Source: Cellulosimicrobium composti (lineage in GTDB: Bacteria > Actinomycetota > Actinomycetes > Actinomycetales > Cellulomonadaceae). From it: a DNA stretch of 64,000 bases. The notes under the pieces are model-generated. The model worked only from the letters and a program-made list of their open reading frames with translations, was not told where the DNA came from and searched no databases. Below, piece after piece: positions 1 through 64,000 of the stretch (position 1 is the first letter of the stretch; the number at the start of each line of letters is the position of its first letter). The stretch is taken from NCBI RefSeq assembly GCF_009711085.1, contig NZ_WMKA01000007.1, forward strand, positions 1 through 64,000, written 5' to 3'. The position numbers were made by a program, and so were the translations under genes.

Positions 1-33
1 CGCACCCGCACCCCCCGCGAGAAGTCCGCCTGA
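1..33 (+). CDS. C-terminal end of an upstream gene (partial)
   Basis: The first 33 bases read as an open frame ending in TGA at 31-33 and encode RTRTPREKSA. A basic tail of this kind would suit the cytoplasmic end of a membrane or regulatory protein, but nothing identifies the family. It is on the same strand as the next gene, 68 bases away. The call rests only on the open frame and the stop, so it could be chance. Confidence 0.3.
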   Translation, partial: RTRTPREKSA

Positions 34-101
34 CCCGCGTCACCGGGTGAATCCTGCGGCCCCGGCGAGCCGTTTCTCTGCCCTGTGCCGATCATCGAAG
101 G

Positions 102-1079
102 ATGAGCACACCTGGGGGGACCCCGGCACCGGGGTGGTACGACGACGGCACCGGGACCGGGACGCAGCGGTACTGGGACGGCGCCGGCTGGACCGAGCAG
201 ACCGCACCCACGTCGAGCACGCCGCCGGGCGCCGCCGCACAGGCACCGCGTGCCACACCGCCGGGGGGCCAGTGGGGTCCTGGCTCGTCCGAGCCGCCGA
301 CGAAGCCTCACCCGCTCGGCTGGGTGGCGCTGGCCGTCGCCGTCCTCGGCTTCGTGTTCGCGTGCATCCCGGGCGCGCTGATCGTCGGCTGGGTCCTGCT
401 GCCGATCGCCTTCATCCTCGCGATCGTCGGCCTGTTCCTCCGGGGCAAGAAGTGGCCGGCGATCACCGCGCTCATCCTCGCCGTCGTCGGCACCGTGGTG
501 GGCGTGATCGTGTTCCTGACGGTGGTGAGCGACTCCGTGGAGGAGGCGTTCGGCGGGACCGACGTCACCGTCTCGCCTCCCGCCGAGGACGAGTCCACCG
601 ACGGCGGCGGGGAGGTGACCGAGGAGGCGACCGAGCCCGAGGGGGACGCCGCCGACGCACCGGGGAGCCGGGAGAACCCGGTGCCGCTCGGCACGGTGAT
701 CAGCGGCAGCGACTTCGACGTCACGATCAACTCGGTCGAGCTGGACGCGACGGACGCCGTCATGGCCGCGAACGAGTTCAACGAGGCGCCGCCCGAGGGG
801 TACACCTACGCGCTGATCAACGCGACCGTCACCTACACCGGTGAGGAGTCCGGGTTCGCCCTGGAGGTCGAGATCGACTACGTCACGAGCACCGGCGAGG
901 TGCTCGCGTCCTACGACACCTTCGCGGTTCCGCCGGAGCCCGAGCTCGGGCTCGACGAGCTGTACAACGGCGGCTCCACGACCGGTAACACGGTGATCGC
1001 CGTGCCCGCGGGCGACGCCGGGCTCGTGCGCGTGACCCCCGGCGTCTTCGCCGACGAGGTGTTCGTCGCGACCCAGTAG
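102..1079 (+). CDS. DUF2510 membrane protein with C-terminal DUF4352-like domain
   Basis: 325 aa. Residues about 8-35 hold the tryptophan-rich DUF2510 signature (PGWYDDGTG...QRYWDGAGWTEQT), known as an N-terminal cytoplasmic module of actinobacterial membrane proteins. Two hydrophobic segments follow (VALAVAVLGFVFACIPGALIVGW and LPIAFILAIVGLFL, with a third near AITALILAVVGTVVGVIVFL). Then comes an acidic Glu/Thr/Asp-rich linker and a beta-rich C-terminal domain (GSDFDVTINSVELDAT...) resembling DUF4352/telokin-like domains, probably outside the cell. The ATG at 102 is preceded at exactly 6 nt by GATCAT (90-95), a possible -10 for a leaderless mRNA; GAAGG sits too close to act as a ribosome site. 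Role unknown; probably an envelope-associated protein. Confidence 0.85.
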   Translation: MSTPGGTPAPGWYDDGTGTGTQRYWDGAGWTEQTAPTSSTPPGAAAQAPRATPPGGQWGPGSSEPPTKPHPLGWVALAVAVLGFVFACIPGALIVGWVLLPIAFILAIVGLFLRGKKWPAITALILAVVGTVVGVIVFLTVVSDSVEEAFGGTDVTVSPPAEDESTDGGGEVTEEATEPEGDAADAPGSRENPVPLGTVISGSDFDVTINSVELDATDAVMAANEFNEAPPEGYTYALINATVTYTGEESGFALEVEIDYVTSTGEVLASYDTFAVPPEPELGLDELYNGGSTTGNTVIAVPAGDAGLVRVTPGVFADEVFVATQ

Positions 1080-1127
1080 GAGCGACGGGGGCCGGTCGCG
1101 GGTGCGGGTCGGGTGACCAGGACGACC

Positions 1128-1550
1128 TCAGCCGACGAACACGCAGAACGGGTGGCCCGCCGGGTCGGCGTAGACGCGCAATGGCTCCTCCGGGTCGTCC
1201 GAGCGGTCGTGCAGGAGCCGCGCACCGAGCGCGAGAGCGCGGTCGTGCTGCCGGTCGAGCTCGGCGACGTCCGGCACGGTGCAGTCGAGGTGGAGCTGTT
1301 GCGGCACGCCCTCGTCCGGCCATGTCGACGGCGGGAGGGACCCGACCTGCTGGAACGCGAGCTGGACCCCACCCGGCCCACCGCGCAGCACGAGCCAGTC
1401 CTGGCCCGCCGGGTCGGGGTCGCCGGGCGACGGGGGTTCGTCGCCCGCGCGGTACTCGAGGCCGAGCAGCGCGCGGTAGAACTCGGCGAGGGCGCGCGCG
1501 TCCGTCGTGTCGAGCACGACCTGGGCGACCCGGGGGAACACGTCGGGCAC
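1128..1550 (-). CDS. VOC family (glyoxalase/bleomycin-resistance fold) protein
   Basis: 140 aa from GTG at 1550, chosen because GGAGG lies 8 nt upstream. It shows the single-domain VOC pattern: N-terminal betaalphabetabetabeta half (VAQVVLDTTDARALAEFYRAL...LGLEYR) and a C-terminal half (LHLDCTVPDVAELDRQHDRALALGARLL) ending in the typical ADPAGHPFCVF strand. The family, including the glyoxalase-like domain relatives, uses metal-binding His/Glu positions; H in LHLDC and the early region could serve, but the substrate cannot be deduced. It faces the DUF2510 gene and is divergent from the next hypothetical gene. Probably a small-molecule-modifying or binding enzyme. Confidence 0.85.
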   Translation of the reverse strand: MPDVFPRVAQVVLDTTDARALAEFYRALLGLEYRAGDEPPSPGDPDPAGQDWLVLRGGPGGVQLAFQQVGSLPPSTWPDEGVPQQLHLDCTVPDVAELDRQHDRALALGARLLHDRSDDPEEPLRVYADPAGHPFCVFVG

Positions 1551-1694
1551 GGTGACCACCTCCGCCGCCACGCTCGCGCGACGCGACGCGACTCGCAACC
1601 AGCCCGCCGCGCCTGCCGTGCATGTGCGCGCGTCGGCCACGACGCGCGAGGATGGGTCGGTGCGACGCCCGACCACCACCGCGCTGGAGACCTC

Positions 1695-2126
1695 GTGAGC
1701 GACCCGGACGGGCGGCTCGCGCGCCACGTCGCGGAGGCCGCGGACGCGTGGCTGCGCGACCCGCTCGACGCCGGGGTGTACCGGCGCCTCGTCGACGCGA
1801 CGCTCGCGTGGCGCGCGGGTGGCGGCCGCGTCGTGCCCGGCGTCGCGGACCCGGGTGGGAGGGCAGCCGCCGGACCCGCGTCGACCCCGGTGGACGTCGT
1901 CGCCCACGACGTCGCTCCCGAGGACGACGACGCGCGCTACCTGCGCCCCGAGCGCGCGCCGCGCGCGGTCGGGAGCACGCTCGCGGACGTCGCGAGCATG
2001 CTGCGGGCCCGGGCGGCGGGCGCCGCGCACGAGGACCGCGTGGCGGGCCGAGCCGATGCCGACCCTGCGCGCCCGGACGCTGACGCTGCGCCGGGCGGCG
2101 CGCCCGGACCCGGCGGCGCGGCGTAG
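1695..2126 (+). CDS. Hypothetical protein
   Basis: 143 aa from GTG 1695, with GGAGA 5-9 nt upstream. The N-terminus (SDPDGRLARHVAEAADAWLRD...VYRRLVDATLAWRA) is predicted helical with plausible actinobacterial composition, and the C-terminal third is Ala/Pro/Gly-rich and probably disordered. No family recognised and no membrane segment. It is divergent from the VOC gene (145 bp between the starts) and converges with the lipase gene. The regular helical start supports a real gene; the tail alone would not. Confidence 0.5.
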   Translation: MSDPDGRLARHVAEAADAWLRDPLDAGVYRRLVDATLAWRAGGGRVVPGVADPGGRAAAGPASTPVDVVAHDVAPEDDDARYLRPERAPRAVGSTLADVASMLRARAAGAAHEDRVAGRADADPARPDADAAPGGAPGPGGAA

Positions 2127-2154
2127 CGAGCGGCGAGCGGCGACGAGGGGACGC

Positions 2155-4050
2155 TCAGCCCGCGGCGCACGTCGGGGTCGGCGGCTCCCCCGCGAACCGG
2201 GCCTCGGTCCAGCGGACGAGGTCGGGCGCGAGCGGCGAGTCGGCGCGCACGAGCCCCACGTGGTCGCGCCCCTCGTACGTGCGGTAGTCGACCGGCTGCC
2301 CGGCCGTGCACAGCGTCCCCACGTACGCGTCCTGCGCGGTCGGGAGGATGAGCGTGTCCGACGCCCCCTGGGCGACGAGGAGCGGCGCAGCCACGGGCCC
2401 GGTCGGCACGTTCTCGGCGAGCCGCTCCCCGAGCGCGCCGCTCGTCGGCTCCGTCGTCCACAGGGGCTGGTCCATCGACAGCGCCTCGGCGACGGACACG
2501 AGCACGCTCGGCTCGGACAGGCAGCGCGACGCCATCTCCCGGACGACGAGGCGCGCGCCCGGGCGGACGTACGCGGCGGCGTCGGTCTCGGGGTAGGCCG
2601 CGTCGTACGCCTCGACGACGTAGGACGCGAAGACGCTCCCGCCCGCGACGCGCTCCAGGTGCGAGACGAGCCCCGTGAGGTCGCTCGCCGGGGCGAGCGC
2701 TGCGACGCCGGCGAGCGGGACGTCCGGCGCGTACTCCGGCGCGACCGACCCCGTCCACAGGGCGGCGTGGCCACCCTGGGAATGACCCCAGACGACGGTC
2801 TGCTCGCCGAGCGCCGTGCCGTCGAGCTCGCGCGCGGCGCGGACCGCGTCGAGGACGGAGCGTGCCTCGCCCTGCCCCACGAGGTACGGGTGGGGCCCGG
2901 GCGTGCCGAGGCCCGCGTAGTCCGTCGCGACGATCGCCCAGCCACGGGTGAGCACGTCGTCGAGCAGGTAGAACGCGCCGGACCCGAACGGCTCGTCGAG
3001 CACCGACGGCGCGCAGCCGCGCGCGGCGCCCGTCGTCCCGTGCGCCCACGCGACGACAGGCGGTGCGGCGTCGTCCTCGACGACGTCGGGCACGACGACG
3101 AGCCCGCTCGCGACGGCGGGCTCGGCCTCGTCGAGGGTCGTGGTGTAGAGGATGCGCCAGGCCGTCGCGCCGTCCGGGACGTCGCGCGTGAACGCCTCGG
3201 CACGCACGAGCCGGCCCGGCTCGGCGGGGACCGACTCCGGCGGGTCGTAGAACGCGTCGACCTGCGGTGCCGCACGCTGCAGCCCGACGCTCACCGTGGC
3301 GAGCGCGCCTGCGGCGACGAACGCGAGGACCGCTCCCGCGAGCGCCGCGCGACCGTGCCGCCGCGGAGCGGGCGGGCCCGCGGGGGCCGCTCCCGGGGTG
3401 TCGAGCGCGACGGGCCCCTCCCCCGGCGTCGCGCGGGCCCGGCGTCGGCGCACCCCCGCGAGGACGAGCCGCACGCCGAGGACGACGAGGCGCACGCCGA
3501 ACACCACCGCGACGACGAGCACCGTGACGTCCGGCCACGCGAGGGCCAGCACGCCGAGGACGACGGACGCCGCCCCGAGCGCGAGCCGGGCCCAGCGGTC
3601 GACCCCGCTCGACCGGACGCCCTCGACGCCGTCCAGGACGCCCGCGACGACGAGCCCGACGCCGACGAGGACGGCGACGACGACGATCGTCGGCGCGGGC
3701 CACACGAGGACGGCGACGGCGAGCGCGAGGAACAGCCCGCCGCGCGCGGCCCGGGTCCAGCGGGGCCGTCCGACGGCGTGGGCGGCGCGGCGCGTACGGC
3801 CGGCACCCGGGTCGCGCGCGGCGGAGCCGGTGGCCGCCGGGTCGTCGTCGCCCACGAGCTCGGCGACGCCCAGGACGACGGCACCGGCGACGATCGCCAC
3901 GACGAGCAGCGCGAGCGACGCGAACGGGCGCAGCACGACGGCCGCCCCGAGGAGCGCGCAGACGACGCCGACCGTGATCGTGGCGGCCGGGGGCAGGCGG
4001 GTACCGGCGTCGGCGACCGACGCGCGGATCCTGGCTCCGAGACGGTTCAC
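2155..4050 (-). CDS. HdeD-like (DUF308) membrane domain fused to a secretory-lipase (LIP) alpha/beta hydrolase
   Basis: 631 aa. The N-terminal ~240 residues carry repeated hydrophobic helices in DUF308/HdeD style (TITVGVVCALLGAAVVLRP; RGGLFLALAVAVLVWPAPT; ALGAASVVLGVLALAWPDVT, each 'GxxxLxLGxxxLxxP'). After a linker and a further TM helix the rest is a secretory-lipase domain (PF03583 type) with nucleophile motif GHSQGGHAALW, an upstream VVAWAHGTTGAARGC oxyanion region, and a late GRDHVGLV His. Established: LIP-family enzymes hydrolyse triacylglycerols or esters outside the cell. Inferred: a membrane-tethered extracellular esterase. Start GTG 4050 was chosen because TACGTT (4057-4062) ends exactly 6 nt upstream, a leaderless signature; an earlier in-frame start would add residues of no domain character. 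Confidence 0.8.
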   Translation of the reverse strand: MNRLGARIRASVADAGTRLPPAATITVGVVCALLGAAVVLRPFASLALLVVAIVAGAVVLGVAELVGDDDPAATGSAARDPGAGRTRRAAHAVGRPRWTRAARGGLFLALAVAVLVWPAPTIVVVAVLVGVGLVVAGVLDGVEGVRSSGVDRWARLALGAASVVLGVLALAWPDVTVLVVAVVFGVRLVVLGVRLVLAGVRRRRARATPGEGPVALDTPGAAPAGPPAPRRHGRAALAGAVLAFVAAGALATVSVGLQRAAPQVDAFYDPPESVPAEPGRLVRAEAFTRDVPDGATAWRILYTTTLDEAEPAVASGLVVVPDVVEDDAAPPVVAWAHGTTGAARGCAPSVLDEPFGSGAFYLLDDVLTRGWAIVATDYAGLGTPGPHPYLVGQGEARSVLDAVRAARELDGTALGEQTVVWGHSQGGHAALWTGSVAPEYAPDVPLAGVAALAPASDLTGLVSHLERVAGGSVFASYVVEAYDAAYPETDAAAYVRPGARLVVREMASRCLSEPSVLVSVAEALSMDQPLWTTEPTSGALGERLAENVPTGPVAAPLLVAQGASDTLILPTAQDAYVGTLCTAGQPVDYRTYEGRDHVGLVRADSPLAPDLVRWTEARFAGEPPTPTCAAG

Positions 4051-4291
4051 GCGGCGAACGTACCCGGCACGGTTCCGGAGCGCGCGTCGACCGTCGGGCC
4101 TCTCCCCCGGCGTGGGGGACGACAGCGCCGCACTCTCGCGATCGTGCAAGAAGTGGACGAAGGGCCGCAAGATTCCTACAAGACTCTTGTGCAGCGGGAG
4201 CACCGGCCCTAGTGTTCGGCACGAGAGACCGTGCGCGGGGGTGCGACCGTGCCGCGGGCCGGAGGGTCAGCACGCCCACCGGTTGAGCACC

Positions 4292-4309
4292 GGAGGCGCG
4301 CGCGCCTCC
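4292..4309. promoter_or_regulatory. 18-bp perfect palindrome in the glucanase 5' region
   Basis: GGAGGCGCG/CGCGCCTCC is a perfect 9+9 palindrome lying 21-38 nt before the ATG of the GH87-like gene, inside its probable leader or promoter. It could be an operator or an RNA hairpin near the ribosome site. A weak SD (GGGAAGA) follows it. A candidate -10 further up is TAGTGT at 4211-4216. Confidence 0.4.
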
Positions 4310-4329
4310 CGAGGGAAGACGGGTCAACG

Positions 4330-6423
4330 ATGATTCGCAGCACGAACCACCACCCGGCCGGGCCGCGCAAAGCCCGGGCCGCCGTCGCGGCAGCCGTCGC
4401 GCTCGCGCTCGTGGCGGGCACCGCGTCGTCGGCGCTCGCCCACGGAAAGCCCCAGCCGCCCGCGCCCGCCGTCGTGACGCGCGCCGCGATCGACCCCGCG
4501 CTCGTCGAAGGGCGCGGCGCGGCGGTCCCGTTCCACGAGCAGGAGGCCGAGAACGCGGTGACCACCGGGACCGTGATCGGCCCCGGCCGCGACGCGTACA
4601 CGATCGAGGCGGAGGCGTCGGGCCGCTCGGCCGTGCGCCTGACGCCCGGGCAGCACGTCGAGTTCACGCTCCCCGCGGACGCCAACGCGATCACGGTGCG
4701 CTACTCGATCCCCGACGCCCCCACAGGCGGTGGCATCACGTCCCCGCTCGACGTGTCCGTCCTGCGCAAGGGCGCGAAGGTCGGCATCGACCGGCGCATG
4801 ACGCTCACGTCAGCCTACTCCTACCTGTACAACCAGTACCCGTTCACGAACGACCCCACGGCCGACCTCCTCCAGCCCGGCTGGTGGGTCACCGAGTGCG
4901 GGTGCGTCCCCGCGGAGACGACGCCGGCCCCGTCGTTCGAGAAGCCGTTCCGGCCCATGAAGTTCTACGACGAGCAGCGGCTCCTGCTCGGCAGGACGTA
5001 CACGAAGGGCGACGTCGTGCGCCTCACCGTGCCGACCCGCGGCGCCGCGGAGTGGACCGTGATCGACCTGCTCGACTCGGAGAAGGTCGCACCCCCGAAG
5101 GTCCGGCTGCTCGCCGCGAACGCGCTGCTCTTCGGGGCCGACCCGACGGGCCGCCGCGACTCCGCGGACGCGCTCGACCGGGCGATCGCGTTCGCGAGAA
5201 AGCACCGGCTCGAGGTGTACGTCCCGCCGGGCGTGTACCAGGTGAACCGGCACGTCGTCGTGGACGACGTGACGATCCAGGGCGCCGGGAGCTGGTACAC
5301 GGTCTTCCGGGGCTCCGAGGTCGCCCTCGACAAGCCCTCGCCCGACGGATCCGTGCACACCGGCGTCGGCTTCTACGGGAAGTACGCGCACGAGGGCGGC
5401 AGCACGAACGTGCACCTGCGCGACTTCGCGATCGTCGGCGACGTGCGCGAGCGCATCGACACGGACCAGGTGAACGGCGTCGGCGGCGCGCTCAGCCGCT
5501 CGTCGATCACGGGCCTGCACATCCAGCACACCAAGGTCGGGCTGTGGTTCGACGGGCCGATGGACGACCTGCGCGTCGAGAGCACCGTCGTCGTCGACCA
5601 GATCGCGGACGCGCTGAACTTCCACGGGGGCGTGACGAACTCGGTCGTGCGGAACGTCTTCGTGCGGAACACCGGCGACGACGGCCTCGCCCTGTGGTCG
5701 GAGAAGCTGGCGAACTCGGGCAACGTGGTCGAGAACAACACGGTCCAGTCCAACACCCTCGCCAACGGCATCGCGGTCTACGGCGGCACGGACAACACGG
5801 TGCGCGCGAACCTCGTCGCGGACCCGGTGCGCGAGGGCAGCGGCCTGCACGTCGGGTCGCGGTTCGGCGCCGAGCCGTTCGCCGGCAGGCTCGACCTCAC
5901 CGACAACACCACGGTCCGCGCGGGCACGTACGAGCTCAACTGGAACATCGGGCTCGGCGCGATCTGGTTCTACGCCCTCGACCGCGACATCGACGCCGAC
6001 GTCCGCGTCACCGGCGACCACTACCTCGACAGCACGTACAACGCGATCATGCTCGTCTCCGACTGGGGCGTGAAGGACGAGGTCGCGATCGAGGGCGTCG
6101 CGTTCACCGACGTCCGGGTCGACGGGACCGGCACGTCGGTCGTCAGCGCGCGCGTGCGCGGCGGCGCGTCGTTCGAGAACGTCGACGCCCGCAACGTCGG
6201 CTGGGCGGGCGTCAACAACTGCGGCGCCTTCACCTTCCCCGAGGGCGGCACGGAGTTCACGCTCACCGACCTTGGTGGCAACGACGGCACGTCGCTCAGC
6301 CCCTGGGAGCCCGGGACCGTGAACTGGCTCGGGCGGTTCGTGCCCAACGCGCCGAGCTGCCTCGACCGCCCGCCGGTCGTCGCTCCCCCGGCGCCCTCCC
6401 CCTGGGTCCAGCCGGTCGGCTGA
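4330..6423 (+). CDS. Secreted GH87-type alpha-1,3-glucanase / mycodextranase-like beta-helix enzyme
   Basis: 697 aa. Signal peptide about 1-37 (basic HHPAGPRKARAAV, hydrophobic AAAVALALVAGTASSA, cleavage ALA-HG). Residues ~70-260 form a CBM35-like beta-sandwich beginning FHEQEAENAV. The remainder is a right-handed parallel beta-helix opening with the usual ADPTGRRDSADALDRAIAFA...VYVPPGVYQV segment. The motif NTGDDGLALWS at about residue 450 matches the GH87 catalytic Asp-Asp region (IRNTGDDGLAMWS-type). Established: GH87 enzymes cut alpha-1,3-linkages in fungal-wall glucan or nigeran. Inferred: secreted attack on fungal or dental-type alpha-glucan. Start ATG 4330 fits the signal peptide. A strong hairpin terminator follows. 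It could instead be another beta-helix lyase or epimerase. Confidence 0.75.
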   Translation: MIRSTNHHPAGPRKARAAVAAAVALALVAGTASSALAHGKPQPPAPAVVTRAAIDPALVEGRGAAVPFHEQEAENAVTTGTVIGPGRDAYTIEAEASGRSAVRLTPGQHVEFTLPADANAITVRYSIPDAPTGGGITSPLDVSVLRKGAKVGIDRRMTLTSAYSYLYNQYPFTNDPTADLLQPGWWVTECGCVPAETTPAPSFEKPFRPMKFYDEQRLLLGRTYTKGDVVRLTVPTRGAAEWTVIDLLDSEKVAPPKVRLLAANALLFGADPTGRRDSADALDRAIAFARKHRLEVYVPPGVYQVNRHVVVDDVTIQGAGSWYTVFRGSEVALDKPSPDGSVHTGVGFYGKYAHEGGSTNVHLRDFAIVGDVRERIDTDQVNGVGGALSRSSITGLHIQHTKVGLWFDGPMDDLRVESTVVVDQIADALNFHGGVTNSVVRNVFVRNTGDDGLALWSEKLANSGNVVENNTVQSNTLANGIAVYGGTDNTVRANLVADPVREGSGLHVGSRFGAEPFAGRLDLTDNTTVRAGTYELNWNIGLGAIWFYALDRDIDADVRVTGDHYLDSTYNAIMLVSDWGVKDEVAIEGVAFTDVRVDGTGTSVVSARVRGGASFENVDARNVGWAGVNNCGAFTFPEGGTEFTLTDLGGNDGTSLSPWEPGTVNWLGRFVPNAPSCLDRPPVVAPPAPSPWVQPVG

Positions 6424-6444
6424 CGTCCCGTCGGGGAGGCGAGG

Positions 6445-6478
6445 CGGTCGCGGCCCGGACCCGTCCGGGCCGCGACCG
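6445..6478. terminator. Hairpin terminator after the glucanase gene
   Basis: A perfect stem of about 16 bp (6445-6460 with 6463-6478, loop CC plus end fraying) starts 22 nt after the glucanase stop. No U-tract follows, as is usual in this GC-rich group. Confidence 0.7.
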
Positions 6479-6521
6479 AACTCGCCTTCTCACGGCACCA
6501 CCACCTCGGTACGGTCGTGCG

Positions 6522-7109
6522 GTGCTCTGCCTCGGACCGGACGACGACGTCGTCGCGCGCCTCGGGCACGTGCCGCGGCGGATCGCCGTGGCCGGGGTCT
6601 CGGGCTCGGGCAAGACGACCCTCGCGCGCCGGCTCGGCGCGCGCCTGGGGCTGCCGTACACCGAGCTCGACGCGCTCCACCACGGCCCCGGCTGGACGCC
6701 CCGGCCGGAGTTCCTCGACGACGTCCGCGCGCTCGTCGCGCAGGACGCGTTCGTCACCGAGTGGCAGTACCGGGCGGCGCGACCGCTCGTCCTCGCGCGG
6801 GCGGAGGTCCTCGTCTGGCTCGACCTGCCGACGCGCGTGACGATGCGCCAGGTCGTCGTGCGGACCGTGCGTCGGTCGGTCCGGCACGAGGTGCTGTGGA
6901 ACGGCAACGTCGAGCCGCCTCTGTGGCGCACGTGGTACCGGGCACCGGACGAGAACATCGTCCGGTGGGCCTGGACGACCCGGCACGCGTACCGCGACCT
7001 GCCCGCGCAGGTGGCCCACACCGCGCCGCACGTCACCGTGGTCAGGCTCCGGTCGCGCCGCGAGACCGCGCGCTGGCTCGCCGCCCTCCCGGCGGCCGAC
7101 AGCGCCTGA
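6522..7109 (+). CDS. P-loop nucleotide kinase-like ATPase (topology-modulation / adenylate-kinase-like)
   Basis: 195 aa. Walker A GVSGSGKTT at residues 25-33 follows a beta strand (RRIAVAG). Next is YTELDALHHGPGW, the 'xxLDxLxxxPGW' signature of FlaR/topology-modulation-like P-loop proteins. VLVWLDLP is the Walker B-like strand, and a basic lid (MRQVVVRTVRRSVRHEVLWNGN) follows. Family members are probable nucleotide or small-molecule kinases of unknown substrate. Start GTG 6522 follows TACGGT (6510-6515) by exactly 6 nt, with TTCTCA 17 bp further up, so the mRNA is probably leaderless. No SD is visible. It converges with the Nudix gene. Confidence 0.85.
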   Translation: MLCLGPDDDVVARLGHVPRRIAVAGVSGSGKTTLARRLGARLGLPYTELDALHHGPGWTPRPEFLDDVRALVAQDAFVTEWQYRAARPLVLARAEVLVWLDLPTRVTMRQVVVRTVRRSVRHEVLWNGNVEPPLWRTWYRAPDENIVRWAWTTRHAYRDLPAQVAHTAPHVTVVRLRSRRETARWLAALPAADSA

Positions 7110-7124
7110 CGGGACGACGCGGCG

Positions 7125-7553
7125 TCAGACGGCCTCGGCCGCGACCTGCCGCGCGAGCTCCTCGACGATCCGGACGTCGGCGTCGAGCCAGTCCACGTCG
7201 AGCCAGGACCCGGCGTCGAGCCAGGTCAGCTCGTCGTGCTCGACGAGCGGCAGCGGCTCCCCGGCCGTGATCCGGGCGAACCACAGCCGCATGACGTGCC
7301 GGTCCGTGATGATCCACGTCCCGTGGTCGGGCCCCACGAGCTCGTCCCCGAGCTCGACGGTCACGCCCAGCTCCTCGCGCAGCTCCCGGTGCAGCGCCTG
7401 CGTCGGGGTCTCGCCGGGGTCGACCTTGCCCCCGGGGAACTCCCAGCGTCCGGCGAGGTGCGCCGGGCGCGACCTGCGCGCGCTCAGCAGGAACCGCGGA
7501 GCGACGAGGTCGTCGACGATCGCCGCGGCCACCACCAGTCTGCGCAGAGTCAT
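7125..7553 (-). CDS. Nudix hydrolase (MutT / CTP-pyrophosphohydrolase type)
   Basis: 142 aa. The Nudix box is intact at residues 41-63: [23 protein letters not shown], giving G-x5-E-x7-REUxEExG. Preceding strands ([10 protein letters not shown]...[10 protein letters not shown]...GRWEFPGGK) and the C-terminal DELTWLDA segment match MutT/NudG-like enzymes that hydrolyse oxidised or aberrant (d)NTPs. Likely role: nucleotide-pool sanitation in the cytoplasm. ATG 7553 is preceded at 6 nt by GACACT, a weak -10-like hexamer. Substrate choice (8-oxo-dGTP or 5-methyl-CTP) cannot be read from sequence. Confidence 0.9.
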
Positions 7554-7634
7554 ACGCGGAGTGTCGCACGGCGACGTGACCCGCGGGTGACGGCGGCAGA
7601 CCGTGGAACCGGCCGGGACGGCCGGCCCGGCGCG

Positions 7635-7889
7635 TCAGCGCAGGCCGGCGGCCCGTGCCCAGGCGACGGCCTCGGCACGCGTCGAGACGCCGAGCTTGCG
7701 GTACAGACTGCGGACCTGCGACTTGACCGTGTTGCGCGTGACGAAGAGCTTGGTGGCGATCTGCTCGAGCGTGACGTCCTCAGACAGGTTGGACAGGACG
7801 ACCCGCTCACGACGGGTCAGCGGAGCGATCGGTGCGGCGATCGCGTCCGACGGGGCCGCAGCAGGGCGGACCAGCTCGATGGTGCTCAT
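7635..7889 (-). CDS. HTH-only LuxR-family transcriptional regulator
   Basis: 84 aa. After a ~28-residue Ala/Pro-rich tail it consists only of a LuxR/GerE helix-turn-helix: LTRRERVVLSNLSEDVTLEQIATKLFVTRNTVKSQVRSLYRKLGVSTRAEAVAWAR, with the canonical xxIAxxLxVTxxTVKxxxxxLYRKLGV. There is no receiver, PAS or ligand domain, so it acts either constitutively, by its own level, or with a partner. Start ATG 7889 was chosen because GGAGGAGAAC lies directly upstream; an ATG 27 nt further up lacks this. It is preceded by a long (>190 nt) upstream region and, beyond a hairpin, a Crp-type box. Confidence 0.85.
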   Translation of the reverse strand: MSTIELVRPAAAPSDAIAAPIAPLTRRERVVLSNLSEDVTLEQIATKLFVTRNTVKSQVRSLYRKLGVSTRAEAVAWARAAGLR

Positions 7890-8081
7890 GTTCTCCTCCA
7901 GGTGCTCTCCGGTCACGTCATCCCCACGTGGCGAGTTCCGGTGTGTTGCTACAAGAAGAGACGGACCAAGGTCCCGTTCATGACGCGAGTTTTCACCCGA
8001 GGTTCAGGAGCACTTCAGCGGGCGCGTTCCGGCGGCGTGCGGTATGGCATCGTCGCAGGTCAGAGGCGTACACCGCACGAG

Positions 8082-8141
8082 AACGACCGGCGCCGGACGG
8101 CGTCGAGCGGGTGCCCGACACGCCGTCCGGCGCCGGTCGTT
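8082..8141. terminator. Large hairpin terminator of the gcv operon
   Basis: A perfect 22-bp inverted repeat (8082-8103 with 8120-8141) encloses a 16-nt loop that itself contains CGGG-TG-CCCG. It lies 34 nt past the gcvH stop in the direction of transcription, so it most likely ends the gcvPTH transcript and isolates the LuxR-like gene. The stem is GC-rich with no T-run. Confidence 0.8.
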
Positions 8142-8143
8142 GA

Positions 8144-8161
8144 GTGTGATCTAGGTCACAC
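8144..8161. promoter_or_regulatory. Consensus Crp/GlxR-type binding site
   Basis: GTGTGATCTAGGTCACAC is a 6-6-6 inverted repeat containing TGTGA-N6-TCACA, the consensus for Crp and for the actinobacterial homologue GlxR. It sits between the gcvH stop (8175) and the terminator hairpin, about 255 bp upstream of the LuxR-like start. It may serve a promoter reading into that regulator, or be a roadblock at the operon end. Function inferred from the match only. Confidence 0.6.
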
Positions 8162-8174
8162 TTTGACGGTCAGA

Positions 8175-8552
8175 TCAGCTGGCGACGTGCGCCGCGTACT
8201 CCTCGGCGGAGAGCAGGTCGCCCGTGTCCGCGACGTCGACCTTGAAGAGCCAGCCGTCCGTGTAGGGGTCGGAGTTGACGACCGCCGGGTCGTCGATCGC
8301 GGCCTGGTTCACCTCGACGACCGTCCCCGTGACCGGCGAGAAGAGCTCGGACACCGACTTGGTCGACTCGACCTCGCCGACGACGCTCCCGGCCGTCACC
8401 TCCGTGCCGACCTCGGGCAGCTCCAGGTACACGATGTCCCCGAGCGCCTCGGCGGCCGTCGCGGTGATGCCGACGACGGCCGGGCTCGACCCGTCGATCC
8501 ACTCGTGTTCCGCCGTGTACTGCAGGTGGGCCGGGAACTGGGCCTCGGTCAT
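8175..8552 (-). CDS. gcvH: Glycine cleavage system H protein
   Basis: 125 aa, the usual length. The lipoyl carrier motif [24 protein letters not shown] is intact, with K65 as the lipoylated lysine, and the C-terminus ([15 protein letters not shown]) is typical. It shuttles the aminomethyl group between P and T proteins and reducing equivalents to L protein. ATG 8552 has AAGGAG 7 nt upstream. Third gene of gcvP-gcvT-gcvH; the gap to gcvT is 37 nt. The L protein (dihydrolipoyl dehydrogenase) is not in the window. Confidence 0.97.
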
Positions 8553-8589
8553 TGGGTTCTCCTTCGGGTCTTCGGGACGACTGCGCGGG

Positions 8590-9809
8590 TCAGGACTGCT
8601 GGGGACGACGGTAGAACGGGAGGGGCACGACCACCACGGGCTCGGCGCGGCCACGCACGTCGACCGCGAGGCGCGTGCCCTCGGCCGAGAGCTCGGGCGT
8701 CACGTACGCGAGCGCGATCGGGTGCCCGAGCGTGGGCGACGGCGCACCCGACGTCACGGTGCCCACGCGGCGCGCGGACTCCCCCACCGCTCCCCCGGGC
8801 TCGGCGTCGGGCAGCACGACGGCGTAACCCGCCCGGGCGGGACGGCGCCCCAGGCCCTGAAGGCCGACGAGCACGCGCGCGGGCTCCGACGTGCGTCGCG
8901 CCGCGAGCGCGGCGCGGCCGACGAACTCGAGCGGCGAGCCGTCGGCCTCGACCTTGTCGAGCTTCACGACGCGGCCGAGCCCCGCCTCGTACGGCGTCGT
9001 CGTCGTGTCGAGCTCGTGCCCGTACAGCGGCATGCCCGCCTCGAGGCGCAGCGAGTCGCGCGCGGACAGGCCCGCCGGGACGAGGCCGAGCGGCGCACCG
9101 GCGGCGAGCGTCGTGCGCCACAGGTCGGCGGCACGGTCCGCGGGCACGAACAGCTCGAAGCCGTCCTCCCCCGTGTACCCCGTGCGCGCGACGAGCGCGT
9201 CCACCGGGCCGGTGTCCGTCCGCAGCGCGAGCGGCACCGCCGCGTAGTACCTGAGGTCCCGGACCGCCTGCGCGGCCGCAGGGTCCGCCGGGTCCGTCAG
9301 ACCCGCGACGATCTCCTCCGCCCGCGGGCCCTGCACCGCGACGAGCGCCGTCTCGGCGCCCTGGTCCGTCACCGTCGCGTCGAAGCCCTCCGCGCGCGCG
9401 ACGAGCTCGCGCGCCACGAGGTCCGCGTTGCCCGCGTTCGCGACCACGAGGAACCGCTCCTGCGCGAGCCGGTACACGACGAGGTCGTCGAGGACCGCAC
9501 CGTCCTCCTGGCAGATCATCGTGTAGCGCGCCCGGCCCGGCGCGACCGCCGAGAGGTTCCCGACGAGCGCGTGGTCCAGCGCCGCCGCCGCCTGCGGCCC
9601 CGCGACCTCGATCTCCCCCATGTGGGACAGGTCGAACAGCCCCGCGGCCTCGCGCACCGCGCGGTGCTCCGCGAGGTCCGACGTGTACCGCAGCGGCATG
9701 AGCCAGCCGCCGAACGTCGTGAGGTTCGCGCCGAGCGCGACGTGCTCGTCGTGCAGCGGGCTGCGGCGCCCGGCGTCGTCGCCGGCCGCGGCGCCGGTCT
9801 GCTGGTCGG

Positions 9810-9813
<4 letters not shown>
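8590..9813 (-). CDS. gcvT: Glycine cleavage system T protein (aminomethyltransferase)
   Basis: 407 aa. It transfers the methylene from H-bound aminomethyl to tetrahydrofolate, releasing ammonia. Diagnostic segments: [26 protein letters not shown] (start), [33 protein letters not shown] with the folate/Asp region, [14 protein letters not shown], and a C-terminal barrel ending in PFYRRP. ATG 9813 overlaps the gcvP stop (ATGA), so the two are translationally coupled; AGGAG lies 8 nt upstream within gcvP. Confidence 0.97.
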
Positions 9814-12905
<3,092 letters not shown>

Positions 12906-12943
12906 GAGGGACTCCCGGTGGAGGGGACGACGGCGGGTCCCTC
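12906..12943 (-). promoter_or_regulatory. Putative riboswitch expression platform / SD-masking helix for gcvP
   Basis: Between the riboswitch and the GTG start, GAGGGAC (mRNA sense, complement of 12937-12943) can pair with GTCCCTC (complement of 12906-12912), which directly precedes the start codon and overlaps the GGGAG ribosome site. The same GGAGGG could instead pair with the intervening CCCCTCC. Two exclusive helices here suggest translational control by glycine. This is inferred from complementarity only. Confidence 0.45.
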
Positions 12944-12947
12944 CCCG

Positions 12948-13196
12948 CTCTGTCATCGGACGCACGCGTCGACCTGAGAGTTTTGCCGGTCCGCCATGCC
13001 GTGAACGGCCGGGGCGCGCCGACTTGCACCGTCGGTGGGCCGCCCGGCCGACGCCCGCGAGGGCAGCCGACCGCACGGCCGCTTTCCAGAGTTGCCTCGC
13101 CCCGACGGTACGTGAGCCTGAGAGATTCCCGGGGAGGAGTTGCTCCTTCGGCGCCGGCGTCCGGTCCGGGGACCGTGCTGCCGAGCTCTCCCGTCG
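12948..13196 (-). ncRNA. Tandem glycine riboswitch upstream of gcvP
   Basis: On the minus strand the leader contains the glycine-riboswitch landmarks in order: GGGAGAGCTCGGC (P1 5' side), GCGCCGAAGGAGCAAC, GGGAATCTCTCAGGC, then ACTCTGGAAAG closing aptamer 1; then a linker, GGTGCAAG, GGCAAAACTCTCAGGT and ATGACAGAG closing aptamer 2. Two aptamers in tandem upstream of gcv genes is the classic arrangement: glycine binding turns on its own degradation. The 3' end is 43 nt before the gcvP start. Confidence 0.9.
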
Positions 13197-13347
13197 AGGT
13201 TCGGGCGGCAGAACTGCAGTTGTGAGCACGATCCTACCGGGGGCGCGGCGCCCGGGCGGACGCGCCCGCACCCGGGCGGCCGGGGTCGTCGTCGGGACGC
13301 GCGCCGTACGGCGCGGCGCAGACGCGAGCCGCTGACCCGGCCGCGTG
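13197..13347 (-). promoter_or_regulatory. Probable gcvP promoter region
   Basis: This stretch lies between the riboswitch and the stop of the FNT gene and holds no gene. TAGGAT (complement of 13231-13236) could be the -10, which would put the transcript start near 13224 and give a leader of about 320 nt containing the full riboswitch. No good -35 is visible. The rest is GC-rich with short GCCCGGGC-type repeats. Confidence 0.4.
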
Positions 13348-14217
13348 TCAGGCGGGCTCGGAGACGAGCTCGCGCTCCGCCGTCGGCTCGCCCGCAGGGG
13401 CCGCGGGCCGGGCGTCCCGGCGCGCCGCGGGGCGACCGTGCGTGAGGTAGAGGGGGAGGCCGGTGAGCAGCAGGCCGCCCACGAGGTTGCCGAGGACGGT
13501 GGGGATCTCGTTCCAGACCAGGTAGTCGAGGATCGTGAACTCGCCGCCGAGCAGCAGGCCGGACGGGAAGAGGAACATGTTGACGATCGAGTGCTCGAAC
13601 GCCATGAAGAAGAACAGCATGACGGGCATCCACATGGCGATCGCCTTGCCGGGCACGTCCTTCGCGACCATCGCGCCGATGACGCCCAGCGACACCATCC
13701 AGTTGCACAGCATCCCGCGCACGAACAGCGTGAGCATGCCCGACGCCCCGTGCTCCGCGTACCCGACGGTGCGCCCCTCGCCGATGTGCCCGATCGCCTG
13801 ACCCACCTCGTTGGGCGCCGTGTCGAACCCGTACGTCACGACGACCGCCATCATCACCGCGACGGCGAACGCGCCGAGGAAGTTGCCCACGAACACGAGG
13901 CCCCAGTTGCGCAGGACGCCGCGCACCGTGATGCCGGGCCGCCGGGCGAGCCACGCGAGCGGGCCCAGCACGAACATGCCGGTGAGGAGGTCGTACCCGA
14001 GGAGGTACAGCAGGATGAACCCGACCGGGAAGAGGACGGCCCCGAGGATCGCGTGGCCCGTCGTGACGGTCACCGTGACGGCGAACGCCGCGGCGATCGC
14101 GAGGATCGCGCCGCCCATGGTCGAGCGCACGAGCGTGTCGCGCGTGGACAGCAGGACCTTGCTCGCGCCGGCGTCGACGATCGTCGGGACGAGCTCGGCG
14201 GGCTTGACGTAGGACAT
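13348..14217 (-). CDS. Formate/nitrite transporter (FNT) family channel
   Basis: 289 aa integral membrane protein with six predicted helices. FNT hallmarks are visible: N-terminal [32 protein letters not shown], the omega-loop-type LTGMFVLGP, and the half-repeat signatures [14 protein letters not shown] and [10 protein letters not shown] followed by [17 protein letters not shown], which contains the conserved pore His (FEHSIVN). FNT pentamers conduct formate, nitrite, lactate or hydrosulfide with proton coupling; which one is unclear. Start ATG 14217 has GGAG 6 nt upstream; the C-terminal 30 residues are a basic/Ala-rich cytoplasmic tail. It lies upstream of the glycine cleavage genes on the same strand but is separated by their own promoter. 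Confidence 0.9.
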
Positions 14218-14341
14218 GGCGGGCTCCGGTCTCTCGGCGTCGCCGGTCGTGGCAGGGGAGTGCCCGACGGCGCGTCCCACGCTAGGAACGAGCGGTTTCG
14301 CCCACGTTCCCGCGCGGGAGCGGCCTCGTTACCGGGGTCGC

Positions 14342-15832
14342 TCAGCGCGCCGGGCGGTCCTGTGAGAACTCGGGCGACGGCGTCGGCTCGACCACGACCG
14401 ACCGCACGGTCGCGAGCCGCCGGACGGCGCGTTCGAGCGCGCGCGTGCGACGCGGCGTCGCGCGGAACGTCACGACGATGCGGCCCGCGCGGCCGTCACC
14501 GTCCACGGGACCGGTCGCGAGCGAGTCGAAGCTCACGCCGCGCGTGGAGAACACGCCCGTGAGCGCGGTGAGCGTGCCCGGCTGGTCGAGCCCGTGCACG
14601 GTCGCGACCCACGACGTCTCCGCCCCGCGCGCCTCGCCCGACGTCGCCCGGTCGCCCCGGTCCGTCCTGTCGAGCTTCCCGTCCCCGTCCGGTGGGCCGC
14701 CCGCCGCGGCGCCGGGCCGTGCGTCGGGCACGGCGGCCCGCGTCGACCCGGACGCGGCGACCGTCGCGGCGATCCCCTCCGCAGCCTGCGCGAGGCGGCG
14801 CGCCTCGTCGTCGGGCAGCTCGTCGAGGAGGACGCGCGTCCAGCCACCGGGGCCGAGCACGACGGGCACGCCGAGCACGCCGTGGTGCGGCGCACCGTGG
14901 GACGTGCCGCCGAGGGGCAGCCGGCCGTCGAGCTCGCCGTCGAGGGCGACCTGGCCCGCGACGACGATCTCGCGCCCGTCGAGGATCACCTCCAGGAGGT
15001 CGACGGTCGCGCTCGCGGTCCCGGCGGGCGTCTTGGCGCCCGACTGGTGGGTCATCCAGGGCCGGGTGACCAGCCGCAGGTCGGCGGGCCACGTGTCGAT
15101 GAGGTCGAACGCCGCGCCCATGTCCGCGCTCGCGACGCGCGCGAGCTCGTCCTTCGCGGCGGCGATCTCGCCGGGCAGGGCGTCGAGCGTGCGGCCGCGG
15201 CGCAGCGTCGCGAGGGCGCGGTCACGCTCGTCGGCGTCGAGGCCGCTCACGCGCACCGTCGACCAGAGCGGCACGGCGTCCTCGCCGTGCTGGCCGCCCA
15301 CGAACCCGCCGACGCGGTGCCGGCGCACGCCGAGCTCGACGGCGAGCTCGCGCCGGAACCGCAGCGTGTCGAGCCACGCGCCCATGCCGAGCACGCGGTG
15401 CCGTCCGAGTCGTTCCGCCATGACCGCGACCCCGAGCTCCACGGGGTTCGTCACGACGATCACGACCTCGTGCCCCGAGCCGTGCCGCGCGATCGCGTCG
15501 GCGTACTCGGCGAGGACGGCGCCGTTCGTCGCGGCGAGCACGCGGCGGTCGGGGTCGGCTCCCGTCCGGGCCGGGGGCGTGAGGCCCGCGGCGACGACGA
15601 TCACGTCGGCCGTGACGTCCTCGGGGGAGTGCGCGACGTCGAGCAGGGGCGCGTGCTCGTCGTACGCGTCGACGAGGTCGGCGCGCAGCCCGTGCACGGC
15701 CCGTCCGGACGCCCCGCCCGCGCGTCCCACGAGCTGGAGCCGCGCCGTCGGCGGGAGCACCCGTCGCTCGACGATCTGCGTGCACACCTGCCGGCCGACG
15801 TCTCCCGTCGCCCCCACCACCGCTACGTCCAC
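14342..15832 (-). CDS. Lactate/malate dehydrogenase-family protein fused to a C-terminal ACT-like domain
   Basis: 496 aa. Residues 1-~330 are an LDH/MDH fold: NAD motif VAVVGATGDVGRQV, VIVVTNPVELGV, substrate-loop segment GMGAWLDTLRFRREL, and the catalytic His region GGFVGGQHGEDAVPLWS. A low-complexity linker (~350-400) leads to about 90 residues, TSWVATVHGLDQPGTLTALTGVFSTRGV...IVVTFRATPRRTRALERAVRRLATVRSVVV, which has the secondary-structure and GxLxxLTGVFSxRG pattern of an ACT domain. ACT domains bind amino acids, so an allosterically regulated 2-hydroxyacid dehydrogenase is likely. Start GTG 15832 lies exactly 6 nt after TAGCCT (15839-15844): leaderless. The substrate (malate, lactate or other) is not decided. 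Confidence 0.85.
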   Translation of the reverse strand: MDVAVVGATGDVGRQVCTQIVERRVLPPTARLQLVGRAGGASGRAVHGLRADLVDAYDEHAPLLDVAHSPEDVTADVIVVAAGLTPPARTGADPDRRVLAATNGAVLAEYADAIARHGSGHEVVIVVTNPVELGVAVMAERLGRHRVLGMGAWLDTLRFRRELAVELGVRRHRVGGFVGGQHGEDAVPLWSTVRVSGLDADERDRALATLRRGRTLDALPGEIAAAKDELARVASADMGAAFDLIDTWPADLRLVTRPWMTHQSGAKTPAGTASATVDLLEVILDGREIVVAGQVALDGELDGRLPLGGTSHGAPHHGVLGVPVVLGPGGWTRVLLDELPDDEARRLAQAAEGIAATVAASGSTRAAVPDARPGAAAGGPPDGDGKLDRTDRGDRATSGEARGAETSWVATVHGLDQPGTLTALTGVFSTRGVSFDSLATGPVDGDGRAGRIVVTFRATPRRTRALERAVRRLATVRSVVVEPTPSPEFSQDRPAR

Positions 15833-15917
15833 CCCGGCAGGCTACGTCCGGACCGACGAGCCCGGGAGATCTTCCTGTGCTCGGGCGAGGGCGCGCGCAA
15901 GAACCGCAACCTCGGCG

Positions 15918-16835
15918 TCAGGTGAAGGCGATGTCCGCCGCGGCGGCGACCATCTCGTCGAGGACCGCGGAGACGACCGGACGGGGCTCGTGGCGGGTCG
16001 CGCGGTGGCGCGCGACGAGGCGACGTGATCCGAGGCCGGGCAGGCCGACGACCGTGACGCCGGCGGGCACGTCGTCGGACGCGCCGCCCTCGACCGCGAG
16101 CGCCGGGAGCATCGCGACCCCGAGGCCCGCCGCGACGAGCGAGAGCGCGACGTCGAAGTCGTAGTAGTTGTGCCGCGTGCGCAGCGACCCGCCGAGGCCG
16201 CGCGCGAGCCGGCGCAGGGCGCGCGCCGCGGCGGTGCCGGGCTCGGGTCCCAGCCAGACGGCGTCGCGCACGTCGTCGAGCCGGGCGGGCGTCGGCATGC
16301 TCGCGGGGACGACGAGGCGCCACGGCTCGTCGAGCAGCACGATCTCGCGCGTGCCGCGGGGGGCGGGGGAGTCGGCCTCGTAGTCGCGCTCGAGGAGCAC
16401 GACGTCGAGCTCGCCCGCGCGCAGGAGGCGCAGGGCCTCGGTGGGCTCGCGCTCCTGCACGTCGAGCTCGATCCCGGGCGCGGTCTCGGCGAGCCTGCCC
16501 GCGACGGGCGCGACGACGGCGCGGATCGCCGTCTGGAACGACCCCACCGCGACGCGCCCGCTCACCTCGTCGCCGAGGGCCGCGAGCGCCTTGCGCGCCT
16601 CGACGAGCTCGGCCTCGATGCGCTCGGCCGTCTCCGCGAGGACGCGGCCCGCGGGCGTGAGGGTCACGCCGCGCGGTCCGCGGTCGAGCACGGCCACGCC
16701 CTCCTCGGCCTCCAGCCTCTGGATCTGCTGGGAGACCGCGGACGGGGTGACGTGCAGAAGGTCCGCTGCCGCGAGAATGCCCCCGCCGCGGTGCACGGCA
16801 AGGAGGAAACCAAGCCTGCGTGGGTCCGTCGCCAT
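15918..16835 (-). CDS. LysR-family transcriptional regulator
   Basis: 305 aa. N-terminal winged HTH (LGFLLAVHRGGGILAAADLLHVTPSAVSQQIQRLEAEEGVAVLDRGPRGVTLTPAGRVL) followed by a dimerisation helix and a periplasmic-binding-like effector domain (GRVAVGSFQTAIRAVVAPVAGRLAETAPGIELDVQE...). ATG 16835 is preceded at 6 nt by TAGTAT (16842-16847), a near-ideal -10 for a leaderless mRNA. The inverted repeat at 16867-16888 in the shared intergenic space is a candidate LysR box for autoregulation and for the divergent membrane gene at 17053. Confidence 0.93.
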   Translation of the reverse strand: MATDPRRLGFLLAVHRGGGILAAADLLHVTPSAVSQQIQRLEAEEGVAVLDRGPRGVTLTPAGRVLAETAERIEAELVEARKALAALGDEVSGRVAVGSFQTAIRAVVAPVAGRLAETAPGIELDVQEREPTEALRLLRAGELDVVLLERDYEADSPAPRGTREIVLLDEPWRLVVPASMPTPARLDDVRDAVWLGPEPGTAAARALRRLARGLGGSLRTRHNYYDFDVALSLVAAGLGVAMLPALAVEGGASDDVPAGVTVVGLPGLGSRRLVARHRATRHEPRPVVSAVLDEMVAAAADIAFT

Positions 16836-16866
16836 GTAGGGATACTAAACGGCCGATGCAGAATCC

Positions 16867-16888
16867 TTCGATTGTGCTGAACCTCGAA
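16867..16888. promoter_or_regulatory. Candidate LysR operator (TTCGA-N12-TCGAA)
   Basis: TTCGATTGTGCTGAACCTCGAA lies in the 217-bp divergent region, around -25 to -45 relative to the probable lysR transcript start. The 5-bp arms with an interior of 12 resemble the T-N11-A type LysR boxes. Suggestive only. Confidence 0.4.
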
Positions 16889-17052
16889 AGGCCTCACACT
16901 TGTCGAGGCGCCGGTCGGTTCACCTCCTCCTCCTGACGGGTCGGCGCCCGAGCTTCGCACCACCCGCGCCACCAGCCATCGGCCCGGAGCGCACAGCCAC
17001 CGCAGCGTCGCGGTACCCCCCTCCACCCCTTCTTCGTCACCGGAGTACCGCT

Positions 17053-17469
17053 GTGCCCGTCACCCTCGACGCGATCGTCATGTTCCTCGGATGGATCGGC
17101 GCCGCCGCCGGCGTCGTCGCCTACGCCATGGTCAGCCGCGGCCGCTGGGCCGCGTCGTCCGCGCCGTTCCAGCTCACCAACCTCACCGCCGCCGGCCTCA
17201 TGGGCATGGTCGCCGCCGCGAACGGCGTCTGGCCGTCGGTGGCCGCCAACCTCGTGTGGATCGTCATCGGCACCCAGGCGATCGTCGTGCTCGTGCGGGC
17301 GCGAGCGCGCCGCCGCACCGCGGCCGAGGCGGTCGCGGCCGTGACGCCGACGGTCGCCGCGGTGGCGCCCGCGGTCGCGGTGGGCACGGTCACCGCGCCG
17401 GCACCCGCCCCCGAGGCCGTCCTGGCCGACGCCGACACGTCGCCGCGCGAGGTCGGGCTCGCCGCCTGA
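17053..17469 (+). CDS. Small membrane protein (CBU_0592-like / SWEET-like three-helix family)
   Basis: 138 aa from GTG 17053, with CGGAG 7 nt upstream. Three predicted helices: VMFLGWIGAAAGVVAYAMVS, FQLTNLTAAGLMGMVAAANGVW and SVAANLVWIVIGTQAIVVLV, containing the 'GWIGA..AYAMVSRG...Q..N' and 'PS..AN..W' positions seen in the CBU_0592 membrane family. The C-terminal 50 residues are Ala/Val/Pro-rich and basic at first, probably cytoplasmic. Function unknown in the family. Divergent from lysR. Confidence 0.75.
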   Translation: MPVTLDAIVMFLGWIGAAAGVVAYAMVSRGRWAASSAPFQLTNLTAAGLMGMVAAANGVWPSVAANLVWIVIGTQAIVVLVRARARRRTAAEAVAAVTPTVAAVAPAVAVGTVTAPAPAPEAVLADADTSPREVGLAA

Positions 17470-17509
17470 CGCCGGGACGCCCCCGGGGTGAGGTCGGTGG
17501 GCGTCGCCG

Positions 17510-17938
17510 TCAGACGCCGGCGGGCGTGATGAGGCCGATCAGCAGGCCCATGACGACAAGGGTCACCAGCTCGTGCACCACGTTGAGCACGGTGAGGCCG
17601 GCGGGCCGGCCCTCGAACGCGTCGTGCGTGACGAAGCGGGCCGCGGTGAACCCCGCCCACAGCACGAGGGCCGTCAGGAGCGCGTTGCTCAGGTAGCCGC
17701 CGCCGTAGAACGACCAGGACAGGTACGTCGCGCCGGCGAGCACCCACGCGGTGACGAAGCTGACCACGAGCGTGAGCACGATCGGGCGGACGGCGTCGCG
17801 CGCCTCGCCGGACGGGTCGACCTTCGCGACGCGCATCCAGTACGTCCCGAACACCTTCGGGGTGTACCAGACCGAGCCCACGACCATGCTCGACACGGTG
17901 GCCGCGAGCACCGCCCAGTAGTTGATCTCCGGAACCAT
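17510..17938 (-). CDS. DUF1761 family membrane protein
   Basis: 142 aa, four predicted helices. The N-terminus VPEINYWAVLAATVSSMVVGSVWYTPKVFGTYWMR has the DUF1761 signature (INxxAVLxAxxxxxxxGxxWYsPxxFG). The next helices contain FVTAWVLAGATYLSW, LLTALVLWAGFTAARFVTHDAFEGRP and the C-terminal LVTLVVMGLLIGLI. Function unknown. ATG 17938 has AAGGAG 7 nt upstream. It lies 44 bp downstream of the endonuclease-like gene on the same strand and may be co-transcribed. Confidence 0.9.
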   Translation of the reverse strand: MVPEINYWAVLAATVSSMVVGSVWYTPKVFGTYWMRVAKVDPSGEARDAVRPIVLTLVVSFVTAWVLAGATYLSWSFYGGGYLSNALLTALVLWAGFTAARFVTHDAFEGRPAGLTVLNVVHELVTLVVMGLLIGLITPAGV

Positions 17939-17982
17939 CGGACCGCTCCTTCGCGTCGACGCCGTTGCTCGGAGCGTAGCGC

Positions 17983-18879
17983 TCAGGCGCCCCGGACCGT
18001 CGGAGGGTCGACGACGACGTCCACGACGACCGCGCGGTGGTCCGACAGGCCCGTGTCGACGGCGGTCGCCGGGCCGAGCGCACGCACCCGCGCACCGCCC
18101 GGCCGTGCGTCGGCGAGGACGTGGTCGATCTGCCGCACGGGCCGGTCGGACGGGTGCGTGAGCACGTCGGCGAGGGACGCGAAGCCGGTGATCTCCGCGG
18201 GCTCGGGCGCGCGCAGGTTGAGGTCGCCGAGCAGCACGAGCGGCCGGGGGAGCCCCGCGCACGACCGCACGAAGGACCGGAGCTGGTCGGCGGTGAACTC
18301 GGGGCGCGACGTCGTATGGGTCGTCACGACCGTGAGGGGCCCCCAGGGCGTGGTCACGGCCGCGGCGAGCGCCGCGCGCGGCTCGTCGGGCACCACGCGC
18401 AGCGGGACGAGGCGCGCCGCGCCCGTCGCCGCACCCGGCTCCCGCCGCCGCACGCGCGACCGCCACGGCATGCGGTCGAGCTCGAGCCGCGACCAGCGCG
18501 TGACGGGGAGCCTGCTGACGAGCCCGATCCCGTAGGACGCGACGCCACGCACGCGGCGCACGCCGGAGCCCGGCCGGGCCGCGCGGACCCACGCGCCCCC
18601 GACGCCGCGCAGCGTGGGGGACAGGTGCCGGTGCTCGGCGCGCAGCGCCTCCGCCGCGACGGCGACGAGGTCGGCGCGACCCGAGCGTGGCGAGTCGCGC
18701 TCGACCTCCTGGAGCGCGAGCACGTCCGCGTCGAGGTGCGCGACGGCGCGCGCGAACCGCTCGACGTCGACCGTCCCGTCGAGCGCGGCGCCGTGCAGCG
18801 TGTTGAACGTCGCGAGGCGCAGCGCGCCCTCGGGCCGTGGCGGGGAGGGGGAGGGGGAGGGGGCGGGGTCGGTCGGCAC
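17983..18879 (-). CDS. Endonuclease/exonuclease/phosphatase (EEP) family protein
   Basis: 298 aa. EEP landmarks: LRLATFNTLHGA (N-terminal strand with metal-site Asn), DVLALQEVERDSPRSG (catalytic Glu), TVVTTHTTSR (His), LVLLGDLNLRAPEP (Asp/Asn pair) and the final TGLSDHRAVVVDV (Asp-His). The catalytic set of a Mg-dependent phosphodiesterase is therefore intact. The substrate could be DNA, a phospholipid head group or a nucleotide. No signal peptide; the first 15 residues are a SPSPSP repeat coming from a G-rich tract. GTG 18879 follows GAGGAT by 6 nt, possibly leaderless. Confidence 0.9.
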   Translation of the reverse strand: MPTDPAPSPSPSPPRPEGALRLATFNTLHGAALDGTVDVERFARAVAHLDADVLALQEVERDSPRSGRADLVAVAAEALRAEHRHLSPTLRGVGGAWVRAARPGSGVRRVRGVASYGIGLVSRLPVTRWSRLELDRMPWRSRVRRREPGAATGAARLVPLRVVPDEPRAALAAAVTTPWGPLTVVTTHTTSRPEFTADQLRSFVRSCAGLPRPLVLLGDLNLRAPEPAEITGFASLADVLTHPSDRPVRQIDHVLADARPGGARVRALGPATAVDTGLSDHRAVVVDVVVDPPTVRGA

Positions 18880-19006
18880 CGCACGATCCTCGCGCGGCCT
18901 GCTCGGCGTCGCGACCAGGGACGCCGTCCGTCGGGCCGACCGGTGCCTGCGCGACCGGCGGCCGGCGCGACCGACACCCGAGCGCGCGGCGTCAGGGCCG
19001 GCCGCG

Positions 19007-20203
19007 TCAGAGCGTGCGGCGCCAGGCGACGATCCGCTCGACCGCCTCCGCGACGGTCGCGGGCGCGGCCGCGAACGACAGGCGCACCCAGTCGCCGCCG
19101 TGCACCCCGTCGAAGTCCGTGCCCGGGGTGAGCGCGACGCCCGCCTCGGCGAGCAGCCGCTCGCACCACGTGACCGAGTCGAGGCCGTCCGCGGAGACGT
19201 CGGCGTAGACGTAGAACGCGCCGTCGGCGGGGGCCACGCGCGACCACCCGAGGTCGTCGAGGCGGGACAGCACGAGCTCGCGCGACGCGGCGTACCGCGC
19301 CACGTTCTCGGCGGCCGCGGCGTACCCCTCGGGCGAGAACGCCGCGACGCCCGCGTGCTGCGCGAGCGCGGGCGGCGAGAGCGCGACGTTCCCGGCGAGC
19401 GCGTCGACGGGGCCGACGAGCTCGTCGGGCAGCACGAGCCACCCCAGGCGCCAGCCCGTCATGGCCCAGTACTTGGAGAACGAGTTCACGACGACGGCCC
19501 CGTCGCCGACGTGCCGCGCCGCCGTCGGCAGGGGCGCGGGCGTACCGTCCGCCGGGTCGCCGTAGACGATGCCGTGGTAGATCTCGTCGCTGACGAGACG
19601 CACGTCGTGGTCCGCGCACCACGTCGCGACGGCGTCGAGCTCGGACGGGAGGATCATCGTCCCGGTGGGGTTGGCGGGGCTCGCGACGACGAGCCCGTCG
19701 AGGCCGCCGTCGTAGTACGCCTCCATGAGCTGGGAGACCGTGGGCTGGTAGCGGGTCTCGGGCCCGCAGTCGAGCTCGACGACCTCGCACCCCAGCGCGC
19801 GCAGGATGTTCTTGTACGCCGGGTAGCCGGGCCGGGCGAGCGCGACGCGGTCGCCCACGTCGAACGCGGCGAGGAACGCGAGCACGAACCCGCCCGACGA
19901 CCCCGTCGTCACGGCGACGCGCGCCGGGTCGAGCTCGACGCCGTACCAGCGGTCGTAGTGCTCCGCGATCGCGCGGCGCAGGGCCGGGACGCCGAGGGAC
20001 TCGGTGTAGCCGAGGTCGCCGTGCTCGAGCAGCTCGATCGCGCGGCGCCGCACGACGTCGGACGCGCCGGTGGACGGCTCGCCCGCGCACAGGTTGAGCA
20101 CGGACGCGCCCGCGTCGCGCAGGCGGTTCGCCTCCGCGAGGACCTCCATCACCGCGAACGGCGGCACGTGCGAGCGGCGCGAGACCTTCATCGAGCCAGA
20201 CAT
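19007..20203 (-). CDS. PLP-dependent aminotransferase, class I/II
   Basis: 398 aa, fold-type I. PLP lysine K244 in NSFSKYWAMTGWRLGW, N178 in SPANPTG, D206 in VSDEIYHG, carboxylate-binding Arg near the C-terminus (GDWVRLSFA). Motif pattern SRRSHVPPFAVMEVLAEANRLRDAG and LNLCAGEPSTGA resembles AspC/PatA-like aminotransferases acting on aspartate or aromatic acids; the exact substrate cannot be fixed. Monocistronic; ATG 20203 with CATGAT at 6 nt upstream as a weak leaderless signature. Confidence 0.93.
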   Translation of the reverse strand: MSGSMKVSRRSHVPPFAVMEVLAEANRLRDAGASVLNLCAGEPSTGASDVVRRRAIELLEHGDLGYTESLGVPALRRAIAEHYDRWYGVELDPARVAVTTGSSGGFVLAFLAAFDVGDRVALARPGYPAYKNILRALGCEVVELDCGPETRYQPTVSQLMEAYYDGGLDGLVVASPANPTGTMILPSELDAVATWCADHDVRLVSDEIYHGIVYGDPADGTPAPLPTAARHVGDGAVVVNSFSKYWAMTGWRLGWLVLPDELVGPVDALAGNVALSPPALAQHAGVAAFSPEGYAAAAENVARYAASRELVLSRLDDLGWSRVAPADGAFYVYADVSADGLDSVTWCERLLAEAGVALTPGTDFDGVHGGDWVRLSFAAAPATVAEAVERIVAWRRTL

Positions 20204-20328
20204 GGGGCCATCATGCCGGGTCGGGCACGGGCCGGGTCATCCGTTCGAGGGACGTCCACCTCGCACGCGGCGCAGCGTCGGTCGTCCGGCCGACGCGCGG
20301 GTCGCGCGACCCGGGGTGCGATGGGGTC

Positions 20329-20952
20329 ATGACCGACGACGTGTGGGACGAGGGGGCCGACCGGAGCGCGGGGGACGGCCGCGCGGGCGACGGCCGGGCG
20401 GACGGCGCCGCGTTCCGGCCCGTGCGGGGCTGGGACGTGCTGTGGCGCAGCGCGTTCGTGCTGCACCACGGCGGGCACGAGTACGTCGTGGGCGTCGACT
20501 TCCTCGACTGGGACGAGCGCATCCGCCTCTACCGCGACCGCCGCCTCGTCGACGAGCAGCGGTCCCGGGCCCGCTTCGACCTCGGCGGCGCTGTCCTGGA
20601 GGCGCGCATGAGCCTCTACGGGATGCGCTACGTGCGCGTCGTCGACGCCGTGGGCGACGTCCGGGACGTCCCGCCGATGCGCGGGACGGCCGAGGCGTGG
20701 CGCGACCGCATGGACCGCGAGCACCCGACGGCCAGCCGCGTCGTCGGCGTCGCCGCGTGGGTCGTGCTCGCGGTCGCGCTCGTCACGCAGGTGCCGCAGC
20801 TCCTCGACCTCGTCTCCGGGCTCACGGGCTGGTCGCCGCCGTTCGTGCCCGACCTCCCCGCGCCCGTCAACACCGTGCTGTCCGTCGCGGGCGGCCTGGC
20901 CGCCCTCGACCGCGCGCTGCGCCGGCGCTACCACCCGCTCCTCGACGGCTGA
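20329..20952 (+). CDS. Hypothetical protein with C-terminal membrane helices
   Basis: 207 aa. The N-terminal 25 residues are acidic and low-complexity. The middle region (FRPVRGWDVLWRSAFVLHHGGHEYVVGVDFLDWDERIRLYRDRRLVD...ARFDLGGAVLEARMSLYGMRYVRVV) looks like a compact beta-rich soluble domain. Then come a helix VVGVAAWVVLAVALVTQVPQLLDLV and a final hydrophobic stretch VNTVLSVAGGLAALD. The family is not recognised. Start ATG 20329; TGCGAT lies 6 nt upstream. It is divergent from the aminotransferase gene and just upstream of the DUF1992 gene. Confidence 0.75.
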   Translation: MTDDVWDEGADRSAGDGRAGDGRADGAAFRPVRGWDVLWRSAFVLHHGGHEYVVGVDFLDWDERIRLYRDRRLVDEQRSRARFDLGGAVLEARMSLYGMRYVRVVDAVGDVRDVPPMRGTAEAWRDRMDREHPTASRVVGVAAWVVLAVALVTQVPQLLDLVSGLTGWSPPFVPDLPAPVNTVLSVAGGLAALDRALRRRYHPLLDG

Positions 20953-21021
20953 CGGCCGACCGCTCGATCCGCCGCGTCCCGTCTGCCTAGGGTGGACGGA
21001 CCGGCGACGAAGGAGGCACTC

Positions 21022-21651
21022 GTGTTCCGACGACGTTCGCGCACCCCGGACGACGACCCCGTCCGCCGTGCCGCGCAGTACCGGGTCGACCGCGAGATCG
21101 CGCGCGAGGAGGCGGAGCGCCAGGACGCCGAGCGCGGCGACGGGCCCGACGCGAGCCGGGCGGACCTGCCGGGCGTCGGGGACGAGGCCCGCGCGGACGG
21201 GCGCCGGTCGGACGAGCGCGAGCCGGACGAGGGCGACGCGCTGCGGGGCCCGCGCCGTGTACGACAGGAGGACCGCGCGATGTACGTCGACACGGTGATC
21301 GACCAGGCCATCCGGCGCGGCGAGTTCGACGACCTCCCGCTCGCGGGCAAGCCCATCCCCGGCCTGACGGGCACGCACGACCCGGACTGGTGGCTCAAGT
21401 CCGTCATCGAGCGCGAACGGCTCACCGGCCTCGGCCCTCCCGCGATGCTGCTCAAGCAGGAGGACCGCGAGCTCGACGACCGCCTCGACCGGGAGCTCGA
21501 CGAGCAGGCCGTGCGCGAGATCCTCGCCGACTTCAACGCGCGCGTCGTCGACGCCCGACGCCAGCTCCTCGGCGGGCCGCCCGTCGTCACCCCGACGCGC
21601 GACGTCGAGCGCGAGGTCGCACGCTGGCGGGCGCGCCGCGTTGCCCGTTGA
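21022..21651 (+). CDS. DUF1992 (DnaJ-homologue subfamily C member 28 conserved domain) protein
   Basis: 209 aa. Start GTG 21022 was chosen because AAGGAGG lies 5-11 nt upstream. The N-terminal 75 residues are charged and probably disordered (DxDxxRRAAQYRVDREIAREEAERQ). Residues ~90-150 carry the DUF1992 pattern: YVDTVIDQAIRRGEFDDLPLAGKPIPGL...DPDWWLKSVIERE. The C-terminus has LLKQEDRELDDRLDRELDEQAVREILADFNARVVDAR. The domain is associated with chaperone-like proteins; its molecular role is unknown. TAGGGT near 20987 may be the -10. Confidence 0.9.
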   Translation: MFRRRSRTPDDDPVRRAAQYRVDREIAREEAERQDAERGDGPDASRADLPGVGDEARADGRRSDEREPDEGDALRGPRRVRQEDRAMYVDTVIDQAIRRGEFDDLPLAGKPIPGLTGTHDPDWWLKSVIERERLTGLGPPAMLLKQEDRELDDRLDRELDEQAVREILADFNARVVDARRQLLGGPPVVTPTRDVEREVARWRARRVAR

Positions 21652-21733
21652 CACCCCGCTCGGGACGCACCCCGCCCGCGCCGTGCGCGGCGCCGCCCGC
21701 GCGCACCCGGCGCCGCGCGCCTATCGTCGCGGC

Positions 21734-22735
21734 ATGGCCGCGTGGGAGCCCGACGTGCTCGGGGACGACTACGAGCAGCTGACGCTGCCCCTCGCGCCCG
21801 ACGCCGAGGGCGACGTCGTCGCGACGCTCGTGCGCCGCCGTCGGGCCGGCGAGGACCCGTACCTCGACGTGCTCTACGTCCACGGCTGGTCCGACTACTT
21901 CTTCCAGACCGACCTGGCGGACTTCTGGGAGGCGCACGGCGCGCGGTTCCACGCGCTCGACCTGCGCAAGTACGGTCGCAGCCTGCGCCCCGGGCAGACG
22001 CCGGGCTACGTCACGGACCTGTCCACGTACGACGAGGACATCGAGGCCGCGCTCGCCGCGATGGGGCACGACGGCGCCGAGGGCTCCGGACGCGCGCTCG
22101 TCCTCATGGGGCACTCCACGGGCGGGCTCACGCTGAGCCTGTGGCTCGCGCGGCACCCGGGGCGGGCCGCGGCGCTCGTGCTCAACAGCCCCTGGCTGGA
22201 GTTCCAGACGCGCGAGGTCGGGCGGCTCCTGCTCGAACCCGTCATCGGGGCCCGCGCCCGCCTCACGCCGACCCGCCGGCTGCCGAGCGTCGACCTCGGC
22301 TTCTACACGCGCTCCGTGAGCAAGGACTTCGGCGGCGAGTGGACCTACGACCTCGCGTGGCGACCGCAGCACGGCTTCCCGACGACGCCCGCGTGGCTCG
22401 CCGCGATCTTCCGCGGGCAGCAGACCGTGGCCCTCGGCCTGTCGCTCGGCGCCCCCGTGCTCGTGCTGCTCTCCGCGCGGAGCACGCTCCTGCCCCGGTG
22501 GTCGCCCGAGATGCTGCGCACGGACACGGCGATCGACGTCGACGGCGTCGCGCGACGGTGCGTCCAGCTCGGCGACCTCGTCACCCTCGCGCGCCTCGAC
22601 GGCGCGCTCCACGACGTGCTGCTCTCCGCACGGCCCGTCCGCGCGCTCGCGTACGGGCGGATCGCGCAGTGGGCCGCGGCGTACCTGCCCCGCCCCGCAC
22701 CCGCCGTCGAGCCGGACCCGCGGGCGCGCCGCTGA
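21734..22735 (+). CDS. Alpha/beta hydrolase (serine lipase/monoacylglycerol-lipase-like)
   Basis: 333 aa. Core motifs: VLYVHGWSDYFFQTDLADFW (oxyanion HG), FHALDLRKYGRS, and the nucleophile elbow LVLMGHSTGGLTLSLW with Ser in GHSTG; LVLNSPWLEF follows. The late acid is in the PVLVLLSARSTLLP region, and the usual His falls in RLDGALHDVLLS. It resembles serine aminopeptidase S33/monoglyceride-lipase proteins. No signal peptide. ATG 21734 is exactly 6 nt after TATCGT (21722-21727): leaderless. It converges with the phosphatase gene with only 6 bp between stops. Confidence 0.9.
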   Translation: MAAWEPDVLGDDYEQLTLPLAPDAEGDVVATLVRRRRAGEDPYLDVLYVHGWSDYFFQTDLADFWEAHGARFHALDLRKYGRSLRPGQTPGYVTDLSTYDEDIEAALAAMGHDGAEGSGRALVLMGHSTGGLTLSLWLARHPGRAAALVLNSPWLEFQTREVGRLLLEPVIGARARLTPTRRLPSVDLGFYTRSVSKDFGGEWTYDLAWRPQHGFPTTPAWLAAIFRGQQTVALGLSLGAPVLVLLSARSTLLPRWSPEMLRTDTAIDVDGVARRCVQLGDLVTLARLDGALHDVLLSARPVRALAYGRIAQWAAAYLPRPAPAVEPDPRARR

Positions 22736-22741
22736 GCCGGC

Positions 22742-23266
22742 TCAGCCGCCGAGCTCGGCGCGCACGACGTCGACGATCCCGTCGGCCGCGGCCTCGACCT
22801 CCGCGAGGCACTCCTCGAAGTCCTGCCGGCCCCCGTACCAGGGGTCGGCGATGTCGAGCACGTGCTCGGACCCGCCTGCCTCGACGCGCGGCGCCGCCGG
22901 GTCGAACGACCGGTACATCCGCACGGGCGCCTCCGGGTCGAGGCGCCGCAGGGCGCGCGCGTGCTGGGCCGTCATCGCGAGCACGAGGTCGCGCGCGGCG
23001 AGGTCGCGCGCCGTGACCTGGCGAGCCCGGTGCGTCCCGTCGACGACGTACCCGTGCTCCGCGAGCACGGCGCCCGCCCGGCGGTCGATCGGGTTGCCGC
23101 GCTCCTCGTCGCTCACGCCGGTCGAGTCCACGACGACGCGGTCGCCGAGGCCCGCGGCCTCGAAGCGGTCGCGCAGCACGATCTCGGCCATGGGGGAGCG
23201 GCAGATGTTGCCGGTGCAGACGGTCATGACGCGGTAGGGGCCCGGGCGGGTCTCGGCACTGGTCAT
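22742..23266 (-). CDS. Low-molecular-weight protein-tyrosine phosphatase
   Basis: 174 aa. P-loop VCTGNICRSPMAE gives CX5R(S) with nucleophile C17; the general acid is in DIADPWYGG (DPxY). Family role: dephosphorylation of tyrosine-phosphorylated proteins, often in capsule or stress control (Wzb/PtpA type). No partner tyrosine kinase is adjacent. ATG 23266 has GAGAAT ending 6 nt upstream, a leaderless-type arrangement. It is divergent from the SDR gene 85 bp away. Confidence 0.95.
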   Translation of the reverse strand: MTSAETRPGPYRVMTVCTGNICRSPMAEIVLRDRFEAAGLGDRVVVDSTGVSDEERGNPIDRRAGAVLAEHGYVVDGTHRARQVTARDLAARDLVLAMTAQHARALRRLDPEAPVRMYRSFDPAAPRVEAGGSEHVLDIADPWYGGRQDFEECLAEVEAAADGIVDVVRAELGG

Positions 23267-23351
23267 GGGCCCATTCTCGCCGGATCCGCAGCGCGGAGCG
23301 GACGTCGTCCGCCGCCGGGCGGCGCGTGGTCGGCGCGTCTACCGTGAGGAC

Positions 23352-24260
23352 ATGATGATCGGGGCGAGGTCGGGGCGCGTCGCCGTGACGGGCGCGAGCG
23401 GTCTGCTGGGGTCGAAGCTCGCGTTCCGCCTCGCCGCCGAGGGCGCTCCGCAGCGCCTCGTCGTGCGCGACGCCGCGCGCGCCCCCCGCCTCGGCGACGA
23501 CCCGCTCCCGGAGTCGGACGTCGCCGTCGTCGGCGGGTACACGGACACGCGCGGCATGGTCGAGGCCTTCACGGGGGTCGACACCGTCGTGCTCGTCTCG
23601 GCGCGCGAGAGCGCCGACCGCGTCGCGCAGCACCGCGCCGCGGTGGACGCCGCGATCGCGGCGGGCGTCGGGCACCTCGTCTACGTCTCGTTCGTCGGCG
23701 CCGCTCCGGACGCCACGTTCACGTTCGCGCGCGACCACTGGCGCACCGAGGAGTACATCCGCGCGACGGGCGTGCGCCACACGTTCCTGCGCGACAACCT
23801 CTACCACCGGGGCCTCGCGCTCATGGTCGGGGAGGACGGCGTGATCCGCGGGCCGGCGGGCGACGGGCGGGTCGCGTCCGTGTCGCACGACGACATCGCC
23901 GACGTCGCGAGCGTCGTCCTGCTCGACACCGACCCGGGCCGGCACGACGGCGTGACGTACGACGTCACGGGCCCCGAGGCCCTCACGCTCGCCGAGGTCG
24001 CGGACGCGCTGTCCGCGGTCACGGGCCGCGAGATCGCGTACCACCCCGAGACGCTCGAGGAGGCGTACGCCTCGCGCGAGCGCTTCAGGGCGCCGCGGTT
24101 CGAGGTCGACGGCTGGGTGTCGTCGTACACGGCGATCGCCGCGGGCGAGCTCGCGCGCGTGAGCGACACCGTGCCCCGGCTCGTCGAGCGCCCCGCGCAG
24201 TCGTTCGCCGCGTGGCTCGACGACTACCCCGAGGAGTGGGCGCACCTGCGCCCCGCGTGA
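23352..24260 (+). CDS. SDR-family NAD(P)-binding protein (NmrA/QOR2-like)
   Basis: 302 aa. Nucleotide motif VAVTGASGLLGSKLAFRLA, GVDTVVLVSARESADRVAQHRAAVDAAIAAGVGHLVYVSFVGA and the active-site-replacing THxxWRTEEYIRATGVRHTFLRDNLYHRG typical of atypical extended SDRs of the NmrA/QOR2/azoreductase-like branch (no Tyr-x3-Lys). Probable roles are NADPH-dependent quinone reduction or redox sensing. ATG 23352 was chosen over earlier in-frame starts: TACCGT (23340-23345) ends exactly 6 nt before it. Confidence 0.9.
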   Translation: MMIGARSGRVAVTGASGLLGSKLAFRLAAEGAPQRLVVRDAARAPRLGDDPLPESDVAVVGGYTDTRGMVEAFTGVDTVVLVSARESADRVAQHRAAVDAAIAAGVGHLVYVSFVGAAPDATFTFARDHWRTEEYIRATGVRHTFLRDNLYHRGLALMVGEDGVIRGPAGDGRVASVSHDDIADVASVVLLDTDPGRHDGVTYDVTGPEALTLAEVADALSAVTGREIAYHPETLEEAYASRERFRAPRFEVDGWVSSYTAIAAGELARVSDTVPRLVERPAQSFAAWLDDYPEEWAHLRPA

Positions 24261-24319
24261 AGACCCGCCCCCGGCGCCACGCCGTGGGCGAAAAGCCCTG
24301 GCGCCGTGGCCGTGGGCGG

Positions 24320-24575
24320 ACGTACCGTCGTCGTACACGCGAAAGGAGGTGGTCCTGGAAGTGAATACTCTTCGGACTCGTGAGGTGGCTGCGCGCTAGT
24401 CGTCGCGCAACCGATCCAGCAACGGACCGGATGCGGTGAGCCCGTTCATCGGGCGGGGTCTCCCGAGGGGAGGCGCCCGACGACGAGCGAGTACCACGCA
24501 GCCACCGGAGCCCGCGGGTGTCGTGCCCTCGTCTAGCACGACAGGAGGAGATCTCCAGCCCGCGGGCTTCTCGCT
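24320..24575 (+). ncRNA. Candidate structured RNA / cis-element in a 323-nt intergenic region
   Basis: The stretch between the SDR stop (24260) and the MFS stop (24584) holds no ordinary gene but much structure on the plus strand. GAAAGGAGGTGGTCC (24341-24355) matches the complement of the 16S 3' end over about 14 nt with one mismatch. GTCC-tg-GAAG...CTTC-GGAC forms a hairpin whose loop holds a GTG start. GCGCG/CGCGC follows at the ORF stop. A two-tier stem follows: GCCCGCGGG with CCCGCGGGC, inside it GTCGTGC with GCACGAC, plus the palindrome GGAGATCTCC. The last stem could terminate either strand. No known RNA family is recognised (not tmRNA, SRP, RNase P or T-box). Confidence 0.45.
24361..24399 (+). 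CDS. 12-codon small ORF with extreme Shine-Dalgarno
   Basis: GTG start at 24361 follows AAAGGAGGT with 10 nt spacing; it encodes VNTLRTREVAAR and stops with TAG. Six of its twelve codons end in T (AAT, ACT, CTT, ACT, CGT, GCT), against a genome where nearly all end in G or C, so its nucleotide sequence appears conserved for something other than codon preference. It could be a leader peptide whose translation controls downstream RNA structure. No plus-strand gene follows for over 1.7 kb. Confidence 0.4.
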   Translation: MNTLRTREVAAR

Positions 24576-24583
24576 GCCCGCCC

Positions 24584-26107
24584 TCAGGCGTCGAGCGTCG
24601 CGGGGGCCGGCGCCGGCTCGGCCCGCGGGGTCGTGGCGGCCTCGGCCGGCGGGGCCGTGGCGGCCTCGGGAGCCGTCGGGCCCGACGACGACGCCCGGCC
24701 CGGGCGCTGCGCCCCCATCGCCACCGCGGCGAGGGCGAACGCCGCGACCGGCACCCACAGCGCCGTGTGGAACGCGCGCAGCCCCGCCTCCGGGCCGGTC
24801 GCGTCCCCGAGCGCCAGGACGCTCACCGCCGTCGCCGCGGAGATGCCCAGCGCCGCCCCGAGCTGGAACCCCGTGTTGAGCACCCCGCCCGCCACGCCCT
24901 GCTCCGCGTCGCCCACGCCCGTCGTGGCGGCGATCGCGAGCGGGCCGTAGACCAGCGCGAACGCGACCCCGACCAGCGCGAGACCCGGCACCATGAGCGC
25001 GTACGTCCAGCCGAGCCCCGACGCGAGGAACCACCCGGCCGCCGCGGTCGCCGCGACGAGACCGCCGACGATGACGCGCGGCACCCCGAAGCGCTCGACG
25101 AGGCGGGGCGTGAGCGCGGGCGCGAGCACCACGTCGATCGCCATGACGAGCATCGCGAGACCCGTCTGCCACGGCGTCCACCCCAGCAGCTCCTGCAGGT
25201 AGAGCGTGAGCAGCACCTGGAAGCCGTAGAACCCGCCCGCGAACAGCACCGCCGAGACGTTCGCGCGCACGAGCGCACGCGAGCGGAAGAGGCGCAGCGG
25301 CAGGAGCGGGTGGGCCACGCGACGCTGCCGCGCGACGAACGCCACGAGCAGGACGGCGCCGCCCACGAGCGCGGCGACCGTCCACACGGTCCCGACGCCC
25401 GGGTGCTCGAGGCGCACGACGCCCGTCGCGAGCAGCACCATCGCGGACGTCGCGAGCACGGCGCCCACGACGTCGAGCGCGCCGCGGACGCGCGTCGTCA
25501 CGTCGCGCGGGATCGTCGAGAGCGCGAGGACGAGGAGCACGACGGCGAGCATGACGGGCGCGAAGAAGACCCACCGCCAGCCGATCGCGGCGAGCAGGCC
25601 GCCGACGACGAGCCCGAGCGAGAAGCCGGCCGCTCCCGCGGCGCCGTAGACGACGAGCGCGCGGTTGCGCCGCGGCCCCTCGGCGAACGACGTCGTGATG
25701 AGCGACATCCCGGCCGGCGTGAGGAACCCGGCGGCCACGCCGGTGACGAACCGCGAGACGAGGAGCATCCAGCCCTCCGTCGCGAACCCGCCGAGACCCG
25801 AGAAGAGGAGGAAGACGAGGAGCCAGACGACGAACATCCGGCGCCGCCCGTACAGGTCGGCGGCCCGACCGCCGAGCAGCATGAACCCGCCGTACCCGAC
25901 GACGTACGCCGTCACGACCCCGCCGAGCTCGCCCGTGGCGAGCCCGAGGTCGGCCCGGATGCCGGGGAGCGCGACCGAGAGCATCGCGATGTCGCTGCCC
26001 TCGAGGAAGATCGCGCCGCACAGCACGAGCAGCAGCGCCGCGTCACGGAGCGTCAGGCGCCCCTCCCGGGCGGCACTCCCGCCGCCCTTCCTGGTCCCGT
26101 CGGTCAT
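24584..26107 (-). CDS. MFS transporter, DHA2-like drug exporter
   Basis: 507 aa with about 14 predicted helices. The N-terminal half has FLEGSDIAMLSVALPGIRADLGL and the loop-2 signature GGRAADLYGRRRMF, then LVSRFVTGVAAGFLTPAGMSLITTSF (motif C-like). It matches EmrB/QacA-type proton antiporters exporting drugs or dyes. ATG 26107 has AAGGGG 5 nt upstream. The divergent HxlR gene is 82 bp away and probably controls it. The C-terminal 35 residues are Ala/Pro/Glu-rich and cytoplasmic. Confidence 0.92.
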   Translation of the reverse strand: MTDGTRKGGGSAAREGRLTLRDAALLLVLCGAIFLEGSDIAMLSVALPGIRADLGLATGELGGVVTAYVVGYGGFMLLGGRAADLYGRRRMFVVWLLVFLLFSGLGGFATEGWMLLVSRFVTGVAAGFLTPAGMSLITTSFAEGPRRNRALVVYGAAGAAGFSLGLVVGGLLAAIGWRWVFFAPVMLAVVLLVLALSTIPRDVTTRVRGALDVVGAVLATSAMVLLATGVVRLEHPGVGTVWTVAALVGGAVLLVAFVARQRRVAHPLLPLRLFRSRALVRANVSAVLFAGGFYGFQVLLTLYLQELLGWTPWQTGLAMLVMAIDVVLAPALTPRLVERFGVPRVIVGGLVAATAAAGWFLASGLGWTYALMVPGLALVGVAFALVYGPLAIAATTGVGDAEQGVAGGVLNTGFQLGAALGISAATAVSVLALGDATGPEAGLRAFHTALWVPVAAFALAAVAMGAQRPGRASSSGPTAPEAATAPPAEAATTPRAEPAPAPATLDA

Positions 26108-26140
26108 CGCGTCCCCTTCCCTCCTGCGCACCCACCGGTA

Positions 26141-26163
26141 CTCGGTTACCTCTTGATACCGAG
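26141..26163. promoter_or_regulatory. Candidate HxlR operator overlapping the divergent promoters
   Basis: CTCGGT-N11-ACCGAG is an inverted repeat between the MFS and HxlR genes. Its right arm overlaps TTGATA (26153-26158), which with CAGGAT (26176-26181) and a 17-bp spacer makes a good promoter for the regulator. Repressor binding here would block the regulator's own promoter and probably the MFS promoter. Confidence 0.55.
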
Positions 26164-26189
26164 CCCATCGTGGGTCAGGATCGGGAGGC

Positions 26190-26681
26190 ATGGAAGACGG
26201 CACATCCGACGTACCTGGTATCACCGCGGATACCACGACGGCGCAGGCCCCGGGCCCCGAGGCGCAGGACTGCGACACGCGGTCACGGTGGGAGTGCGAC
26301 GCCGAGGTCTGGCAGTGGGACGCGCGCGAGGACTGCGAGGTGCGCCAGATCCTCGACCGAATCGCGGACAAGTGGTCGCTGCTCGCCATCGCGCTGCTCG
26401 ACCGGCGCGTCATGCGCTTCACCGAGCTCAAGCGCGAGATCGACGGGATCAGCCAGCGCATGCTGTCCCGCACGCTGCGCCAGCTCGAGCGCGACGGCAT
26501 CGTCGAGCGCACCGTCCACCCGACCGTGCCCCCGCGCGTCGACTACGCGCTCACCGAGATGGGGCGGTCGCTGCACGCGACGACCAAGGCGCTCGTCGTG
26601 TGGACCGAGGCGCACCAGGAGCGCATCGCCGCCGCGCGCAGCGCGTACGACGAGCGCGAGGCGGCGCTCCGGGAGCTCTGA
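26190..26681 (+). CDS. HxlR-family winged-helix transcriptional regulator
   Basis: 163 aa. Residues ~40-140 form the HxlR wHTH: CEVRQILDRIADKWSLLAIALLDRRVMRFTELKREIDGISQRMLSRTLRQLERDGIVERTVHPTVPPRVDYALTEMGRSL, with the typical 'DKWSLL...RFxEL...ISQRMLxxTLRxLExDGLVxRxxxPxxPPxVxYxLTxxG'. An early Cys (AREDCEVRQ) sits where redox- or aldehyde-sensing HxlR members have their reactive cysteine. It probably represses the divergent MFS exporter. The transcript starts close to the ATG, judging by the TTGATA/CAGGAT promoter. Confidence 0.93.
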   Translation: MEDGTSDVPGITADTTTAQAPGPEAQDCDTRSRWECDAEVWQWDAREDCEVRQILDRIADKWSLLAIALLDRRVMRFTELKREIDGISQRMLSRTLRQLERDGIVERTVHPTVPPRVDYALTEMGRSLHATTKALVVWTEAHQERIAAARSAYDEREAALREL

Positions 26682-26697
26682 GAGGTCGGCCCCGGGG

Positions 26698-27339
26698 TCA
26701 GGCGACCGCGGTCGCGAGCACCGCGAACGTCGGGTCGGGCGTGATCGGCGACGGCGCGGGCTCCTCGCCCGCGGGACCGCTCGTCATCTCCCACGTCCCG
26801 TCGCCCTCGACGCGCACGGCCGCGGTCCGGGCGCCCGACGCGTCGACGACCTTGATGCTGCCGCCGAACGGGCGGCCGGGGAGCTGCGCGAACGCCGCCC
26901 GGACGAACCGCGAGGCCGCGTCCGCGAGCGGGTCGCCCATCTGGAGCGGTCGCACGTGCCAGATGCCGAACGGCCGGGGCTCGAGCACGACCGCGCCGCC
27001 CTGCGCGCCCACGAGCAGCGCCGCGTTGGTGCGCTCGTCCGCGATCGCGGCGGCCTCGACCCACTCCGTCGCGGTCGTGAGGACGCGCGTCAGCGGGACG
27101 ACGTTCCCGACCGGCGCGAGGTTCTCCCCCTCGACGGCCGCGAGCCGGCGCACGACGAGCGAGCTCACGCCCGCCGCGAGGAGCGGCGAGTCGGCGGGGA
27201 GGTCGGGCAGGCGCAGGCTCTCGCGCGTGCGCGTCGCCGCGGGGCCCTCGTTGAGGGAGAGGAGCACGAGCAGCTCCGGCCCCGTGAGCTCGATGAGCCC
27301 GTCGTCCGGACGGTTCGCCGTCTCGGTCTGCGTGGTCAT
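26698..27339 (-). CDS. WXG100-cassette partner protein (cassette 1)
   Basis: 213 aa, soluble, no signal peptide. Block order: LIELTGPELLVLLSL..., SPLLAAGVSSLVVRRLAA, VVPLTRVLTTATEWVEAAAIAD, AALLVGAQGGAVVLEPRPFGIWHVRPL, AASRFVRAAFAQLPGR, RTAAVRVEGDGTWEMTSGP. The same blocks in the same order appear in the 275-aa protein encoded directly after the second WXG100 gene (40644-41471), so the two look paralogous. By position and fold pattern (alternating helices and a central beta-sheet) it could be an EspG-like chaperone for the WXG100 protein or an immunity protein. It lies 55 nt after the WXG100 stop, probably the same transcript. Confidence 0.7.
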   Translation of the reverse strand: MTTQTETANRPDDGLIELTGPELLVLLSLNEGPAATRTRESLRLPDLPADSPLLAAGVSSLVVRRLAAVEGENLAPVGNVVPLTRVLTTATEWVEAAAIADERTNAALLVGAQGGAVVLEPRPFGIWHVRPLQMGDPLADAASRFVRAAFAQLPGRPFGGSIKVVDASGARTAAVRVEGDGTWEMTSGPAGEEPAPSPITPDPTFAVLATAVA

Positions 27340-27394
27340 CGGTCGTCCCTCTCCTCGTGCGGCGTGCTGCCGCGGTCGTGCGTGCGCGCCGTGA

Positions 27395-28342
27395 TCACCA
27401 CGGCCAGGCCTTCTTCAGCGTCTCGGTCGCCCCGTCGAGGAAGTCCCCGCCCGCGTCCCAGACGTCGCTCGCGACGCTGGCGGCGCCGGACGCGAGGTCG
27501 CCCCCACGATCCCACAGCCAGCCCGCGCCGTCGGCGATGCGCTTGGTCACCGGGACGTCGCCGGACAGGAGGGTCGCGATGCCCCACACGGCACCCGCGC
27601 CCGCGATCGCCCAGCCCACGGGGTTGCTCGCGAGGAAGATCGCCGCGCCGATGCCCGCGGCGCCGAGACCGGCCGTGATGACGCCGTCGGTGCCCTTGAA
27701 GCCGTCACCCTCCGCGAAGCCCTCCCAGGCCTGCATCGTGCCGCTGTACACCGAGTAGCCGTCGAAGATGAACCCGGCGCCCTTGAGCACCTTCCCGGCG
27801 GAGGCCAGGTTGTCGGCGAGCCCGAGCGCGTTGAGCGGGTCGTCGAGCTTGTTCATCGTGGCCCAGGCGTCGAGGCCCTCGGACGCGATCCAGTTGAGCA
27901 CGCCGCCCTGCGTCATGTCGGTCGACAGCCACGACGGCGGGACGAGCCAGTCCGGGGGACCGCCGTCGCCCGACTGGCTCGTCGGGTCGCCGGGGCCACC
28001 GGGAGAACCGGGGCCGCCGGGGGAGCCCGGACCACCGGGACCCCCGGGGCCGCCGGGACCTCCCGGTCCGCCGTCGCGGCTCGCGGAGTCCTGCTGGTCG
28101 GCGTTGCCGCGCAGGAGGTCGGCCGCGTCGGTGAGGAGCGCGGCGGTGCCGGTCAGGCTCGGCCGGAGGGTCGACGTCCACGCGGAGCGGAACTCCGCGG
28201 CGTCCGACCCCTCCCAGCGCGCCCCGCCGACCGCCGTCTCGATCGCGGACGCGGCCAGCTCGAGCGCCTGCGCGCCATCCGCCACCCTGCCCGCGAGCGA
28301 GCGCAGGGCCTCGACGTCGGCCCCGTACATCCCGCTGCTCAT
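27395..28342 (-). CDS. WXG100-domain protein with collagen-like linker and hydrophobic C-terminal domain (cassette 1)
   Basis: 315 aa. Residues 1-~90 form a WXG100 helical hairpin with W43-E-G in ARWEGSDAAEFRSAW. Residues ~97-135 are a G-P-G/G-S-P collagen-like repeat. The C-terminal 170 residues (NWIASEGLDAWATMNKLDD...GAGFIFDGYSVYSGTMQAWEGF...GLGAAGIGAAIFLASNPVGWAIAGAGAVWGI...WDAGGDFLDGATETLKKAW) contain a glycine/alanine-rich hydrophobic hairpin resembling membrane-inserting domains. WXG100 proteins are type VII secretion substrates or effectors; this architecture suggests a secreted pore-like or surface protein. ATG 28342 has GAGAGG 6 nt upstream. Confidence 0.85.
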   Translation of the reverse strand: MSSGMYGADVEALRSLAGRVADGAQALELAASAIETAVGGARWEGSDAAEFRSAWTSTLRPSLTGTAALLTDAADLLRGNADQQDSASRDGGPGGPGGPGGPGGPGSPGGPGSPGGPGDPTSQSGDGGPPDWLVPPSWLSTDMTQGGVLNWIASEGLDAWATMNKLDDPLNALGLADNLASAGKVLKGAGFIFDGYSVYSGTMQAWEGFAEGDGFKGTDGVITAGLGAAGIGAAIFLASNPVGWAIAGAGAVWGIATLLSGDVPVTKRIADGAGWLWDRGGDLASGAASVASDVWDAGGDFLDGATETLKKAWPW

Positions 28343-28420
28343 GTGTCGCCTCTCCGCGTCCTCGCCCACGTCCGCCCGGTCGGGACGGCTCGGCGGCCCC
28401 ACCCGCCCGGCGCCGCCCAG

Positions 28421-28465
28421 AGCGTACGGACCCGGCCCGGGGGCCGTCGATGGTGACCGCTCCCC
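28421..28465 (-). promoter_or_regulatory. Promoter of WXG100 cassette 1 with shared upstream element
   Basis: On the minus strand GGGGAGCGGTCACCATCG begins at 28465, and TACGCT at 28426-28421 is the proposed -10. From the end of the GGGGAG-N2-nTCnCC element to the -10 is exactly 25 nt, and to the start codon 109 nt. The same element, spacing and leader length occur before cassette 2 (39519-39563). Confidence 0.55.
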
Positions 28466-28472
28466 ATCCCCC

Positions 28473-28784
28473 TCAGGACGGTCGCACGCCGCGACGGCGG
28501 TCGTCGGCGACGAGCTCGCGGTACCGGCGCCACTGCCGGACGGCGAAGCGGGCGAGGAACGCGCAGCCGAGCACGCCCACGGCGACCCACCCCCACGGGA
28601 ACGGGTCCCCCACGTGGTAGCTGCGCAGGCTGTCCGTCCAGCCGTACACCTGGGCGCGGTACCAGCCGAGCACGAACACCGCGACGACGGCCGGCGGCAC
28701 GGCGGCCGCGAACGTGAGGAACCACGCGTACGTGCGCGCCTGCTGGGTGTCGCCCGCGAACCGCGTGCGCGGTGCCCCGCTCAT
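28473..28784 (-). CDS. Small two-helix membrane protein next to WXG100 cassette 1
   Basis: 103 aa from ATG 28784 (GGAGG 8 nt upstream). Helices AWFLTFAAAVPPAVVAVFVLGWY and WGWVAVGVLGCAFLARF with a short loop (RAQVYGWTDSLRSYHVGDPF) and a basic tail. No family recognised. It ends 8 bp before the promoter element of the WXG100 gene and is on the same strand, so it may belong functionally with the cassette. The hydrophobic helices and clear SD support a real gene. Confidence 0.7.
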   Translation of the reverse strand: MSGAPRTRFAGDTQQARTYAWFLTFAAAVPPAVVAVFVLGWYRAQVYGWTDSLRSYHVGDPFPWGWVAVGVLGCAFLARFAVRQWRRYRELVADDRRRGVRPS

Positions 28785-28828
28785 CCTGCCCACCTCCGTG
28801 CTCCGAGCCTCCGGGGCACCCTACCCGG

Positions 28829-28856
28829 CGCCGGCGCGCCGCCCCGCGCGCCGGCG
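28829..28856. terminator. Hairpin terminator after the Liv-type catabolic operon
   Basis: An 11-bp perfect stem (GCCGGCGCGC core, 28829-28839 with 28846-28856) and a 6-nt loop start 9 nt past the stop of the last operon gene on the minus strand. Confidence 0.65.
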
Positions 28857-28864
28857 ACCGGTGG

Positions 28865-29869
28865 TCAGGGCGCCAGGTAGGGCTCGACGAGCTCGACGTA
28901 GCGGCGTGCGAGGGTCGCGACGACGTCGGCGCCGGGCGCGGCCCACACGTCGGCGTGGAAGATCTCGACCTCGACGTCGCCCGTGTAGCCCGCCGCGGCG
29001 ACGGACCGCGTGAACGCCGGGAAGTCGACGTGCCCGTCGCCCATCATCCCGCGCCCGAGCAGGGTGTCCTCAGGGAGCGGCGTGATCCAGTCGCACACCT
29101 GGTAGCTGACGATGCGGCCCGCGGCGCCCGCGCGCGCGATCTGCTCGTGCACCTTGGGTTCCCACCACAGGTGGTACGTGTCGACGACGACGCCCACCTC
29201 CGCGGGCGCGAACGGCTCGGCGAGGTCGAGGGCCTGCTCGAGCGTCGAGACCACGCCGCGGTCGGCCGCGAAGATCGGGTTCATGGGCTCGATCCCGAGC
29301 GTCACGCCCGCGTCGCGCGCCGCCGGCACGAGCGCCGCGATCGCCTCCGCCGCGCGCTCGCGCGCCCCGACGAGGTCGCGGTCGCCGTCCGGCAGCCCGC
29401 CCGGGACGAGCACGAGCGTCGGCGCGCCGAGCGCGGCGGTCTCCGCGATCGCCGCGAGGTTGCTCGCGTGGGCTGCCGCGCGTGCGTCCGGGTCGCTCGC
29501 GGTGAAGAAGCCGCCGCGGCACACGGACGAGACGCGCAGCCCGGCGTCGCGCACCCAGCGCACCGCCGTGTCGAGCCCGACCTCGGCCACGGGCTCGCGC
29601 CACACGCCGATCGCCGGGAGCCCCGCGGCGACGCACCCGTCGACCGCCTCGCGCAGCGACCAGCCCGCCGTCGTGCGCTGGTTGAGCGAGAGGCGAGCGA
29701 GCCGCGGGTCCCCGGGCTGCGGCGTCCGGACTCGCGCGGGGAGCCCGCTCGGCACGTCCACCTCCCCGCCGACCATGCGGTCGTCGCCCGTCCCGAGCCC
29801 CGAACGGGCTACAACCGCATGCTCGGCTGGCCCCGGGCTCGACGGGAACTCCGAGATCTCGGTGCTCAT
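28865..29869 (-). CDS. Sugar phosphate isomerase/epimerase-like TIM-barrel protein
   Basis: 334 aa. After a ~55-residue variable N-terminus the xylose-isomerase-like barrel appears: LARLSLNQRTTAGWSLREAVDGCVAAGLPAIGVWREPV, VSSVCRGGFF, PTLVLVPGGLP, GVTLGIEPMNPIFAADRGVVSTLEQALDLA (metal-ligand Glu), VGVVVDTYHLWWEP (Asp-x-x-His), YQVCDWI and GDVEVEIFHADVW. The metal site E/D/H/E is complete. Such proteins isomerise or epimerise keto-sugars or act as dehydratases. ATG 29869 overlaps the preceding stop (ATGA), so it is the last gene of an eight-gene operon. Confidence 0.88.
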   Translation of the reverse strand: MSTEISEFPSSPGPAEHAVVARSGLGTGDDRMVGGEVDVPSGLPARVRTPQPGDPRLARLSLNQRTTAGWSLREAVDGCVAAGLPAIGVWREPVAEVGLDTAVRWVRDAGLRVSSVCRGGFFTASDPDARAAAHASNLAAIAETAALGAPTLVLVPGGLPDGDRDLVGARERAAEAIAALVPAARDAGVTLGIEPMNPIFAADRGVVSTLEQALDLAEPFAPAEVGVVVDTYHLWWEPKVHEQIARAGAAGRIVSYQVCDWITPLPEDTLLGRGMMGDGHVDFPAFTRSVAAAGYTGDVEVEIFHADVWAAPGADVVATLARRYVELVEPYLAP

Positions 29870-31083
29870 GCGACCCCCTGCCCGACGGCGACCGGAACGT
29901 CCGCGCCGGCGCCCGCCTCGAACCCCGCCGCCGCGAGCACGAGCCCGAGGCGGTGCGCCGCGAGGTCCGGGTCGGGCAGGAGCCGCGCCTCGTTGGCGAG
30001 CTCGAACGCGCGCGCGAGGTGCACGACGCTCCGGGCGGACTGCAGCCCGCCGACCATCGTGAACCCGGGCTGGTGGCCCGAGAGCCACGCGAGGAACGCG
30101 ATGCCGGTCTTGTAGTAGTACGTCGGCGCCTCGAACACGTGCCGCGACAGCGCGAGCGTCGGCGCCATCTCGGCGTCGTACCGGTCGAGGTCGCCGTCGT
30201 CGAGCGCGGCGAGGGCTACGGAGGCGGCGGGCGCGACGGCCGCGAACGCGCCGAGCAGCGCGTCCGAGTGCCGTTCGCCGTCGCCCCGGATCAGCTCGGG
30301 GTAGTGGAAGTCATCGCCCGTGTACAACCGAACACCCTCGGGAAGTACAGCGCGCAGGCCGACCTCGTGCGACGCCGACAGCAGCGACACCTTGACCCCG
30401 TCGACCTTCGCCGCGTGCGCGCGCACGAGGTCGACGAACGTCGCCGTCGCCGCGGCGACGTCCGTCGAGCCCCAGTACCCGCGCAGGTTCGGGTCGAACG
30501 CCTCGCCGAGCCAGTGCAGGACCACCGGCTCGCGCACCTGGGACAGGATCGCGTCGTACACGCGCAGGTAGTCGTCGGCGGACGTCGCGACGCGCGCGAG
30601 GTGCCGCGACGCCATGAGGATCACCTGCGACCCGGTGCCCTCGACGAACGCGACCTGCTCCGCGTACGCGGCGACCACGTCGTCCACGGTCCGCAGCTCG
30701 TCCGGGCCGCGGTGGTCGGTCCCGGCACCCGACGCGATGCGCGCGCCGACCTCGCGGGCCTGCGCGGCGCTGCGCGACACGAGCTCCTGCACCGCGGGCC
30801 AGTCGAGGCCCATGTTGCGCTGCGCGGTGTCCATGGCCTCCGCGACGCCGAGCCCGTACCGGAACAGGTGCCGCCGGAACGCGAGCGTCGAGTCCCAGTC
30901 GACGACGGCCGGCGCGCCCGGCACGTTCTCGCCCCGCGGGTCGGCCACGACGTGCGCCGCGGCGAACGCGACGCGCGACGCGTACGGCCCGGGGTGGTCC
31001 GCCCACTCGCGGGGCGGGTGGAGCTCGACGAGCCGGGTCCCGCCGTCGGCGAGCGGGATCCGCACCCCGCGCGCGCCGCTCAC
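29866..31083 (-). CDS. DUF993 family protein (dihydrodipicolinate synthase/aldolase superfamily)
   Basis: 405 aa. DUF993 proteins belong to the DHDPS/N-acetylneuraminate lyase TIM-barrel group. Visible landmarks: VVDWDSTLAFRRHLFRYGLGVAEAMDTAQRNMGLDW (N-terminal family motif), IASGAGTD, VILMASRHLARVATSADDYLRVYDAILSQ, VVLHWLGEAFDPNLRGYWGS, KVDGVKVSLLSASHE (the Lys of VKVS is a likely Schiff-base lysine), and RLYTGDDFHYPELIRGD. It probably cleaves a 2-keto (3-deoxy) intermediate or an aldol. Start GTG 31083 overlaps the stop of the upstream dehydrogenase (GTGA). Confidence 0.88.
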   Translation of the reverse strand: MSGARGVRIPLADGGTRLVELHPPREWADHPGPYASRVAFAAAHVVADPRGENVPGAPAVVDWDSTLAFRRHLFRYGLGVAEAMDTAQRNMGLDWPAVQELVSRSAAQAREVGARIASGAGTDHRGPDELRTVDDVVAAYAEQVAFVEGTGSQVILMASRHLARVATSADDYLRVYDAILSQVREPVVLHWLGEAFDPNLRGYWGSTDVAAATATFVDLVRAHAAKVDGVKVSLLSASHEVGLRAVLPEGVRLYTGDDFHYPELIRGDGERHSDALLGAFAAVAPAASVALAALDDGDLDRYDAEMAPTLALSRHVFEAPTYYYKTGIAFLAWLSGHQPGFTMVGGLQSARSVVHLARAFELANEARLLPDPDLAAHRLGLVLAAAGFEAGAGADVPVAVGQGVA

Positions 31084-32294
31084 GCGCCCGCCCCGTCGGC
31101 CGGCCGGCCGGTCAGCTCCACGCGGCGCCCCTCGCGCGACGACGCGTAGCCTGCGTCCACGAGCCGCAGCCCGCGCACCCCGGCGTCGAAGTCGTACGGG
31201 TGCGGGCGGCCGGCGTGCACGTCGCGCAGGAACTCCTCCCACTGCGCGCGGAAGCCGTTGACGAACTCCTGGTTGTCCGGCACCTGCTCCCACTGGGCGC
31301 GGAAGTCCTGGTCCGTCGGCAGGTCCGGGTTCCACACCGGCTTGGGCGTGCGGGCGCGCGGCTGGATGCGGCACCCGAACAGCCCCGCGACCGCCGAGCC
31401 GTGCGTCCCGTCGACCTGGAACTCGACGAGCTCGCCCCGGTCCACGCGCACCGCCCACGAGGAGTTGATCTGCGCGAGGACCGGGCCGTCCGCGCCGGCG
31501 AGCTCGAAGATCCCGTAGGCGGCGTCGTCGGCCGTCGCGGTGTACGGCCGGCCGTGCTCGTCCCACCGCCGGGGGATGTGGGTCACGGCCTTCGCCATGA
31601 CCGCCTCGACCGGGCCGAACAGGTTCTCGAGCACGTAGTTCCAGTGGCAGAACATGTCGAGCACCATCCCGCCGCCGTCCTCGGCGCGGTAGTTCCAGCT
31701 CGGCCGCTGCGCCGGCTGCCAGTCGCCCTCGAACACCCAGTACCCGAACTCGCCGCGCACCGACAGGATGCGGCCGAAGAAGCCGCCGTCGATCAGCCGC
31801 TTGAGCTTGAGCAGGCCCGGGAGGTAGAGCTTGTCGTGCACGACGCCGTGGATCACCCCCGCGGCGCGCGCCGCGTCCGCGAGCTCCTCGCCGTCCGCGA
31901 CGGACTCCGCGATCGGCTTCTCCGTGTACACGTGCTTGCCCGCCGCGATCGCCTTGAGGATCGCCTTGGTGCGCTCCGACGTCACCTGGGCGTCGAAGTA
32001 GACCGTGGCGGTCGGGTCCGCGAGCGCCGCGTCGAGGTCGGTCGTGAACTCGGCGACGTCGTGGCGCGCGGCGAGCTCGGCGAGCTTCGCACGGTTGCGG
32101 CCCACGAGCACGGGCTCCACCTGGAGGCGTGTGCCGTCGTCGAGCTCCACCCCGCCGGCGTCCCGGATGGCGAGGATCGAGCGCACGAGGTGCTGGCGGT
32201 ACCCCATGCGTCCGGTGACGCCGTTCATGACGATGCGGACGGTGTGGTCGGGCGCGAGCGCGCCGGTGGTCTGGCTGGTCATGCTGCGGGTCAT
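31080..32294 (-). CDS. Gfo/Idh/MocA family oxidoreductase
   Basis: 404 aa. NAD(P)-binding start VRIVMNGVTGRMGYRQHLVRSILAIRD (GxxGxxG variant NGVTGRMG), VYFDAQVTSERTKAILKAIAAGKHVYTEKPIAES (the EKP motif with catalytic Lys), then a C-terminal alpha/beta domain with GGGMVLDMFCHWNYVLENLFGPVEAV (His/Asp region). Family members oxidise sugar or cyclitol hydroxyls to ketones. In this operon it is the likely first oxidative step. ATG 32294 overlaps the ATPase stop by ATGA; a second in-frame ATG at 32282 is an alternative start. Confidence 0.9.
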   Translation of the reverse strand: MTRSMTSQTTGALAPDHTVRIVMNGVTGRMGYRQHLVRSILAIRDAGGVELDDGTRLQVEPVLVGRNRAKLAELAARHDVAEFTTDLDAALADPTATVYFDAQVTSERTKAILKAIAAGKHVYTEKPIAESVADGEELADAARAAGVIHGVVHDKLYLPGLLKLKRLIDGGFFGRILSVRGEFGYWVFEGDWQPAQRPSWNYRAEDGGGMVLDMFCHWNYVLENLFGPVEAVMAKAVTHIPRRWDEHGRPYTATADDAAYGIFELAGADGPVLAQINSSWAVRVDRGELVEFQVDGTHGSAVAGLFGCRIQPRARTPKPVWNPDLPTDQDFRAQWEQVPDNQEFVNGFRAQWEEFLRDVHAGRPHPYDFDAGVRGLRLVDAGYASSREGRRVELTGRPADGAGA

Positions 32295-33073
32295 CCGTTC
32301 TGCGAGAGCGAGCGCTCGGCGGGGCGGCCGCCGAGGTAGAGCTCGGAGAGCTGGGGGTCGGCGAGGAGCTCGGGCGCGGGCCCGGTGATGTGCACGCGCC
32401 CGAGGTCGAGCACGCAGCCGATGTCGGCCGTCTCGAGCGCGCGGCGCGCGTTCTGCTCGACGAGCAGGACCGCGACGCCCGCGTCGCGCATGCGCACGAC
32501 CTGCTCGAACACGGTCGACGTCGTCTTGGGGTCGAGGCCCATCGACGGCTCGTCGAGCAGCACGACGTCCGGGCTCACCATGAGCGAGCGCGCGAACTCG
32601 ACCTGCTTCTGCTGCCCGCCGGACAGCAGGCCCGCGAGCTGCTTCCACCGCTCGCCCACGATGGGGAAGAGGTTCTGCACGAACGCGACGCGCTCCGCGA
32701 TCTTCTGCTTGTCGCGCAGGGTGTACGCGCCGAGGAGCACGTTCTCCGCGACGGTCATCTCGCGGAACACGCTGTGGCCCTGGAGCACGTGCGCGAGGCC
32801 GGACTGCAGCATCTCCTGCGGCCCCTGGCCCGTGACGTCGCGCCCGCCGACGAGGATGCGGCCCGAGCGCGGCTTGAGCAGCCCGCTCGCGACCTTGAGC
32901 ACCGTCGACTTGCCGGCGCCGTTCGGCCCGACGAGGCACACGACCGTCGCGGCCGGCACGCGGATCGTCAGGCCGCGCAGCACCATCGCCGCGCGTCCGT
33001 ACCCGGCCTGGACGTCGTCCAGCTCGAGGAGGTACTCCTGCGTCGCCCCCGCTCCGGGGGTCGGGTCAGACAC
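32291..33073 (-). CDS. Liv-type ABC transporter ATP-binding protein (LivF-like)
   Basis: 260 aa. Walker A GPNGAGKST, signature LSGGQQKQVEFAR, Walker B VVLLDEPSMGLD, H-loop replaced by VEQN (AVLLVEQNARRAL), as is usual in LivF proteins. Start GTG 33073 was chosen because GGAGG is 9 nt upstream; a TTG one codon further is also possible. It overlaps the preceding ATPase gene by 8 bp. Energises import with the second ATPase. Confidence 0.95.
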   Translation of the reverse strand: MSDPTPGAGATQEYLLELDDVQAGYGRAAMVLRGLTIRVPAATVVCLVGPNGAGKSTVLKVASGLLKPRSGRILVGGRDVTGQGPQEMLQSGLAHVLQGHSVFREMTVAENVLLGAYTLRDKQKIAERVAFVQNLFPIVGERWKQLAGLLSGGQQKQVEFARSLMVSPDVVLLDEPSMGLDPKTTSTVFEQVVRMRDAGVAVLLVEQNARRALETADIGCVLDLGRVHITGPAPELLADPQLSELYLGGRPAERSLSQNG

Positions 33074-33821
33074 CAAGGTAAGCCTCCAGGACTCGCGGGT
33101 CGGACTGCACGACGGCGGGGGTCCCCTCGGCGATCGGCCGGCCCCGGTCGAACACGATGACGTGGTGGGACAGGCTCATGACCATGTCCATGTTGTGCTC
33201 GACGACGAGGAACGTGCGCCCCTCCGCGTTGAGCTCCTGCACGAGCGTCCCGATGCGCCCGATGAGGGCGGGGTTCACGCCGCCCGCGGGCTCGTCGAGC
33301 ATGATCGTGTCCGGGTCGCCCATGAGCACGCCCGCGAGCTCGAGCAGCTTCTGCTGCCCGTAGGACAGGTTGCGCGCCTCGACGTTCTCGAGGTGGTCGA
33401 TGCCGACGCGCACGAGCAGCGCGCGCGCCTTGTCGATCTCCTCCGGGTTGCGCGCCCCGGCGAGCAGCTCGCGCACCTTCGTGCGCCGGACCGCGACGAG
33501 CATGTTCTCGAGCACGGTCATGCGGGGGAACACGCGGCAGAGCTGGAAGCTCCGCCCGATCCCGGCGCGCGCGATCTTGTGGGGCGCCCGGCGCGTGATG
33601 TCCTCGCCGCGGAACGTGACCGTGCCGGAGTCCGGCTTGATCATGCCCGTCACACAGTTGAAGAAGGTCGTCTTGCCCGAGCCGTTCGGCCCGATGAGCG
33701 CGTTGATCTTGCCGTGCTGGAACGTGACCGTCGCGTCGCGGACGGCGTGGACGCCGCCGAACGACTTGGTGAGGCCGACCGTCTCCAGGTTGCGCGTCGT
33801 CTGGTGCATGGTCGTGGTCAT
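33066..33821 (-). CDS. Liv-type ABC transporter ATP-binding protein (LivG-like)
   Basis: 251 aa. Walker A GPNGSGKTT, the LivG-specific GRSFQLCRVFPRMTVLENMLVA Q-loop, signature LSYGQQKLLELAG, Walker B TIMLDEPAGGVNP, and H in VVEHNMDMVMSL. ATG 33821 has GGAGGAGG 4 nt upstream and overlaps the permease stop by ATGA. Confidence 0.95.
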   Translation of the reverse strand: MTTTMHQTTRNLETVGLTKSFGGVHAVRDATVTFQHGKINALIGPNGSGKTTFFNCVTGMIKPDSGTVTFRGEDITRRAPHKIARAGIGRSFQLCRVFPRMTVLENMLVAVRRTKVRELLAGARNPEEIDKARALLVRVGIDHLENVEARNLSYGQQKLLELAGVLMGDPDTIMLDEPAGGVNPALIGRIGTLVQELNAEGRTFLVVEHNMDMVMSLSHHVIVFDRGRPIAEGTPAVVQSDPRVLEAYLGV

Positions 33822-35149
33822 CGGTCCTCCTCCGGGCCCGTCCGAGGACGAGGGGCCGCGTCTTCCATCCGCTCGCTCGTTCCTCGCGAGCTCCCGCCAG
33901 GCCCGCCACGACGCGGCCCCTCGCCCTCTCCCGGGCCCTCGGTGGTCGTCTCGCCCTCGGCGTGCCGTCCCTCCTGCCCGACGGCGGTCGTCGGCTCCGC
34001 GGTCGGGTCGCCCTCCGTCGTGGCGGGGGCGGCGGCGCGGTTGCGCTCGAGGAGCTCGGCCGCCGTCATCTCGCGGATCGAGGAGTCCTGCGGGCCGAAG
34101 CGCTTCACGAGCGCCTGGGCCGCGGGGATGATGCCGTCGGGCATGAAGAGGACCACGACGCCGAGCAGCAGGGCGGTGGCGACGAGGTGGAACTGGGTGT
34201 CGCCGAACTCGAGCTTGAAGTACTCGAGACCGGTGCCGACGATGACGGCGCCGAGAAGCGGGCCGAACAGGTGCCGGACGCCGCCGAGCAGCGCCATGAG
34301 CACCATGTAGGCGCCGAGCATGATGGAGAACTGGAAGATCGGGTCCAGGTCGCCGAACCACAGCGCGTACATGCCGCCCGCGAGGCCGGTGAAGGTCGCG
34401 GAGACGACGTAGGCGACGAGCTTGTAGTTGCGCGTCGGGACGCCGAGCGCCTGGGCCTTGTCCTCGTCCTCGCGCACGGCCTTGAGGCCGGTGCCGAACC
34501 GCGAGCGGTCGATCGCCCACCACGCGACGAGCATGACCGCGAGCAGCGCCGCGAACAGGTAGAAGAACGTGCGGTGGTGCTCGGGCCGCAGCATGTCCGG
34601 GAACGGGCGCGGCACGACGAGGCCGTCGGAGCCGCCCGTGAACGTGCCCCACGCCTGGAACACGAGCAGCAGGATGAGGACGAACGAGATCGACACGATG
34701 ACGAACGACGCGCCGCGCACGCGCAGCGCGGCGATCCCGACGGGGATCGTCACGAGCAGCACGATCGCGCCGGCCGCGAGCCACGCGACGAAGCTCGGGA
34801 GCCCGAGGTCGCGGATGAGCAGGCCCGTCCCGTAGGCGCCGAGCCCGAAGAACGCGGCGTGGCCGAGCGAGACGTAGCCGGTGAACCCGCCCATGAAGTT
34901 CCAGGCGGTCGCGGTGCACGCGTAGCTGAGCACGACGATGCCGGCGGACAGGATGTAGGCGTTGGGAGCCGCGGTCGGGAAGGCCAGGACCACGACGGCC
35001 AGGACGACGAGCGCCGCGAGGCGGGCCACGCGGCCCCACGGGCGCCGTGCGGGAGGTGCGGCGGGAGCGGCGGCCGTGCCTGCGCCGTCGGGCACCGGGC
35101 GGGCGGCCGCGCGGCGGCTCGCGGGTCGGGTGTCAGAAGCGTTGGGCAA
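33818..35149 (-). CDS. Liv-type ABC transporter permease (LivM-like)
   Basis: 443 aa. About ten helices, with LivM landmarks NFMGGFTGYVSLGHAAFFGLGAYG near the start, EDEDKAQALGVPTRNYKLVAYVVSATFTGLAGGMYA (the EAA-like coupling loop) and a final VVVLFMPDGIIPA helix. Two features are unusual: a ~40-residue Ala/Pro-rich N-terminus and a ~90-residue C-terminal acidic/Gly-rich tail (SIREMTAAELLERNRAAAP... to EEDR) with no membrane character. Start TTG 35149 is supported by GGAGG 6 nt upstream; it overlaps the previous permease by 17 bp. Confidence 0.93.
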   Translation of the reverse strand: MPNASDTRPASRRAAARPVPDGAGTAAAPAAPPARRPWGRVARLAALVVLAVVVLAFPTAAPNAYILSAGIVVLSYACTATAWNFMGGFTGYVSLGHAAFFGLGAYGTGLLIRDLGLPSFVAWLAAGAIVLLVTIPVGIAALRVRGASFVIVSISFVLILLLVFQAWGTFTGGSDGLVVPRPFPDMLRPEHHRTFFYLFAALLAVMLVAWWAIDRSRFGTGLKAVREDEDKAQALGVPTRNYKLVAYVVSATFTGLAGGMYALWFGDLDPIFQFSIMLGAYMVLMALLGGVRHLFGPLLGAVIVGTGLEYFKLEFGDTQFHLVATALLLGVVVLFMPDGIIPAAQALVKRFGPQDSSIREMTAAELLERNRAAAPATTEGDPTAEPTTAVGQEGRHAEGETTTEGPGEGEGPRRGGPGGSSRGTSERMEDAAPRPRTGPEEDR

Positions 35150-36017
35150 GGCGACCTCCGAAGAATCCCTGGGGCCGCAGCATCAGCGTCGCGAACAGCG
35201 CGACGTAGAAGATGGTCTGCGCCCACGTGGTGCCGAGCGGCACCTGGAGCAGGCTCTGGCCGATGCCGAGCACCATGGCGGCGATCGCGGCGCCCGGGAT
35301 GGACCCCAGGCCGCCGACCACGATGATCGCCATGAGCGGGCCGATCCAGTGCCAGTGCAGCGACGGGTAGATCGTCGCGTCGAGCGACAGCGCGGTCCCG
35401 CCGATCGCGGCGGTCGCGAGGCCGAGGCCGAACCCGTACCCGGCGACGCGGTCGGTCTTGATGCCGACGAGCTGCGCGGCCTCGCGGTGCTGGATCGTGG
35501 CGCGCAGCGCCTGCCCGAACCGGCTGTGCTTCATGAGCAGGTAGAGCAGCGCGAGCGAGAGCGCCGCGAGGCCGAACGCGACGAGCTTGACGACGGCGAT
35601 CCGCGCCCCGAAGAACTCGATGCTCGCGCCCGAGTACGGGAGCTGGATGCGCCGCTGCGTGCCGCTCCAGACGAAGCCGATCATGCCCTCGATGAAGAGC
35701 GCGACGGCGAACGTCAGCAGGACGGACATCATCGTCAGGGTCGCCGCCCGCAGGCGCGTGATGAGCAGGCGCTGCATGCCCACGCCGACGAGGAAGAACA
35801 GCGGCACGGTGATGACGAGCGACAGCAGCGGGTCCATCCCGGTCTGCTGGTTGAAGAACCAGGCGAGGTACGCGGCGAGGATGAGGAACGCCGAGTGGGC
35901 GATCATCACGACGCGCATCACGCCGAAGTACAGGGTGAGGCCCGCTGCCAGGAGGGCGTAGAGCCCTCCCAGCAGCACGCCGAGCACGAGGCTCTGGAAG
36001 AGGAGCGTTCCCGTCAC
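35133..36017 (-). CDS. Liv-type ABC transporter permease (LivH-like)
   Basis: 294 aa, eight to nine helices. LivH landmarks: LGGLYALLAAGLTLYFGVMRVVMIAHSAFLILAAYLAW, and the coupling-loop segment ALRATIQHREAAQLVGIKTDRVAGYGFGLGLATAAIGG, followed by MAIIVVGGLGSIPGAAIAAMVLG and RPQGFFG. GTG 36017 lies 7 nt after the binding-protein stop. Forms the membrane channel with the LivM-like partner. Confidence 0.95.
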   Translation of the reverse strand: MTGTLLFQSLVLGVLLGGLYALLAAGLTLYFGVMRVVMIAHSAFLILAAYLAWFFNQQTGMDPLLSLVITVPLFFLVGVGMQRLLITRLRAATLTMMSVLLTFAVALFIEGMIGFVWSGTQRRIQLPYSGASIEFFGARIAVVKLVAFGLAALSLALLYLLMKHSRFGQALRATIQHREAAQLVGIKTDRVAGYGFGLGLATAAIGGTALSLDATIYPSLHWHWIGPLMAIIVVGGLGSIPGAAIAAMVLGIGQSLLQVPLGTTWAQTIFYVALFATLMLRPQGFFGGRLAQRF

Positions 36018-36024
36018 GAGGCGA

Positions 36025-37287
36025 TCACCAGGCCGGCTTGGGGAAGACGAAATCGGCCTCCTGGGCGTCCTCCGGCAGGACGATCTGGATCTCGCCGTCC
36101 ACGTACTGCTGGATGAGGTGGGCGCCCTGGGGCTTGCCCGTCTCGTCCCAGGTCAGCGGGCCGACGACGGTCTCGACCTCGTTGGAGCGCAGCCAGTCGA
36201 CGAGCTCCTGCTGGCACTCGCCCTGCTCGGCGCAGCCCACGGCCTCGACGGCGGCGGCGACGACCTGGCCGGTCGTGTACGCGTTGGCCTCGTCCTCGCC
36301 GGGCGGGTTGCCGTGGAGCTCGGTGTAACGCTCGACGAACTCGACGTTCGACGGCCAGCTCGCGGTCTCGGTGTACCCGGTGGGCGACAGGATGCCCTCG
36401 GTCTTCGAGCCGATCGCCGCGGCGAACTCGGGGTTGGTCGGTGCGGTCGAGAACGCGGCGAGCGTGGGCTGGTAGTCGAGCTGCTGCAGCGCCACGATGA
36501 GGTTGACCGCGTCCTGGTACTGCGTGCCGCCGATGACCATGTCCGCGCCGGAGTCGCTGATCTTCGCGGCGATGGACGAGAAGTCGGTCGTGTTGGGCGG
36601 GTAGACCTCGTCGACGACGACGTCGAGCCCTGCGTCGGCGAGCTTGTCGCGCAGGCCGTAGGCGGTGCCCTGGGCGAACGGGTCGTCCATCGCGGCGACG
36701 GCGACCGTCTGCGGGCGCTCGCCCTCGGGCATCGCGAGGATGTGGTCGGCGAGGTAGTTGTAGTGGTCGTCCGCGACCGCGGGGGCCGCGTAGAAGAGGT
36801 TGTCGAAGCCCTGCTCGAACACCTCGGCGGCGGCGCCGGCCGGCTCGACGAAGAGCATCCCGTACTCCTGCGCGACGCGGGCGCTGGGCACGACGAGGCG
36901 CGTGGAGAACGGCCCGAACACGAGGTCGACCTCGTCCTGGGCGATGAGCGCCTCGTAGTCCTGCACGACGCGGTCGGCGTTGGACTGGTCGTCGAGGATC
37001 TTGAGCTCGACCTGCCGTCCGAGGAGGCCGCCGTCCTCGTTGACGAACTGCGCCCAGGCCTCGTAGCCGCGCTGGACGCCCTTGCCGGGCTCGGAGAAGT
37101 CGCCGGTGAGCGGGAGGGAGATGCCGATGACGATCGGGTCGTCGGACCCGCCGCCCCCGCCCTCGCCGTCGGACCCTCCGGAGCACGCCGTGAGGACGAG
37201 CGCGGTCGCGGTCGCCCCGGCCGCGAGCGCGAGCGCACGCCGGGACGGGGTGCGGGTGGACATCCGTGGAGTCGACCGAGAATGCAT
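36025..37287 (-). CDS. Liv-type ABC transporter substrate-binding lipoprotein
   Basis: 420 aa. Lipoprotein signal peptide: RRALALAAGATATALVLTAC with lipobox LTAC, then a Gly/Asp/Glu-rich spacer. The mature protein is a Peripla_BP_6 (LivJ/K) fold: PIVIGISLPLTGDFSEPGKGVQRGYEAWAQFVNEDGGLLGRQVELKILDDQSNADRVVQDYEALI. This family binds branched amino acids but also amides, urea, aromatic acids and others. With sugar-type catabolic genes behind it and a LacI regulator in front, the ligand is more likely a carbohydrate derivative or cyclitol than leucine. ATG 37287 has GGGAGAG 8 nt upstream; ATG 37263 is an alternative. Confidence 0.92.
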   Translation of the reverse strand: MHSRSTPRMSTRTPSRRALALAAGATATALVLTACSGGSDGEGGGGGSDDPIVIGISLPLTGDFSEPGKGVQRGYEAWAQFVNEDGGLLGRQVELKILDDQSNADRVVQDYEALIAQDEVDLVFGPFSTRLVVPSARVAQEYGMLFVEPAGAAAEVFEQGFDNLFYAAPAVADDHYNYLADHILAMPEGERPQTVAVAAMDDPFAQGTAYGLRDKLADAGLDVVVDEVYPPNTTDFSSIAAKISDSGADMVIGGTQYQDAVNLIVALQQLDYQPTLAAFSTAPTNPEFAAAIGSKTEGILSPTGYTETASWPSNVEFVERYTELHGNPPGEDEANAYTTGQVVAAAVEAVGCAEQGECQQELVDWLRSNEVETVVGPLTWDETGKPQGAHLIQQYVDGEIQIVLPEDAQEADFVFPKPAW

Positions 37288-37359
37288 GGACGTGACTCTC
37301 CCTACTTCGTCGTAGTGAAGACCTGAGGTCGTACTGCGCCGTACGAGACCGCTGCTTTG

Positions 37360-37382
37360 CGAAAGCGCTTTCGTAAGCGCTT
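37360..37382. promoter_or_regulatory. Tandem LacI-type operators between the liv-type operon and lacI-type gene
   Basis: CGAAAGCGCTTTCG (37360-37373) is a perfect 14-bp palindrome, and AAGCGCTT (37375-37382) is a second half-length copy with centres 12 bp apart. AAGCGCTT with a central CG is the core of most LacI/GalR operators. The pair lies between the divergent starts; TAGAGT (37387-37392) is a candidate -10 for the regulator, so binding would block both promoters. Confidence 0.8.
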
Positions 37383-37480
37383 CCGCTAGAGTACGGTGCG
37401 GGCAGCGGATGTGGCAAGCGTCACGTCGGGGAGGGCTCTCGGGCCGCCGACCGGGCGACGCACGAAGGAGTGGAGCACGG

Positions 37481-38530
37481 GTGCGTCGAGAGGGCCGGAC
37501 CACGAGGGGACGCAGCGCGCTGCGCCTGGTCGACGTCGCCGAGCGGGCCGGCGTCTCGCTCGCCACCGCGTCGCGCGCGCTGTCGGGCAGCGACGGCGTC
37601 TCGGAGGTGCTCGCCGAGCACGTGCGCGAGGTCGCGGCCGAGATGGGCTACATCGCCAACCCGCATGCGCGCACGCTCGCCGGCGGCACCACGTCCGTCG
37701 CGGGCCTGCTCGTCTACGAGATCGGCGACCCGTACTTCTCCGAGATCGCGAGCGGCGTCGTGCGCGTCGCGACCGAGCACGGGTGGAGCGTGCAGATCAG
37801 CCACACCGAGCGCGAGCCCAGCGCCGAGGTCACGCAGATCCGCCTCATGCGCGCGCACCGCGTCGGCGCGATCCTCGTCGCCGGGTCCGGGTACGTCGAG
37901 CCCGCGATGGAGTCAGACGCCGCGCGCGAGCTCGAGGCGTTCCAGGAGTCCGGCGGGCGCGTCGCCGTCATCGGACGCCACCACCTGCACAGCGACGCCG
38001 TGCTCCCCGACAACGAGGCCGCCGCCGCGAGCATCACCGCGCACGTCCTGGCGCTCGGGCACCGCCGTCTCGCCGTCGCGGCGGGCCCCGAGCGCCTGAC
38101 GACCGTCGCCGACCGCACGGCGGGCGTGCGCAGCGCCGTCGCCGCGCACGGGCTCGACCCCGACGACCTCCTCGTGGTGCACGCGCCGTTCACGCGCGAG
38201 GGAGGTCGCGACGCCACCGCGCGCATCCTCGCGGAGCGCCCCGAGACGACGGCGATCCTCGCGCTCAACGACGCGATGGCCACGGGCGTGCTGTCGCTGC
38301 TGCGCGAGCGCGGCATCGTCGTCCCGCGCGACCTGTCCGTCACGGGGTTCGACGACATCCAGGTCGCGCAGGACCTCGCGCCGGCCCTCACCACGGTGCG
38401 GCTGCCCATGAGCGAGATGGGTGCCGCGGCGTTCGAGATGGCGCTGCGGCCGCCGTCGGCGCGTCCGCGGCGCCGGCGCACCGACCACGAGCTCGTGGTC
38501 CGCGACTCGACCGCGCCGCCCCGCGCCTGA
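37481..38530 (+). CDS. LacI-family transcriptional regulator
   Basis: 349 aa. N-terminal HTH LRLVDVAERAGVSLATASRALSGSDGVSEVLAEHVREVAAEMGYIANPHARTLAGG with hinge helix, then a periplasmic-binding-like effector domain (VAGLLVYEIGDPYFSEIASGVVRVATEHGW ... LALNDAMATGVLSLLRERGIVVPRDLSVTGFDDIQVAQDLAPALTTVRLP). Start GTG 37481 has AAGGAG 10 nt upstream. It probably represses the divergent operon until its sugar-like inducer is present, and itself by the same operators. Confidence 0.95.
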   Translation: MRREGRTTRGRSALRLVDVAERAGVSLATASRALSGSDGVSEVLAEHVREVAAEMGYIANPHARTLAGGTTSVAGLLVYEIGDPYFSEIASGVVRVATEHGWSVQISHTEREPSAEVTQIRLMRAHRVGAILVAGSGYVEPAMESDAARELEAFQESGGRVAVIGRHHLHSDAVLPDNEAAAASITAHVLALGHRRLAVAAGPERLTTVADRTAGVRSAVAAHGLDPDDLLVVHAPFTREGGRDATARILAERPETTAILALNDAMATGVLSLLRERGIVVPRDLSVTGFDDIQVAQDLAPALTTVRLPMSEMGAAAFEMALRPPSARPRRRRTDHELVVRDSTAPPRA

Positions 38531-38601
38531 TTCCGCCCGCCCCGCCCGGCGCCGACACGACGCCGGCGCGACCGGGTCGCCCCGCCGAGCGGGCGGCCCG
38601 G

Positions 38602-39453
38602 TCAGAAGGGCTTGCGCGCCACGACGAGGAAGCGCGGCGCCTCGTCGACGAACTCGTGGCCCGCCGCGAGGTGCAGGTGCAGCGCGCGCAGCGGCGCCTC
38701 GTACCGCGCGACCGCCTCGGGGGACAGGGACGCGAGGTCGGGCACCTGCCACGCGACGAGCCTGAGGTACCAGAGCACGGAGGACAGGTCCCGGAAGCGG
38801 CGCAGCCCCTCGTGCTCGCGCGCGACGTCGACGACGAACCCGGCGTCGCGCAGCACCTCGACGGCGGCGCCGAGCGTCACGGAGTCCGGGTCCCACGGCA
38901 GCGGGGCGCCGAGCGCCGTGCTGAGGCGCACCCCGTCGCGCGAGTCGGCCTGCTCGGTGAGGAACACCCCGCCCGGCTCGAGCACGCGCAGGACCTCGTC
39001 CGGGTCGAACTCCTCGTGCCGGTCGAGCACGACCGCGAACTGCCCGTCGAAGAACGGCAGGAGCTGCTCGTCGTCGTCGCTCTCGACCGGGCGCACGTCC
39101 ACGCCCAGGGGCTCGAGCCGACGCCGGGCCACCGGCAGGTTGGACGGGCGCCCCTCGGTCGCGGCCGAGCCCGCCGGGAACGGCGCGAGGGTCGACAGGA
39201 GCTCGCCGCCGCCCGTCCCCAGGTCGAGCACCGGACCGCGCCCGCTCGCGACGAGCTCGCGCGCGAGCGCGGCGTAGTCCCACGGCAGCGGGTCCTCGAC
39301 GACGCGGCCCTCGACGGGCGCCAGGTCGAGACCCACGACGGGCACCGAGCGCGCCCACGCCACGTGCTCCTCGAACGGCGCGTCCCGCGCGGGGACGGGC
39401 ACGGCGGCCGTCCGGTCGGACGTGGCGGGGGTGTCGGGTACCGCGGCAGGCAT
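38602..39453 (-). CDS. Class I SAM-dependent methyltransferase
   Basis: 283 aa. Motif I GPVLDLGTGGGELLSTL, acidic residue at ATEGRPSNLPVARRRLEPLGVDVRPVESDD, motif around QFAVVLDRHEEFDPDEVLRVLEPGGVFLTEQ. This is the Methyltransf_11/25 pattern; the substrate is unknown. The N-terminal 70 residues (HVAWARSVPVVGLDLAPVEGRVVEDPLPWDYAALAREL) are conserved-looking and may recognise substrate. ATG 39453 was chosen because GACAAT ends 6 nt upstream (leaderless type) and earlier in-frame codons run into the divergent promoter region. Confidence 0.88.
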   Translation of the reverse strand: MPAAVPDTPATSDRTAAVPVPARDAPFEEHVAWARSVPVVGLDLAPVEGRVVEDPLPWDYAALARELVASGRGPVLDLGTGGGELLSTLAPFPAGSAATEGRPSNLPVARRRLEPLGVDVRPVESDDDEQLLPFFDGQFAVVLDRHEEFDPDEVLRVLEPGGVFLTEQADSRDGVRLSTALGAPLPWDPDSVTLGAAVEVLRDAGFVVDVAREHEGLRRFRDLSSVLWYLRLVAWQVPDLASLSPEAVARYEAPLRALHLHLAAGHEFVDEAPRFLVVARKPF

Positions 39454-39518
39454 GCGTCGATTGTCACCCGCCGGGGCGCCGACCTCGACCGCGCGCGCCG
39501 CGACCGCCGGGACGGGAC

Positions 39519-39563
39519 GGGGAGTGCTCCCCATCGCTCGCGCGACGGCCCGCGCGGTAGCCT
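39519..39563 (+). promoter_or_regulatory. Promoter of WXG100 cassette 2 with shared upstream element
   Basis: GGGGAGTGCTCCCC (39519-39532), a palindrome with TG centre, is followed after exactly 25 nt by TAGCCT (39558-39563) as -10, with 110 nt from the element to the GTG start. The element and both spacings match the promoter of cassette 1 (28421-28465). Confidence 0.55.
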
Positions 39564-39642
39564 CCCGGATGCCCGAACCGTGCGTCGTCGACGACGCCGG
39601 CCGGGGCAGGGGACTTCGAGGGACGAGGGGACGGCACACGGC

Positions 39643-40647
39643 GTGAGCGGTATGTGGGGCGCGGACGTCACCGAGCTGAGGAGGCTGGCGCGGTCGCTGC
39701 AGTCCGCGTCGGACCAGCTCGTGAGCACGACGTCCGAGGTGAGCGGGCTCGTGGAGGCGGCAGGGCGCTGGCAGGGCGGCGACGCCGACCAGTTCCGCAG
39801 CGAGTGGACGGGCACGTCGGTCGCGCTGCTGCGCGGGGTGAGCCAGACGCTCTCCCAGGCGTCCGAGGCGGTGCTGCGCAACGCCGACGAGCAGTTCATG
39901 ACGAGCACCGAGGGCGGCAGCATCCCGTCACCCGGCGTGCCCGGCCCGGGCGTGCCCACGGGTCCCGGGGGCGGACCGCTCGGCCGCGACGACCCGCTCG
40001 ACGGCTCGATCTGGGACGTCGGCGAGACCGCGTGGGGCGCGATCTCGTTCGGCCTCGCCGGGTGGAAGACGTGGAAGGTGGGCCAGTCGCTCACCGCGTT
40101 CCTCCAGGCCAGCCGCCTCGCCGACCTGTCCGACGCCGCGGCGAGCGCGTCGGTCTTCGCGCGTGGCATGGTGCTCGACGACGCGATGGGACTGCTCGGG
40201 GGCCTCGGCACCGCGGGACGCATCGCGGGCGGCGTCGGCGGGCTGTTCGGCGTCATCGGCGGCGTCAACCAGATGTTCAACACCCAGTACGACGGCTGGC
40301 GCGGGGGCGTCGACCGCGTCATGGGCGGCCTGTCGGTCGTCGGCGGCGCGGGGACGATGCTCATGATGGCCGGCATGCTGACCAACCCCGTGGGCATCGG
40401 CGTCGTCGTCGGCGCGGGCGTCGTCGCGGGCGCGTGGGCGCTCGGGAACCTCGTCGTCGACAACTGGGACTCGATCACGGGCTTCGTCTCGAACCCGGGT
40501 CCGTACCTCGCGGACGGCTGGGGGCACGTCACCGACTTCGCGAGCAGCGCGGCCGATACGATCGGGAACGCCGTGTCCGACGTCGGGGACGCGATCGGCG
40601 ACGGGCTCTCCGCCGCCGGTGACTTCATCGGAGGGCTCTTCTCGTGA
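39643..40647 (+). CDS. WXG100-domain protein with Gly/Pro linker and hydrophobic C-terminal domain (cassette 2)
   Basis: 334 aa. WXG100 hairpin at 1-~95 with W43-Q-G in GRWQGGDADQFRSEW, exactly the residue position of the motif in the cassette 1 paralogue; both begin SGMxGADVxxLRxLA. A Gly/Pro linker (~105-125) leads to a C-terminal region with Gly/Ala-rich helices (LLGGLGTAGRIAGGVGGLFGVIGGVNQMF; VMGGLSVVGGAGTMLMMAGMLTNPVGIGVVVGAGVVAGAWALG) and an amphipathic end (AADTIGNAVSDVGDAIGDGLSAAGDFIGGLF). Likely a type VII-secreted effector or surface protein. GTG 39643 start; the next gene overlaps by GTGA. Confidence 0.85.
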   Translation: MSGMWGADVTELRRLARSLQSASDQLVSTTSEVSGLVEAAGRWQGGDADQFRSEWTGTSVALLRGVSQTLSQASEAVLRNADEQFMTSTEGGSIPSPGVPGPGVPTGPGGGPLGRDDPLDGSIWDVGETAWGAISFGLAGWKTWKVGQSLTAFLQASRLADLSDAAASASVFARGMVLDDAMGLLGGLGTAGRIAGGVGGLFGVIGGVNQMFNTQYDGWRGGVDRVMGGLSVVGGAGTMLMMAGMLTNPVGIGVVVGAGVVAGAWALGNLVVDNWDSITGFVSNPGPYLADGWGHVTDFASSAADTIGNAVSDVGDAIGDGLSAAGDFIGGLFS

Positions 40648-41471
40648 CCCAGGAGACCATGCGCTGGTCCGCGTCCGACATCGCCGCGGCGGAGCGCACG
40701 CTGGAGCGCGCGACCGCGGGGGAGGTCACCCACGTCGTGACGCTCACGGACGAGGAGATCGTCATCCTCGACGGGCTCCAGAACCCGCAGATCGTCGCCG
40801 TGCCGTGGCTCGACGCGCAGGAGGGCGCCGACCGCGCGCTCGTGGGCCGCGTCGCGCTCCGCTCGCTGCTCGCGCGCGGCCTCGTCGTGCCCGCCGAGAA
40901 CACGGGCGGCGAGCCCGCGGCCGCCGGCTCCGGCGACGAGCGCCCGGCCGTCGGCATCGAGGCGGTCCCCGAGATCACCGGACCGCTCGTGCTGCGTCGC
41001 ACCGCGACCGCCATCCTCTCCGCGGAGCGCACCACGGCCCTCGGCCGGCACTGGGTCTACGTCTACCTCCACGAGGACGACCGCGTGCTCGAGGAGGAGG
41101 TCGCGCCGAGCGGCCACCACGCCTTCAGCGTCTACCCGCTCGCCGAGCTCGCCGGGCGGCTCGCGGTGTTCCTCGACCCGGGCGGCAAGGCGCTCCTGGA
41201 CGGCCGCACGCAGACGTTCACGACCGAGGAGTTCTCCGCCCGGGCGCCCGAGCTGCCCGAGCTCGCCGGGGCCCTCGCCGTGACGACGCTCGGCGCGGTG
41301 CACGCCGGTTCCGACGTGCTCGTGCAGGTCAGCGTGTACGCGACGCCCGACGGCGTCTACGTGGTCCGGGGCGGCGAGCACGGTGCCGACGGCGCCCCGA
41401 CGACGCTCACGCTCTCCGAGGTCGGGGCGGCCACCGTGCGCCGGCTCCCGGTCGAGCTCCTGGGTCGATGA
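40644..41471 (+). CDS. WXG100-cassette partner protein (cassette 2)
   Basis: 275 aa, soluble. Shares block order with the cassette 1 partner at 26698: VVTLTDEEIVILDGL..., RSLLARGLVVPAE, ITGPLVLRRTATAILSAERTTALGRHWVYVYL...HHAFSVYPLAELAGRLAVFLDPGGKALLDGR, and VQVSVYATPDGVYVVRGGEHG...LTLSEVGAATVRRLPVELL. An EspG-like chaperone or an immunity role is plausible; alignment is needed. Start GTG 40644 overlaps the WXG100 stop, and its own stop overlaps the next start (ATGA), so the three proteins are made together. Confidence 0.72.
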   Translation: MTQETMRWSASDIAAAERTLERATAGEVTHVVTLTDEEIVILDGLQNPQIVAVPWLDAQEGADRALVGRVALRSLLARGLVVPAENTGGEPAAAGSGDERPAVGIEAVPEITGPLVLRRTATAILSAERTTALGRHWVYVYLHEDDRVLEEEVAPSGHHAFSVYPLAELAGRLAVFLDPGGKALLDGRTQTFTTEEFSARAPELPELAGALAVTTLGAVHAGSDVLVQVSVYATPDGVYVVRGGEHGADGAPTTLTLSEVGAATVRRLPVELLGR

Positions 41472-42235
41472 GCGGCGCGGCGGCTCCCGCGGCGCCGACG
41501 GGCGCGCGCGCCACGCGCAAGGTGCGTCACCACGCGGCGGCGTCGGGCCTCGGGGCGGTGCGCCACGTGTCGGCCTCGACGCCCAACGCGCCCGCGTGGA
41601 CGGTCGTCGTCGTCCTCGTGCTCGTGTTCTCGGTGGGCCCCGCGCTCGTGGGCAACGCCGGCGTCGGCGCGATCGGGTACCTGCTGCCGTCGTTCGTGGC
41701 GATCGCCGCCGTGATCCTGTGGTTCCTCGCGTCGGAGAAGCTCGTCGTGCTGGACCACGGGATCCTCGTCGGGTCGTTCGCCCCGTTCCAGCGCCCGGTG
41801 GCGGTGCCGTTCGCCGCGCTCGACGTGACGTCGGTGCGGGCCGTCGTCGCGAGCCAGCGCACCCTCGGCCTCCTGCTCGCGGACCGCGGCGTCTCCACGG
41901 CGTCGCGCACCGTGCTGTGGTCGCGGCGCGCGGTGACGTTCGTCGGCGTGGCGCCGCGAGCCCTGCGCCAGGCCCGGGCGCGGGGCGAGCACGTCGACCT
42001 CGGGACGGCGTCGGCCGTGGACCTCTGGGTGTTCTCCGCGCGCGACCCGCGCCGTCAGGAGCAGGTCGTCCGCGCGCTCGGCGACGCGGCGCGTGCGGCC
42101 GGGGTGCCCGGGGCGGAGCACGTCGAGGCGCGCGCGCTGCCCGCGCAGCCCGTGCCGGTCTCGCCGCAGGGGGCGGACCGCCTCGCGATCCCCGAGCGCT
42201 TCCGCAGCGCGCGAGCCCGGCAGCCGGCGCGCTGA
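41468..42235 (+). CDS. Two-helix membrane protein with PH-like domain (cassette 2)
   Basis: 255 aa. A basic N-terminus precedes two helices (AWTVVVVLVLVFSVGPALVG; GYLLPSFVAIAAVILWFLA). The following SEKLVVLDHGILVGSFAPFQRPVAVPFAALDVTSVRAVVAS resembles the beta-barrel start of bacterial PH-like (bPH) membrane proteins. The C-terminus is helical (RQEQVVRALGDAARAAGVPGAE) and basic. ATG 41468 overlaps the partner gene stop. It could anchor or export the WXG100 protein. Not present as such in cassette 1, which has a smaller two-helix protein instead. Confidence 0.75.
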   Translation: MSGAAAPAAPTGARATRKVRHHAAASGLGAVRHVSASTPNAPAWTVVVVLVLVFSVGPALVGNAGVGAIGYLLPSFVAIAAVILWFLASEKLVVLDHGILVGSFAPFQRPVAVPFAALDVTSVRAVVASQRTLGLLLADRGVSTASRTVLWSRRAVTFVGVAPRALRQARARGEHVDLGTASAVDLWVFSARDPRRQEQVVRALGDAARAAGVPGAEHVEARALPAQPVPVSPQGADRLAIPERFRSARARQPAR

Positions 42236-42283
42236 CCCGCCCTGCGGGTCCGCGGGGGACGACGGCGCCGGGTCGCCCCCGCG
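42234..42283. terminator. Tandem hairpins between convergent cassette 2 and idi
   Basis: GACCCGC-cct-GCGGGTC (42234-42250) is followed at once by CGCGGGGG...CCCCCGCG (42251-42258 with 42276-42283). The two stems fill the gap between the convergent stops, acting as a bidirectional terminator. Confidence 0.65.
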
Positions 42284-42880
42284 TCAGACCGTCGCGGTCC
42301 CGAACGCCGCGGCCAGGCGGGCCGTCGCGCCGCCACCGGTCGGCGTGGCGACCGCGAGGGCCCCGACCTGCAGCACCATCCACGGGCTGAACGCCCACGG
42401 GGTCGCGGCGACCGCGCGCGCGACGTCCTGCGGGTCGGCCCACGCGACCTCGACGACCTCGTCGGGGTTCGGCTCGACCGGCCCCGCGGCGCGCGCGGTG
42501 TACACGGGGCAGATCTCGTTCTCGACGACGCCCGACGCGTCGACCGCGCGGTAGCGGAACCCGGGCACGGCGACCTCGAGGTCGGCGATCTCCAGGCCGA
42601 GCTCGTGGCGCCCGTGCCGGACGATCGACTCCTCGGTCGTCTCCGTCCACCGCGGGTGCCCGCAGAACGAGTTGGTCCAGACACCCGGCCACGTGCGCTT
42701 GACGAGCGCGCGCCGCGTGAGGAGCAGGCGCCCGGCGTCGTCGAGCACGTAGCAGGAGAAGGCGAGGTGCAGCGGCGTCTCGGTCGTGTGGACCGCGGCG
42801 CGCTCGAAGGTGCCGGTCCGGCGTCCCTCGTCGTCGACGGTGACGACGTGGTCGGGGGCCACGGGAACGTGCGAGGTCAT
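42284..42880 (-). CDS. idi: Isopentenyl-diphosphate delta-isomerase, type 1
   Basis: 198 aa. Nudix-fold IDI: LLLTRRALVKRTWPGVWTNSFCGHPRWTETTEESIVRHGRHELGLE holds the active-site Cys (SFCGHP) and metal ligands, and ENEICPVYTAR holds the catalytic Glu. Converts IPP to DMAPP for isoprenoids. ATG 42880 was chosen because GAGAGT ends 6 nt upstream and the Idi N-terminus starts there. Isolated from other isoprenoid genes. Confidence 0.95.
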   Translation of the reverse strand: MTSHVPVAPDHVVTVDDEGRRTGTFERAAVHTTETPLHLAFSCYVLDDAGRLLLTRRALVKRTWPGVWTNSFCGHPRWTETTEESIVRHGRHELGLEIADLEVAVPGFRYRAVDASGVVENEICPVYTARAAGPVEPNPDEVVEVAWADPQDVARAVAATPWAFSPWMVLQVGALAVATPTGGGATARLAAAFGTATV

Positions 42881-42940
42881 GCGGCCACTCTCGCACACGG
42901 CGGTCCCGGACGGGCAACCCCCCGCGGGCGCCGCGTATAA

Positions 42941-42958
42941 GGTGAGGGTTGCCTCACC
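42941..42958. promoter_or_regulatory. Candidate iron-box (DtxR/IdeR-type) upstream of the siderophore importer
   Basis: GGTGAGG-gttg-CCTCACC is a perfect 7-bp inverted repeat overlapping the TATAAGGT promoter hexamers (42936-42943). Reads as two overlapping partial matches (about 12-13 of 19) to the DtxR/IdeR box TTAGGTTAGSCTAACCTAA. Position on the -10 and the downstream iron importer support iron-dependent repression. Confidence 0.6.
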
Positions 42959-42999
42959 ACGCCCTCCGGGCGACCGCCCCTCGACCAGATCCGAGCACC

Positions 43000-44082
43000 A
43001 TGACCCCGTCCGCGACCGCCGACGCACCGGCCGGTGCCGCTGACGGCGTGACCGGCCGCGACGACCGCCCGGCAGGGGTCGCGCGCACGAACGCGCGGCG
43101 CGGCCTCGGGCTCGTCGTCGCCCTCGTGGCCCTCGTCCTCGCGGTCGTGCTGAGCCTCGTGGTCGGGTCGAAGCCGGTCCCGCTCGGCACGGTGTGGGAC
43201 GCCCTCACCGCGTACGACGGGTCGAGCGACCACGTGGTCGTGCGCGACCTGCGCGTGCCGCGCACGCTCGTCGGTCTGCTCGTCGGGACCGCGCTCGGCG
43301 TCGCCGGTGCGCTCATCCAGGCGATGACGCGCAACCCGCTCGCGGACCCGGGCATCCTCGGCGTCAACGCCGGCGCCGCGTTCGCCGTCGTGCTCGCCGT
43401 CGCGCTGCTCGGGCTCACCGACGTCGGGTCGTTCGTCTGGTTCGCGTTCCTGGGCGCAGTCGTCGCGACGGTCGCGGTGTACGCGATCGGGTCGCAGGGG
43501 CGCGGGGGAGCGACGCCCGTGCGCCTCACGCTCGCCGGCGTCGCGCTCGGCGCCGTGCTCACCGGGCTGTCGCAGGGCGTCACCCTGCTCGACCCGGCCG
43601 CGTTCGACCGCCTGCGCTTCTGGACCGCCGGCTCGCTCGCGGGACGCACCACGGAGACGGCCGCGACGATCGCGCCGTTCGTCCTCGCCGGGCTCGTCCT
43701 CGCCGTGGTCGTCGCGCGCCCCCTCAACAGCGTCGCGCTCGGCGACGACCTCGCGCGCTCGCTCGGGGCCCACGTGGGGCGCACGCGCGTGCTCGTCGGG
43801 GTCGCCGTGATGCTCCTGTGCGGCGCGGCGACCGCGGCGGCGGGGCCGATCGCGTTCGTCGGCCTCATGGTTCCGCACGTCGCGCGGTGGGCCGTCGGGC
43901 CCGACCAGCGCTGGATCCTGCCGTACGCGGCGGTGCTCGCGCCCGTCCTGCTGCTCGTGTCCGACGTCGTCGGGCGGGTGGTCGTCTCGCCGGGCGAGCT
44001 GCAGGTCGGCATCGTCACGGCGTTCGTCGGCGCCCCCGTGCTCGTCGCGCTCGTGCGCCGCTCCTCGGCGAGCGGGCTGTGA
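43000..44082 (+). CDS. FecCD-family siderophore ABC transporter permease (first)
   Basis: 360 aa, about nine to ten helices. FecCD landmarks: VVRDLRVPRTLVGLLVGTALGVAGALIQAMTRNPLADPGILGVNAGAAFAVVLAV, GSLAGRT, NSVALGDDLARSLGAHVGRTRVLVGVAVMLLCGAATAAAGPIAFVGLMVPHVARW, and VVVSPGELQVGIVTAFVGAPVLVALVRR. Start ATG 43000 matches the usual N-terminus. The next permease overlaps by GTGA. Imports ferric siderophore or cobalamin-like ligands; the iron box favours iron. Confidence 0.95.
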   Translation: MTPSATADAPAGAADGVTGRDDRPAGVARTNARRGLGLVVALVALVLAVVLSLVVGSKPVPLGTVWDALTAYDGSSDHVVVRDLRVPRTLVGLLVGTALGVAGALIQAMTRNPLADPGILGVNAGAAFAVVLAVALLGLTDVGSFVWFAFLGAVVATVAVYAIGSQGRGGATPVRLTLAGVALGAVLTGLSQGVTLLDPAAFDRLRFWTAGSLAGRTTETAATIAPFVLAGLVLAVVVARPLNSVALGDDLARSLGAHVGRTRVLVGVAVMLLCGAATAAAGPIAFVGLMVPHVARWAVGPDQRWILPYAAVLAPVLLLVSDVVGRVVVSPGELQVGIVTAFVGAPVLVALVRRSSASGL

Positions 44083-45185
44083 GCGCGCCCGTCCGGGACC
44101 CGGTGCCCACGAGCCCGGGCGTGCCCGACGGCGGAGGGCGCCGCCGCGGCTTCGGCCGCCCCACGCGCGTCGTCCGGGCGCTCGGCGGGCGCGTGAGCCT
44201 CCGGCTCGACGTGCGGACGCTCGCGGTGTGCGCGGCGCTCGCGCTCGTCGGGCTCGCGCTCGGCGTCGTCGCGCTGACGACGGGCGACTACCCGCTCAGC
44301 GTGCCGCAGGTGCTCGACGCGCTCGTGGGCGCCGCGGACGGACCGGTGCGCCTCGTCGTCGTGGAGTGGCGCCTGCCGCGCGCCCTCCTCGCTCTCGTGC
44401 TCGGCGCGGCGCTCGGCACGAGCGGCGCGATCTTCCAGTCGATCACCCGCAACCCGCTCGGCAGCCCCGACGTCATCGGGTTCAGCACCGGCGCCTACAC
44501 GGGCGCGCTCGTCGTGATCCTCGTGGTCGGCGGCGGGTACGCGGGCGTCGCGGCGGGCGCGCTCGTCGGGGGCGTCCTCACCGCCGCCGCCGTGTACCTG
44601 CTCGCGTACCGGCGCGGGGTCCAGGGGTTCCGCCTCGTCGTCGTGGGCATCGCCGTGTCCGCGATGCTCGCGTCCGTCAACCAGTGGCTCGTCGTCACGG
44701 CCGACCTCGAGACCGCGATGGCGGCCGCGGTGTGGGGCGCCGGGTCGCTCCACGGCGCGACGTGGGCGCAGGCGGCGCCCGCGAGCGTGCTCGCCGTCCT
44801 CCTCGTGCTCCCGCTCGCGTGGCTCGCGCCGCGCATGGGGCTGCTCGAGCTCGGGGACGACGCCGCGACCGCCCTCGGCCTGCGCACCGAGCGGGTGCGG
44901 CTCGCGCTCGTCGTCGTCGGCGTCGCGCTCACGGCCCTCGCCACGGCCGCGGCCGGACCCATCGCGTTCGTCGCGCTCGCCGCGCCGCAGCTCGCGCGAC
45001 GCCTCACGGGCGCGCCGGGCGTGCGCCTCCTCCCCGCCGCCGCCATGGGAGCCGTGCTGCTCGCCGCGAGCGACCTCGTCGCGCAGCGCGCGTTCGCGCC
45101 CACCCAGCTCCCCGTGGGCGTCGTGACCGTGAGCCTCGGCGGCGTCTACCTCGTGTGGCTCCTCGTGCGCGAGGCCCGGAAGTGA
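44079..45185 (+). CDS. FecCD-family siderophore ABC transporter permease (second)
   Basis: 368 aa. A ~40-residue basic cytoplasmic lead precedes the FecCD core: WRLPRALLALVLGAALGTSGAIFQSITRNPLGSPDVIGFSTGAYTGALVVI, GAGSLHGATWAQ, ELGDDAATALGLRTERVRLALVVVGVALTALATAAAGPIAFVALAAPQLARRL and PVGVVTVSLGGVYLVWLL. GTG 44079 overlaps the preceding stop. Heterodimer with the first permease. Confidence 0.95.
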   Translation: MSAPVRDPVPTSPGVPDGGGRRRGFGRPTRVVRALGGRVSLRLDVRTLAVCAALALVGLALGVVALTTGDYPLSVPQVLDALVGAADGPVRLVVVEWRLPRALLALVLGAALGTSGAIFQSITRNPLGSPDVIGFSTGAYTGALVVILVVGGGYAGVAAGALVGGVLTAAAVYLLAYRRGVQGFRLVVVGIAVSAMLASVNQWLVVTADLETAMAAAVWGAGSLHGATWAQAAPASVLAVLLVLPLAWLAPRMGLLELGDDAATALGLRTERVRLALVVVGVALTALATAAAGPIAFVALAAPQLARRLTGAPGVRLLPAAAMGAVLLAASDLVAQRAFAPTQLPVGVVTVSLGGVYLVWLLVREARK

Positions 45186-46069
45186 CCACGAACCCGCAGA
45201 CCGGAAGGACCCCGGTGCCACCCAGCTCCCTCGCGGGGACGCCCGCCGACGCTCCCGTCACCGACGCCGCCCCGCGCGCCGACCGCCTGCACGCGGACGG
45301 CATCACCGTCGGCTACGACGACCGCGTCATCGCGCGCGGCCTCGACGTGAGCATCCCCGACGGCTCGTTCACCGTGATCGTCGGGCCGAACGCGTGCGGC
45401 AAGTCGACGCTCCTGCGCGCGCTGTCGCGCCTGCTCAAGCCGTCGCGCGGCCAGGTCGTGCTCGACGGCCGCTCGATCTCGTCGATCCCCGCGAAGGAGG
45501 TCGCGCGGCGCCTGGGGCTCCTGCCGCAGTCGTCGATCGCGCCCGAGGGCATCACCGTCGCGGACCTCGTCGCGCGCGGGCGCTACCCGCACCAGACGCT
45601 GCTGCGGCAGTGGTCGCGCGAGGACGAGGCCGCCGTGCTCGGCGCGCTCGCGGCGACCGGGACGACCGGGCTCGCGGACCGCCTCGTCGACGAGCTGTCC
45701 GGCGGGCAGCGCCAGCGCGTGTGGGTCGCGATGGTGCTCGCTCAGGAGACGCCGATCCTCCTGCTCGACGAGCCGACGACGTTCCTCGACATCGCGCACC
45801 AGATCGAGCTGCTCGAGCTGTGCACGGACCTCAACCGCGACCGCGGGCACACGCTCGTCGCCGTGCTGCACGACCTCAACCACGCGTGCCGGTACGCGAC
45901 GCACCTCATCGCGATGAAGGACGGCGCGATCGTCGCCGAGGGCGCGCCGGGCGACGTCGTGACGGCCGCGCTCGTCGAGGACGTGTTCGGGCTCCCGTGC
46001 CGGATCATCCCCGACCCGGTGACGGGCACGCCGCTCGTCGTGCCCGAGGGGCGGCCGCGCCGCGCCTGA
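45182..46069 (+). CDS. Siderophore ABC transporter ATP-binding protein (FecE/FepC-like)
   Basis: 295 aa. Walker A GPNACGKST, signature LSGGQRQRVWVAM, Walker B ILLLDEPTTFLD, H-loop VLHDLNHACRYA, and the FepC-type HQIELLELCTDLN. GTG 45182 overlaps the permease stop by GTGA; an in-frame GTG at 45215 with GGAAGG 6 nt upstream may be the real start, since the first ~40 residues lack structure. No substrate-binding lipoprotein follows in this window, so it must be encoded elsewhere. Confidence 0.95.
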   Translation: MTTNPQTGRTPVPPSSLAGTPADAPVTDAAPRADRLHADGITVGYDDRVIARGLDVSIPDGSFTVIVGPNACGKSTLLRALSRLLKPSRGQVVLDGRSISSIPAKEVARRLGLLPQSSIAPEGITVADLVARGRYPHQTLLRQWSREDEAAVLGALAATGTTGLADRLVDELSGGQRQRVWVAMVLAQETPILLLDEPTTFLDIAHQIELLELCTDLNRDRGHTLVAVLHDLNHACRYATHLIAMKDGAIVAEGAPGDVVTAALVEDVFGLPCRIIPDPVTGTPLVVPEGRPRRA

Positions 46070-46081
46070 CGACGCGGCCGC
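46051..46081. terminator. Possible bidirectional hairpin between convergent genes
   Basis: GCGGCCGCG (46051-46059) pairs with CGCGGCCGC (46073-46081) over 9 bp with a 13-nt loop containing the importer stop codon. No U-tract; modest support. Confidence 0.35.
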
Positions 46082-46093
46082 GGCACGCGCTTC

Positions 46094-47474
46094 TCAGACG
46101 AAGCCGAACACGGGCGGGAAGACGACGGCGACGAGGACCGCCCACCCGGCGTAGGCGGGCAGGAACCGGGTCTGCCACGCGACGAGGTCGGCGAGCGGGC
46201 GCCGTCCGCGCAGGAACGCCGTCGCGAGGACGGCCGACCACGCGAGGTGGACGAGCAGGAGCAGGTTGAGCCCGAGCGCCGCGGTCTTGTTGGGGCTCAG
46301 CCCGAACTCCGCGATGCGCGTGAGCATCGCCGTGAGCGCGACCGCGTCGACCGCGAGCGCCGCGACGACGAGCAGCACCTGGAGGCCGTCGAAGAACGAC
46401 GGCGGCGCGAGCGGGTCGCGCGCCGACACCGAGTACAGGAGCAGGCACAGGACGAGCACGAGGATCGCGTCCATGAGGATGAGCAGCTCGCGGTCGACGT
46501 CCGCGAGGTCGCCCGCGGTCGCGAGGACGACGAACGCGGCGAGCAGCATGACGAGCGTCAGCGGGGTGAACACGCGCGTGAGGACGGGCGCGATGTTCTC
46601 GACGACGTTCTGCTTGGCCTCGACGAGCCACGCGGCCACGATGAGCGCGGCCGGGACGCACAGGGGCAGGATCCAGGTGTCCAGGTAGGGCTCGAGGTCG
46701 ACGCCGGCGAGCGAGAAGGTCACGGTCGTCAGGCCGAGCAGGACGCCGCCCCCGATCGCGATGAGCGTGTAGTACACGGGCGAGCTCGCCCGTGAACCGC
46801 ACGAAGTCCATGCGTCGCGCGTCCGAGCGCCACCGCCCGCCCACGTACGCGACACCGACGACGGCCCACACCACGGCGGGCGCCGCGAGGACCGCGAGGA
46901 CGAGGGTCGAGCCCGTGGGCTCGAACGGGTAGAGGTTGAGGACGAGGCCCAGCGCGACGAACGGCGCGACGAGCGCCCCGACCACGCGCGCCGTGACCTG
47001 GCGCTTCCACGCGAGGTAGGCCGTGAGGAACGGCAGCACGAGGAGCGCCGCGTTGAGCGCCACGACGTCCTCGTCGAGGACGCTCGTCGCGATCTTCGTC
47101 GCGACGCCGGCGCCCGCGGCGAGGCCGAGCACGACGGCGAGCTCGCGCCACGAGCGCGTGCGGCCCGCGGGCTGCTCGCCCACGAGCACGAGCTGCTTCC
47201 ACAGCCGCTCGGAGTGCTCCTGCGCGAACTCGCGCGACAGGTCGTCGAGCGTGCCCATGCGCTTCACGGCGACGAGGAACGCCTCGTCGTCGTCGAGGCC
47301 CGTCGCGCGCAGGTCCTCGACGCGCTCGCGCAGGTGGTCCTCCATCTCGTCGACGTCCGCCGTGGAGATCGCCTCACGGCGGCGGACGTACCCGCGCCAC
47401 TGGTCGATCTGCGCCTCGAGCGCGGCGTGCGGGCCGGGGCTCGCGGCGTCGGGTGCCGTCGTGCCGGGTGCCAT
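46094..47474 (-). pseudogene. Permease-prefix-domain membrane protein gene split by a frameshift
   Basis: The frame from ATG 47474 encodes a coupled N-terminal 'permease prefix' helical domain (LEAQIDQWRGYVRRREAISTADVDEMEDHLRERVEDLRATGLDDDEAFLVAVKRMG), then several membrane helices, down to MDFVRFTGEL. The next frame carries on with VYYTLIAIGGGVLLGLTTVTFSLAG and at least six more helices to 46094. Removing one C from the CCC (complement of 46778-46780) restores ...FTGELAVYYTLI..., giving one protein of about 459 aa. The break sits inside a perfect 20-bp palindrome. Either a sequencing or assembly artefact, a recent inactivation, or a real recoding. The start overlaps the PadR stop (TGATG), so the pair is coupled. 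Confidence 0.8.
46775..46794. repeat. 20-bp perfect palindrome at the frameshift
   Basis: CACGGGCGAG followed by its exact reverse complement CTCGCCCGTG. It contains the GGG/CCC tract where one base is in excess for the surrounding reading frame. Such a hairpin could stall sequencing or replication, or be created by a small templated insertion. Confidence 0.85.
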
Positions 47475-47848
47475 CAGGCCCACCCCTTCGCGACGCGCGG
47501 CGGGCTCTGCAGCCCGTCCTGGGCGGAGCGCCACACCTGCTGGAGCGCGTGCGCGACGACGTCCCACTGGGCCTGGCGCTCGACGAGCGCCTCGCGCCCC
47601 GCAGCGGTGATGGCGTAGTGCTTGCGGCGTCGGCCGACGTCGGACGTGCCCCACGACGCCTCGACGAGCCCGAGCCGCTCCAGGCGGTGCAGCAGCGGGT
47701 AGAGCATGCCGTCGGTCCACTGCATGCGGCCGCCCGAGAGCTCGTCCACGCGCTTGAGGATCGCGTAGCCGTACGACTCGCCGTCCGCGAGGATCCCGAG
47801 CACGAGCGGCGTGGCCGACGCGGCCACGAGGTCCTTGTCGATACGCAT
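47474..47848 (-). CDS. PadR-family transcriptional regulator
   Basis: 124 aa. PadR wHTH: LVLGILADGESYGYAILKRVDELSGGRMQWTDGMLYPLLHRLERLGLVEASWG...RRRKHYAITAAGREAL, followed by the short C-terminal dimer helix. ATG 47848 has AGGAG 4 nt upstream. It is co-translated with the permease-prefix membrane protein, the usual PadR partner, and probably autoregulates through the two CCTAG-N5-CTAGG sites just upstream. Confidence 0.95.
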   Translation of the reverse strand: MRIDKDLVAASATPLVLGILADGESYGYAILKRVDELSGGRMQWTDGMLYPLLHRLERLGLVEASWGTSDVGRRRKHYAITAAGREALVERQAQWDVVAHALQQVWRSAQDGLQSPPRVAKGWA

Positions 47849-47860
47849 GGCACTCCTATG

Positions 47861-47900
47861 CCTAGTTGTTCTAGGGGTACCGACCCTAGCAGATCTAGGG
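47861..47900. promoter_or_regulatory. Tandem PadR operators
   Basis: CCTAG-ttgtt-CTAGG (47861-47875) and CCCTAG-cagat-CTAGGG (47884-47900) are two inverted repeats of identical design with 5-nt spacers and centres 24 bp apart. They lie 13-52 bp upstream of the padR start and next to the divergent gene. CTAG is otherwise rare in such GC-rich DNA, which strengthens the call. Confidence 0.75.
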
Positions 47901-48593
47901 TTGGATGCGAACGACGACGAGGCGGGCCATGGGACGACGACGGGCTTACAAGCGGGACTGGGGACGACGGTCGTCTCCGTCCTCGCCGCGCTGCTCGGGG
48001 CCGCCGCGCTGGTCACCCCGCAGATCCTGCGGCTCCATGACCGCGCCGCGCTCACCGTCGCGAGCCTCCTGTGGACCGGCGCCGCGGTCGTCGCCACGGT
48101 CATCGTCGTAGGGGTCGTCGTGCGGTCACGGATCCGACGCGAGCTCGGCCGGGCCGTCGCCGCCAACCCCGGAGCGACGGTCGCCCGCGTCCTCCCGGTC
48201 CGTCGCTCCAGGGCTCTGCTCGAACAGATCCCGCCGAAGCAGCGCGAGCGGCACATGCCGTGCCTACTCGTCGTCCGCCGTGACGAGGTGGATCTCTGGA
48301 GCACCGCGGACCCACCGACCCTTCTCCTCCGGATGGAGCGCGAGGACCTCGCCGTCGAGCTCGTGGCCCTCGACCTCCACGACGTGGAGGAGCTGTTGAC
48401 GCTCCGGCTCACGCGCGGTGACGCCCACCTCGAAGTCGCCGTCCAGGGGCTCGTGGGCTCACGCGCGTGGGGTCACCGCGGTGCTCTCGAAGGGCTCGAC
48501 GAGGTGCTCCGCAGCCTCGGCTACGCGATCCGGCCCGCGACCGACGCGAATCCGGGTCGTCCGGGCCGCGTCGCGGAGCAGGCTCAGGGCTAG
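47901..48593 (+). CDS. Hypothetical membrane protein divergent from padR
   Basis: About 230 aa. Two N-terminal helices (LGTTVVSVLAALLGAAALVTPQIL; LTVASLLWTGAAVVATVIVVGVVV) then a soluble domain: RRELGRAVAANPGATVARVLPVRRSRALLEQIPPKQRERHMPCLLVVRRDEVDLWSTADPPTLLLRMEREDLAVELVALDLHDVEELLTLRL. The start is uncertain: TTG 47901 directly follows the second PadR site and is provisional; an earlier in-frame start at 47811 would run through the padR start and both operators. No family recognised. Its promoter is likely covered by the same PadR sites. A CGGGC-ttc-GCCCG hairpin lies 14 nt after the stop. Confidence 0.65.
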   Translation: MDANDDEAGHGTTTGLQAGLGTTVVSVLAALLGAAALVTPQILRLHDRAALTVASLLWTGAAVVATVIVVGVVVRSRIRRELGRAVAANPGATVARVLPVRRSRALLEQIPPKQRERHMPCLLVVRRDEVDLWSTADPPTLLLRMEREDLAVELVALDLHDVEELLTLRLTRGDAHLEVAVQGLVGSRAWGHRGALEGLDEVLRSLGYAIRPATDANPGRPGRVAEQAQG

Positions 48594-48653
48594 CGTGGTC
48601 CACGGACGGGCTTCGCCCGATCGGCCCGCGGAACGACGGGGAGGGCTCGGCTC

Positions 48654-49913
48654 ATGCCTCGCACGTACCTCTTCGCCCTGACCGACGGCGGAGGGACGGT
48701 CCCGCCGGAGGTGGGGGCCGCCCGTCGGCTCGTGGAGCGGGGCCACCGCGCCCGGGTGCTCGCCGAGGACTCGATGGCTCCCGAGGTGCGCGCCACGGGC
48801 GCGACGTTCGTGCCGTGGCACACCGCGCCGAACCGGCCCGACCGCGACCCCGCGAACGACCCCCTGCGGGACTGGGAGGCGCCGAGCCTGCTCGCGCAGG
48901 CACGCGACCTGGGCGACCGCCTGATCGCCGGGCCCGCACCCCGCTACGCCCGCGACGTGCTCGCGGCCGTCGACGACGAGCGGCCCGACCTCGTCGTCAC
49001 GTCGGTCTTCGCGTTCGGCGCCATGGCCGCGGCGCAGTCGCGCGGCATCCCGTTCGACGTGCTCGTCCCCAACGTCTACGCGCTGCCCGCACCGGGCCGG
49101 ACGCCGTTCGGGGCCGGGCTGAAGCCCGCCCGCGGACCCCTCGGCCGTGTGCGCGACCGGGCGGTCACCGCGCTGTCGACGCGCGTGTTCGACCGGTACA
49201 CGCGCGACGGTCTCAACGCCCTCCGCGCCGACCTCGGGCTCGCGCCCCTCGACCGGTCGTGGGAGCAGCTCGGCGCCGCGCGCCGCCAGCTCGTCATGAC
49301 GAGCCCCGCGTTCGACCTCCCCGGCCCGCTCCCGCCGAACGCACGCTACGTGGGGCCGGTGCTCGACGACCCCGCCTGGGCCGACGACGCCCCGTGGAGC
49401 GCGCCCCCGGGCGACGACCCGCTCGTCCTCGTCGCGCTGTCGTCCACGTTCCAGGACCAGGCCGCGCTCCTGCGGCGCGCCGTCGCCGCGCTCGCGACGC
49501 TCCCCGTCCGCGGCGTCGTCACGACCGGGCCGAGCCTCGACCCCGGCGCCGTGCCGGGCGCGCCGAACGTCTCCGTCGTCGCGTCCGCGCCGCACCGCGC
49601 CGTGCTGCGCGAGGCGGCGCTCGTCGTCACGCACGGCGGGCACGGGACGCTCCTCAAGGCCCTCGCCGCGGACATGCCCGTCGTCGTGCTGCCGCACGGG
49701 CGCGACCAGGGCGACAACGCCGTGCGCGTCACCCTGCGCGGCGCGGGCGTCGCGCTCCGGCGCACGGCCTCGACCGACCAGGTCGCACGCGCGGTCCGCC
49801 GCGTGCTCGAGGACCCCGCCTACGCGCGACGCGCCGCGGTGCTCGGCGCCGCCGTCCGGCACGACGCCGAGCACAGCACGCTCGTCGCGGAGCTCGAGGC
49901 GGTCGAGGGCTGA
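48654..49913 (+). CDS. GT1-type glycosyltransferase (MGT/UGT family)
   Basis: 419 aa. N-terminal Rossmann domain (YLFALTDGGGTVPPEVGAARRLVERGHRARVLAEDS) and C-terminal donor domain with LVLVALSSTFQDQAALLRR and the family signature APHRAVLREAALVVTHGGHGTLLKALAADMPVVVLPHGRDQGDNAVRV (HGGHGT). These enzymes move sugars from NDP-sugars to small lipophilic acceptors such as macrolides, sterols or flavonoids. The catalytic His region near the N-terminus is atypical (TDGGGTVPP), so activity should be checked. ATG 48654 with GGGGAGG upstream. Confidence 0.9.
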   Translation: MPRTYLFALTDGGGTVPPEVGAARRLVERGHRARVLAEDSMAPEVRATGATFVPWHTAPNRPDRDPANDPLRDWEAPSLLAQARDLGDRLIAGPAPRYARDVLAAVDDERPDLVVTSVFAFGAMAAAQSRGIPFDVLVPNVYALPAPGRTPFGAGLKPARGPLGRVRDRAVTALSTRVFDRYTRDGLNALRADLGLAPLDRSWEQLGAARRQLVMTSPAFDLPGPLPPNARYVGPVLDDPAWADDAPWSAPPGDDPLVLVALSSTFQDQAALLRRAVAALATLPVRGVVTTGPSLDPGAVPGAPNVSVVASAPHRAVLREAALVVTHGGHGTLLKALAADMPVVVLPHGRDQGDNAVRVTLRGAGVALRRTASTDQVARAVRRVLEDPAYARRAAVLGAAVRHDAEHSTLVAELEAVEG

Positions 49914-49960
49914 CCCGGGCGACGCCGCGCCCGACCGCCCCGACGACGCCGGGCACCGCG

Positions 49961-50362
49961 TCAGGCGACCGCGGTCGCCTCGAGCTCGACCATCTGCCCG
50001 GCGATCGCCAGGCGCGTCACGCCCAGCATCGTCGTCGGCGGGGCCGCGCCCGCCCCTCCCAGCCGCGCCGCGAGCACCCCGTAGTGCCGGAGCAGCTCGT
50101 CAACGTCGGTGGTGTAGACGGTGAGCCGGACGACGTCCGCCCACGTCGTGCCCGCCTCGCCGAGCACGGCCTCCACGTTGTCGAGGCTCAGCGCGAGCTG
50201 CGCCGCCATGTCACCGTCGTGCCGAGGTGCTCCGTCGGGTCCCGTCGCCGTCTGCCCCGAGCACCACACGGTCCGGGTGTGCCCGGACACGACCACCCCC
50301 TGGTGGAAGCCCAGGTCCAGGGACCAGGTCACCGGGTCGACCGCCGTTCGTCCGACCGCCAC
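49961..50362 (-). CDS. RidA family protein (YjgF/YER057c/UK114)
   Basis: 133 aa. RidA features: FHQGVVVSGHTRTVWCSGQTATGPDG near the start, MAAQLALSLDNVEAVLGEAGTTWADVVRLTVYTTDVDELLRHYGVL and the end PPTTMLGVTRLAIAGQMVELEATAVA with the R-x-x-x-G-x-x-V-E motif (substrate-binding Arg in TRLA). Canonical members deaminate reactive enamine/imine intermediates. GTG 50362 has AAGGAG 6 nt upstream. Divergent from the WYL regulator, 127 bp apart. Confidence 0.92.
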   Translation of the reverse strand: MAVGRTAVDPVTWSLDLGFHQGVVVSGHTRTVWCSGQTATGPDGAPRHDGDMAAQLALSLDNVEAVLGEAGTTWADVVRLTVYTTDVDELLRHYGVLAARLGGAGAAPPTTMLGVTRLAIAGQMVELEATAVA

Positions 50363-50454
50363 GTCGTCTCCTTCGTGTCGTCCTTCCCGCGCGCCCGTCG
50401 GCTCGTCCGCCGACGTCCTCGACGCCCGTGCCGACGAGCCTGGCGACGAATCAC

Positions 50455-50483
50455 GACACCGAGTGTCATGTATCCGATACGTT
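50455..50483. promoter_or_regulatory. Palindromic operators over the WYL-regulator promoter
   Basis: GACAC-cga-GTGTC (50455-50467) and GTATC-c-GATAC (50470-50480) are adjacent palindromes; the second overlaps the TACGTT -10 hexamer (50478-50483) that ends 6 nt before the regulator's GTG. Likely autoregulatory and possibly controlling the divergent RidA gene. Confidence 0.6.
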
Positions 50484-50489
50484 CCTCCT

Positions 50490-51518
50490 GTGCGCGCCGA
50501 CCGCCTCGTCTCGCTCGTCCTGCTGCTGCGCCAGCGCGGCCGGACGTCCGCCGCGACGCTCGCCCGCGAGCTCGAGGTCTCCACGCGCACCGTGCTGCGC
50601 GACGTCGAGGCCCTGTCCGCCGCCGGCGTCCCGGTCTACGCGGAACGCGGGCGTCACGGCGGGTTCGCGCTGCTCCCCGGGTTCCGGACGGAGCTCACCG
50701 GCCTCACCCACGACGAGGCGCTGGCCGTGCTGACCGCCGCGGCCGCGCGCGACGCCCGGGCGTTCGGCCTCGGGCCCGCCCTCGCGTCCGCCGTGCGCAA
50801 GGTGGCCGACGCCCTGCCCGAGACCCACCGCACCGCCGCGAGCGACGCCGCCCGGCGCATCCTCGTCGAACCGGACTCCGACCTGCTCTCGCGCCGCGAG
50901 GTCGTGGAGGAGGTCCCCGCGGACGTCATGGCGGAGGTCCGGCGCGCGGTCCTCGACGGGCGCCGCCTGCGGCTGCGTTACGCCGCGGCCGGGCGCGACC
51001 CGTCGTGGCGCACGGTCGACCCCCTCGGCCTCGTCACGGTGCGCGGCACGGGCTACCTCCTCGCCACCGCGTCGGGCGCGGACCGCACCTACCGGCTCTC
51101 GCGCGTCCTCGCCGCCGAGGCGCTGCCCGACCCCGCCGAGCGGCCGGACGGCGTCGACCTCGAGCACCTCTGGCGCGAGCGCAGCGCCCAGTTCCGGGCC
51201 AGCGGCGACCAGGTGACCGCGCGGGTCGTGGTGCGCGCGGACCGCCGCGAGGAGCTCGTCAGCACCGCGCTCGCCGTCCCCGCCGAGGAGGCGGCCGACG
51301 ACGGCCGGATCCTCGTCGAGGCGACCTTCCAGGACCTGCGGCACGCCGTGTGGGCGGTCTGGCAGCACGGCACGGACGCCGAGGCCCTCGCACCGCCGGA
51401 GCTGCGCGACGCGCTGCGCGAGCGTGCCGTCGCACTCGCGTCCCGCTACGGGGCCAGCCCGCCCGCCGTCGAGTCGAGAGAGCGCGGCTCGGCCGCGACG
51501 GTAGCGGCCACGACGTGA
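50490..51518 (+). CDS. YafY-type WYL-domain transcriptional regulator
   Basis: 342 aa. N-terminal HTH: RADRLVSLVLLLRQRGRTSAATLARELEVSTRTVLRDVEALSAAGVPVYAERGRHGGFALLPGF, then an effector-binding WYL domain (LRLRYAAAGRDPSWRTVDPLGLVTVRGTGYLLATASGADRTYRLSRVLAAEAL) and a C-terminal WCX domain. The WYL triplet is degenerate (YLLA). Start GTG 50490 follows TACGTT by exactly 6 nt: leaderless. WYL proteins sense ligands or nucleic acids; here divergent from RidA. Confidence 0.92.
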   Translation: MRADRLVSLVLLLRQRGRTSAATLARELEVSTRTVLRDVEALSAAGVPVYAERGRHGGFALLPGFRTELTGLTHDEALAVLTAAAARDARAFGLGPALASAVRKVADALPETHRTAASDAARRILVEPDSDLLSRREVVEEVPADVMAEVRRAVLDGRRLRLRYAAAGRDPSWRTVDPLGLVTVRGTGYLLATASGADRTYRLSRVLAAEALPDPAERPDGVDLEHLWRERSAQFRASGDQVTARVVVRADRREELVSTALAVPAEEAADDGRILVEATFQDLRHAVWAVWQHGTDAEALAPPELRDALRERAVALASRYGASPPAVESRERGSAATVAATT

Positions 51519-51573
51519 CCGCTACCGGTGCGACCGTGGCCGGCGACCCATCGACCGACCTCGGGAGGGCATC

Positions 51574-52146
51574 ATGCCGCCGACCCCGAGCACTCCCGCA
51601 GTCCCGCCCGCGCCCGCCGGCTCGAACTCCGTCAATCCGTTCGTCTGCACCCACGACGCCGTCGGGCTCCTGGCGTTCCTCGTCGACGTGCTCGACGCGC
51701 ACGAGGTGCACGAGGCGCGCACGCTCGACGCCGACGGCCTCGTCCTGCACTCCGAGCTGCTCGTCGGTGACTCGACGCTCACCGTCGCGGACCGCAAGCC
51801 CGGGTGGCCGTGGACGCCGGCGCTCACCCGCGTCTACGTGCACGACGCCGCGGCGACGATCGCCCGCGCCCGCGCCTGCGGCGCCCGGGTCGTCACGGAG
51901 CCCACCGACTTCTTCGGCGACATCCTCGCGCGCTTCGCCGACCCGTTCGGGAATCTGTGGTGGGTGTACCAGCACGACCCGGCGCGCACGGGGTGGGGCG
52001 ACGTCGACGACACCGGCTCAGCCGACCACGACACCGGCGGGACGACGGCGGAGGAGTCGTGGGAGACGTTCACGACCCCCGCGCTCGAGTACGTCCACGC
52101 GACCCTCGTCGCCGCGATGGAAGGGCTGCGCGACCCGCGCGCGTGA
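51574..52146 (+). CDS. VOC family protein (glyoxalase/bleomycin-resistance type)
   Basis: 190 aa. VOC halves: NPFVCTHDAVGLLAFLVDVLDAHEVHEA...LHSELLVGDSTLTVADR and LTRVYVHDAAATIARARACGARVVTEPTDFFGDILARFADPFGNLWWVYQHD, with the PhnB-like 'FGDRxxxxxDPFGNxWW' pattern. An added C-terminal helix of ~45 residues (ESWETFTTPALEYVHATLVAAMEGL) is unusual for the family. GGGAGG lies 5 nt before ATG 51574. It sits 55 nt after the WYL gene and may be its target or co-transcribed with it. Confidence 0.88.
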   Translation: MPPTPSTPAVPPAPAGSNSVNPFVCTHDAVGLLAFLVDVLDAHEVHEARTLDADGLVLHSELLVGDSTLTVADRKPGWPWTPALTRVYVHDAAATIARARACGARVVTEPTDFFGDILARFADPFGNLWWVYQHDPARTGWGDVDDTGSADHDTGGTTAEESWETFTTPALEYVHATLVAAMEGLRDPRA

Positions 52147-52158
52147 CCTCGGACGCGC

Positions 52159-52194
52159 GAGAGCCCCGGTCAGGATCACCTGACCGGGGCTCTC
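52159..52194. terminator. Strong bidirectional hairpin terminator
   Basis: GAGAGCCCCGGTCAG pairs perfectly with CTGACCGGGGCTCTC (15 bp, 6-nt loop). It separates the VOC gene (+) from the tRNA gene (-) that converge on it. TCTTCACG follows on the plus strand. Confidence 0.85.
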
Positions 52195-52200
52195 TTCACG

Positions 52201-52284
52201 TGCGCGAGGGGGGAGTTGAACCCCCACGCCCTTTCGGGCACACGGACCTGAACCGTGCGCGTCTGCCTATTCCGCCACTCGCGC
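52201..52284 (-). tRNA. tRNA-Leu(CAG)
   Basis: 84 nt on the minus strand. Acceptor GCGCGAG pairs with CTCGCGC (52202-52208), discriminator A at 52201; anticodon stem CACGG/CCGTG with loop TTCAGGT gives CAG; a long variable arm (TGCCCGAAAGGGCG) and T arm GGGGGTTCAACTCCCCC identify a class II leucine tRNA. CCA is not encoded. TAGTCT (52300-52295 on the minus strand) is a possible -10. Confidence 0.95.
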
Positions 52285-52569
52285 GTGCCGCAGAAGACTA
52301 GCACGGCGCCCGGCGCCCCCTGGAATCGCAGGAGCCCGGCACCACGGCGCCGGACGCCCGACGTTCACACGCTCCGCGCGGAACGCGCCACATCCGTCCG
52401 GAGATCGTGCGACGAATCGGGCCTGCTGCGCAGACGTGGTCGATACGATCTAGGTAGTCTGCCCGGACGCGCCCGTGTCCGAGGAGGTCGCCGGGGAGCA
52501 CGGCCCGGCGAGGCGGACGAGACCAGCACGGCACGAGCCGGCACGAGCGAGCACGAGGGAGGAGGTGGC

Positions 52570-53277
52570 ATGGGAGTCCTGGACCGCTTCGAGAAGGGCG
52601 TCGAGCGCGTCGTGAACAACGCCTTCGCCAAGGTGGGACGCAGCGAGGTCAAGCCCGTCGAGCTCGCGAGCGCGCTGCGGCGCGAGGTCGACGACCGCGC
52701 CGCCGTCGTCGACCGCGAGCGCACGGTCGTGCCGAACGAGTTCACCATCGAGCTGTCGGTGGACGACTTCGGCCAGGTCGAGGGGTGGGGCGCCGAGACG
52801 CTCGCCGACGAGCTGGCGTCGAACGTCACCCAGTACGCGGCGTCGCAGCACTACGCGTTCGTCGGTCCTGTGAGCGTGAGCTTCGAGCAGAACGACGCGC
52901 TCGACGTGGGCCGCTTCCAGCTGCGCTCGGCGAGCGTGCGCGGCAACGTCGCGCCCGCGACGTCCGCGTCCCCGAGCACGCGCCACCCGCTCGTCGACAT
53001 CGACGGCCAGCGCTACCTGCTCACCGGCCCGGTCACCGTCATCGGCCGCGGCTCGGAGGCCGACATCGTCGTCGACGACCCGGGCGTCTCCCGCCGCCAC
53101 CTGGAGATCCGCGTGACCCCGGAGGGCGTCATCGCGACCGACCTCGGCTCGACCAACGGCCTGTTCGTCGAGGGGCACCAGGTGCCCGCCGCGACGCTGC
53201 TCGACGGCAACTCCCTGACGATCGGTCGTACCCGCATCATGTTCTGGACCGGCGCGTCCGACAACGAGGAGTGGTGA
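52570..53277 (+). CDS. fhaA: DUF3662 and FHA domain protein FhaA
   Basis: 235 aa. N-terminal DUF3662 (MGVLDRFEKGVERVVNNAFAKVGRSEVKPVELASALRREVDD...VPNEFTIELS), a short linker, and a C-terminal FHA domain (GPVTVIGRGSEADIVVDDPGVSRRHLEIRVTPEGVIATDLGSTNGLFVEG) with phosphothreonine-binding GR, SRRH and STNG. In mycobacteria FhaA binds phosphorylated wall proteins such as MurJ. First gene of the fhaA-pknB operon. GGAGGAGGTGGC precedes the ATG. TACGAT (52444-52449) may be the promoter -10. The usual long disordered middle is very short here. Confidence 0.95.
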   Translation: MGVLDRFEKGVERVVNNAFAKVGRSEVKPVELASALRREVDDRAAVVDRERTVVPNEFTIELSVDDFGQVEGWGAETLADELASNVTQYAASQHYAFVGPVSVSFEQNDALDVGRFQLRSASVRGNVAPATSASPSTRHPLVDIDGQRYLLTGPVTVIGRGSEADIVVDDPGVSRRHLEIRVTPEGVIATDLGSTNGLFVEGHQVPAATLLDGNSLTIGRTRIMFWTGASDNEEW

Positions 53278-53287
53278 TCCGGCCCGC

Positions 53288-53791
53288 ATGACCGACCTCA
53301 CGTTCACCCTGCTGCGGCTGGGCTACCTGGTGCTGCTCTGGGTGTTCGTGCTCTCCGCGATCGGGGTGCTGCGTCGGGACCTGTACGGCACCAAGATCAC
53401 GCCCCGCAAGGGTCGCAAGGGCGCGAGCACGCCGGCTGCGCGCCCGTCCGCCGGCGCCGCCGCTCCCGCGCCCGAGCCGGCCCGGCCGGCCGCCCCCGCG
53501 GGGCCGTCGCGGCTCGTCGTGACGGCGGGCCCGCTCACGGGCACGACGATCCCGCTCACGACGTCGTCGATCCTCATCGGCCGCGCGCCGAGCTGCACCC
53601 TCGTCCTCGACGACGACTACTCGTCGTCGCGGCACGCGCGCATCTTCCCGCAGCACGGGACGTGGTTCGTCGAGGACCTCGGCTCCACGAACGGCACCTA
53701 CGTCGAGGACCAGCGCATCGGCCAGGTGACGCCGCTGAGCATCGGGACGCGGGTGCGGATCGGTCAGTCCGTCGTCGAGCTGCAGAGGTAG
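53288..53791 (+). CDS. fhaB: FHA domain protein FhaB/FipA
   Basis: 167 aa. One N-terminal helix (LLRLGYLVLLWVFVLSAIGVLRRDLYGTK) followed by a Pro/Ala linker and an FHA domain (SSILIGRAPSCTLVLDDDYSSSRHARIFPQHGTWFVEDLGSTNGTYV). Established role in mycobacteria: a PknA/PknB-phosphorylated adaptor at the septum. It lies 10 nt after fhaA and 6 nt before pstP. Confidence 0.95.
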   Translation: MTDLTFTLLRLGYLVLLWVFVLSAIGVLRRDLYGTKITPRKGRKGASTPAARPSAGAAAPAPEPARPAAPAGPSRLVVTAGPLTGTTIPLTTSSILIGRAPSCTLVLDDDYSSSRHARIFPQHGTWFVEDLGSTNGTYVEDQRIGQVTPLSIGTRVRIGQSVVELQR

Positions 53792-53797
53792 CCCGCA

Positions 53798-55204
53798 GTG
53801 AACATCGCCCTGCGCTACGCCGCGCGCTCCGACGTGGGCCTCGTGCGCTCCAACAACCAGGACTCCGGCTACGCGGGCCCGCACCTGCTCGTCGTCGCCG
53901 ACGGCATGGGCGGCCACGCGGGCGGTGACGTCGCCTCGTCGATCGCGATCGCCGCGCTCGCGCCGCTCGACGGCGAGTCGCACGGCCCGGACGACGCGCT
54001 GGCCGAGCTCGAGCGCTCGATCGACCACGCGCGCCAGGACCTCGTGGACCGCAGCGTGTCCGACCCCGAGCTCGTCGGCATGGGCACGACGGTCACGGCG
54101 ATCCTGCGCGCGGGCAACAAGCTCGCGATGGCGCACCTCGGCGACTCGCGCGCGTACCTGCTGCGCGACGGCGAGCTCACCCAGGTCACGACGGACCACA
54201 CGTTCGTCCAGCACCTCGTCGACACGGGTCGCATCTCGGCGGACGAGGCGGAGACGCACCCGCAGCGCAACGTCGTCATGCGCGTGCTCGGCGACTTCGA
54301 CATCGACCTCACGCCGGACATGTCGGTGCGCGAGGCGAAGCCGGGGGACCGCTGGCTCCTGTGCTCGGACGGCCTGTCCGGGTTCGTCAGCCCCGAGACG
54401 ATCGCGCAGACGCTCCTGGAGACCCCGGACGTCGACGAGTGCGCCGACCACCTGCTCCAGCTCGCGCTGCGCGCGGGCAGCACCGACAACGTCACGGTCG
54501 TCGTGGCGGACGTCGTCGACGTCGACGCGCTGCCCGACGGCGCCGCGCCCGCCACGGGCGCCCAGGTCGTGGGCTCGGCTGCGATCGACCGCGACGCGCC
54601 GACCTCGGCCGCGGACGGGCCCGCCGCGCGCGCTGCGGCGCTCGTGGCCAGCGCCAACGCGGCGTCGGGGACCGAGGGGGACGCCGCCGACGTCGCCGCC
54701 GACGCGGAGGGCGAGCCGGGCGAGGGGTCCGGCGACGACGAGGACGTGCGCCCCGGGCGCAGGCCGCGCCGCTGGGTCACGGTCGTCGCGGTCCTGCTCG
54801 TCGTCGCGGGGCTCGGCGTGGCGGCGTGGGCCGGCTACCGCTGGACGCAGACGCAGTACTACGTTGGTGTGGCCGACGGCCAGGTCGCCGTGTTCCGCGG
54901 CATCCCGGAGAAGGCCGGCCCGGTCACGCTGTCCACGCCGATCGAGCTCACGGGGACGCGCGTCGCGGACCTGCCGGGCTACGTCGTCGACCGCCTCGAG
55001 ACGACGATCCCCGCGCAGTCGCTCGACGACGCGCGCGCCCGCGCCGAGCGCCTCGTCGCCGACGCGGCGGACGAGACGACCACGGACGCGCCGGTGACGG
55101 ACGAGACCGAGGCGCCCACCGAGGGGACGGCGGGGACCCCGGAGGCCGGGGCTCCCGACGTGACCCCGGCGCCGCCCACCGACGGCGCCGGCTCGGGGGC
55201 CTGA
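53798..55204 (+). CDS. pstP: PP2C-type Ser/Thr protein phosphatase PstP
   Basis: 468 aa. PP2C domain residues 1-~235: YAARSDVGLVRSNNQDSGYAG, LLVVADGMGGHAGGDVAS (metal-binding Asp-Gly), AHLGDSRAYLLRDGEL, LCSDGLSGFV and STDNVTVVVADV (Asp). Then an acidic Ala-rich cytoplasmic linker, one helix (WVTVVAVLLVVAGLGVAAWAGYRW) and an extracellular domain ending in a Thr/Glu/Pro tail. Dephosphorylates PknA/PknB and their targets. GTG 53798; its stop overlaps the rodA start (TGATG). Confidence 0.95.
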   Translation: MNIALRYAARSDVGLVRSNNQDSGYAGPHLLVVADGMGGHAGGDVASSIAIAALAPLDGESHGPDDALAELERSIDHARQDLVDRSVSDPELVGMGTTVTAILRAGNKLAMAHLGDSRAYLLRDGELTQVTTDHTFVQHLVDTGRISADEAETHPQRNVVMRVLGDFDIDLTPDMSVREAKPGDRWLLCSDGLSGFVSPETIAQTLLETPDVDECADHLLQLALRAGSTDNVTVVVADVVDVDALPDGAAPATGAQVVGSAAIDRDAPTSAADGPAARAAALVASANAASGTEGDAADVAADAEGEPGEGSGDDEDVRPGRRPRRWVTVVAVLLVVAGLGVAAWAGYRWTQTQYYVGVADGQVAVFRGIPEKAGPVTLSTPIELTGTRVADLPGYVVDRLETTIPAQSLDDARARAERLVADAADETTTDAPVTDETEAPTEGTAGTPEAGAPDVTPAPPTDGAGSGA

Positions 55205-56853
55205 TGGCCACGGTGGAGACCACCGAGGTGCGTCCCGGCCGGGGCGCGGAGCTCGGTCTGCTCGTCCTCGCGCTCGCGCTCGGCATCGGCGCGTACGCGC
55301 TCGTCGGCCTGCAGCTCACGGGAGAGCTCCCGGGCCGCTTCTACGTGTACAGCATCGGCACGGTCGTGCTCGCGGCCGTCGCGCACGTGCTGCTGCGCCT
55401 GCGCGCGCCGTACGCCGACCCGGTGATCCTGCCGGTCGCCGTCGCGCTCAACGGCATCGGGCTCGCGATGATCTTCCGCCTCGACCTCGGGTCGCAGGTG
55501 ACGGGCGGCACGCAGGACCTGGCCCCGCGCCAGCTCCAGTGGACGGCGCTGGGCATCCTCTGCGCGTTTGCGCTGGTCTGGTTCCTGCGCGACCACCGCA
55601 CGCTGCGCCGCTACACGTACACGGCGATGATCGCGGGCATCGTGCTCGTCGCGCTCCCGCTCGTGCCCGGTCTGGGCGCGCGCATCAACGGCGCGCAGAT
55701 CTGGATCAACCTGTTCGGCTTCTCGCTCCAGCCGGCGGAGTTCGCGAAGATTGCGTTCGCGATCTTCTTCGCGGGCTACCTCGTCACCAATCGCGACACG
55801 CTCGCCCTCGCCGGGCCCAAGGTGCTCGGCCTCCAGCTCCCACGCCTGCGCGACCTCGGCCCGATCATCATCGTCTGGCTCGTCTCGCTCGCGATCCTCG
55901 TGTTCGAGCGCGACCTCGGGACGTCGCTGCTGTTCTTCGGGCTGTTCGTCGCGATGCTCTACATCGCGACCGAGCGCGTGAGCTGGGTCGTCATCGGTCT
56001 GCTGCTCATCGCGGTCGGCGCAGTCCTCGCCGCGTCGACGTTCGGGCACGTCCAGGCGCGCGTCGACGTGTGGCTGCACCCGTTCGACCCGGAGATCTAC
56101 GGGCGCAACCCCGGCGGGTCCGGGCAGATCGTGGGCGGCCTCTTCTCGCTCGGGAACGGCGGGCTGTTCGGCACGGGCTGGGGAGCGGGCTACCCGCGCA
56201 CGGTCCCGTACGCGTTCTCCGACTTCATCTACGCCTCGCTCGGCGAGGAGCTCGGCCTCACGGGACTCATCGGCATCCTGCTGCTGTACCTCGTGCTCGC
56301 CGAGCGCGGCCTGCGCACCGCGATCGGCGTGCGCGACGGGTTCGGCAAGCTGCTCGCGGGCGGCCTCGCGTTCGTCATGGCGTGGCAGCTCTTCGTCGTC
56401 GTCGGCGGCATCACGCGGATCATCCCGCTCACCGGCCTGACCATGCCGTTCGTCGCGCAGGGCGGCTCGTCGCTCCTCGCGAACTGGCTCGTCGTCGGTC
56501 TGCTCCTGCGCATCTCCGACGACGCACGACGGCCGTCGTCGCTGCCCGTGCGCGGCCAGGTCGCGCCCGGCGGCGCGCGGACCCGCACCGACTCCGACCC
56601 GGTCGAGGTCGTCGGCGGCGGGTCGCCCGCCGTCGGCGCAGCGCCCGACGACGCCCCCACCACCATCGGCGCGCCCGCCGTCGGCGGCCCGCCCACCGGG
56701 CCCACGCGCGCGACGACGGGCGTGCAGCAGGCGGTCGGGCGCGACGGCGAGGTCCCCGGTCACCCGGACGAGCTGCGGACCGAGGTCGTGCGCCGCCCGG
56801 GTCCCGACGCGCCGCCCCGCCCTGAGCACGACCCCTGGGGAGGAGCCCGGTGA
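55204..56853 (+). CDS. rodA: FtsW/RodA/SpoVE family peptidoglycan glycosyltransferase
   Basis: 549 aa. About ten to twelve helices; SEDS landmarks: VALPLVPGLGARINGAQIWINLFGFSLQPAEFAKIAFAIFFAGYLV, ERDLGTSLLFFGLFVAMLYIATER, QARVDVWLHPFD, FSLGNGGLFGTGWGAGYPRTVPYAFSDFIYASLGEELGLTG and IIPLTGLTMPFVAQGGSSLLANW. SEDS proteins polymerise lipid II; paired with the following class B PBP. The C-terminal ~110 residues form a long polar tail, longer than usual. Overlaps pbpA by GTGA. Confidence 0.95.
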   Translation: MATVETTEVRPGRGAELGLLVLALALGIGAYALVGLQLTGELPGRFYVYSIGTVVLAAVAHVLLRLRAPYADPVILPVAVALNGIGLAMIFRLDLGSQVTGGTQDLAPRQLQWTALGILCAFALVWFLRDHRTLRRYTYTAMIAGIVLVALPLVPGLGARINGAQIWINLFGFSLQPAEFAKIAFAIFFAGYLVTNRDTLALAGPKVLGLQLPRLRDLGPIIIVWLVSLAILVFERDLGTSLLFFGLFVAMLYIATERVSWVVIGLLLIAVGAVLAASTFGHVQARVDVWLHPFDPEIYGRNPGGSGQIVGGLFSLGNGGLFGTGWGAGYPRTVPYAFSDFIYASLGEELGLTGLIGILLLYLVLAERGLRTAIGVRDGFGKLLAGGLAFVMAWQLFVVVGGITRIIPLTGLTMPFVAQGGSSLLANWLVVGLLLRISDDARRPSSLPVRGQVAPGGARTRTDSDPVEVVGGGSPAVGAAPDDAPTTIGAPAVGGPPTGPTRATTGVQQAVGRDGEVPGHPDELRTEVVRRPGPDAPPRPEHDPWGGAR

Positions 56854-58310
56854 ACGTCCCCCTGCGTCGCGTCGCGACGGTCGTCCTCGTCATGTTCCTC
56901 GCGCTCATGGTGTCGACGACGTACATCCAGTTCGTCCAGGCGGACTCGCTCAACGACGACCCGCGCAACGCCCGCACGATCTACCGCGAGTACAACAAGT
57001 TCCGCGGGCCGATCGTCGTCGCGGGCGACGTGATCGCGTCGTCGACCCCCGTGGACGACGCGTTCGGCTTCCAGCGCCAGTACGCGAGCGGCCCGCTGTA
57101 CGCCCCGGTCTCGGGCTTCCTGTCCCTCACGAACGGTCGCACGGAGATCGAGGACAAGGAGAACGACTACCTCAACGGCCAGGCGAGCTCGCTGTGGCTC
57201 GACCGGCTCAGCGCGCTGTTCACGGGCAAGCAGCCGCAGGGCGCGTCCGTCGAGCTGACGATCGACCCGGCCGCGCAGCAGGCCGCGTGGGACGCGCTCG
57301 GCGACCAGCGGGGCGCGGTCGTCGCGATCGAGCCGAAGACCGGTCGCGTCCTCGCGCTCGTGTCCAAGCCGAGCTACGACCCGAACGAGCTCGCGACGCA
57401 CGACACGGCCGCGGCGCGCGACCGCTACCAGGAGCTGCTCAACGCGGACGGCAACCCGATGTCGAACCGCGCCATCCGCGGCAACACGTACCCGCCGGGC
57501 TCCACGTTCAAGATCGTCACGTCGGCCGCCGCGATCGAGAGCGGGCAGTACACGGCCGAGAGCGTCGTCCCCGCGCCGGACGAGTACCAGTACCCGCAGT
57601 CCGACCGCACGATGAAGAACTTCGGCGGGTCGCGCTGCTCCCCGACGGGCGAGATGACGCTCGCCGACGCGCTGCGCATCTCCTGCAACACCGCGTTCGC
57701 CGACCTCGGGGTCACGCTCGGCGACGACGTGCTGCGCGACCAGGCGGAGGCGTTCGGGTTCGACGAGCCGCTCGCGATCCCGCTCGACGTCACCGCGAGC
57801 CACTTCCCGGACGACGAGGAGGCGACGCCGGACGCCACGGCCCGCGCCGCGATCGGCCAGGGAGACGTGCGCGTCACGCCGCTCCAGATGGCGATGGTCG
57901 CCGCCGCGATCGCGAACGACGGCGTGCAGATGGCCCCGTACACCGTGGAGACGGTGCGCAACCCGGATCTCGACGTGGTGCGGCAGTCCGAGCCGCGCCG
58001 CCTGCGCACCTCGGTGTCGCCCGCCACGGCGGAGCAGCTCACGCAGATGATGCTCGGCGTCGTGCAGAACGGCTCCGGCGAGGCCGCGCGGATCCCGGGC
58101 GTGCAGGTGGCCGGCAAGACGGGCACCGCGGAGACCGGCGGGGACGCCGCGCCGCACGCGTGGTTCACGAGCTTCGCGCCCGCGGACGACCCGCAGGTCG
58201 CGGTCGCGGTCATCGTCGAGAACGGCGGCTCGCTCGGCAGCGAGGCGACCGGCGGCGCGATCGCCGCGCCGATCGCACGCGCCGTCATGGAGGCGGTGGT
58301 GAACGGATGA
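56850..58310 (+). CDS. pbpA: Class B penicillin-binding protein (transpeptidase) PbpA
   Basis: 486 aa. N-terminal anchor helix (VATVVLVMFLALMVSTTYIQFV), a pedestal (RNARTIYREYNKFRGPIVVAGDVIAS), and a transpeptidase domain with SxxK in PPGSTFKIVTS, SxN in SCNTAF and KTG in GKTGTAET. Cross-links peptidoglycan with RodA during elongation. Start GTG overlaps rodA; stop overlaps pknA (ATGA). Confidence 0.96.
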   Translation: MNVPLRRVATVVLVMFLALMVSTTYIQFVQADSLNDDPRNARTIYREYNKFRGPIVVAGDVIASSTPVDDAFGFQRQYASGPLYAPVSGFLSLTNGRTEIEDKENDYLNGQASSLWLDRLSALFTGKQPQGASVELTIDPAAQQAAWDALGDQRGAVVAIEPKTGRVLALVSKPSYDPNELATHDTAAARDRYQELLNADGNPMSNRAIRGNTYPPGSTFKIVTSAAAIESGQYTAESVVPAPDEYQYPQSDRTMKNFGGSRCSPTGEMTLADALRISCNTAFADLGVTLGDDVLRDQAEAFGFDEPLAIPLDVTASHFPDDEEATPDATARAAIGQGDVRVTPLQMAMVAAAIANDGVQMAPYTVETVRNPDLDVVRQSEPRRLRTSVSPATAEQLTQMMLGVVQNGSGEAARIPGVQVAGKTGTAETGGDAAPHAWFTSFAPADDPQVAVAVIVENGGSLGSEATGGAIAAPIARAVMEAVVNG

Positions 58311-59986
58311 AGCCCGTGCGGGGCCTGACGCTCGGCAACCGCTACCGCCTCGTGCGACGCATCGCCGTCGGCGGCATGGGCGAGGTGTGGGTCGCGGCCG
58401 ACGACGCCCTGGGCCGCGAGGTCGCCGTCAAGGTGCTGCGCAGCGAGTACGCCGGGAACGAGGACTTCCTCAACCGGCTGCGCACCGAGGCGCGCAACAG
58501 CGCCGCGCTCTCGCACCCCAACATCGCCCAGATGTACGACTACGGGGAGGCGAACGGCTCCGGGTACCTCGTCATGGAGCTCGTCGTGGGCGAGCCGATG
58601 GCGGACCTCCTCGAGCGCGAGCCGGTGCTCCCGGCTGCGCGGCTCCTGCCGATCCTCGCCCAGACGGCGCGCGGCCTGCACGCCGCGCACCTGTCCGGCG
58701 TCGTGCACCGCGACGTGAAGCCGGGCAACATCCTCATCGACCGCGCCGGGACGGTGAAGATCACCGACTTCGGGGTGTCGCTCGCCGCGAACCAGGTGCC
58801 GATGACCGCCACGGGCATGGTCATGGGCACGGCCCAGTACCTGTCGCCCGAGCAGGCCGTCGGGCAGGCCGCGACGGGTGCGTCGGACATCTACGCGCTC
58901 GGCATCGTCGCGTACGAGTCGATCGCGGGCAACCGTCCCTTCACGGGGTCCACGCCCGTCGACATCGCCGTCGCGCACGTCAACGAGCCCGTGCCGCCGC
59001 TGCCGTCGTCGGTCGACCCCGAGCTCGCCGAGCTCGTCATGGTCATGCTCGCCAAGGACCCGCTCGCGCGGCCGCACCCCGCCGACGCCCTCGCGCGCGT
59101 CTTCGAGGAGATCGGCGCGCGCCTCGCGAGCGACCCGTGGTCCGCACGCTCCACGACCCCCGCGCCCACGACGCGCCGGGCCCGCCGCGCGCGCACGGCG
59201 GAGGAGGCCCCCGCGCCCGAGCCGGACCCCGCGCCCGTCATCACCCCGCTCGTCATCCCTGCGGCGGTGCGGGACCCGCACGCCACCGACCCGGCGACGC
59301 CGTGGGTCGCGCCCGAGCCCCGCCCGGCCGCGCACGCCGCCCAGCCCACCGAGGTACCCGCCGACGCGCCCGCGCCGGAGACGTCCGCCGGTCCGGTCGT
59401 CGGCCGGCACGGCGTGCCCCCGACGCCCGACGACCCGGCACCGGCGGCACCGGACGAGGTGGCGGCCACCGGGCCCGCGCTGCCGTGGGAGCGACCCGTG
59501 CCCGCGGGCGCCACGGCGGCCGGCGAGAGCGCACCCCGGTCGTACCCGCCGCGGCGCGAGATGCACGGCGGCACCCGCTCCTCGCGCCGCCCGCAGCCTG
59601 CACGCGGCGGGGCGCGCGCCGTCGCGGCGGCGGGACGACCGTCGGGAGCCGCGGTCTCCGAGCGCAGCGCGACGGCGTCGTCCGCCGCGCCGGCGACGCG
59701 CGCCGAGGCCCGGCGCCGGTCCCAGGCGACGCCGTCGCGCGCCTCGTCGTCCGGACGTCGCACCTCCACGACCACGGGACGGCGCCTCGGCGGCCTGCCG
59801 AACGGGCTGACGTGGCCCCTCGTGGCGCTGCTCGGCCTCCTCCTCGTGCTGGTCGTCGCGACGCTCGCGTCCCTCGGAGACCGCGGCGCGCGCGACGACG
59901 CCGCGGCCTCGTCGCCCGGACCCGCGGCCGCCGTCGTGGTCGTCGACGGCGTCCCCGGAACCCCGCACGAGCGGGTGACATCGTGA
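58307..59986 (+). CDS. pknA: Ser/Thr protein kinase PknA
   Basis: 559 aa. Kinase domain ~10-270: glycine loop RIAVGGMGEVWVA, AVKVLR Lys, HRDVKPGNIL catalytic loop, ITDFGVS, activation segment TATGMVMGTAQYLSPEQ. A long Pro/Ala-rich, then basic Ser/Arg-rich cytoplasmic linker follows, then one helix (WPLVALLGLLLVLVVATLASL) and only ~35 extracellular residues with no PASTA domain, as for PknA. Phosphorylates cell-shape and division proteins. Confidence 0.94.
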   Translation: MKPVRGLTLGNRYRLVRRIAVGGMGEVWVAADDALGREVAVKVLRSEYAGNEDFLNRLRTEARNSAALSHPNIAQMYDYGEANGSGYLVMELVVGEPMADLLEREPVLPAARLLPILAQTARGLHAAHLSGVVHRDVKPGNILIDRAGTVKITDFGVSLAANQVPMTATGMVMGTAQYLSPEQAVGQAATGASDIYALGIVAYESIAGNRPFTGSTPVDIAVAHVNEPVPPLPSSVDPELAELVMVMLAKDPLARPHPADALARVFEEIGARLASDPWSARSTTPAPTTRRARRARTAEEAPAPEPDPAPVITPLVIPAAVRDPHATDPATPWVAPEPRPAAHAAQPTEVPADAPAPETSAGPVVGRHGVPPTPDDPAPAAPDEVAATGPALPWERPVPAGATAAGESAPRSYPPRREMHGGTRSSRRPQPARGGARAVAAAGRPSGAAVSERSATASSAAPATRAEARRRSQATPSRASSSGRRTSTTTGRRLGGLPNGLTWPLVALLGLLLVLVVATLASLGDRGARDDAAASSPGPAAAVVVVDGVPGTPHERVTS

Positions 59987-60096
59987 CGACATCGTTGTGT
60001 TCCCCGCTCTCCCGCAGGCCCCCGAGTGGGATGATTGCGCCAGATGTGCCGCGTGCGGACGCGCCCGCGGCCCCGACGACACCGAAGGACGAATGA

Positions 60097-62166
60097 GTGG
60101 TGGACAACGCTCCCCGAGTGCTTGCCGGGCGCTACCAGGTCGGTGAGCTCATCGGCCGTGGCGGCATGGCCGAGGTGCACATCGGGCACGACAACCGCCT
60201 CGGTCGTACCGTCGCGATCAAGATCCTGCGCTCCGACCTCGCGCGCGACCCGTCCTTCCTCGCCCGCTTCCGGCGCGAGGCGCAGGCCGCGGCCTCGCTG
60301 AACCACCCGGCGATCGTCGCGGTGTACGACACGGGCGAGGACGTGCACACGGACGCCACGGGCAACTCCGTGCACGTGCCGTTCATCGTCATGGAGTACG
60401 TCGAGGGCCACACCGTCCGCGACATCCTGCGCGACGGCCAGGCCGTCCCGATCGACGAGGCGGTCGAGATCACCGCGGGCGTGCTCGCGGCCCTCGAGTA
60501 CTCGCACCACGCGGGGATCGTCCACCGCGACATCAAGCCCGCGAACGTCATGATCACGCCCACGGGCGCGGTCAAGGTCATGGACTTCGGCATCGCGCGC
60601 GCGGTCGCCGACTCGGCGGCCACGATGACGCAGACGCAGGCCGTCATCGGCACCGCGCAGTACCTCTCCCCGGAGCAGGCGCGCGGCGAGACGGTCGACG
60701 CGCGCTCCGACCTCTACTCCACGGGCTGCCTCCTCTACGAGCTGCTCACGGGCCGCCCGCCGTTCATCGGCGACTCGCCCGTCGCCGTCGCCTACCAGCA
60801 CGTGCGCGAGGCCCCGGCGACGCCGAGCGCCGTCGCCCCCGACGTGCCCGAGGTCCTCGACCGCATCACGCTCAAGGCCCTCGCCAAGGACCGCACCGCG
60901 CGCTACTCCAGCGCGGCCGAGTTCCGCGCCGACCTCGAGAACGCCGTGCGCGGCGGGGCGATCACGGCCCCGGCGCTCGGCGTCGCGGCCGCGGCCGCCG
61001 GGCTCGGCGCGGGTGCCGCCGCGGCCGACCTCCAGCCGACGATGGTGGAGTCCGCGACGCAGGTCATGGCCCCCGCCGGCGCGGGCGCCCCGAACCCCTG
61101 GGCGACGAGCACGGCGCCCGCCGTCCCGCCCGGCGAGGAGCCGCCCGGGGAGGACGACGAGGAGCCGAAGAGCCGCAAGGGCCTCATGTGGACCCTCATC
61201 GCGGTCGGCGTGCTCGCCCTCGCCGCGATCATCACGATGATCGTCATCTCCAACCAGGGTGAGGACGAGCCCACCACCGGCACGGTCCCCACGCTCTCCG
61301 CGCCCATCACGCCCGAGGAGGCGGAGAAGGCGATCACCGACGCCGGGTTCGAGTACGCCCAGGCCCTCGACCAGGAGTCGACGGAGCCCGAGGGGACGTT
61401 CACCAGGACGGACCCCGCGGGCGGCACCGAGGCGGAGCTCGGCTCGACCGTCACGGCCTTCTTCTCGGCCGGGCCCGACGCCGTCGTGATCCAGGACGTC
61501 AAGGGCAAGACCCAGGACGAGGCGCGGCAGATCCTCGAGGGCCAGGGCCTCACCGTCACGTCCGGCGGCTCCGAGGACTCGAAGGACGTCCCGAAGGACG
61601 CGGTCACGCGCACCGACCCCGCGGCCGGCCAGTCCGTCGCCGCCGGGTCGACCGTCACGCTCTACACGTCGTCCGGCCTCGTCGCGCTCCCCGACCTCGT
61701 GGGCGGTCAGCGCGCGGCGGCCGAGCAGGCGATCACCGACCTCGGCCTCAAGCCGGTCGTCAACGAGGTCGAGTCGGACGAGCCCGAGGGCCAGGTCGTC
61801 GCGCAGCGGCCCAACGCCGGGAGCGTGCCGCAGGGCTCGGAGGTCACCATCGACGTCGCGATCCCGCGCTCGGCCGAGACGACCACCGTCCCGTCGAACC
61901 TCGTCGGCATGACCCTGGAGCAGGCGCAGGAGGCGCTCGGCGGTGCCGGGCTCAACCCCGGTCGCCAGCAGAACCAGGAGTCGGACCAGTGGCCCGCCGG
62001 GACCGTCATCGGCTCCGACCCACGCGGCGGTGCCGAGGTCGAGGTCGGCACCGAGGTGTCGCTCATCGTCTCGACGGGCCCCGGCCCGTCGGGCGGCGAG
62101 GGCCCCGGTGGCGGTGGCGGCCCAGGTGGCGGCGGCGGCGGGGGCGACGACGACGGCGACGGCTGA
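60097..62166 (+). CDS. pknB: PASTA-domain Ser/Thr protein kinase PknB
   Basis: 689 aa. Kinase domain: ELIGRGGMAEVHIG, VAIKILR, HRDIKPANVM, VMDFGIAR, TQTQAVIGTAQYLSPEQARGE with the usual phosphorylated Thr pair. Juxtamembrane linker, helix GLMWTLIAVGVLALAAIITMIVIS (~360-383), then four PASTA repeats of ~65 residues (each with the ...AxxxLxxxGLxxxxxxxxS...GxVxxxxPxxGxxVxxGSxVxxxxS pattern) to ~660, and a Gly-rich/Asp tail. Senses muropeptides or lipid II. Two consecutive GTG codons (60097, 60100) may start it; GAAGGAC is upstream. 110 nt separate it from pknA, so it may also have its own promoter. Confidence 0.96.
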   Translation: MVDNAPRVLAGRYQVGELIGRGGMAEVHIGHDNRLGRTVAIKILRSDLARDPSFLARFRREAQAAASLNHPAIVAVYDTGEDVHTDATGNSVHVPFIVMEYVEGHTVRDILRDGQAVPIDEAVEITAGVLAALEYSHHAGIVHRDIKPANVMITPTGAVKVMDFGIARAVADSAATMTQTQAVIGTAQYLSPEQARGETVDARSDLYSTGCLLYELLTGRPPFIGDSPVAVAYQHVREAPATPSAVAPDVPEVLDRITLKALAKDRTARYSSAAEFRADLENAVRGGAITAPALGVAAAAAGLGAGAAAADLQPTMVESATQVMAPAGAGAPNPWATSTAPAVPPGEEPPGEDDEEPKSRKGLMWTLIAVGVLALAAIITMIVISNQGEDEPTTGTVPTLSAPITPEEAEKAITDAGFEYAQALDQESTEPEGTFTRTDPAGGTEAELGSTVTAFFSAGPDAVVIQDVKGKTQDEARQILEGQGLTVTSGGSEDSKDVPKDAVTRTDPAAGQSVAAGSTVTLYTSSGLVALPDLVGGQRAAAEQAITDLGLKPVVNEVESDEPEGQVVAQRPNAGSVPQGSEVTIDVAIPRSAETTTVPSNLVGMTLEQAQEALGGAGLNPGRQQNQESDQWPAGTVIGSDPRGGAEVEVGTEVSLIVSTGPGPSGGEGPGGGGGPGGGGGGGDDDGDG

Positions 62167-62219
62167 CCGCACCTCGCCGGCCCACCCCCGGCGGGTTGCC
62201 GCCCGGAGCACAGGCGCAT

Positions 62220-62261
62220 GACGACGGGCCCTCACCTCGGAGGAGGTGAGGGCCCGTCGTC
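62220..62261. terminator. Very strong bidirectional terminator between pknB and pabA
   Basis: A perfect stem of 18-19 bp (62220-62238 with 62243-62261) and a GGAG tetraloop lie between the convergent stops of pknB and the amidotransferase gene. Confidence 0.85.
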
Positions 62262-62286
62262 GTGCGCAGGTCGGGGCTGTGGGCGG

Positions 62287-62946
62287 CTACTGGCGCACGA
62301 GGGGCGCCATGCCCGCCGAGCGCTCGACGGCGCCGTCGAGACCGCACGCCTCGAGCCAGTTCGCGAGCAGCCGGTGCCCTCCCTCGGTGAGCACGGACTC
62401 GGGGTGGAACTGGACGCCGTGCAGGGGCAGGTCGCGGTGCTGCAGCCCCATGATCACGCCGCCCGCGGTGGCTGCCGTGACCTCGAGCTCCGCGGGCACC
62501 GTGTCGTGGACGACCGCGAGCGAGTGGTAGCGCGTCGCGGTGAACGGGACGGGGAGGCCCGCGAGCACGCCCACGCCCTCGTGCTCGACGAGGCTCGTCT
62601 TGCCGTGCATGAGCTCGGGCGCGTGCGTGACCGTCGCGCCGTACACCTCGGCGAGCGCCTGGTGGCCGAGGCACACGCCGAGCATCGGCGTGCGCGACGC
62701 GGCGCACGCCCGGATGACCTGCTCGCTCTGACCCGCCTCCTTGGGCGTGCCGGGGCCGGGGGAGACGAGGACGCCGTCGAAGGCGGTGCCGTCGGCGTCG
62801 TGGTAGCGGCCCTCGGCGTCGGGCTCGGGCACGGCGTCGTTGCGCACGACGACGGTCTGCGCGCCGAGCTGGTCGAGGTACCCGACGATCGTGTAGACGA
62901 ACGAGTCGTAGTTGTCCACGACGAGGATGCGGGTCTGGTGGGTCAT
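62287..62946 (-). CDS. pabA: Glutamine amidotransferase, aminodeoxychorismate/anthranilate synthase component II
   Basis: 219 aa. Class I GATase: ILVVDNYDSFVYTIVGYLDQLGA, GVLVSPGPGTPKEAG, nucleophile Cys in LGVCLGHQALAEVYG, His-x-Glu in GVQFHPESVLTEGG. Delivers ammonia from glutamine to chorismate for p-aminobenzoate (folate) or anthranilate (Trp). Its place beside pknB matches Rv0013-type pabA/trpG of other actinobacteria. ATG 62946 overlaps the upstream small gene (ATGA); GGGGAGG is 7 nt upstream. Confidence 0.92.
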   Translation of the reverse strand: MTHQTRILVVDNYDSFVYTIVGYLDQLGAQTVVVRNDAVPEPDAEGRYHDADGTAFDGVLVSPGPGTPKEAGQSEQVIRACAASRTPMLGVCLGHQALAEVYGATVTHAPELMHGKTSLVEHEGVGVLAGLPVPFTATRYHSLAVVHDTVPAELEVTAATAGGVIMGLQHRDLPLHGVQFHPESVLTEGGHRLLANWLEACGLDGAVERSAGMAPLVRQ

Positions 62947-63137
62947 CGTGGGGCCTCCCCGGGCACCGCGCCGGCGGCGTCGGTCTGGATGTTGGGGTCG
63001 TTGAACGGCATGTACTCGGAGACGAGCGGGAACAGCCACTCGAAGCACGCGAGCACGACGGCGGCCGCGAGGACGAGCAGGAGGAGGGCCCGGACCCACG
63101 CGGGGCCGGGCAGCGCACGCCACAGCGCCCCGTACAT
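62943..63137 (-). CDS. Small single-helix membrane protein between sortase and pabA
   Basis: 64 aa from ATG 63137, with AAGGGAG 7 nt upstream. One helix (VRALLLLVLAAAVVLACFEWLFPLVS) then a polar extracellular end (EYMPFNDPNIQTDAAGAVPG). Start overlaps the sortase stop (TGATG) and stop overlaps the pabA start (ATGA), so it is translated with both. No named family. The tight coupling argues strongly that it is real. Confidence 0.8.
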   Translation of the reverse strand: MYGALWRALPGPAWVRALLLLVLAAAVVLACFEWLFPLVSEYMPFNDPNIQTDAAGAVPGEAPR

Positions 63138-63916
63138 CACGCGCTCCCTTCGGCCGGCGGTGCGGTCTGCCCGACGAGGTCCGGCGGCGTGCCGTCCTCG
63201 ACCGGCATCCAGTAGTCGAACTTCGCGTTGACGATGAACCGCGCCACGAGCGAGTTGAGCCCGATCGGGTGGCACGTCGTCAGGGTGAGGTACCGCTCGG
63301 TGGGCTCGACGCCCGGCTGCCAGGGCACCGGGGCGATCGCCTCGACCTGGTCGGGCCGGACCGCCTGCATGTGGTCCACGCGGTAGACGTACCAGGTCCC
63401 GCCGGCCTCGACGACGATGGGGTCGCCGACCTGCAGCTCCTCGACGTCGTGGAAGATCTTGCCGTACGTCTGCCGGTGGCCGGCGAGCGAGAAGTTGCCG
63501 ACCGCGCCCGGCATGACGGTCTCCGGGTAGTGCCCGGCCATCGCCTGGTCGAGGATCGCGCGCTTGTCCGTGCCCTCGGCGATCGGCATCATCTTGCCGT
63601 CCCAGCGCGGGACGTAGAGCGTGCCCCACACCTCGCCGGGCCCGGGCGCCGCCATGACGGGCGGCTCGTCGCGGCGGACGGTCGTGCCGACGTCCTCGGC
63701 GTCGGGCACGGGCGCGGCGATCTCCTCGAGCACCTCGGCCTGGACGCGGTCCGCCTGGACGTCGGTCCACCAGAGCTGCCACACGACGTAGAGGCCGAGC
63801 AACACGCCGAGCGTGATGAGCAGCTCGCCGAGGACTCCGACGACCGCCGAGACCGCGCCGCGCCCGGAGCCGCGACGCCCGGCGTGGCGCACCGGGGCGG
63901 GTGCCGTGGCCGTCAC
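63137..63916 (-). CDS. Class E sortase
   Basis: 259 aa. Cytoplasmic N-terminus, one helix (VVGVLGELLITLGVLLGLYVVW), then an extracellular sortase domain: GTLYVPRWDGKMMPIAEGTDKRAILDQAMAGHYPETVMPGAVGNFSLAGHRQTYGKIFHDVEEL (catalytic His in LAGHR), catalytic Cys215 in TLTTCHP, and the Arg in VARFIVNAKF. Class E sortases anchor LAXTG-type proteins to peptidoglycan in GC-rich actinobacteria. GTG 63916 overlaps the upstream gene by GTGA. No obvious LAXTG substrate is in the window. Confidence 0.95.
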   Translation of the reverse strand: MTATAPAPVRHAGRRGSGRGAVSAVVGVLGELLITLGVLLGLYVVWQLWWTDVQADRVQAEVLEEIAAPVPDAEDVGTTVRRDEPPVMAAPGPGEVWGTLYVPRWDGKMMPIAEGTDKRAILDQAMAGHYPETVMPGAVGNFSLAGHRQTYGKIFHDVEELQVGDPIVVEAGGTWYVYRVDHMQAVRPDQVEAIAPVPWQPGVEPTERYLTLTTCHPIGLNSLVARFIVNAKFDYWMPVEDGTPPDLVGQTAPPAEGSA

Positions 63917-64000
63917 GACGCCACCGCCCCGGCCGGGCGCGCGTAGCGCAGCTCGAGCGCGCCCTGGTAGCCGGGCATCTCGATCTCGGGCTCGTCCTCG
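63913..64000 (-). CDS. DUF881-type protein, C-terminal part (runs off the window)
   Basis: The last 28 residues are visible: EDEPEIEMPGYQGALELRYARPAGAVAS and stop. The 'PGYxGxLELRYA' ending and the place next to the pabA/sortase genes fit the DUF881 proteins found here in actinobacteria (Rv0012-like). The stop overlaps the sortase start by GTGA. Identity is tentative because only the end is present. Confidence 0.55.
   Translation of the reverse strand, partial: EDEPEIEMPGYQGALELRYARPAGAVAS

Follow-up and report, generated by a model that had tools for sequence, protein, structure and literature searches.

EsxX of S. aureus is a membrane-depolarising toxin of the T7SS; the soluble ExiAB pair always adjoins it, and the membrane proteins ExiCD also occur without it (excerpts of PMC12744356). 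By analogy, this T7SSb system is the closest working counterpart of the locus analysed here, although its parts are different. In TelE/TipE (PMC10434224, in part) and TspA/TsaI (PMC7456083, in part), too, a T7SS toxin that damages membranes is paired with its own immunity protein, and both are Bacillota systems. Where we noticed, in the open-licence PMC literature, an antibacterial T7SS toxin whose immunity protein had been tested, it was from Bacillota. WXG toxins of actinobacteria have been predicted (sections of PMC3482391), and a genetic link of Rhs toxins to T7SSa is given in the accessible sections of PMC11217815. The same sections describe the T7SS variants, with EspG as a T7SSa chaperone and an EspG-like protein, TscG, in Bacillota; the words Cellulosimicrobium, Cellulomonas and Streptomyces are absent from the main text. 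Among the papers listed in searches of the open-licence PMC literature, none on the cassette described below was seen.

The window, the whole stretch of 64,000 nucleotides of Cellulosimicrobium composti that was analysed, is our contig C118 of a genome of 4.3 Mb in 150 contigs. It carries two cassettes on opposite strands, with their WXG genes 11.3 kb apart. In this soil-type bacterium the three genes of cassette 2 look like those of a T7SS cargo, an EspG-fold chaperone and a probable protective membrane protein, which would point to an inter-bacterial weapon. We give a probability of about 0.6 to the reading that cassette 2 is a substrate module with a membrane-active payload, a chaperone and an immunity protein, in which secretion, membrane insertion, toxicity and immunity are what we infer. 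The genes and domains are as follows.

26698..27339, minus strand: cassette-1 partner (partner 1), 213 residues, relation to partner 2 suggestive only
27395..28342, minus strand: cassette-1 effector, 315 residues, paralogue of the cassette-2 effector across both domains
28473..28784, minus strand: cassette-1 small membrane protein, 103 residues, the upstream third gene, candidate immunity protein
38602..39402, minus strand: gene with a methyltransferase domain, flanking the cassette-2 site on the left, outside the cassette
39643..40647, plus strand: cassette-2 effector (GTG at 39643 to TGA at 40647), a WXG protein of 334 residues with WXG domain (1-90), Gly/Pro linker (91-114), variable region (115-200), hydrophobic hairpin region (201-275) and conserved tail (276-334)
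39643..39912, plus strand: WXG-type N-terminal domain of this effector, below the cut-off to Pfam WXG100 and TIGR03930
40318..40458, plus strand: hydrophobic hairpin of this effector, residues 226-246 and 254-272 with NPVG (248-251) between them
40644..41471, plus strand: cassette-2 partner (partner 2), GTG start, 275 residues, predicted EspG fold
41468..42235, plus strand: cassette-2 membrane protein, ATG start, 255 residues, two strongly hydrophobic segments and a soluble part, candidate immunity protein
42284..42880, minus strand: NUDIX gene, flanking the cassette-2 site on the right, outside the cassette

The three genes of cassette 2 lie on the same strand, and a GTGA overlap joins effector to partner and an ATGA overlap partner to membrane gene. 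The original prediction, made from the letters of this DNA, had placed the genes and both overlaps in this way, and they are present in the sequence. It had also taken the second WXG cassette for a paralogous, translationally coupled copy, which the effector homology and the gene overlaps bear out. Its notion of a two-component family has to be given up, since a third gene for a membrane protein is usual in the relatives of both cassettes. In cassette 1 this third gene is the one at 28473-28784, absent from that prediction; several other genera have relatives of it immediately after the partner gene.

Compared with EsxX, as far as the available part of PMC12744356 describes it, cassette 2 also has a T7SS-targeting N-domain, a putatively membrane-active C-terminus and a soluble partner encoded beside the toxin gene, and in both systems membrane proteins are found without the toxin gene. 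In contrast, the targeting domain is WXG and not LXG, and the ATPase is of the actinomycete FHA type; glycine zippers, as in EsxX and TelE (the latter from part of PMC10434224), are not enriched in the C-domains of the window itself. Partner 2 has a predicted EspG fold, whereas a GyrI-like fold is reported for ExiAB, and the membrane protein has two hydrophobic segments against six helices each in ExiC and ExiD. A difference from TelE/TipE and TspA/TsaI is that none of the five window proteins matched an LXG or DUF5085 family over the cut-off, LXG being reached at E 0.29 only.

The WXG domains of the two effectors are paralogous. The WxG motif stands at residues 43-45 in both (cassette 2, W43-Q-G45; cassette 1, W43-E-G45); the common start (SGMWGADVTELRRLA in one and SGMYGADVEALRSLA in the other), the Gly/Pro-rich linker and the hydrophobic Gly/Ala-rich stretch near the C-terminus are all seen in the sequence, in agreement with what had been predicted. 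By BLASTP the two effectors were 39% identical over 89 residues (E 1e-12), and comparison of the N-domain profiles gave E 2.5e-36, with a score of 183.8 against a maximum of 21.6 in 60 locally shuffled controls. The cassette-2 domain matched Pfam WXG100 (E 0.023) and TIGR03930 (E 0.0006) below their cut-offs. Two further WXG fusions encoded in the genome were 41% and 42% identical to it, and it also matched the product of the WXG100 gene next to the ATPase (38%, E 1.2e-11). Its WxG motif and its homology to WXG100 make the effector a candidate WXG100-superfamily substrate of the T7SS. All 40 of the aligned N-domains from the two cassettes end in the motif A..Q...[ST].

Since Gly, Ala and Val abound in the C-domains, their profile comparison was repeated against 60 column-shuffled controls. 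The alignment, which had been proposed as a check, indicated homology of the two domains (E 1.6e-10), the score of 71.4 lying above all shuffles (maximum 23.7). In both cassettes the hydrophobic stretches flank NPVG in the same order. The extended glycine-zipper motif GxxxGxxxG, counted in the C-terminus against shuffles, occurred five times in the cassette-2 C-domain of the window (4.2 in shuffles, P = 0.42) and was absent from that of cassette 1 (2.8 in shuffles). The family mean was above the shuffles for cassette 2 (6.4 versus 4.6, s.d. 0.5) and below them for cassette 1 (1.5 versus 3.3) and the Cellulomonas type (2.3 versus 4.0).

Further WXG fusions of this genome are located on contigs C24, C62, C96 and C1, so that a common N-domain is combined with different, exchangeable C-domains within one genome, as in polymorphic toxins. 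The fusion on C96 (L019:3772-5127, minus strand) carries a C-terminal calpain-family (Peptidase_C2) protease and is followed by a 91-residue gene without a Pfam hit, with which it probably forms another effector/immunity pair; WXG-calpain fusions were already noted in the available text of PMC4631099. The proteins on C24, C62 and C1 (L017, L018 and L021) have the same WXG domain and C-termini without an informative Pfam hit, the one on C24 touching DUF2515 (E 3.8e-6). The C24 gene overlaps by four bases with a gene resembling that of a lipoprotein.

The relation between the two partners is less clear. The same block order had been claimed for both, and this was not borne out: BLASTP gave E 0.15, on unrelated segments, and default hhalign a probability of 2.1%, with a score matched by 2 of 60 shuffles. 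After a search of 347 genomes and the 45 named loci had supplied further relatives for the profiles, one pairing of partners 1 and 2 gave a collinear match of 117 columns (probability 24%, score 32.0 versus a null maximum of 19.0 in 40 shuffles), and two other deeper pairings gave 2.4% and 1.6%, the latter equalled by 1 of 40 shuffles. Thus the profile alignment, by which the original prediction was to stand or fall, yielded no match by default and one above the controls in deeper profiles, and homology of the partners is suggestive only. That they are unrelated families, and that cassettes 1 and 2 have only the effector in common, is a serious possibility, though we lean against it; it agrees with the missing BLASTP and default profile matches and with the weakness of two of the three deeper pairings, and is opposed by the single collinear comparison that exceeded all 40 controls.

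The claim that the family has no common name holds insofar as neither partner is a recognised Pfam family, and fails insofar as the predicted fold of partner 2 is that of EspG chaperones. The Pfam library includes an EspG model. When 44 partner-2 and 19 partner-1 members were scanned against Pfam at E up to 0.1, no hit was named EspG, and 2 of the 19 partner-1 relatives touched Big_6 (best E 2.8e-5); the sequence matches of partner 2 included neither an EspG family nor a PDB sequence. AlphaFold prediction, for which the window's partner 2 was aligned with those of all named loci but L087 and L092 (43 of 45), and structure comparison gave the fold of EspG T7SS chaperones over 206-222 residues at 9-16% identity. 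Partner 2 would therefore not be wholly new. With EspG of the mycobacterial T7SSa it shares this predicted fold and the position of its gene beside a WXG-superfamily T7SS substrate; it differs in the low identity and in being tied to a substrate cassette with a hydrophobic C-domain. In the sections available of PMC11217815, the EccC of T7SSa is without an FHA domain, whereas the ATPase on our contig C107 has one. TscG of T7SSc is, like partner 2, EspG-like by structure comparison without a recognised sequence domain; according to the same sections, however, it is a core component, T7SSc is found only in Bacillota and its ATPase is without FHA, while partner 2 goes with the substrate.

A gene with a hydrophobic C-domain was located upstream of partner 2 in 44 of the 45 named loci, which include Cellulosimicrobium, Antribacter, Promicromonospora, Myceligenerans, Paraoerskovia, Cellulomonas, Streptomyces and Nonomuraea; the exception was L108. 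This count rose from 40 after starts were set by hand at six loci, E was relaxed from 1e-3 to 0.01 and a wider overlap was permitted. Only 16 of the 44 upstream genes matched the WXG N-domain profile; L087 starts inside the effector, so its N-domain is out of view. One Cellulomonas-type protein matched WXG100 at E 0.001, below the cut-off, and some of the other N-domains upstream of partner 2 may be distant WXG relatives. From the coupling in 44 of 45 loci the partner may be taken as a protein that binds the substrate and keeps it soluble, and the EspG fold points to a chaperone rather than an antitoxin.

Two side observations concern these families. In three Streptomyces loci (L104, L106 and L107) a small WXG100-like gene, a possible co-secretion partner, lies just 3' of the genes for partner 2 and the C-domain protein, and an EccC-like ATPase is encoded no more than 10 kb away. 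Distant partner-1 relatives of family f11 (L143, L146, L147 and L149) have no WXG effector within the 1.5 kb read; a DUF4126 gene stands beside that of L147 and, by eye, a similar one in L146 and L149, and the partner-1-like protein may have another role there.

The secretion genes are on contig C107, where genes for FHA, PP2C, kinase and FHA-FtsK ATPase proteins are followed by a WXG100 gene. This T7SS locus (L020:1-11191), which is cut off at the contig start, also holds an LpqN-like gene. An ATPase match at E 1e-30 was found in 215 of 221 family genomes. Among the matches listed, best first, an ATPase at least 67% identical occurred in 37 genomes (in one, G159, matching residues 650-1489 only), and the next was 55% identical. 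Partner 1 was found in 22 genomes, 21 of them with this ATPase type, and partner 2 in 22, of which 20 had it, again among the matches listed. These counts left out matches weaker than 1e-20 for partner 1 (9 of 31 genomes) and 1e-50 for partner 2 (23 of 45, including the distant Cellulomonas-type family). The exceptions were the 75%-complete genome G123 and G176, whose effector has another N-domain. The association was significant by Fisher's test (2e-18 and 2e-16, uncorrected for kinship), and within genus g19 six genomes had both ATPase type and cassette and seven neither. The reverse does not hold: 16 of the 37 genomes were without partner 1 and 17 without partner 2. Tracking of one ATPase type by the partners supports the importance that had been ascribed to EccC. 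An EccC-like ATPase lay within 10 kb of partner 2 in 13 of the 45 named loci, and the one near the cassette in Streptomyces alfalfae matched FtsK/SpoIIIE at 7.6e-63. In S. aureus the choice of substrate is fixed by EssC variants (parts of PMC5994694), in agreement with the coupling seen here. Among the matches listed, ATPase types of about 70% or more and about 50% identity alternate within genera g1, g15, g19 and g24, and the cargo differs; by analogy with staphylococcal EssC, this could be an EccC variant switch.

Of the membrane genes, that of cassette 2 encodes two strongly hydrophobic segments, and it and three relatives for which cut-offs were shown matched no Pfam family over the cut-off. 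A Pfam scan of 17 such proteins gave a best E of 0.0073, DUF3093 being touched weakly in 6 of 17 (best E 0.013); the PH-like (pleckstrin-homology-type) character originally proposed for this protein was not established by these searches. Relatives were found in 28 of 221 genomes (no match dropped), 10 of which were without partner 2, and 5 of these 10 were also without the ATPase type. All 10 loci were read over 1.5 kb on each side, flanking genes being recognised by eye. In eight, the membrane gene lies between methyltransferase and NUDIX genes like the flanks in the window, with no effector or partner, and one of the eight has two tandem copies. Another of the 10 has the membrane gene 5' of two tandem relatives of the cassette-1 membrane gene. 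A second copy in G124 lies near a relative of the cassette-1 membrane gene, and L169 and L188 are clusters of membrane genes without an effector. The partner-less copy of G209 has a weak 34-residue partner match nearby, so that locus may be a remnant. Conversely, partner 2 was without this membrane family at threshold in four genomes (G020, G021, G163 and G192), where a small two-TM gene of another kind follows it. By thresholds, 4 of the 26 genomes with the cassette-1 membrane gene lacked partner 1 (10 of 36 were dropped as weaker than 1e-9), the surroundings being read at L178 only.

In three of nine relatives, DNA identity to the window was 89-91% in the WXG domain, 62-66% in region 115-200, 78-80% in the hairpin region, 85-87% in the tail, 79-82% in partner 2, 67-71% in the membrane gene and 86-89% in the NUDIX flank; the remaining six showed no such step or were different throughout. 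Across 10 loci (the window and 9 of the genus's 12 partner-2 relatives, L030, L031 and L033 left out; few independent events), the correlation of membrane-gene distance, given the NUDIX flank, was r = 0.95 for effector region 201-275, r = 0.94 for partner 2 and r = 0.89 for effector region 115-200 (p = 0.0002 in all three cases). For the tail it was weak (r = 0.41, p = 0.023), and for the WXG domain there was none (r = 0.09, p = 0.32). As C-domain, partner and membrane gene are adjacent, shared recombination tracts may be reflected here, and linkage may explain part of the co-divergence. Together with the effector-less copies, the co-divergence makes the membrane gene a candidate for immunity.

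In the reading that we prefer, cassette 2 would be a substrate module of the FHA-type T7SS encoded on C107, targeted by its WXG domain, and the C-domain with its hydrophobic hairpin would be the payload, most likely entering the cytoplasmic membrane of related bacteria nearby. Before export this payload, prone to aggregate and drawn to membranes, would be kept in a soluble, harmless state in the cytoplasm by the EspG-fold partner; once it is exported, the membrane protein would shield the producer and its kin from it. Cassette 1 would be a second module of the same sort. Alternatively, the effector could be a non-toxic T7SS substrate with an EspG-type chaperone, such as a secreted membrane or envelope factor with a PPE-like porin or transport function, the third gene serving in membrane docking or processing. 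The predicted fold of partner 2 is indeed that of chaperones crystallised with PE/PPE substrates, and in some relatives the cassette lies inside the secretion locus. A conflict system nevertheless fits better than a housekeeping one with membrane genes present in genomes that lack partner 2 (half of which also lack the ATPase type) and in effector-less clusters, with presence and absence within one genus and with the fast co-divergence of C-domain and membrane gene, and we consider the non-toxic function unlikely.

It is also conceivable that immunity comes from the partner, as an antitoxin which happens to have the EspG fold, and that the membrane protein is accessory. Partner 2 stands behind the C-domain in nearly all named loci, its divergence follows that of the C-domain's central regions (r = 0.70 and 0.86), and the soluble ExiAB pair neutralises cytoplasmic EsxX toxin, as stated in the available portion of PMC12744356. 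Effector-less copies, the usual mark of immunity to a foreign toxin, were however found for the membrane genes, whereas among the named loci partner 2 is without a C-domain neighbour in L108 only; the fold, moreover, points to chaperoning, and we regard this assignment as quite improbable. Returning to a chaperoned, membrane-active cargo, a wider picture may be drawn, to which we give slightly less than even odds: actinomycetes outside the mycobacteria would have an antibacterial T7SS whose EspG-fold chaperone is tied to a membrane-active payload and not to the secretion core. Hairpin effector, chaperone and two-segment immunity protein would form an exchangeable module that switches with the ATPase type, immunity genes would be kept by strains that had lost the weapon or never possessed it, and EsxX-like protection split between compartments would be built from different parts. 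The three-gene unit, in which an EspG fold is predicted and whose immunity-like genes are present elsewhere without it, makes T7SS conflict in actinomycetes directly testable, and raises the question of whether EspG chaperones were originally keepers of dangerous hydrophobic cargo.

Within the genus of the window, the cassette-2 site was empty in L234 and L235 and the cassette-1 site in L237 and L239, and in L236 cassette 1 occupies the cassette-2 site. The best-matching named partner-2 relatives were from Cellulosimicrobium strains, with at most 88% identity. In Antribacter gilvus (L094:8587-11491), and likewise in L038, two near-identical copies of the core WXG100 gene flank cassette 2, one on each side, and could be recombination arms. 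QAPD01000071.1 (L091), titled Sphaerisporangium cinnabarinum, holds a cassette of the Cellulosimicrobium kind with a partner 77% identical, and for this reason the species name on the record may be wrong. A second, tandem copy of the cassette-2 effector and partner was observed in G191 (L041:410-3777).
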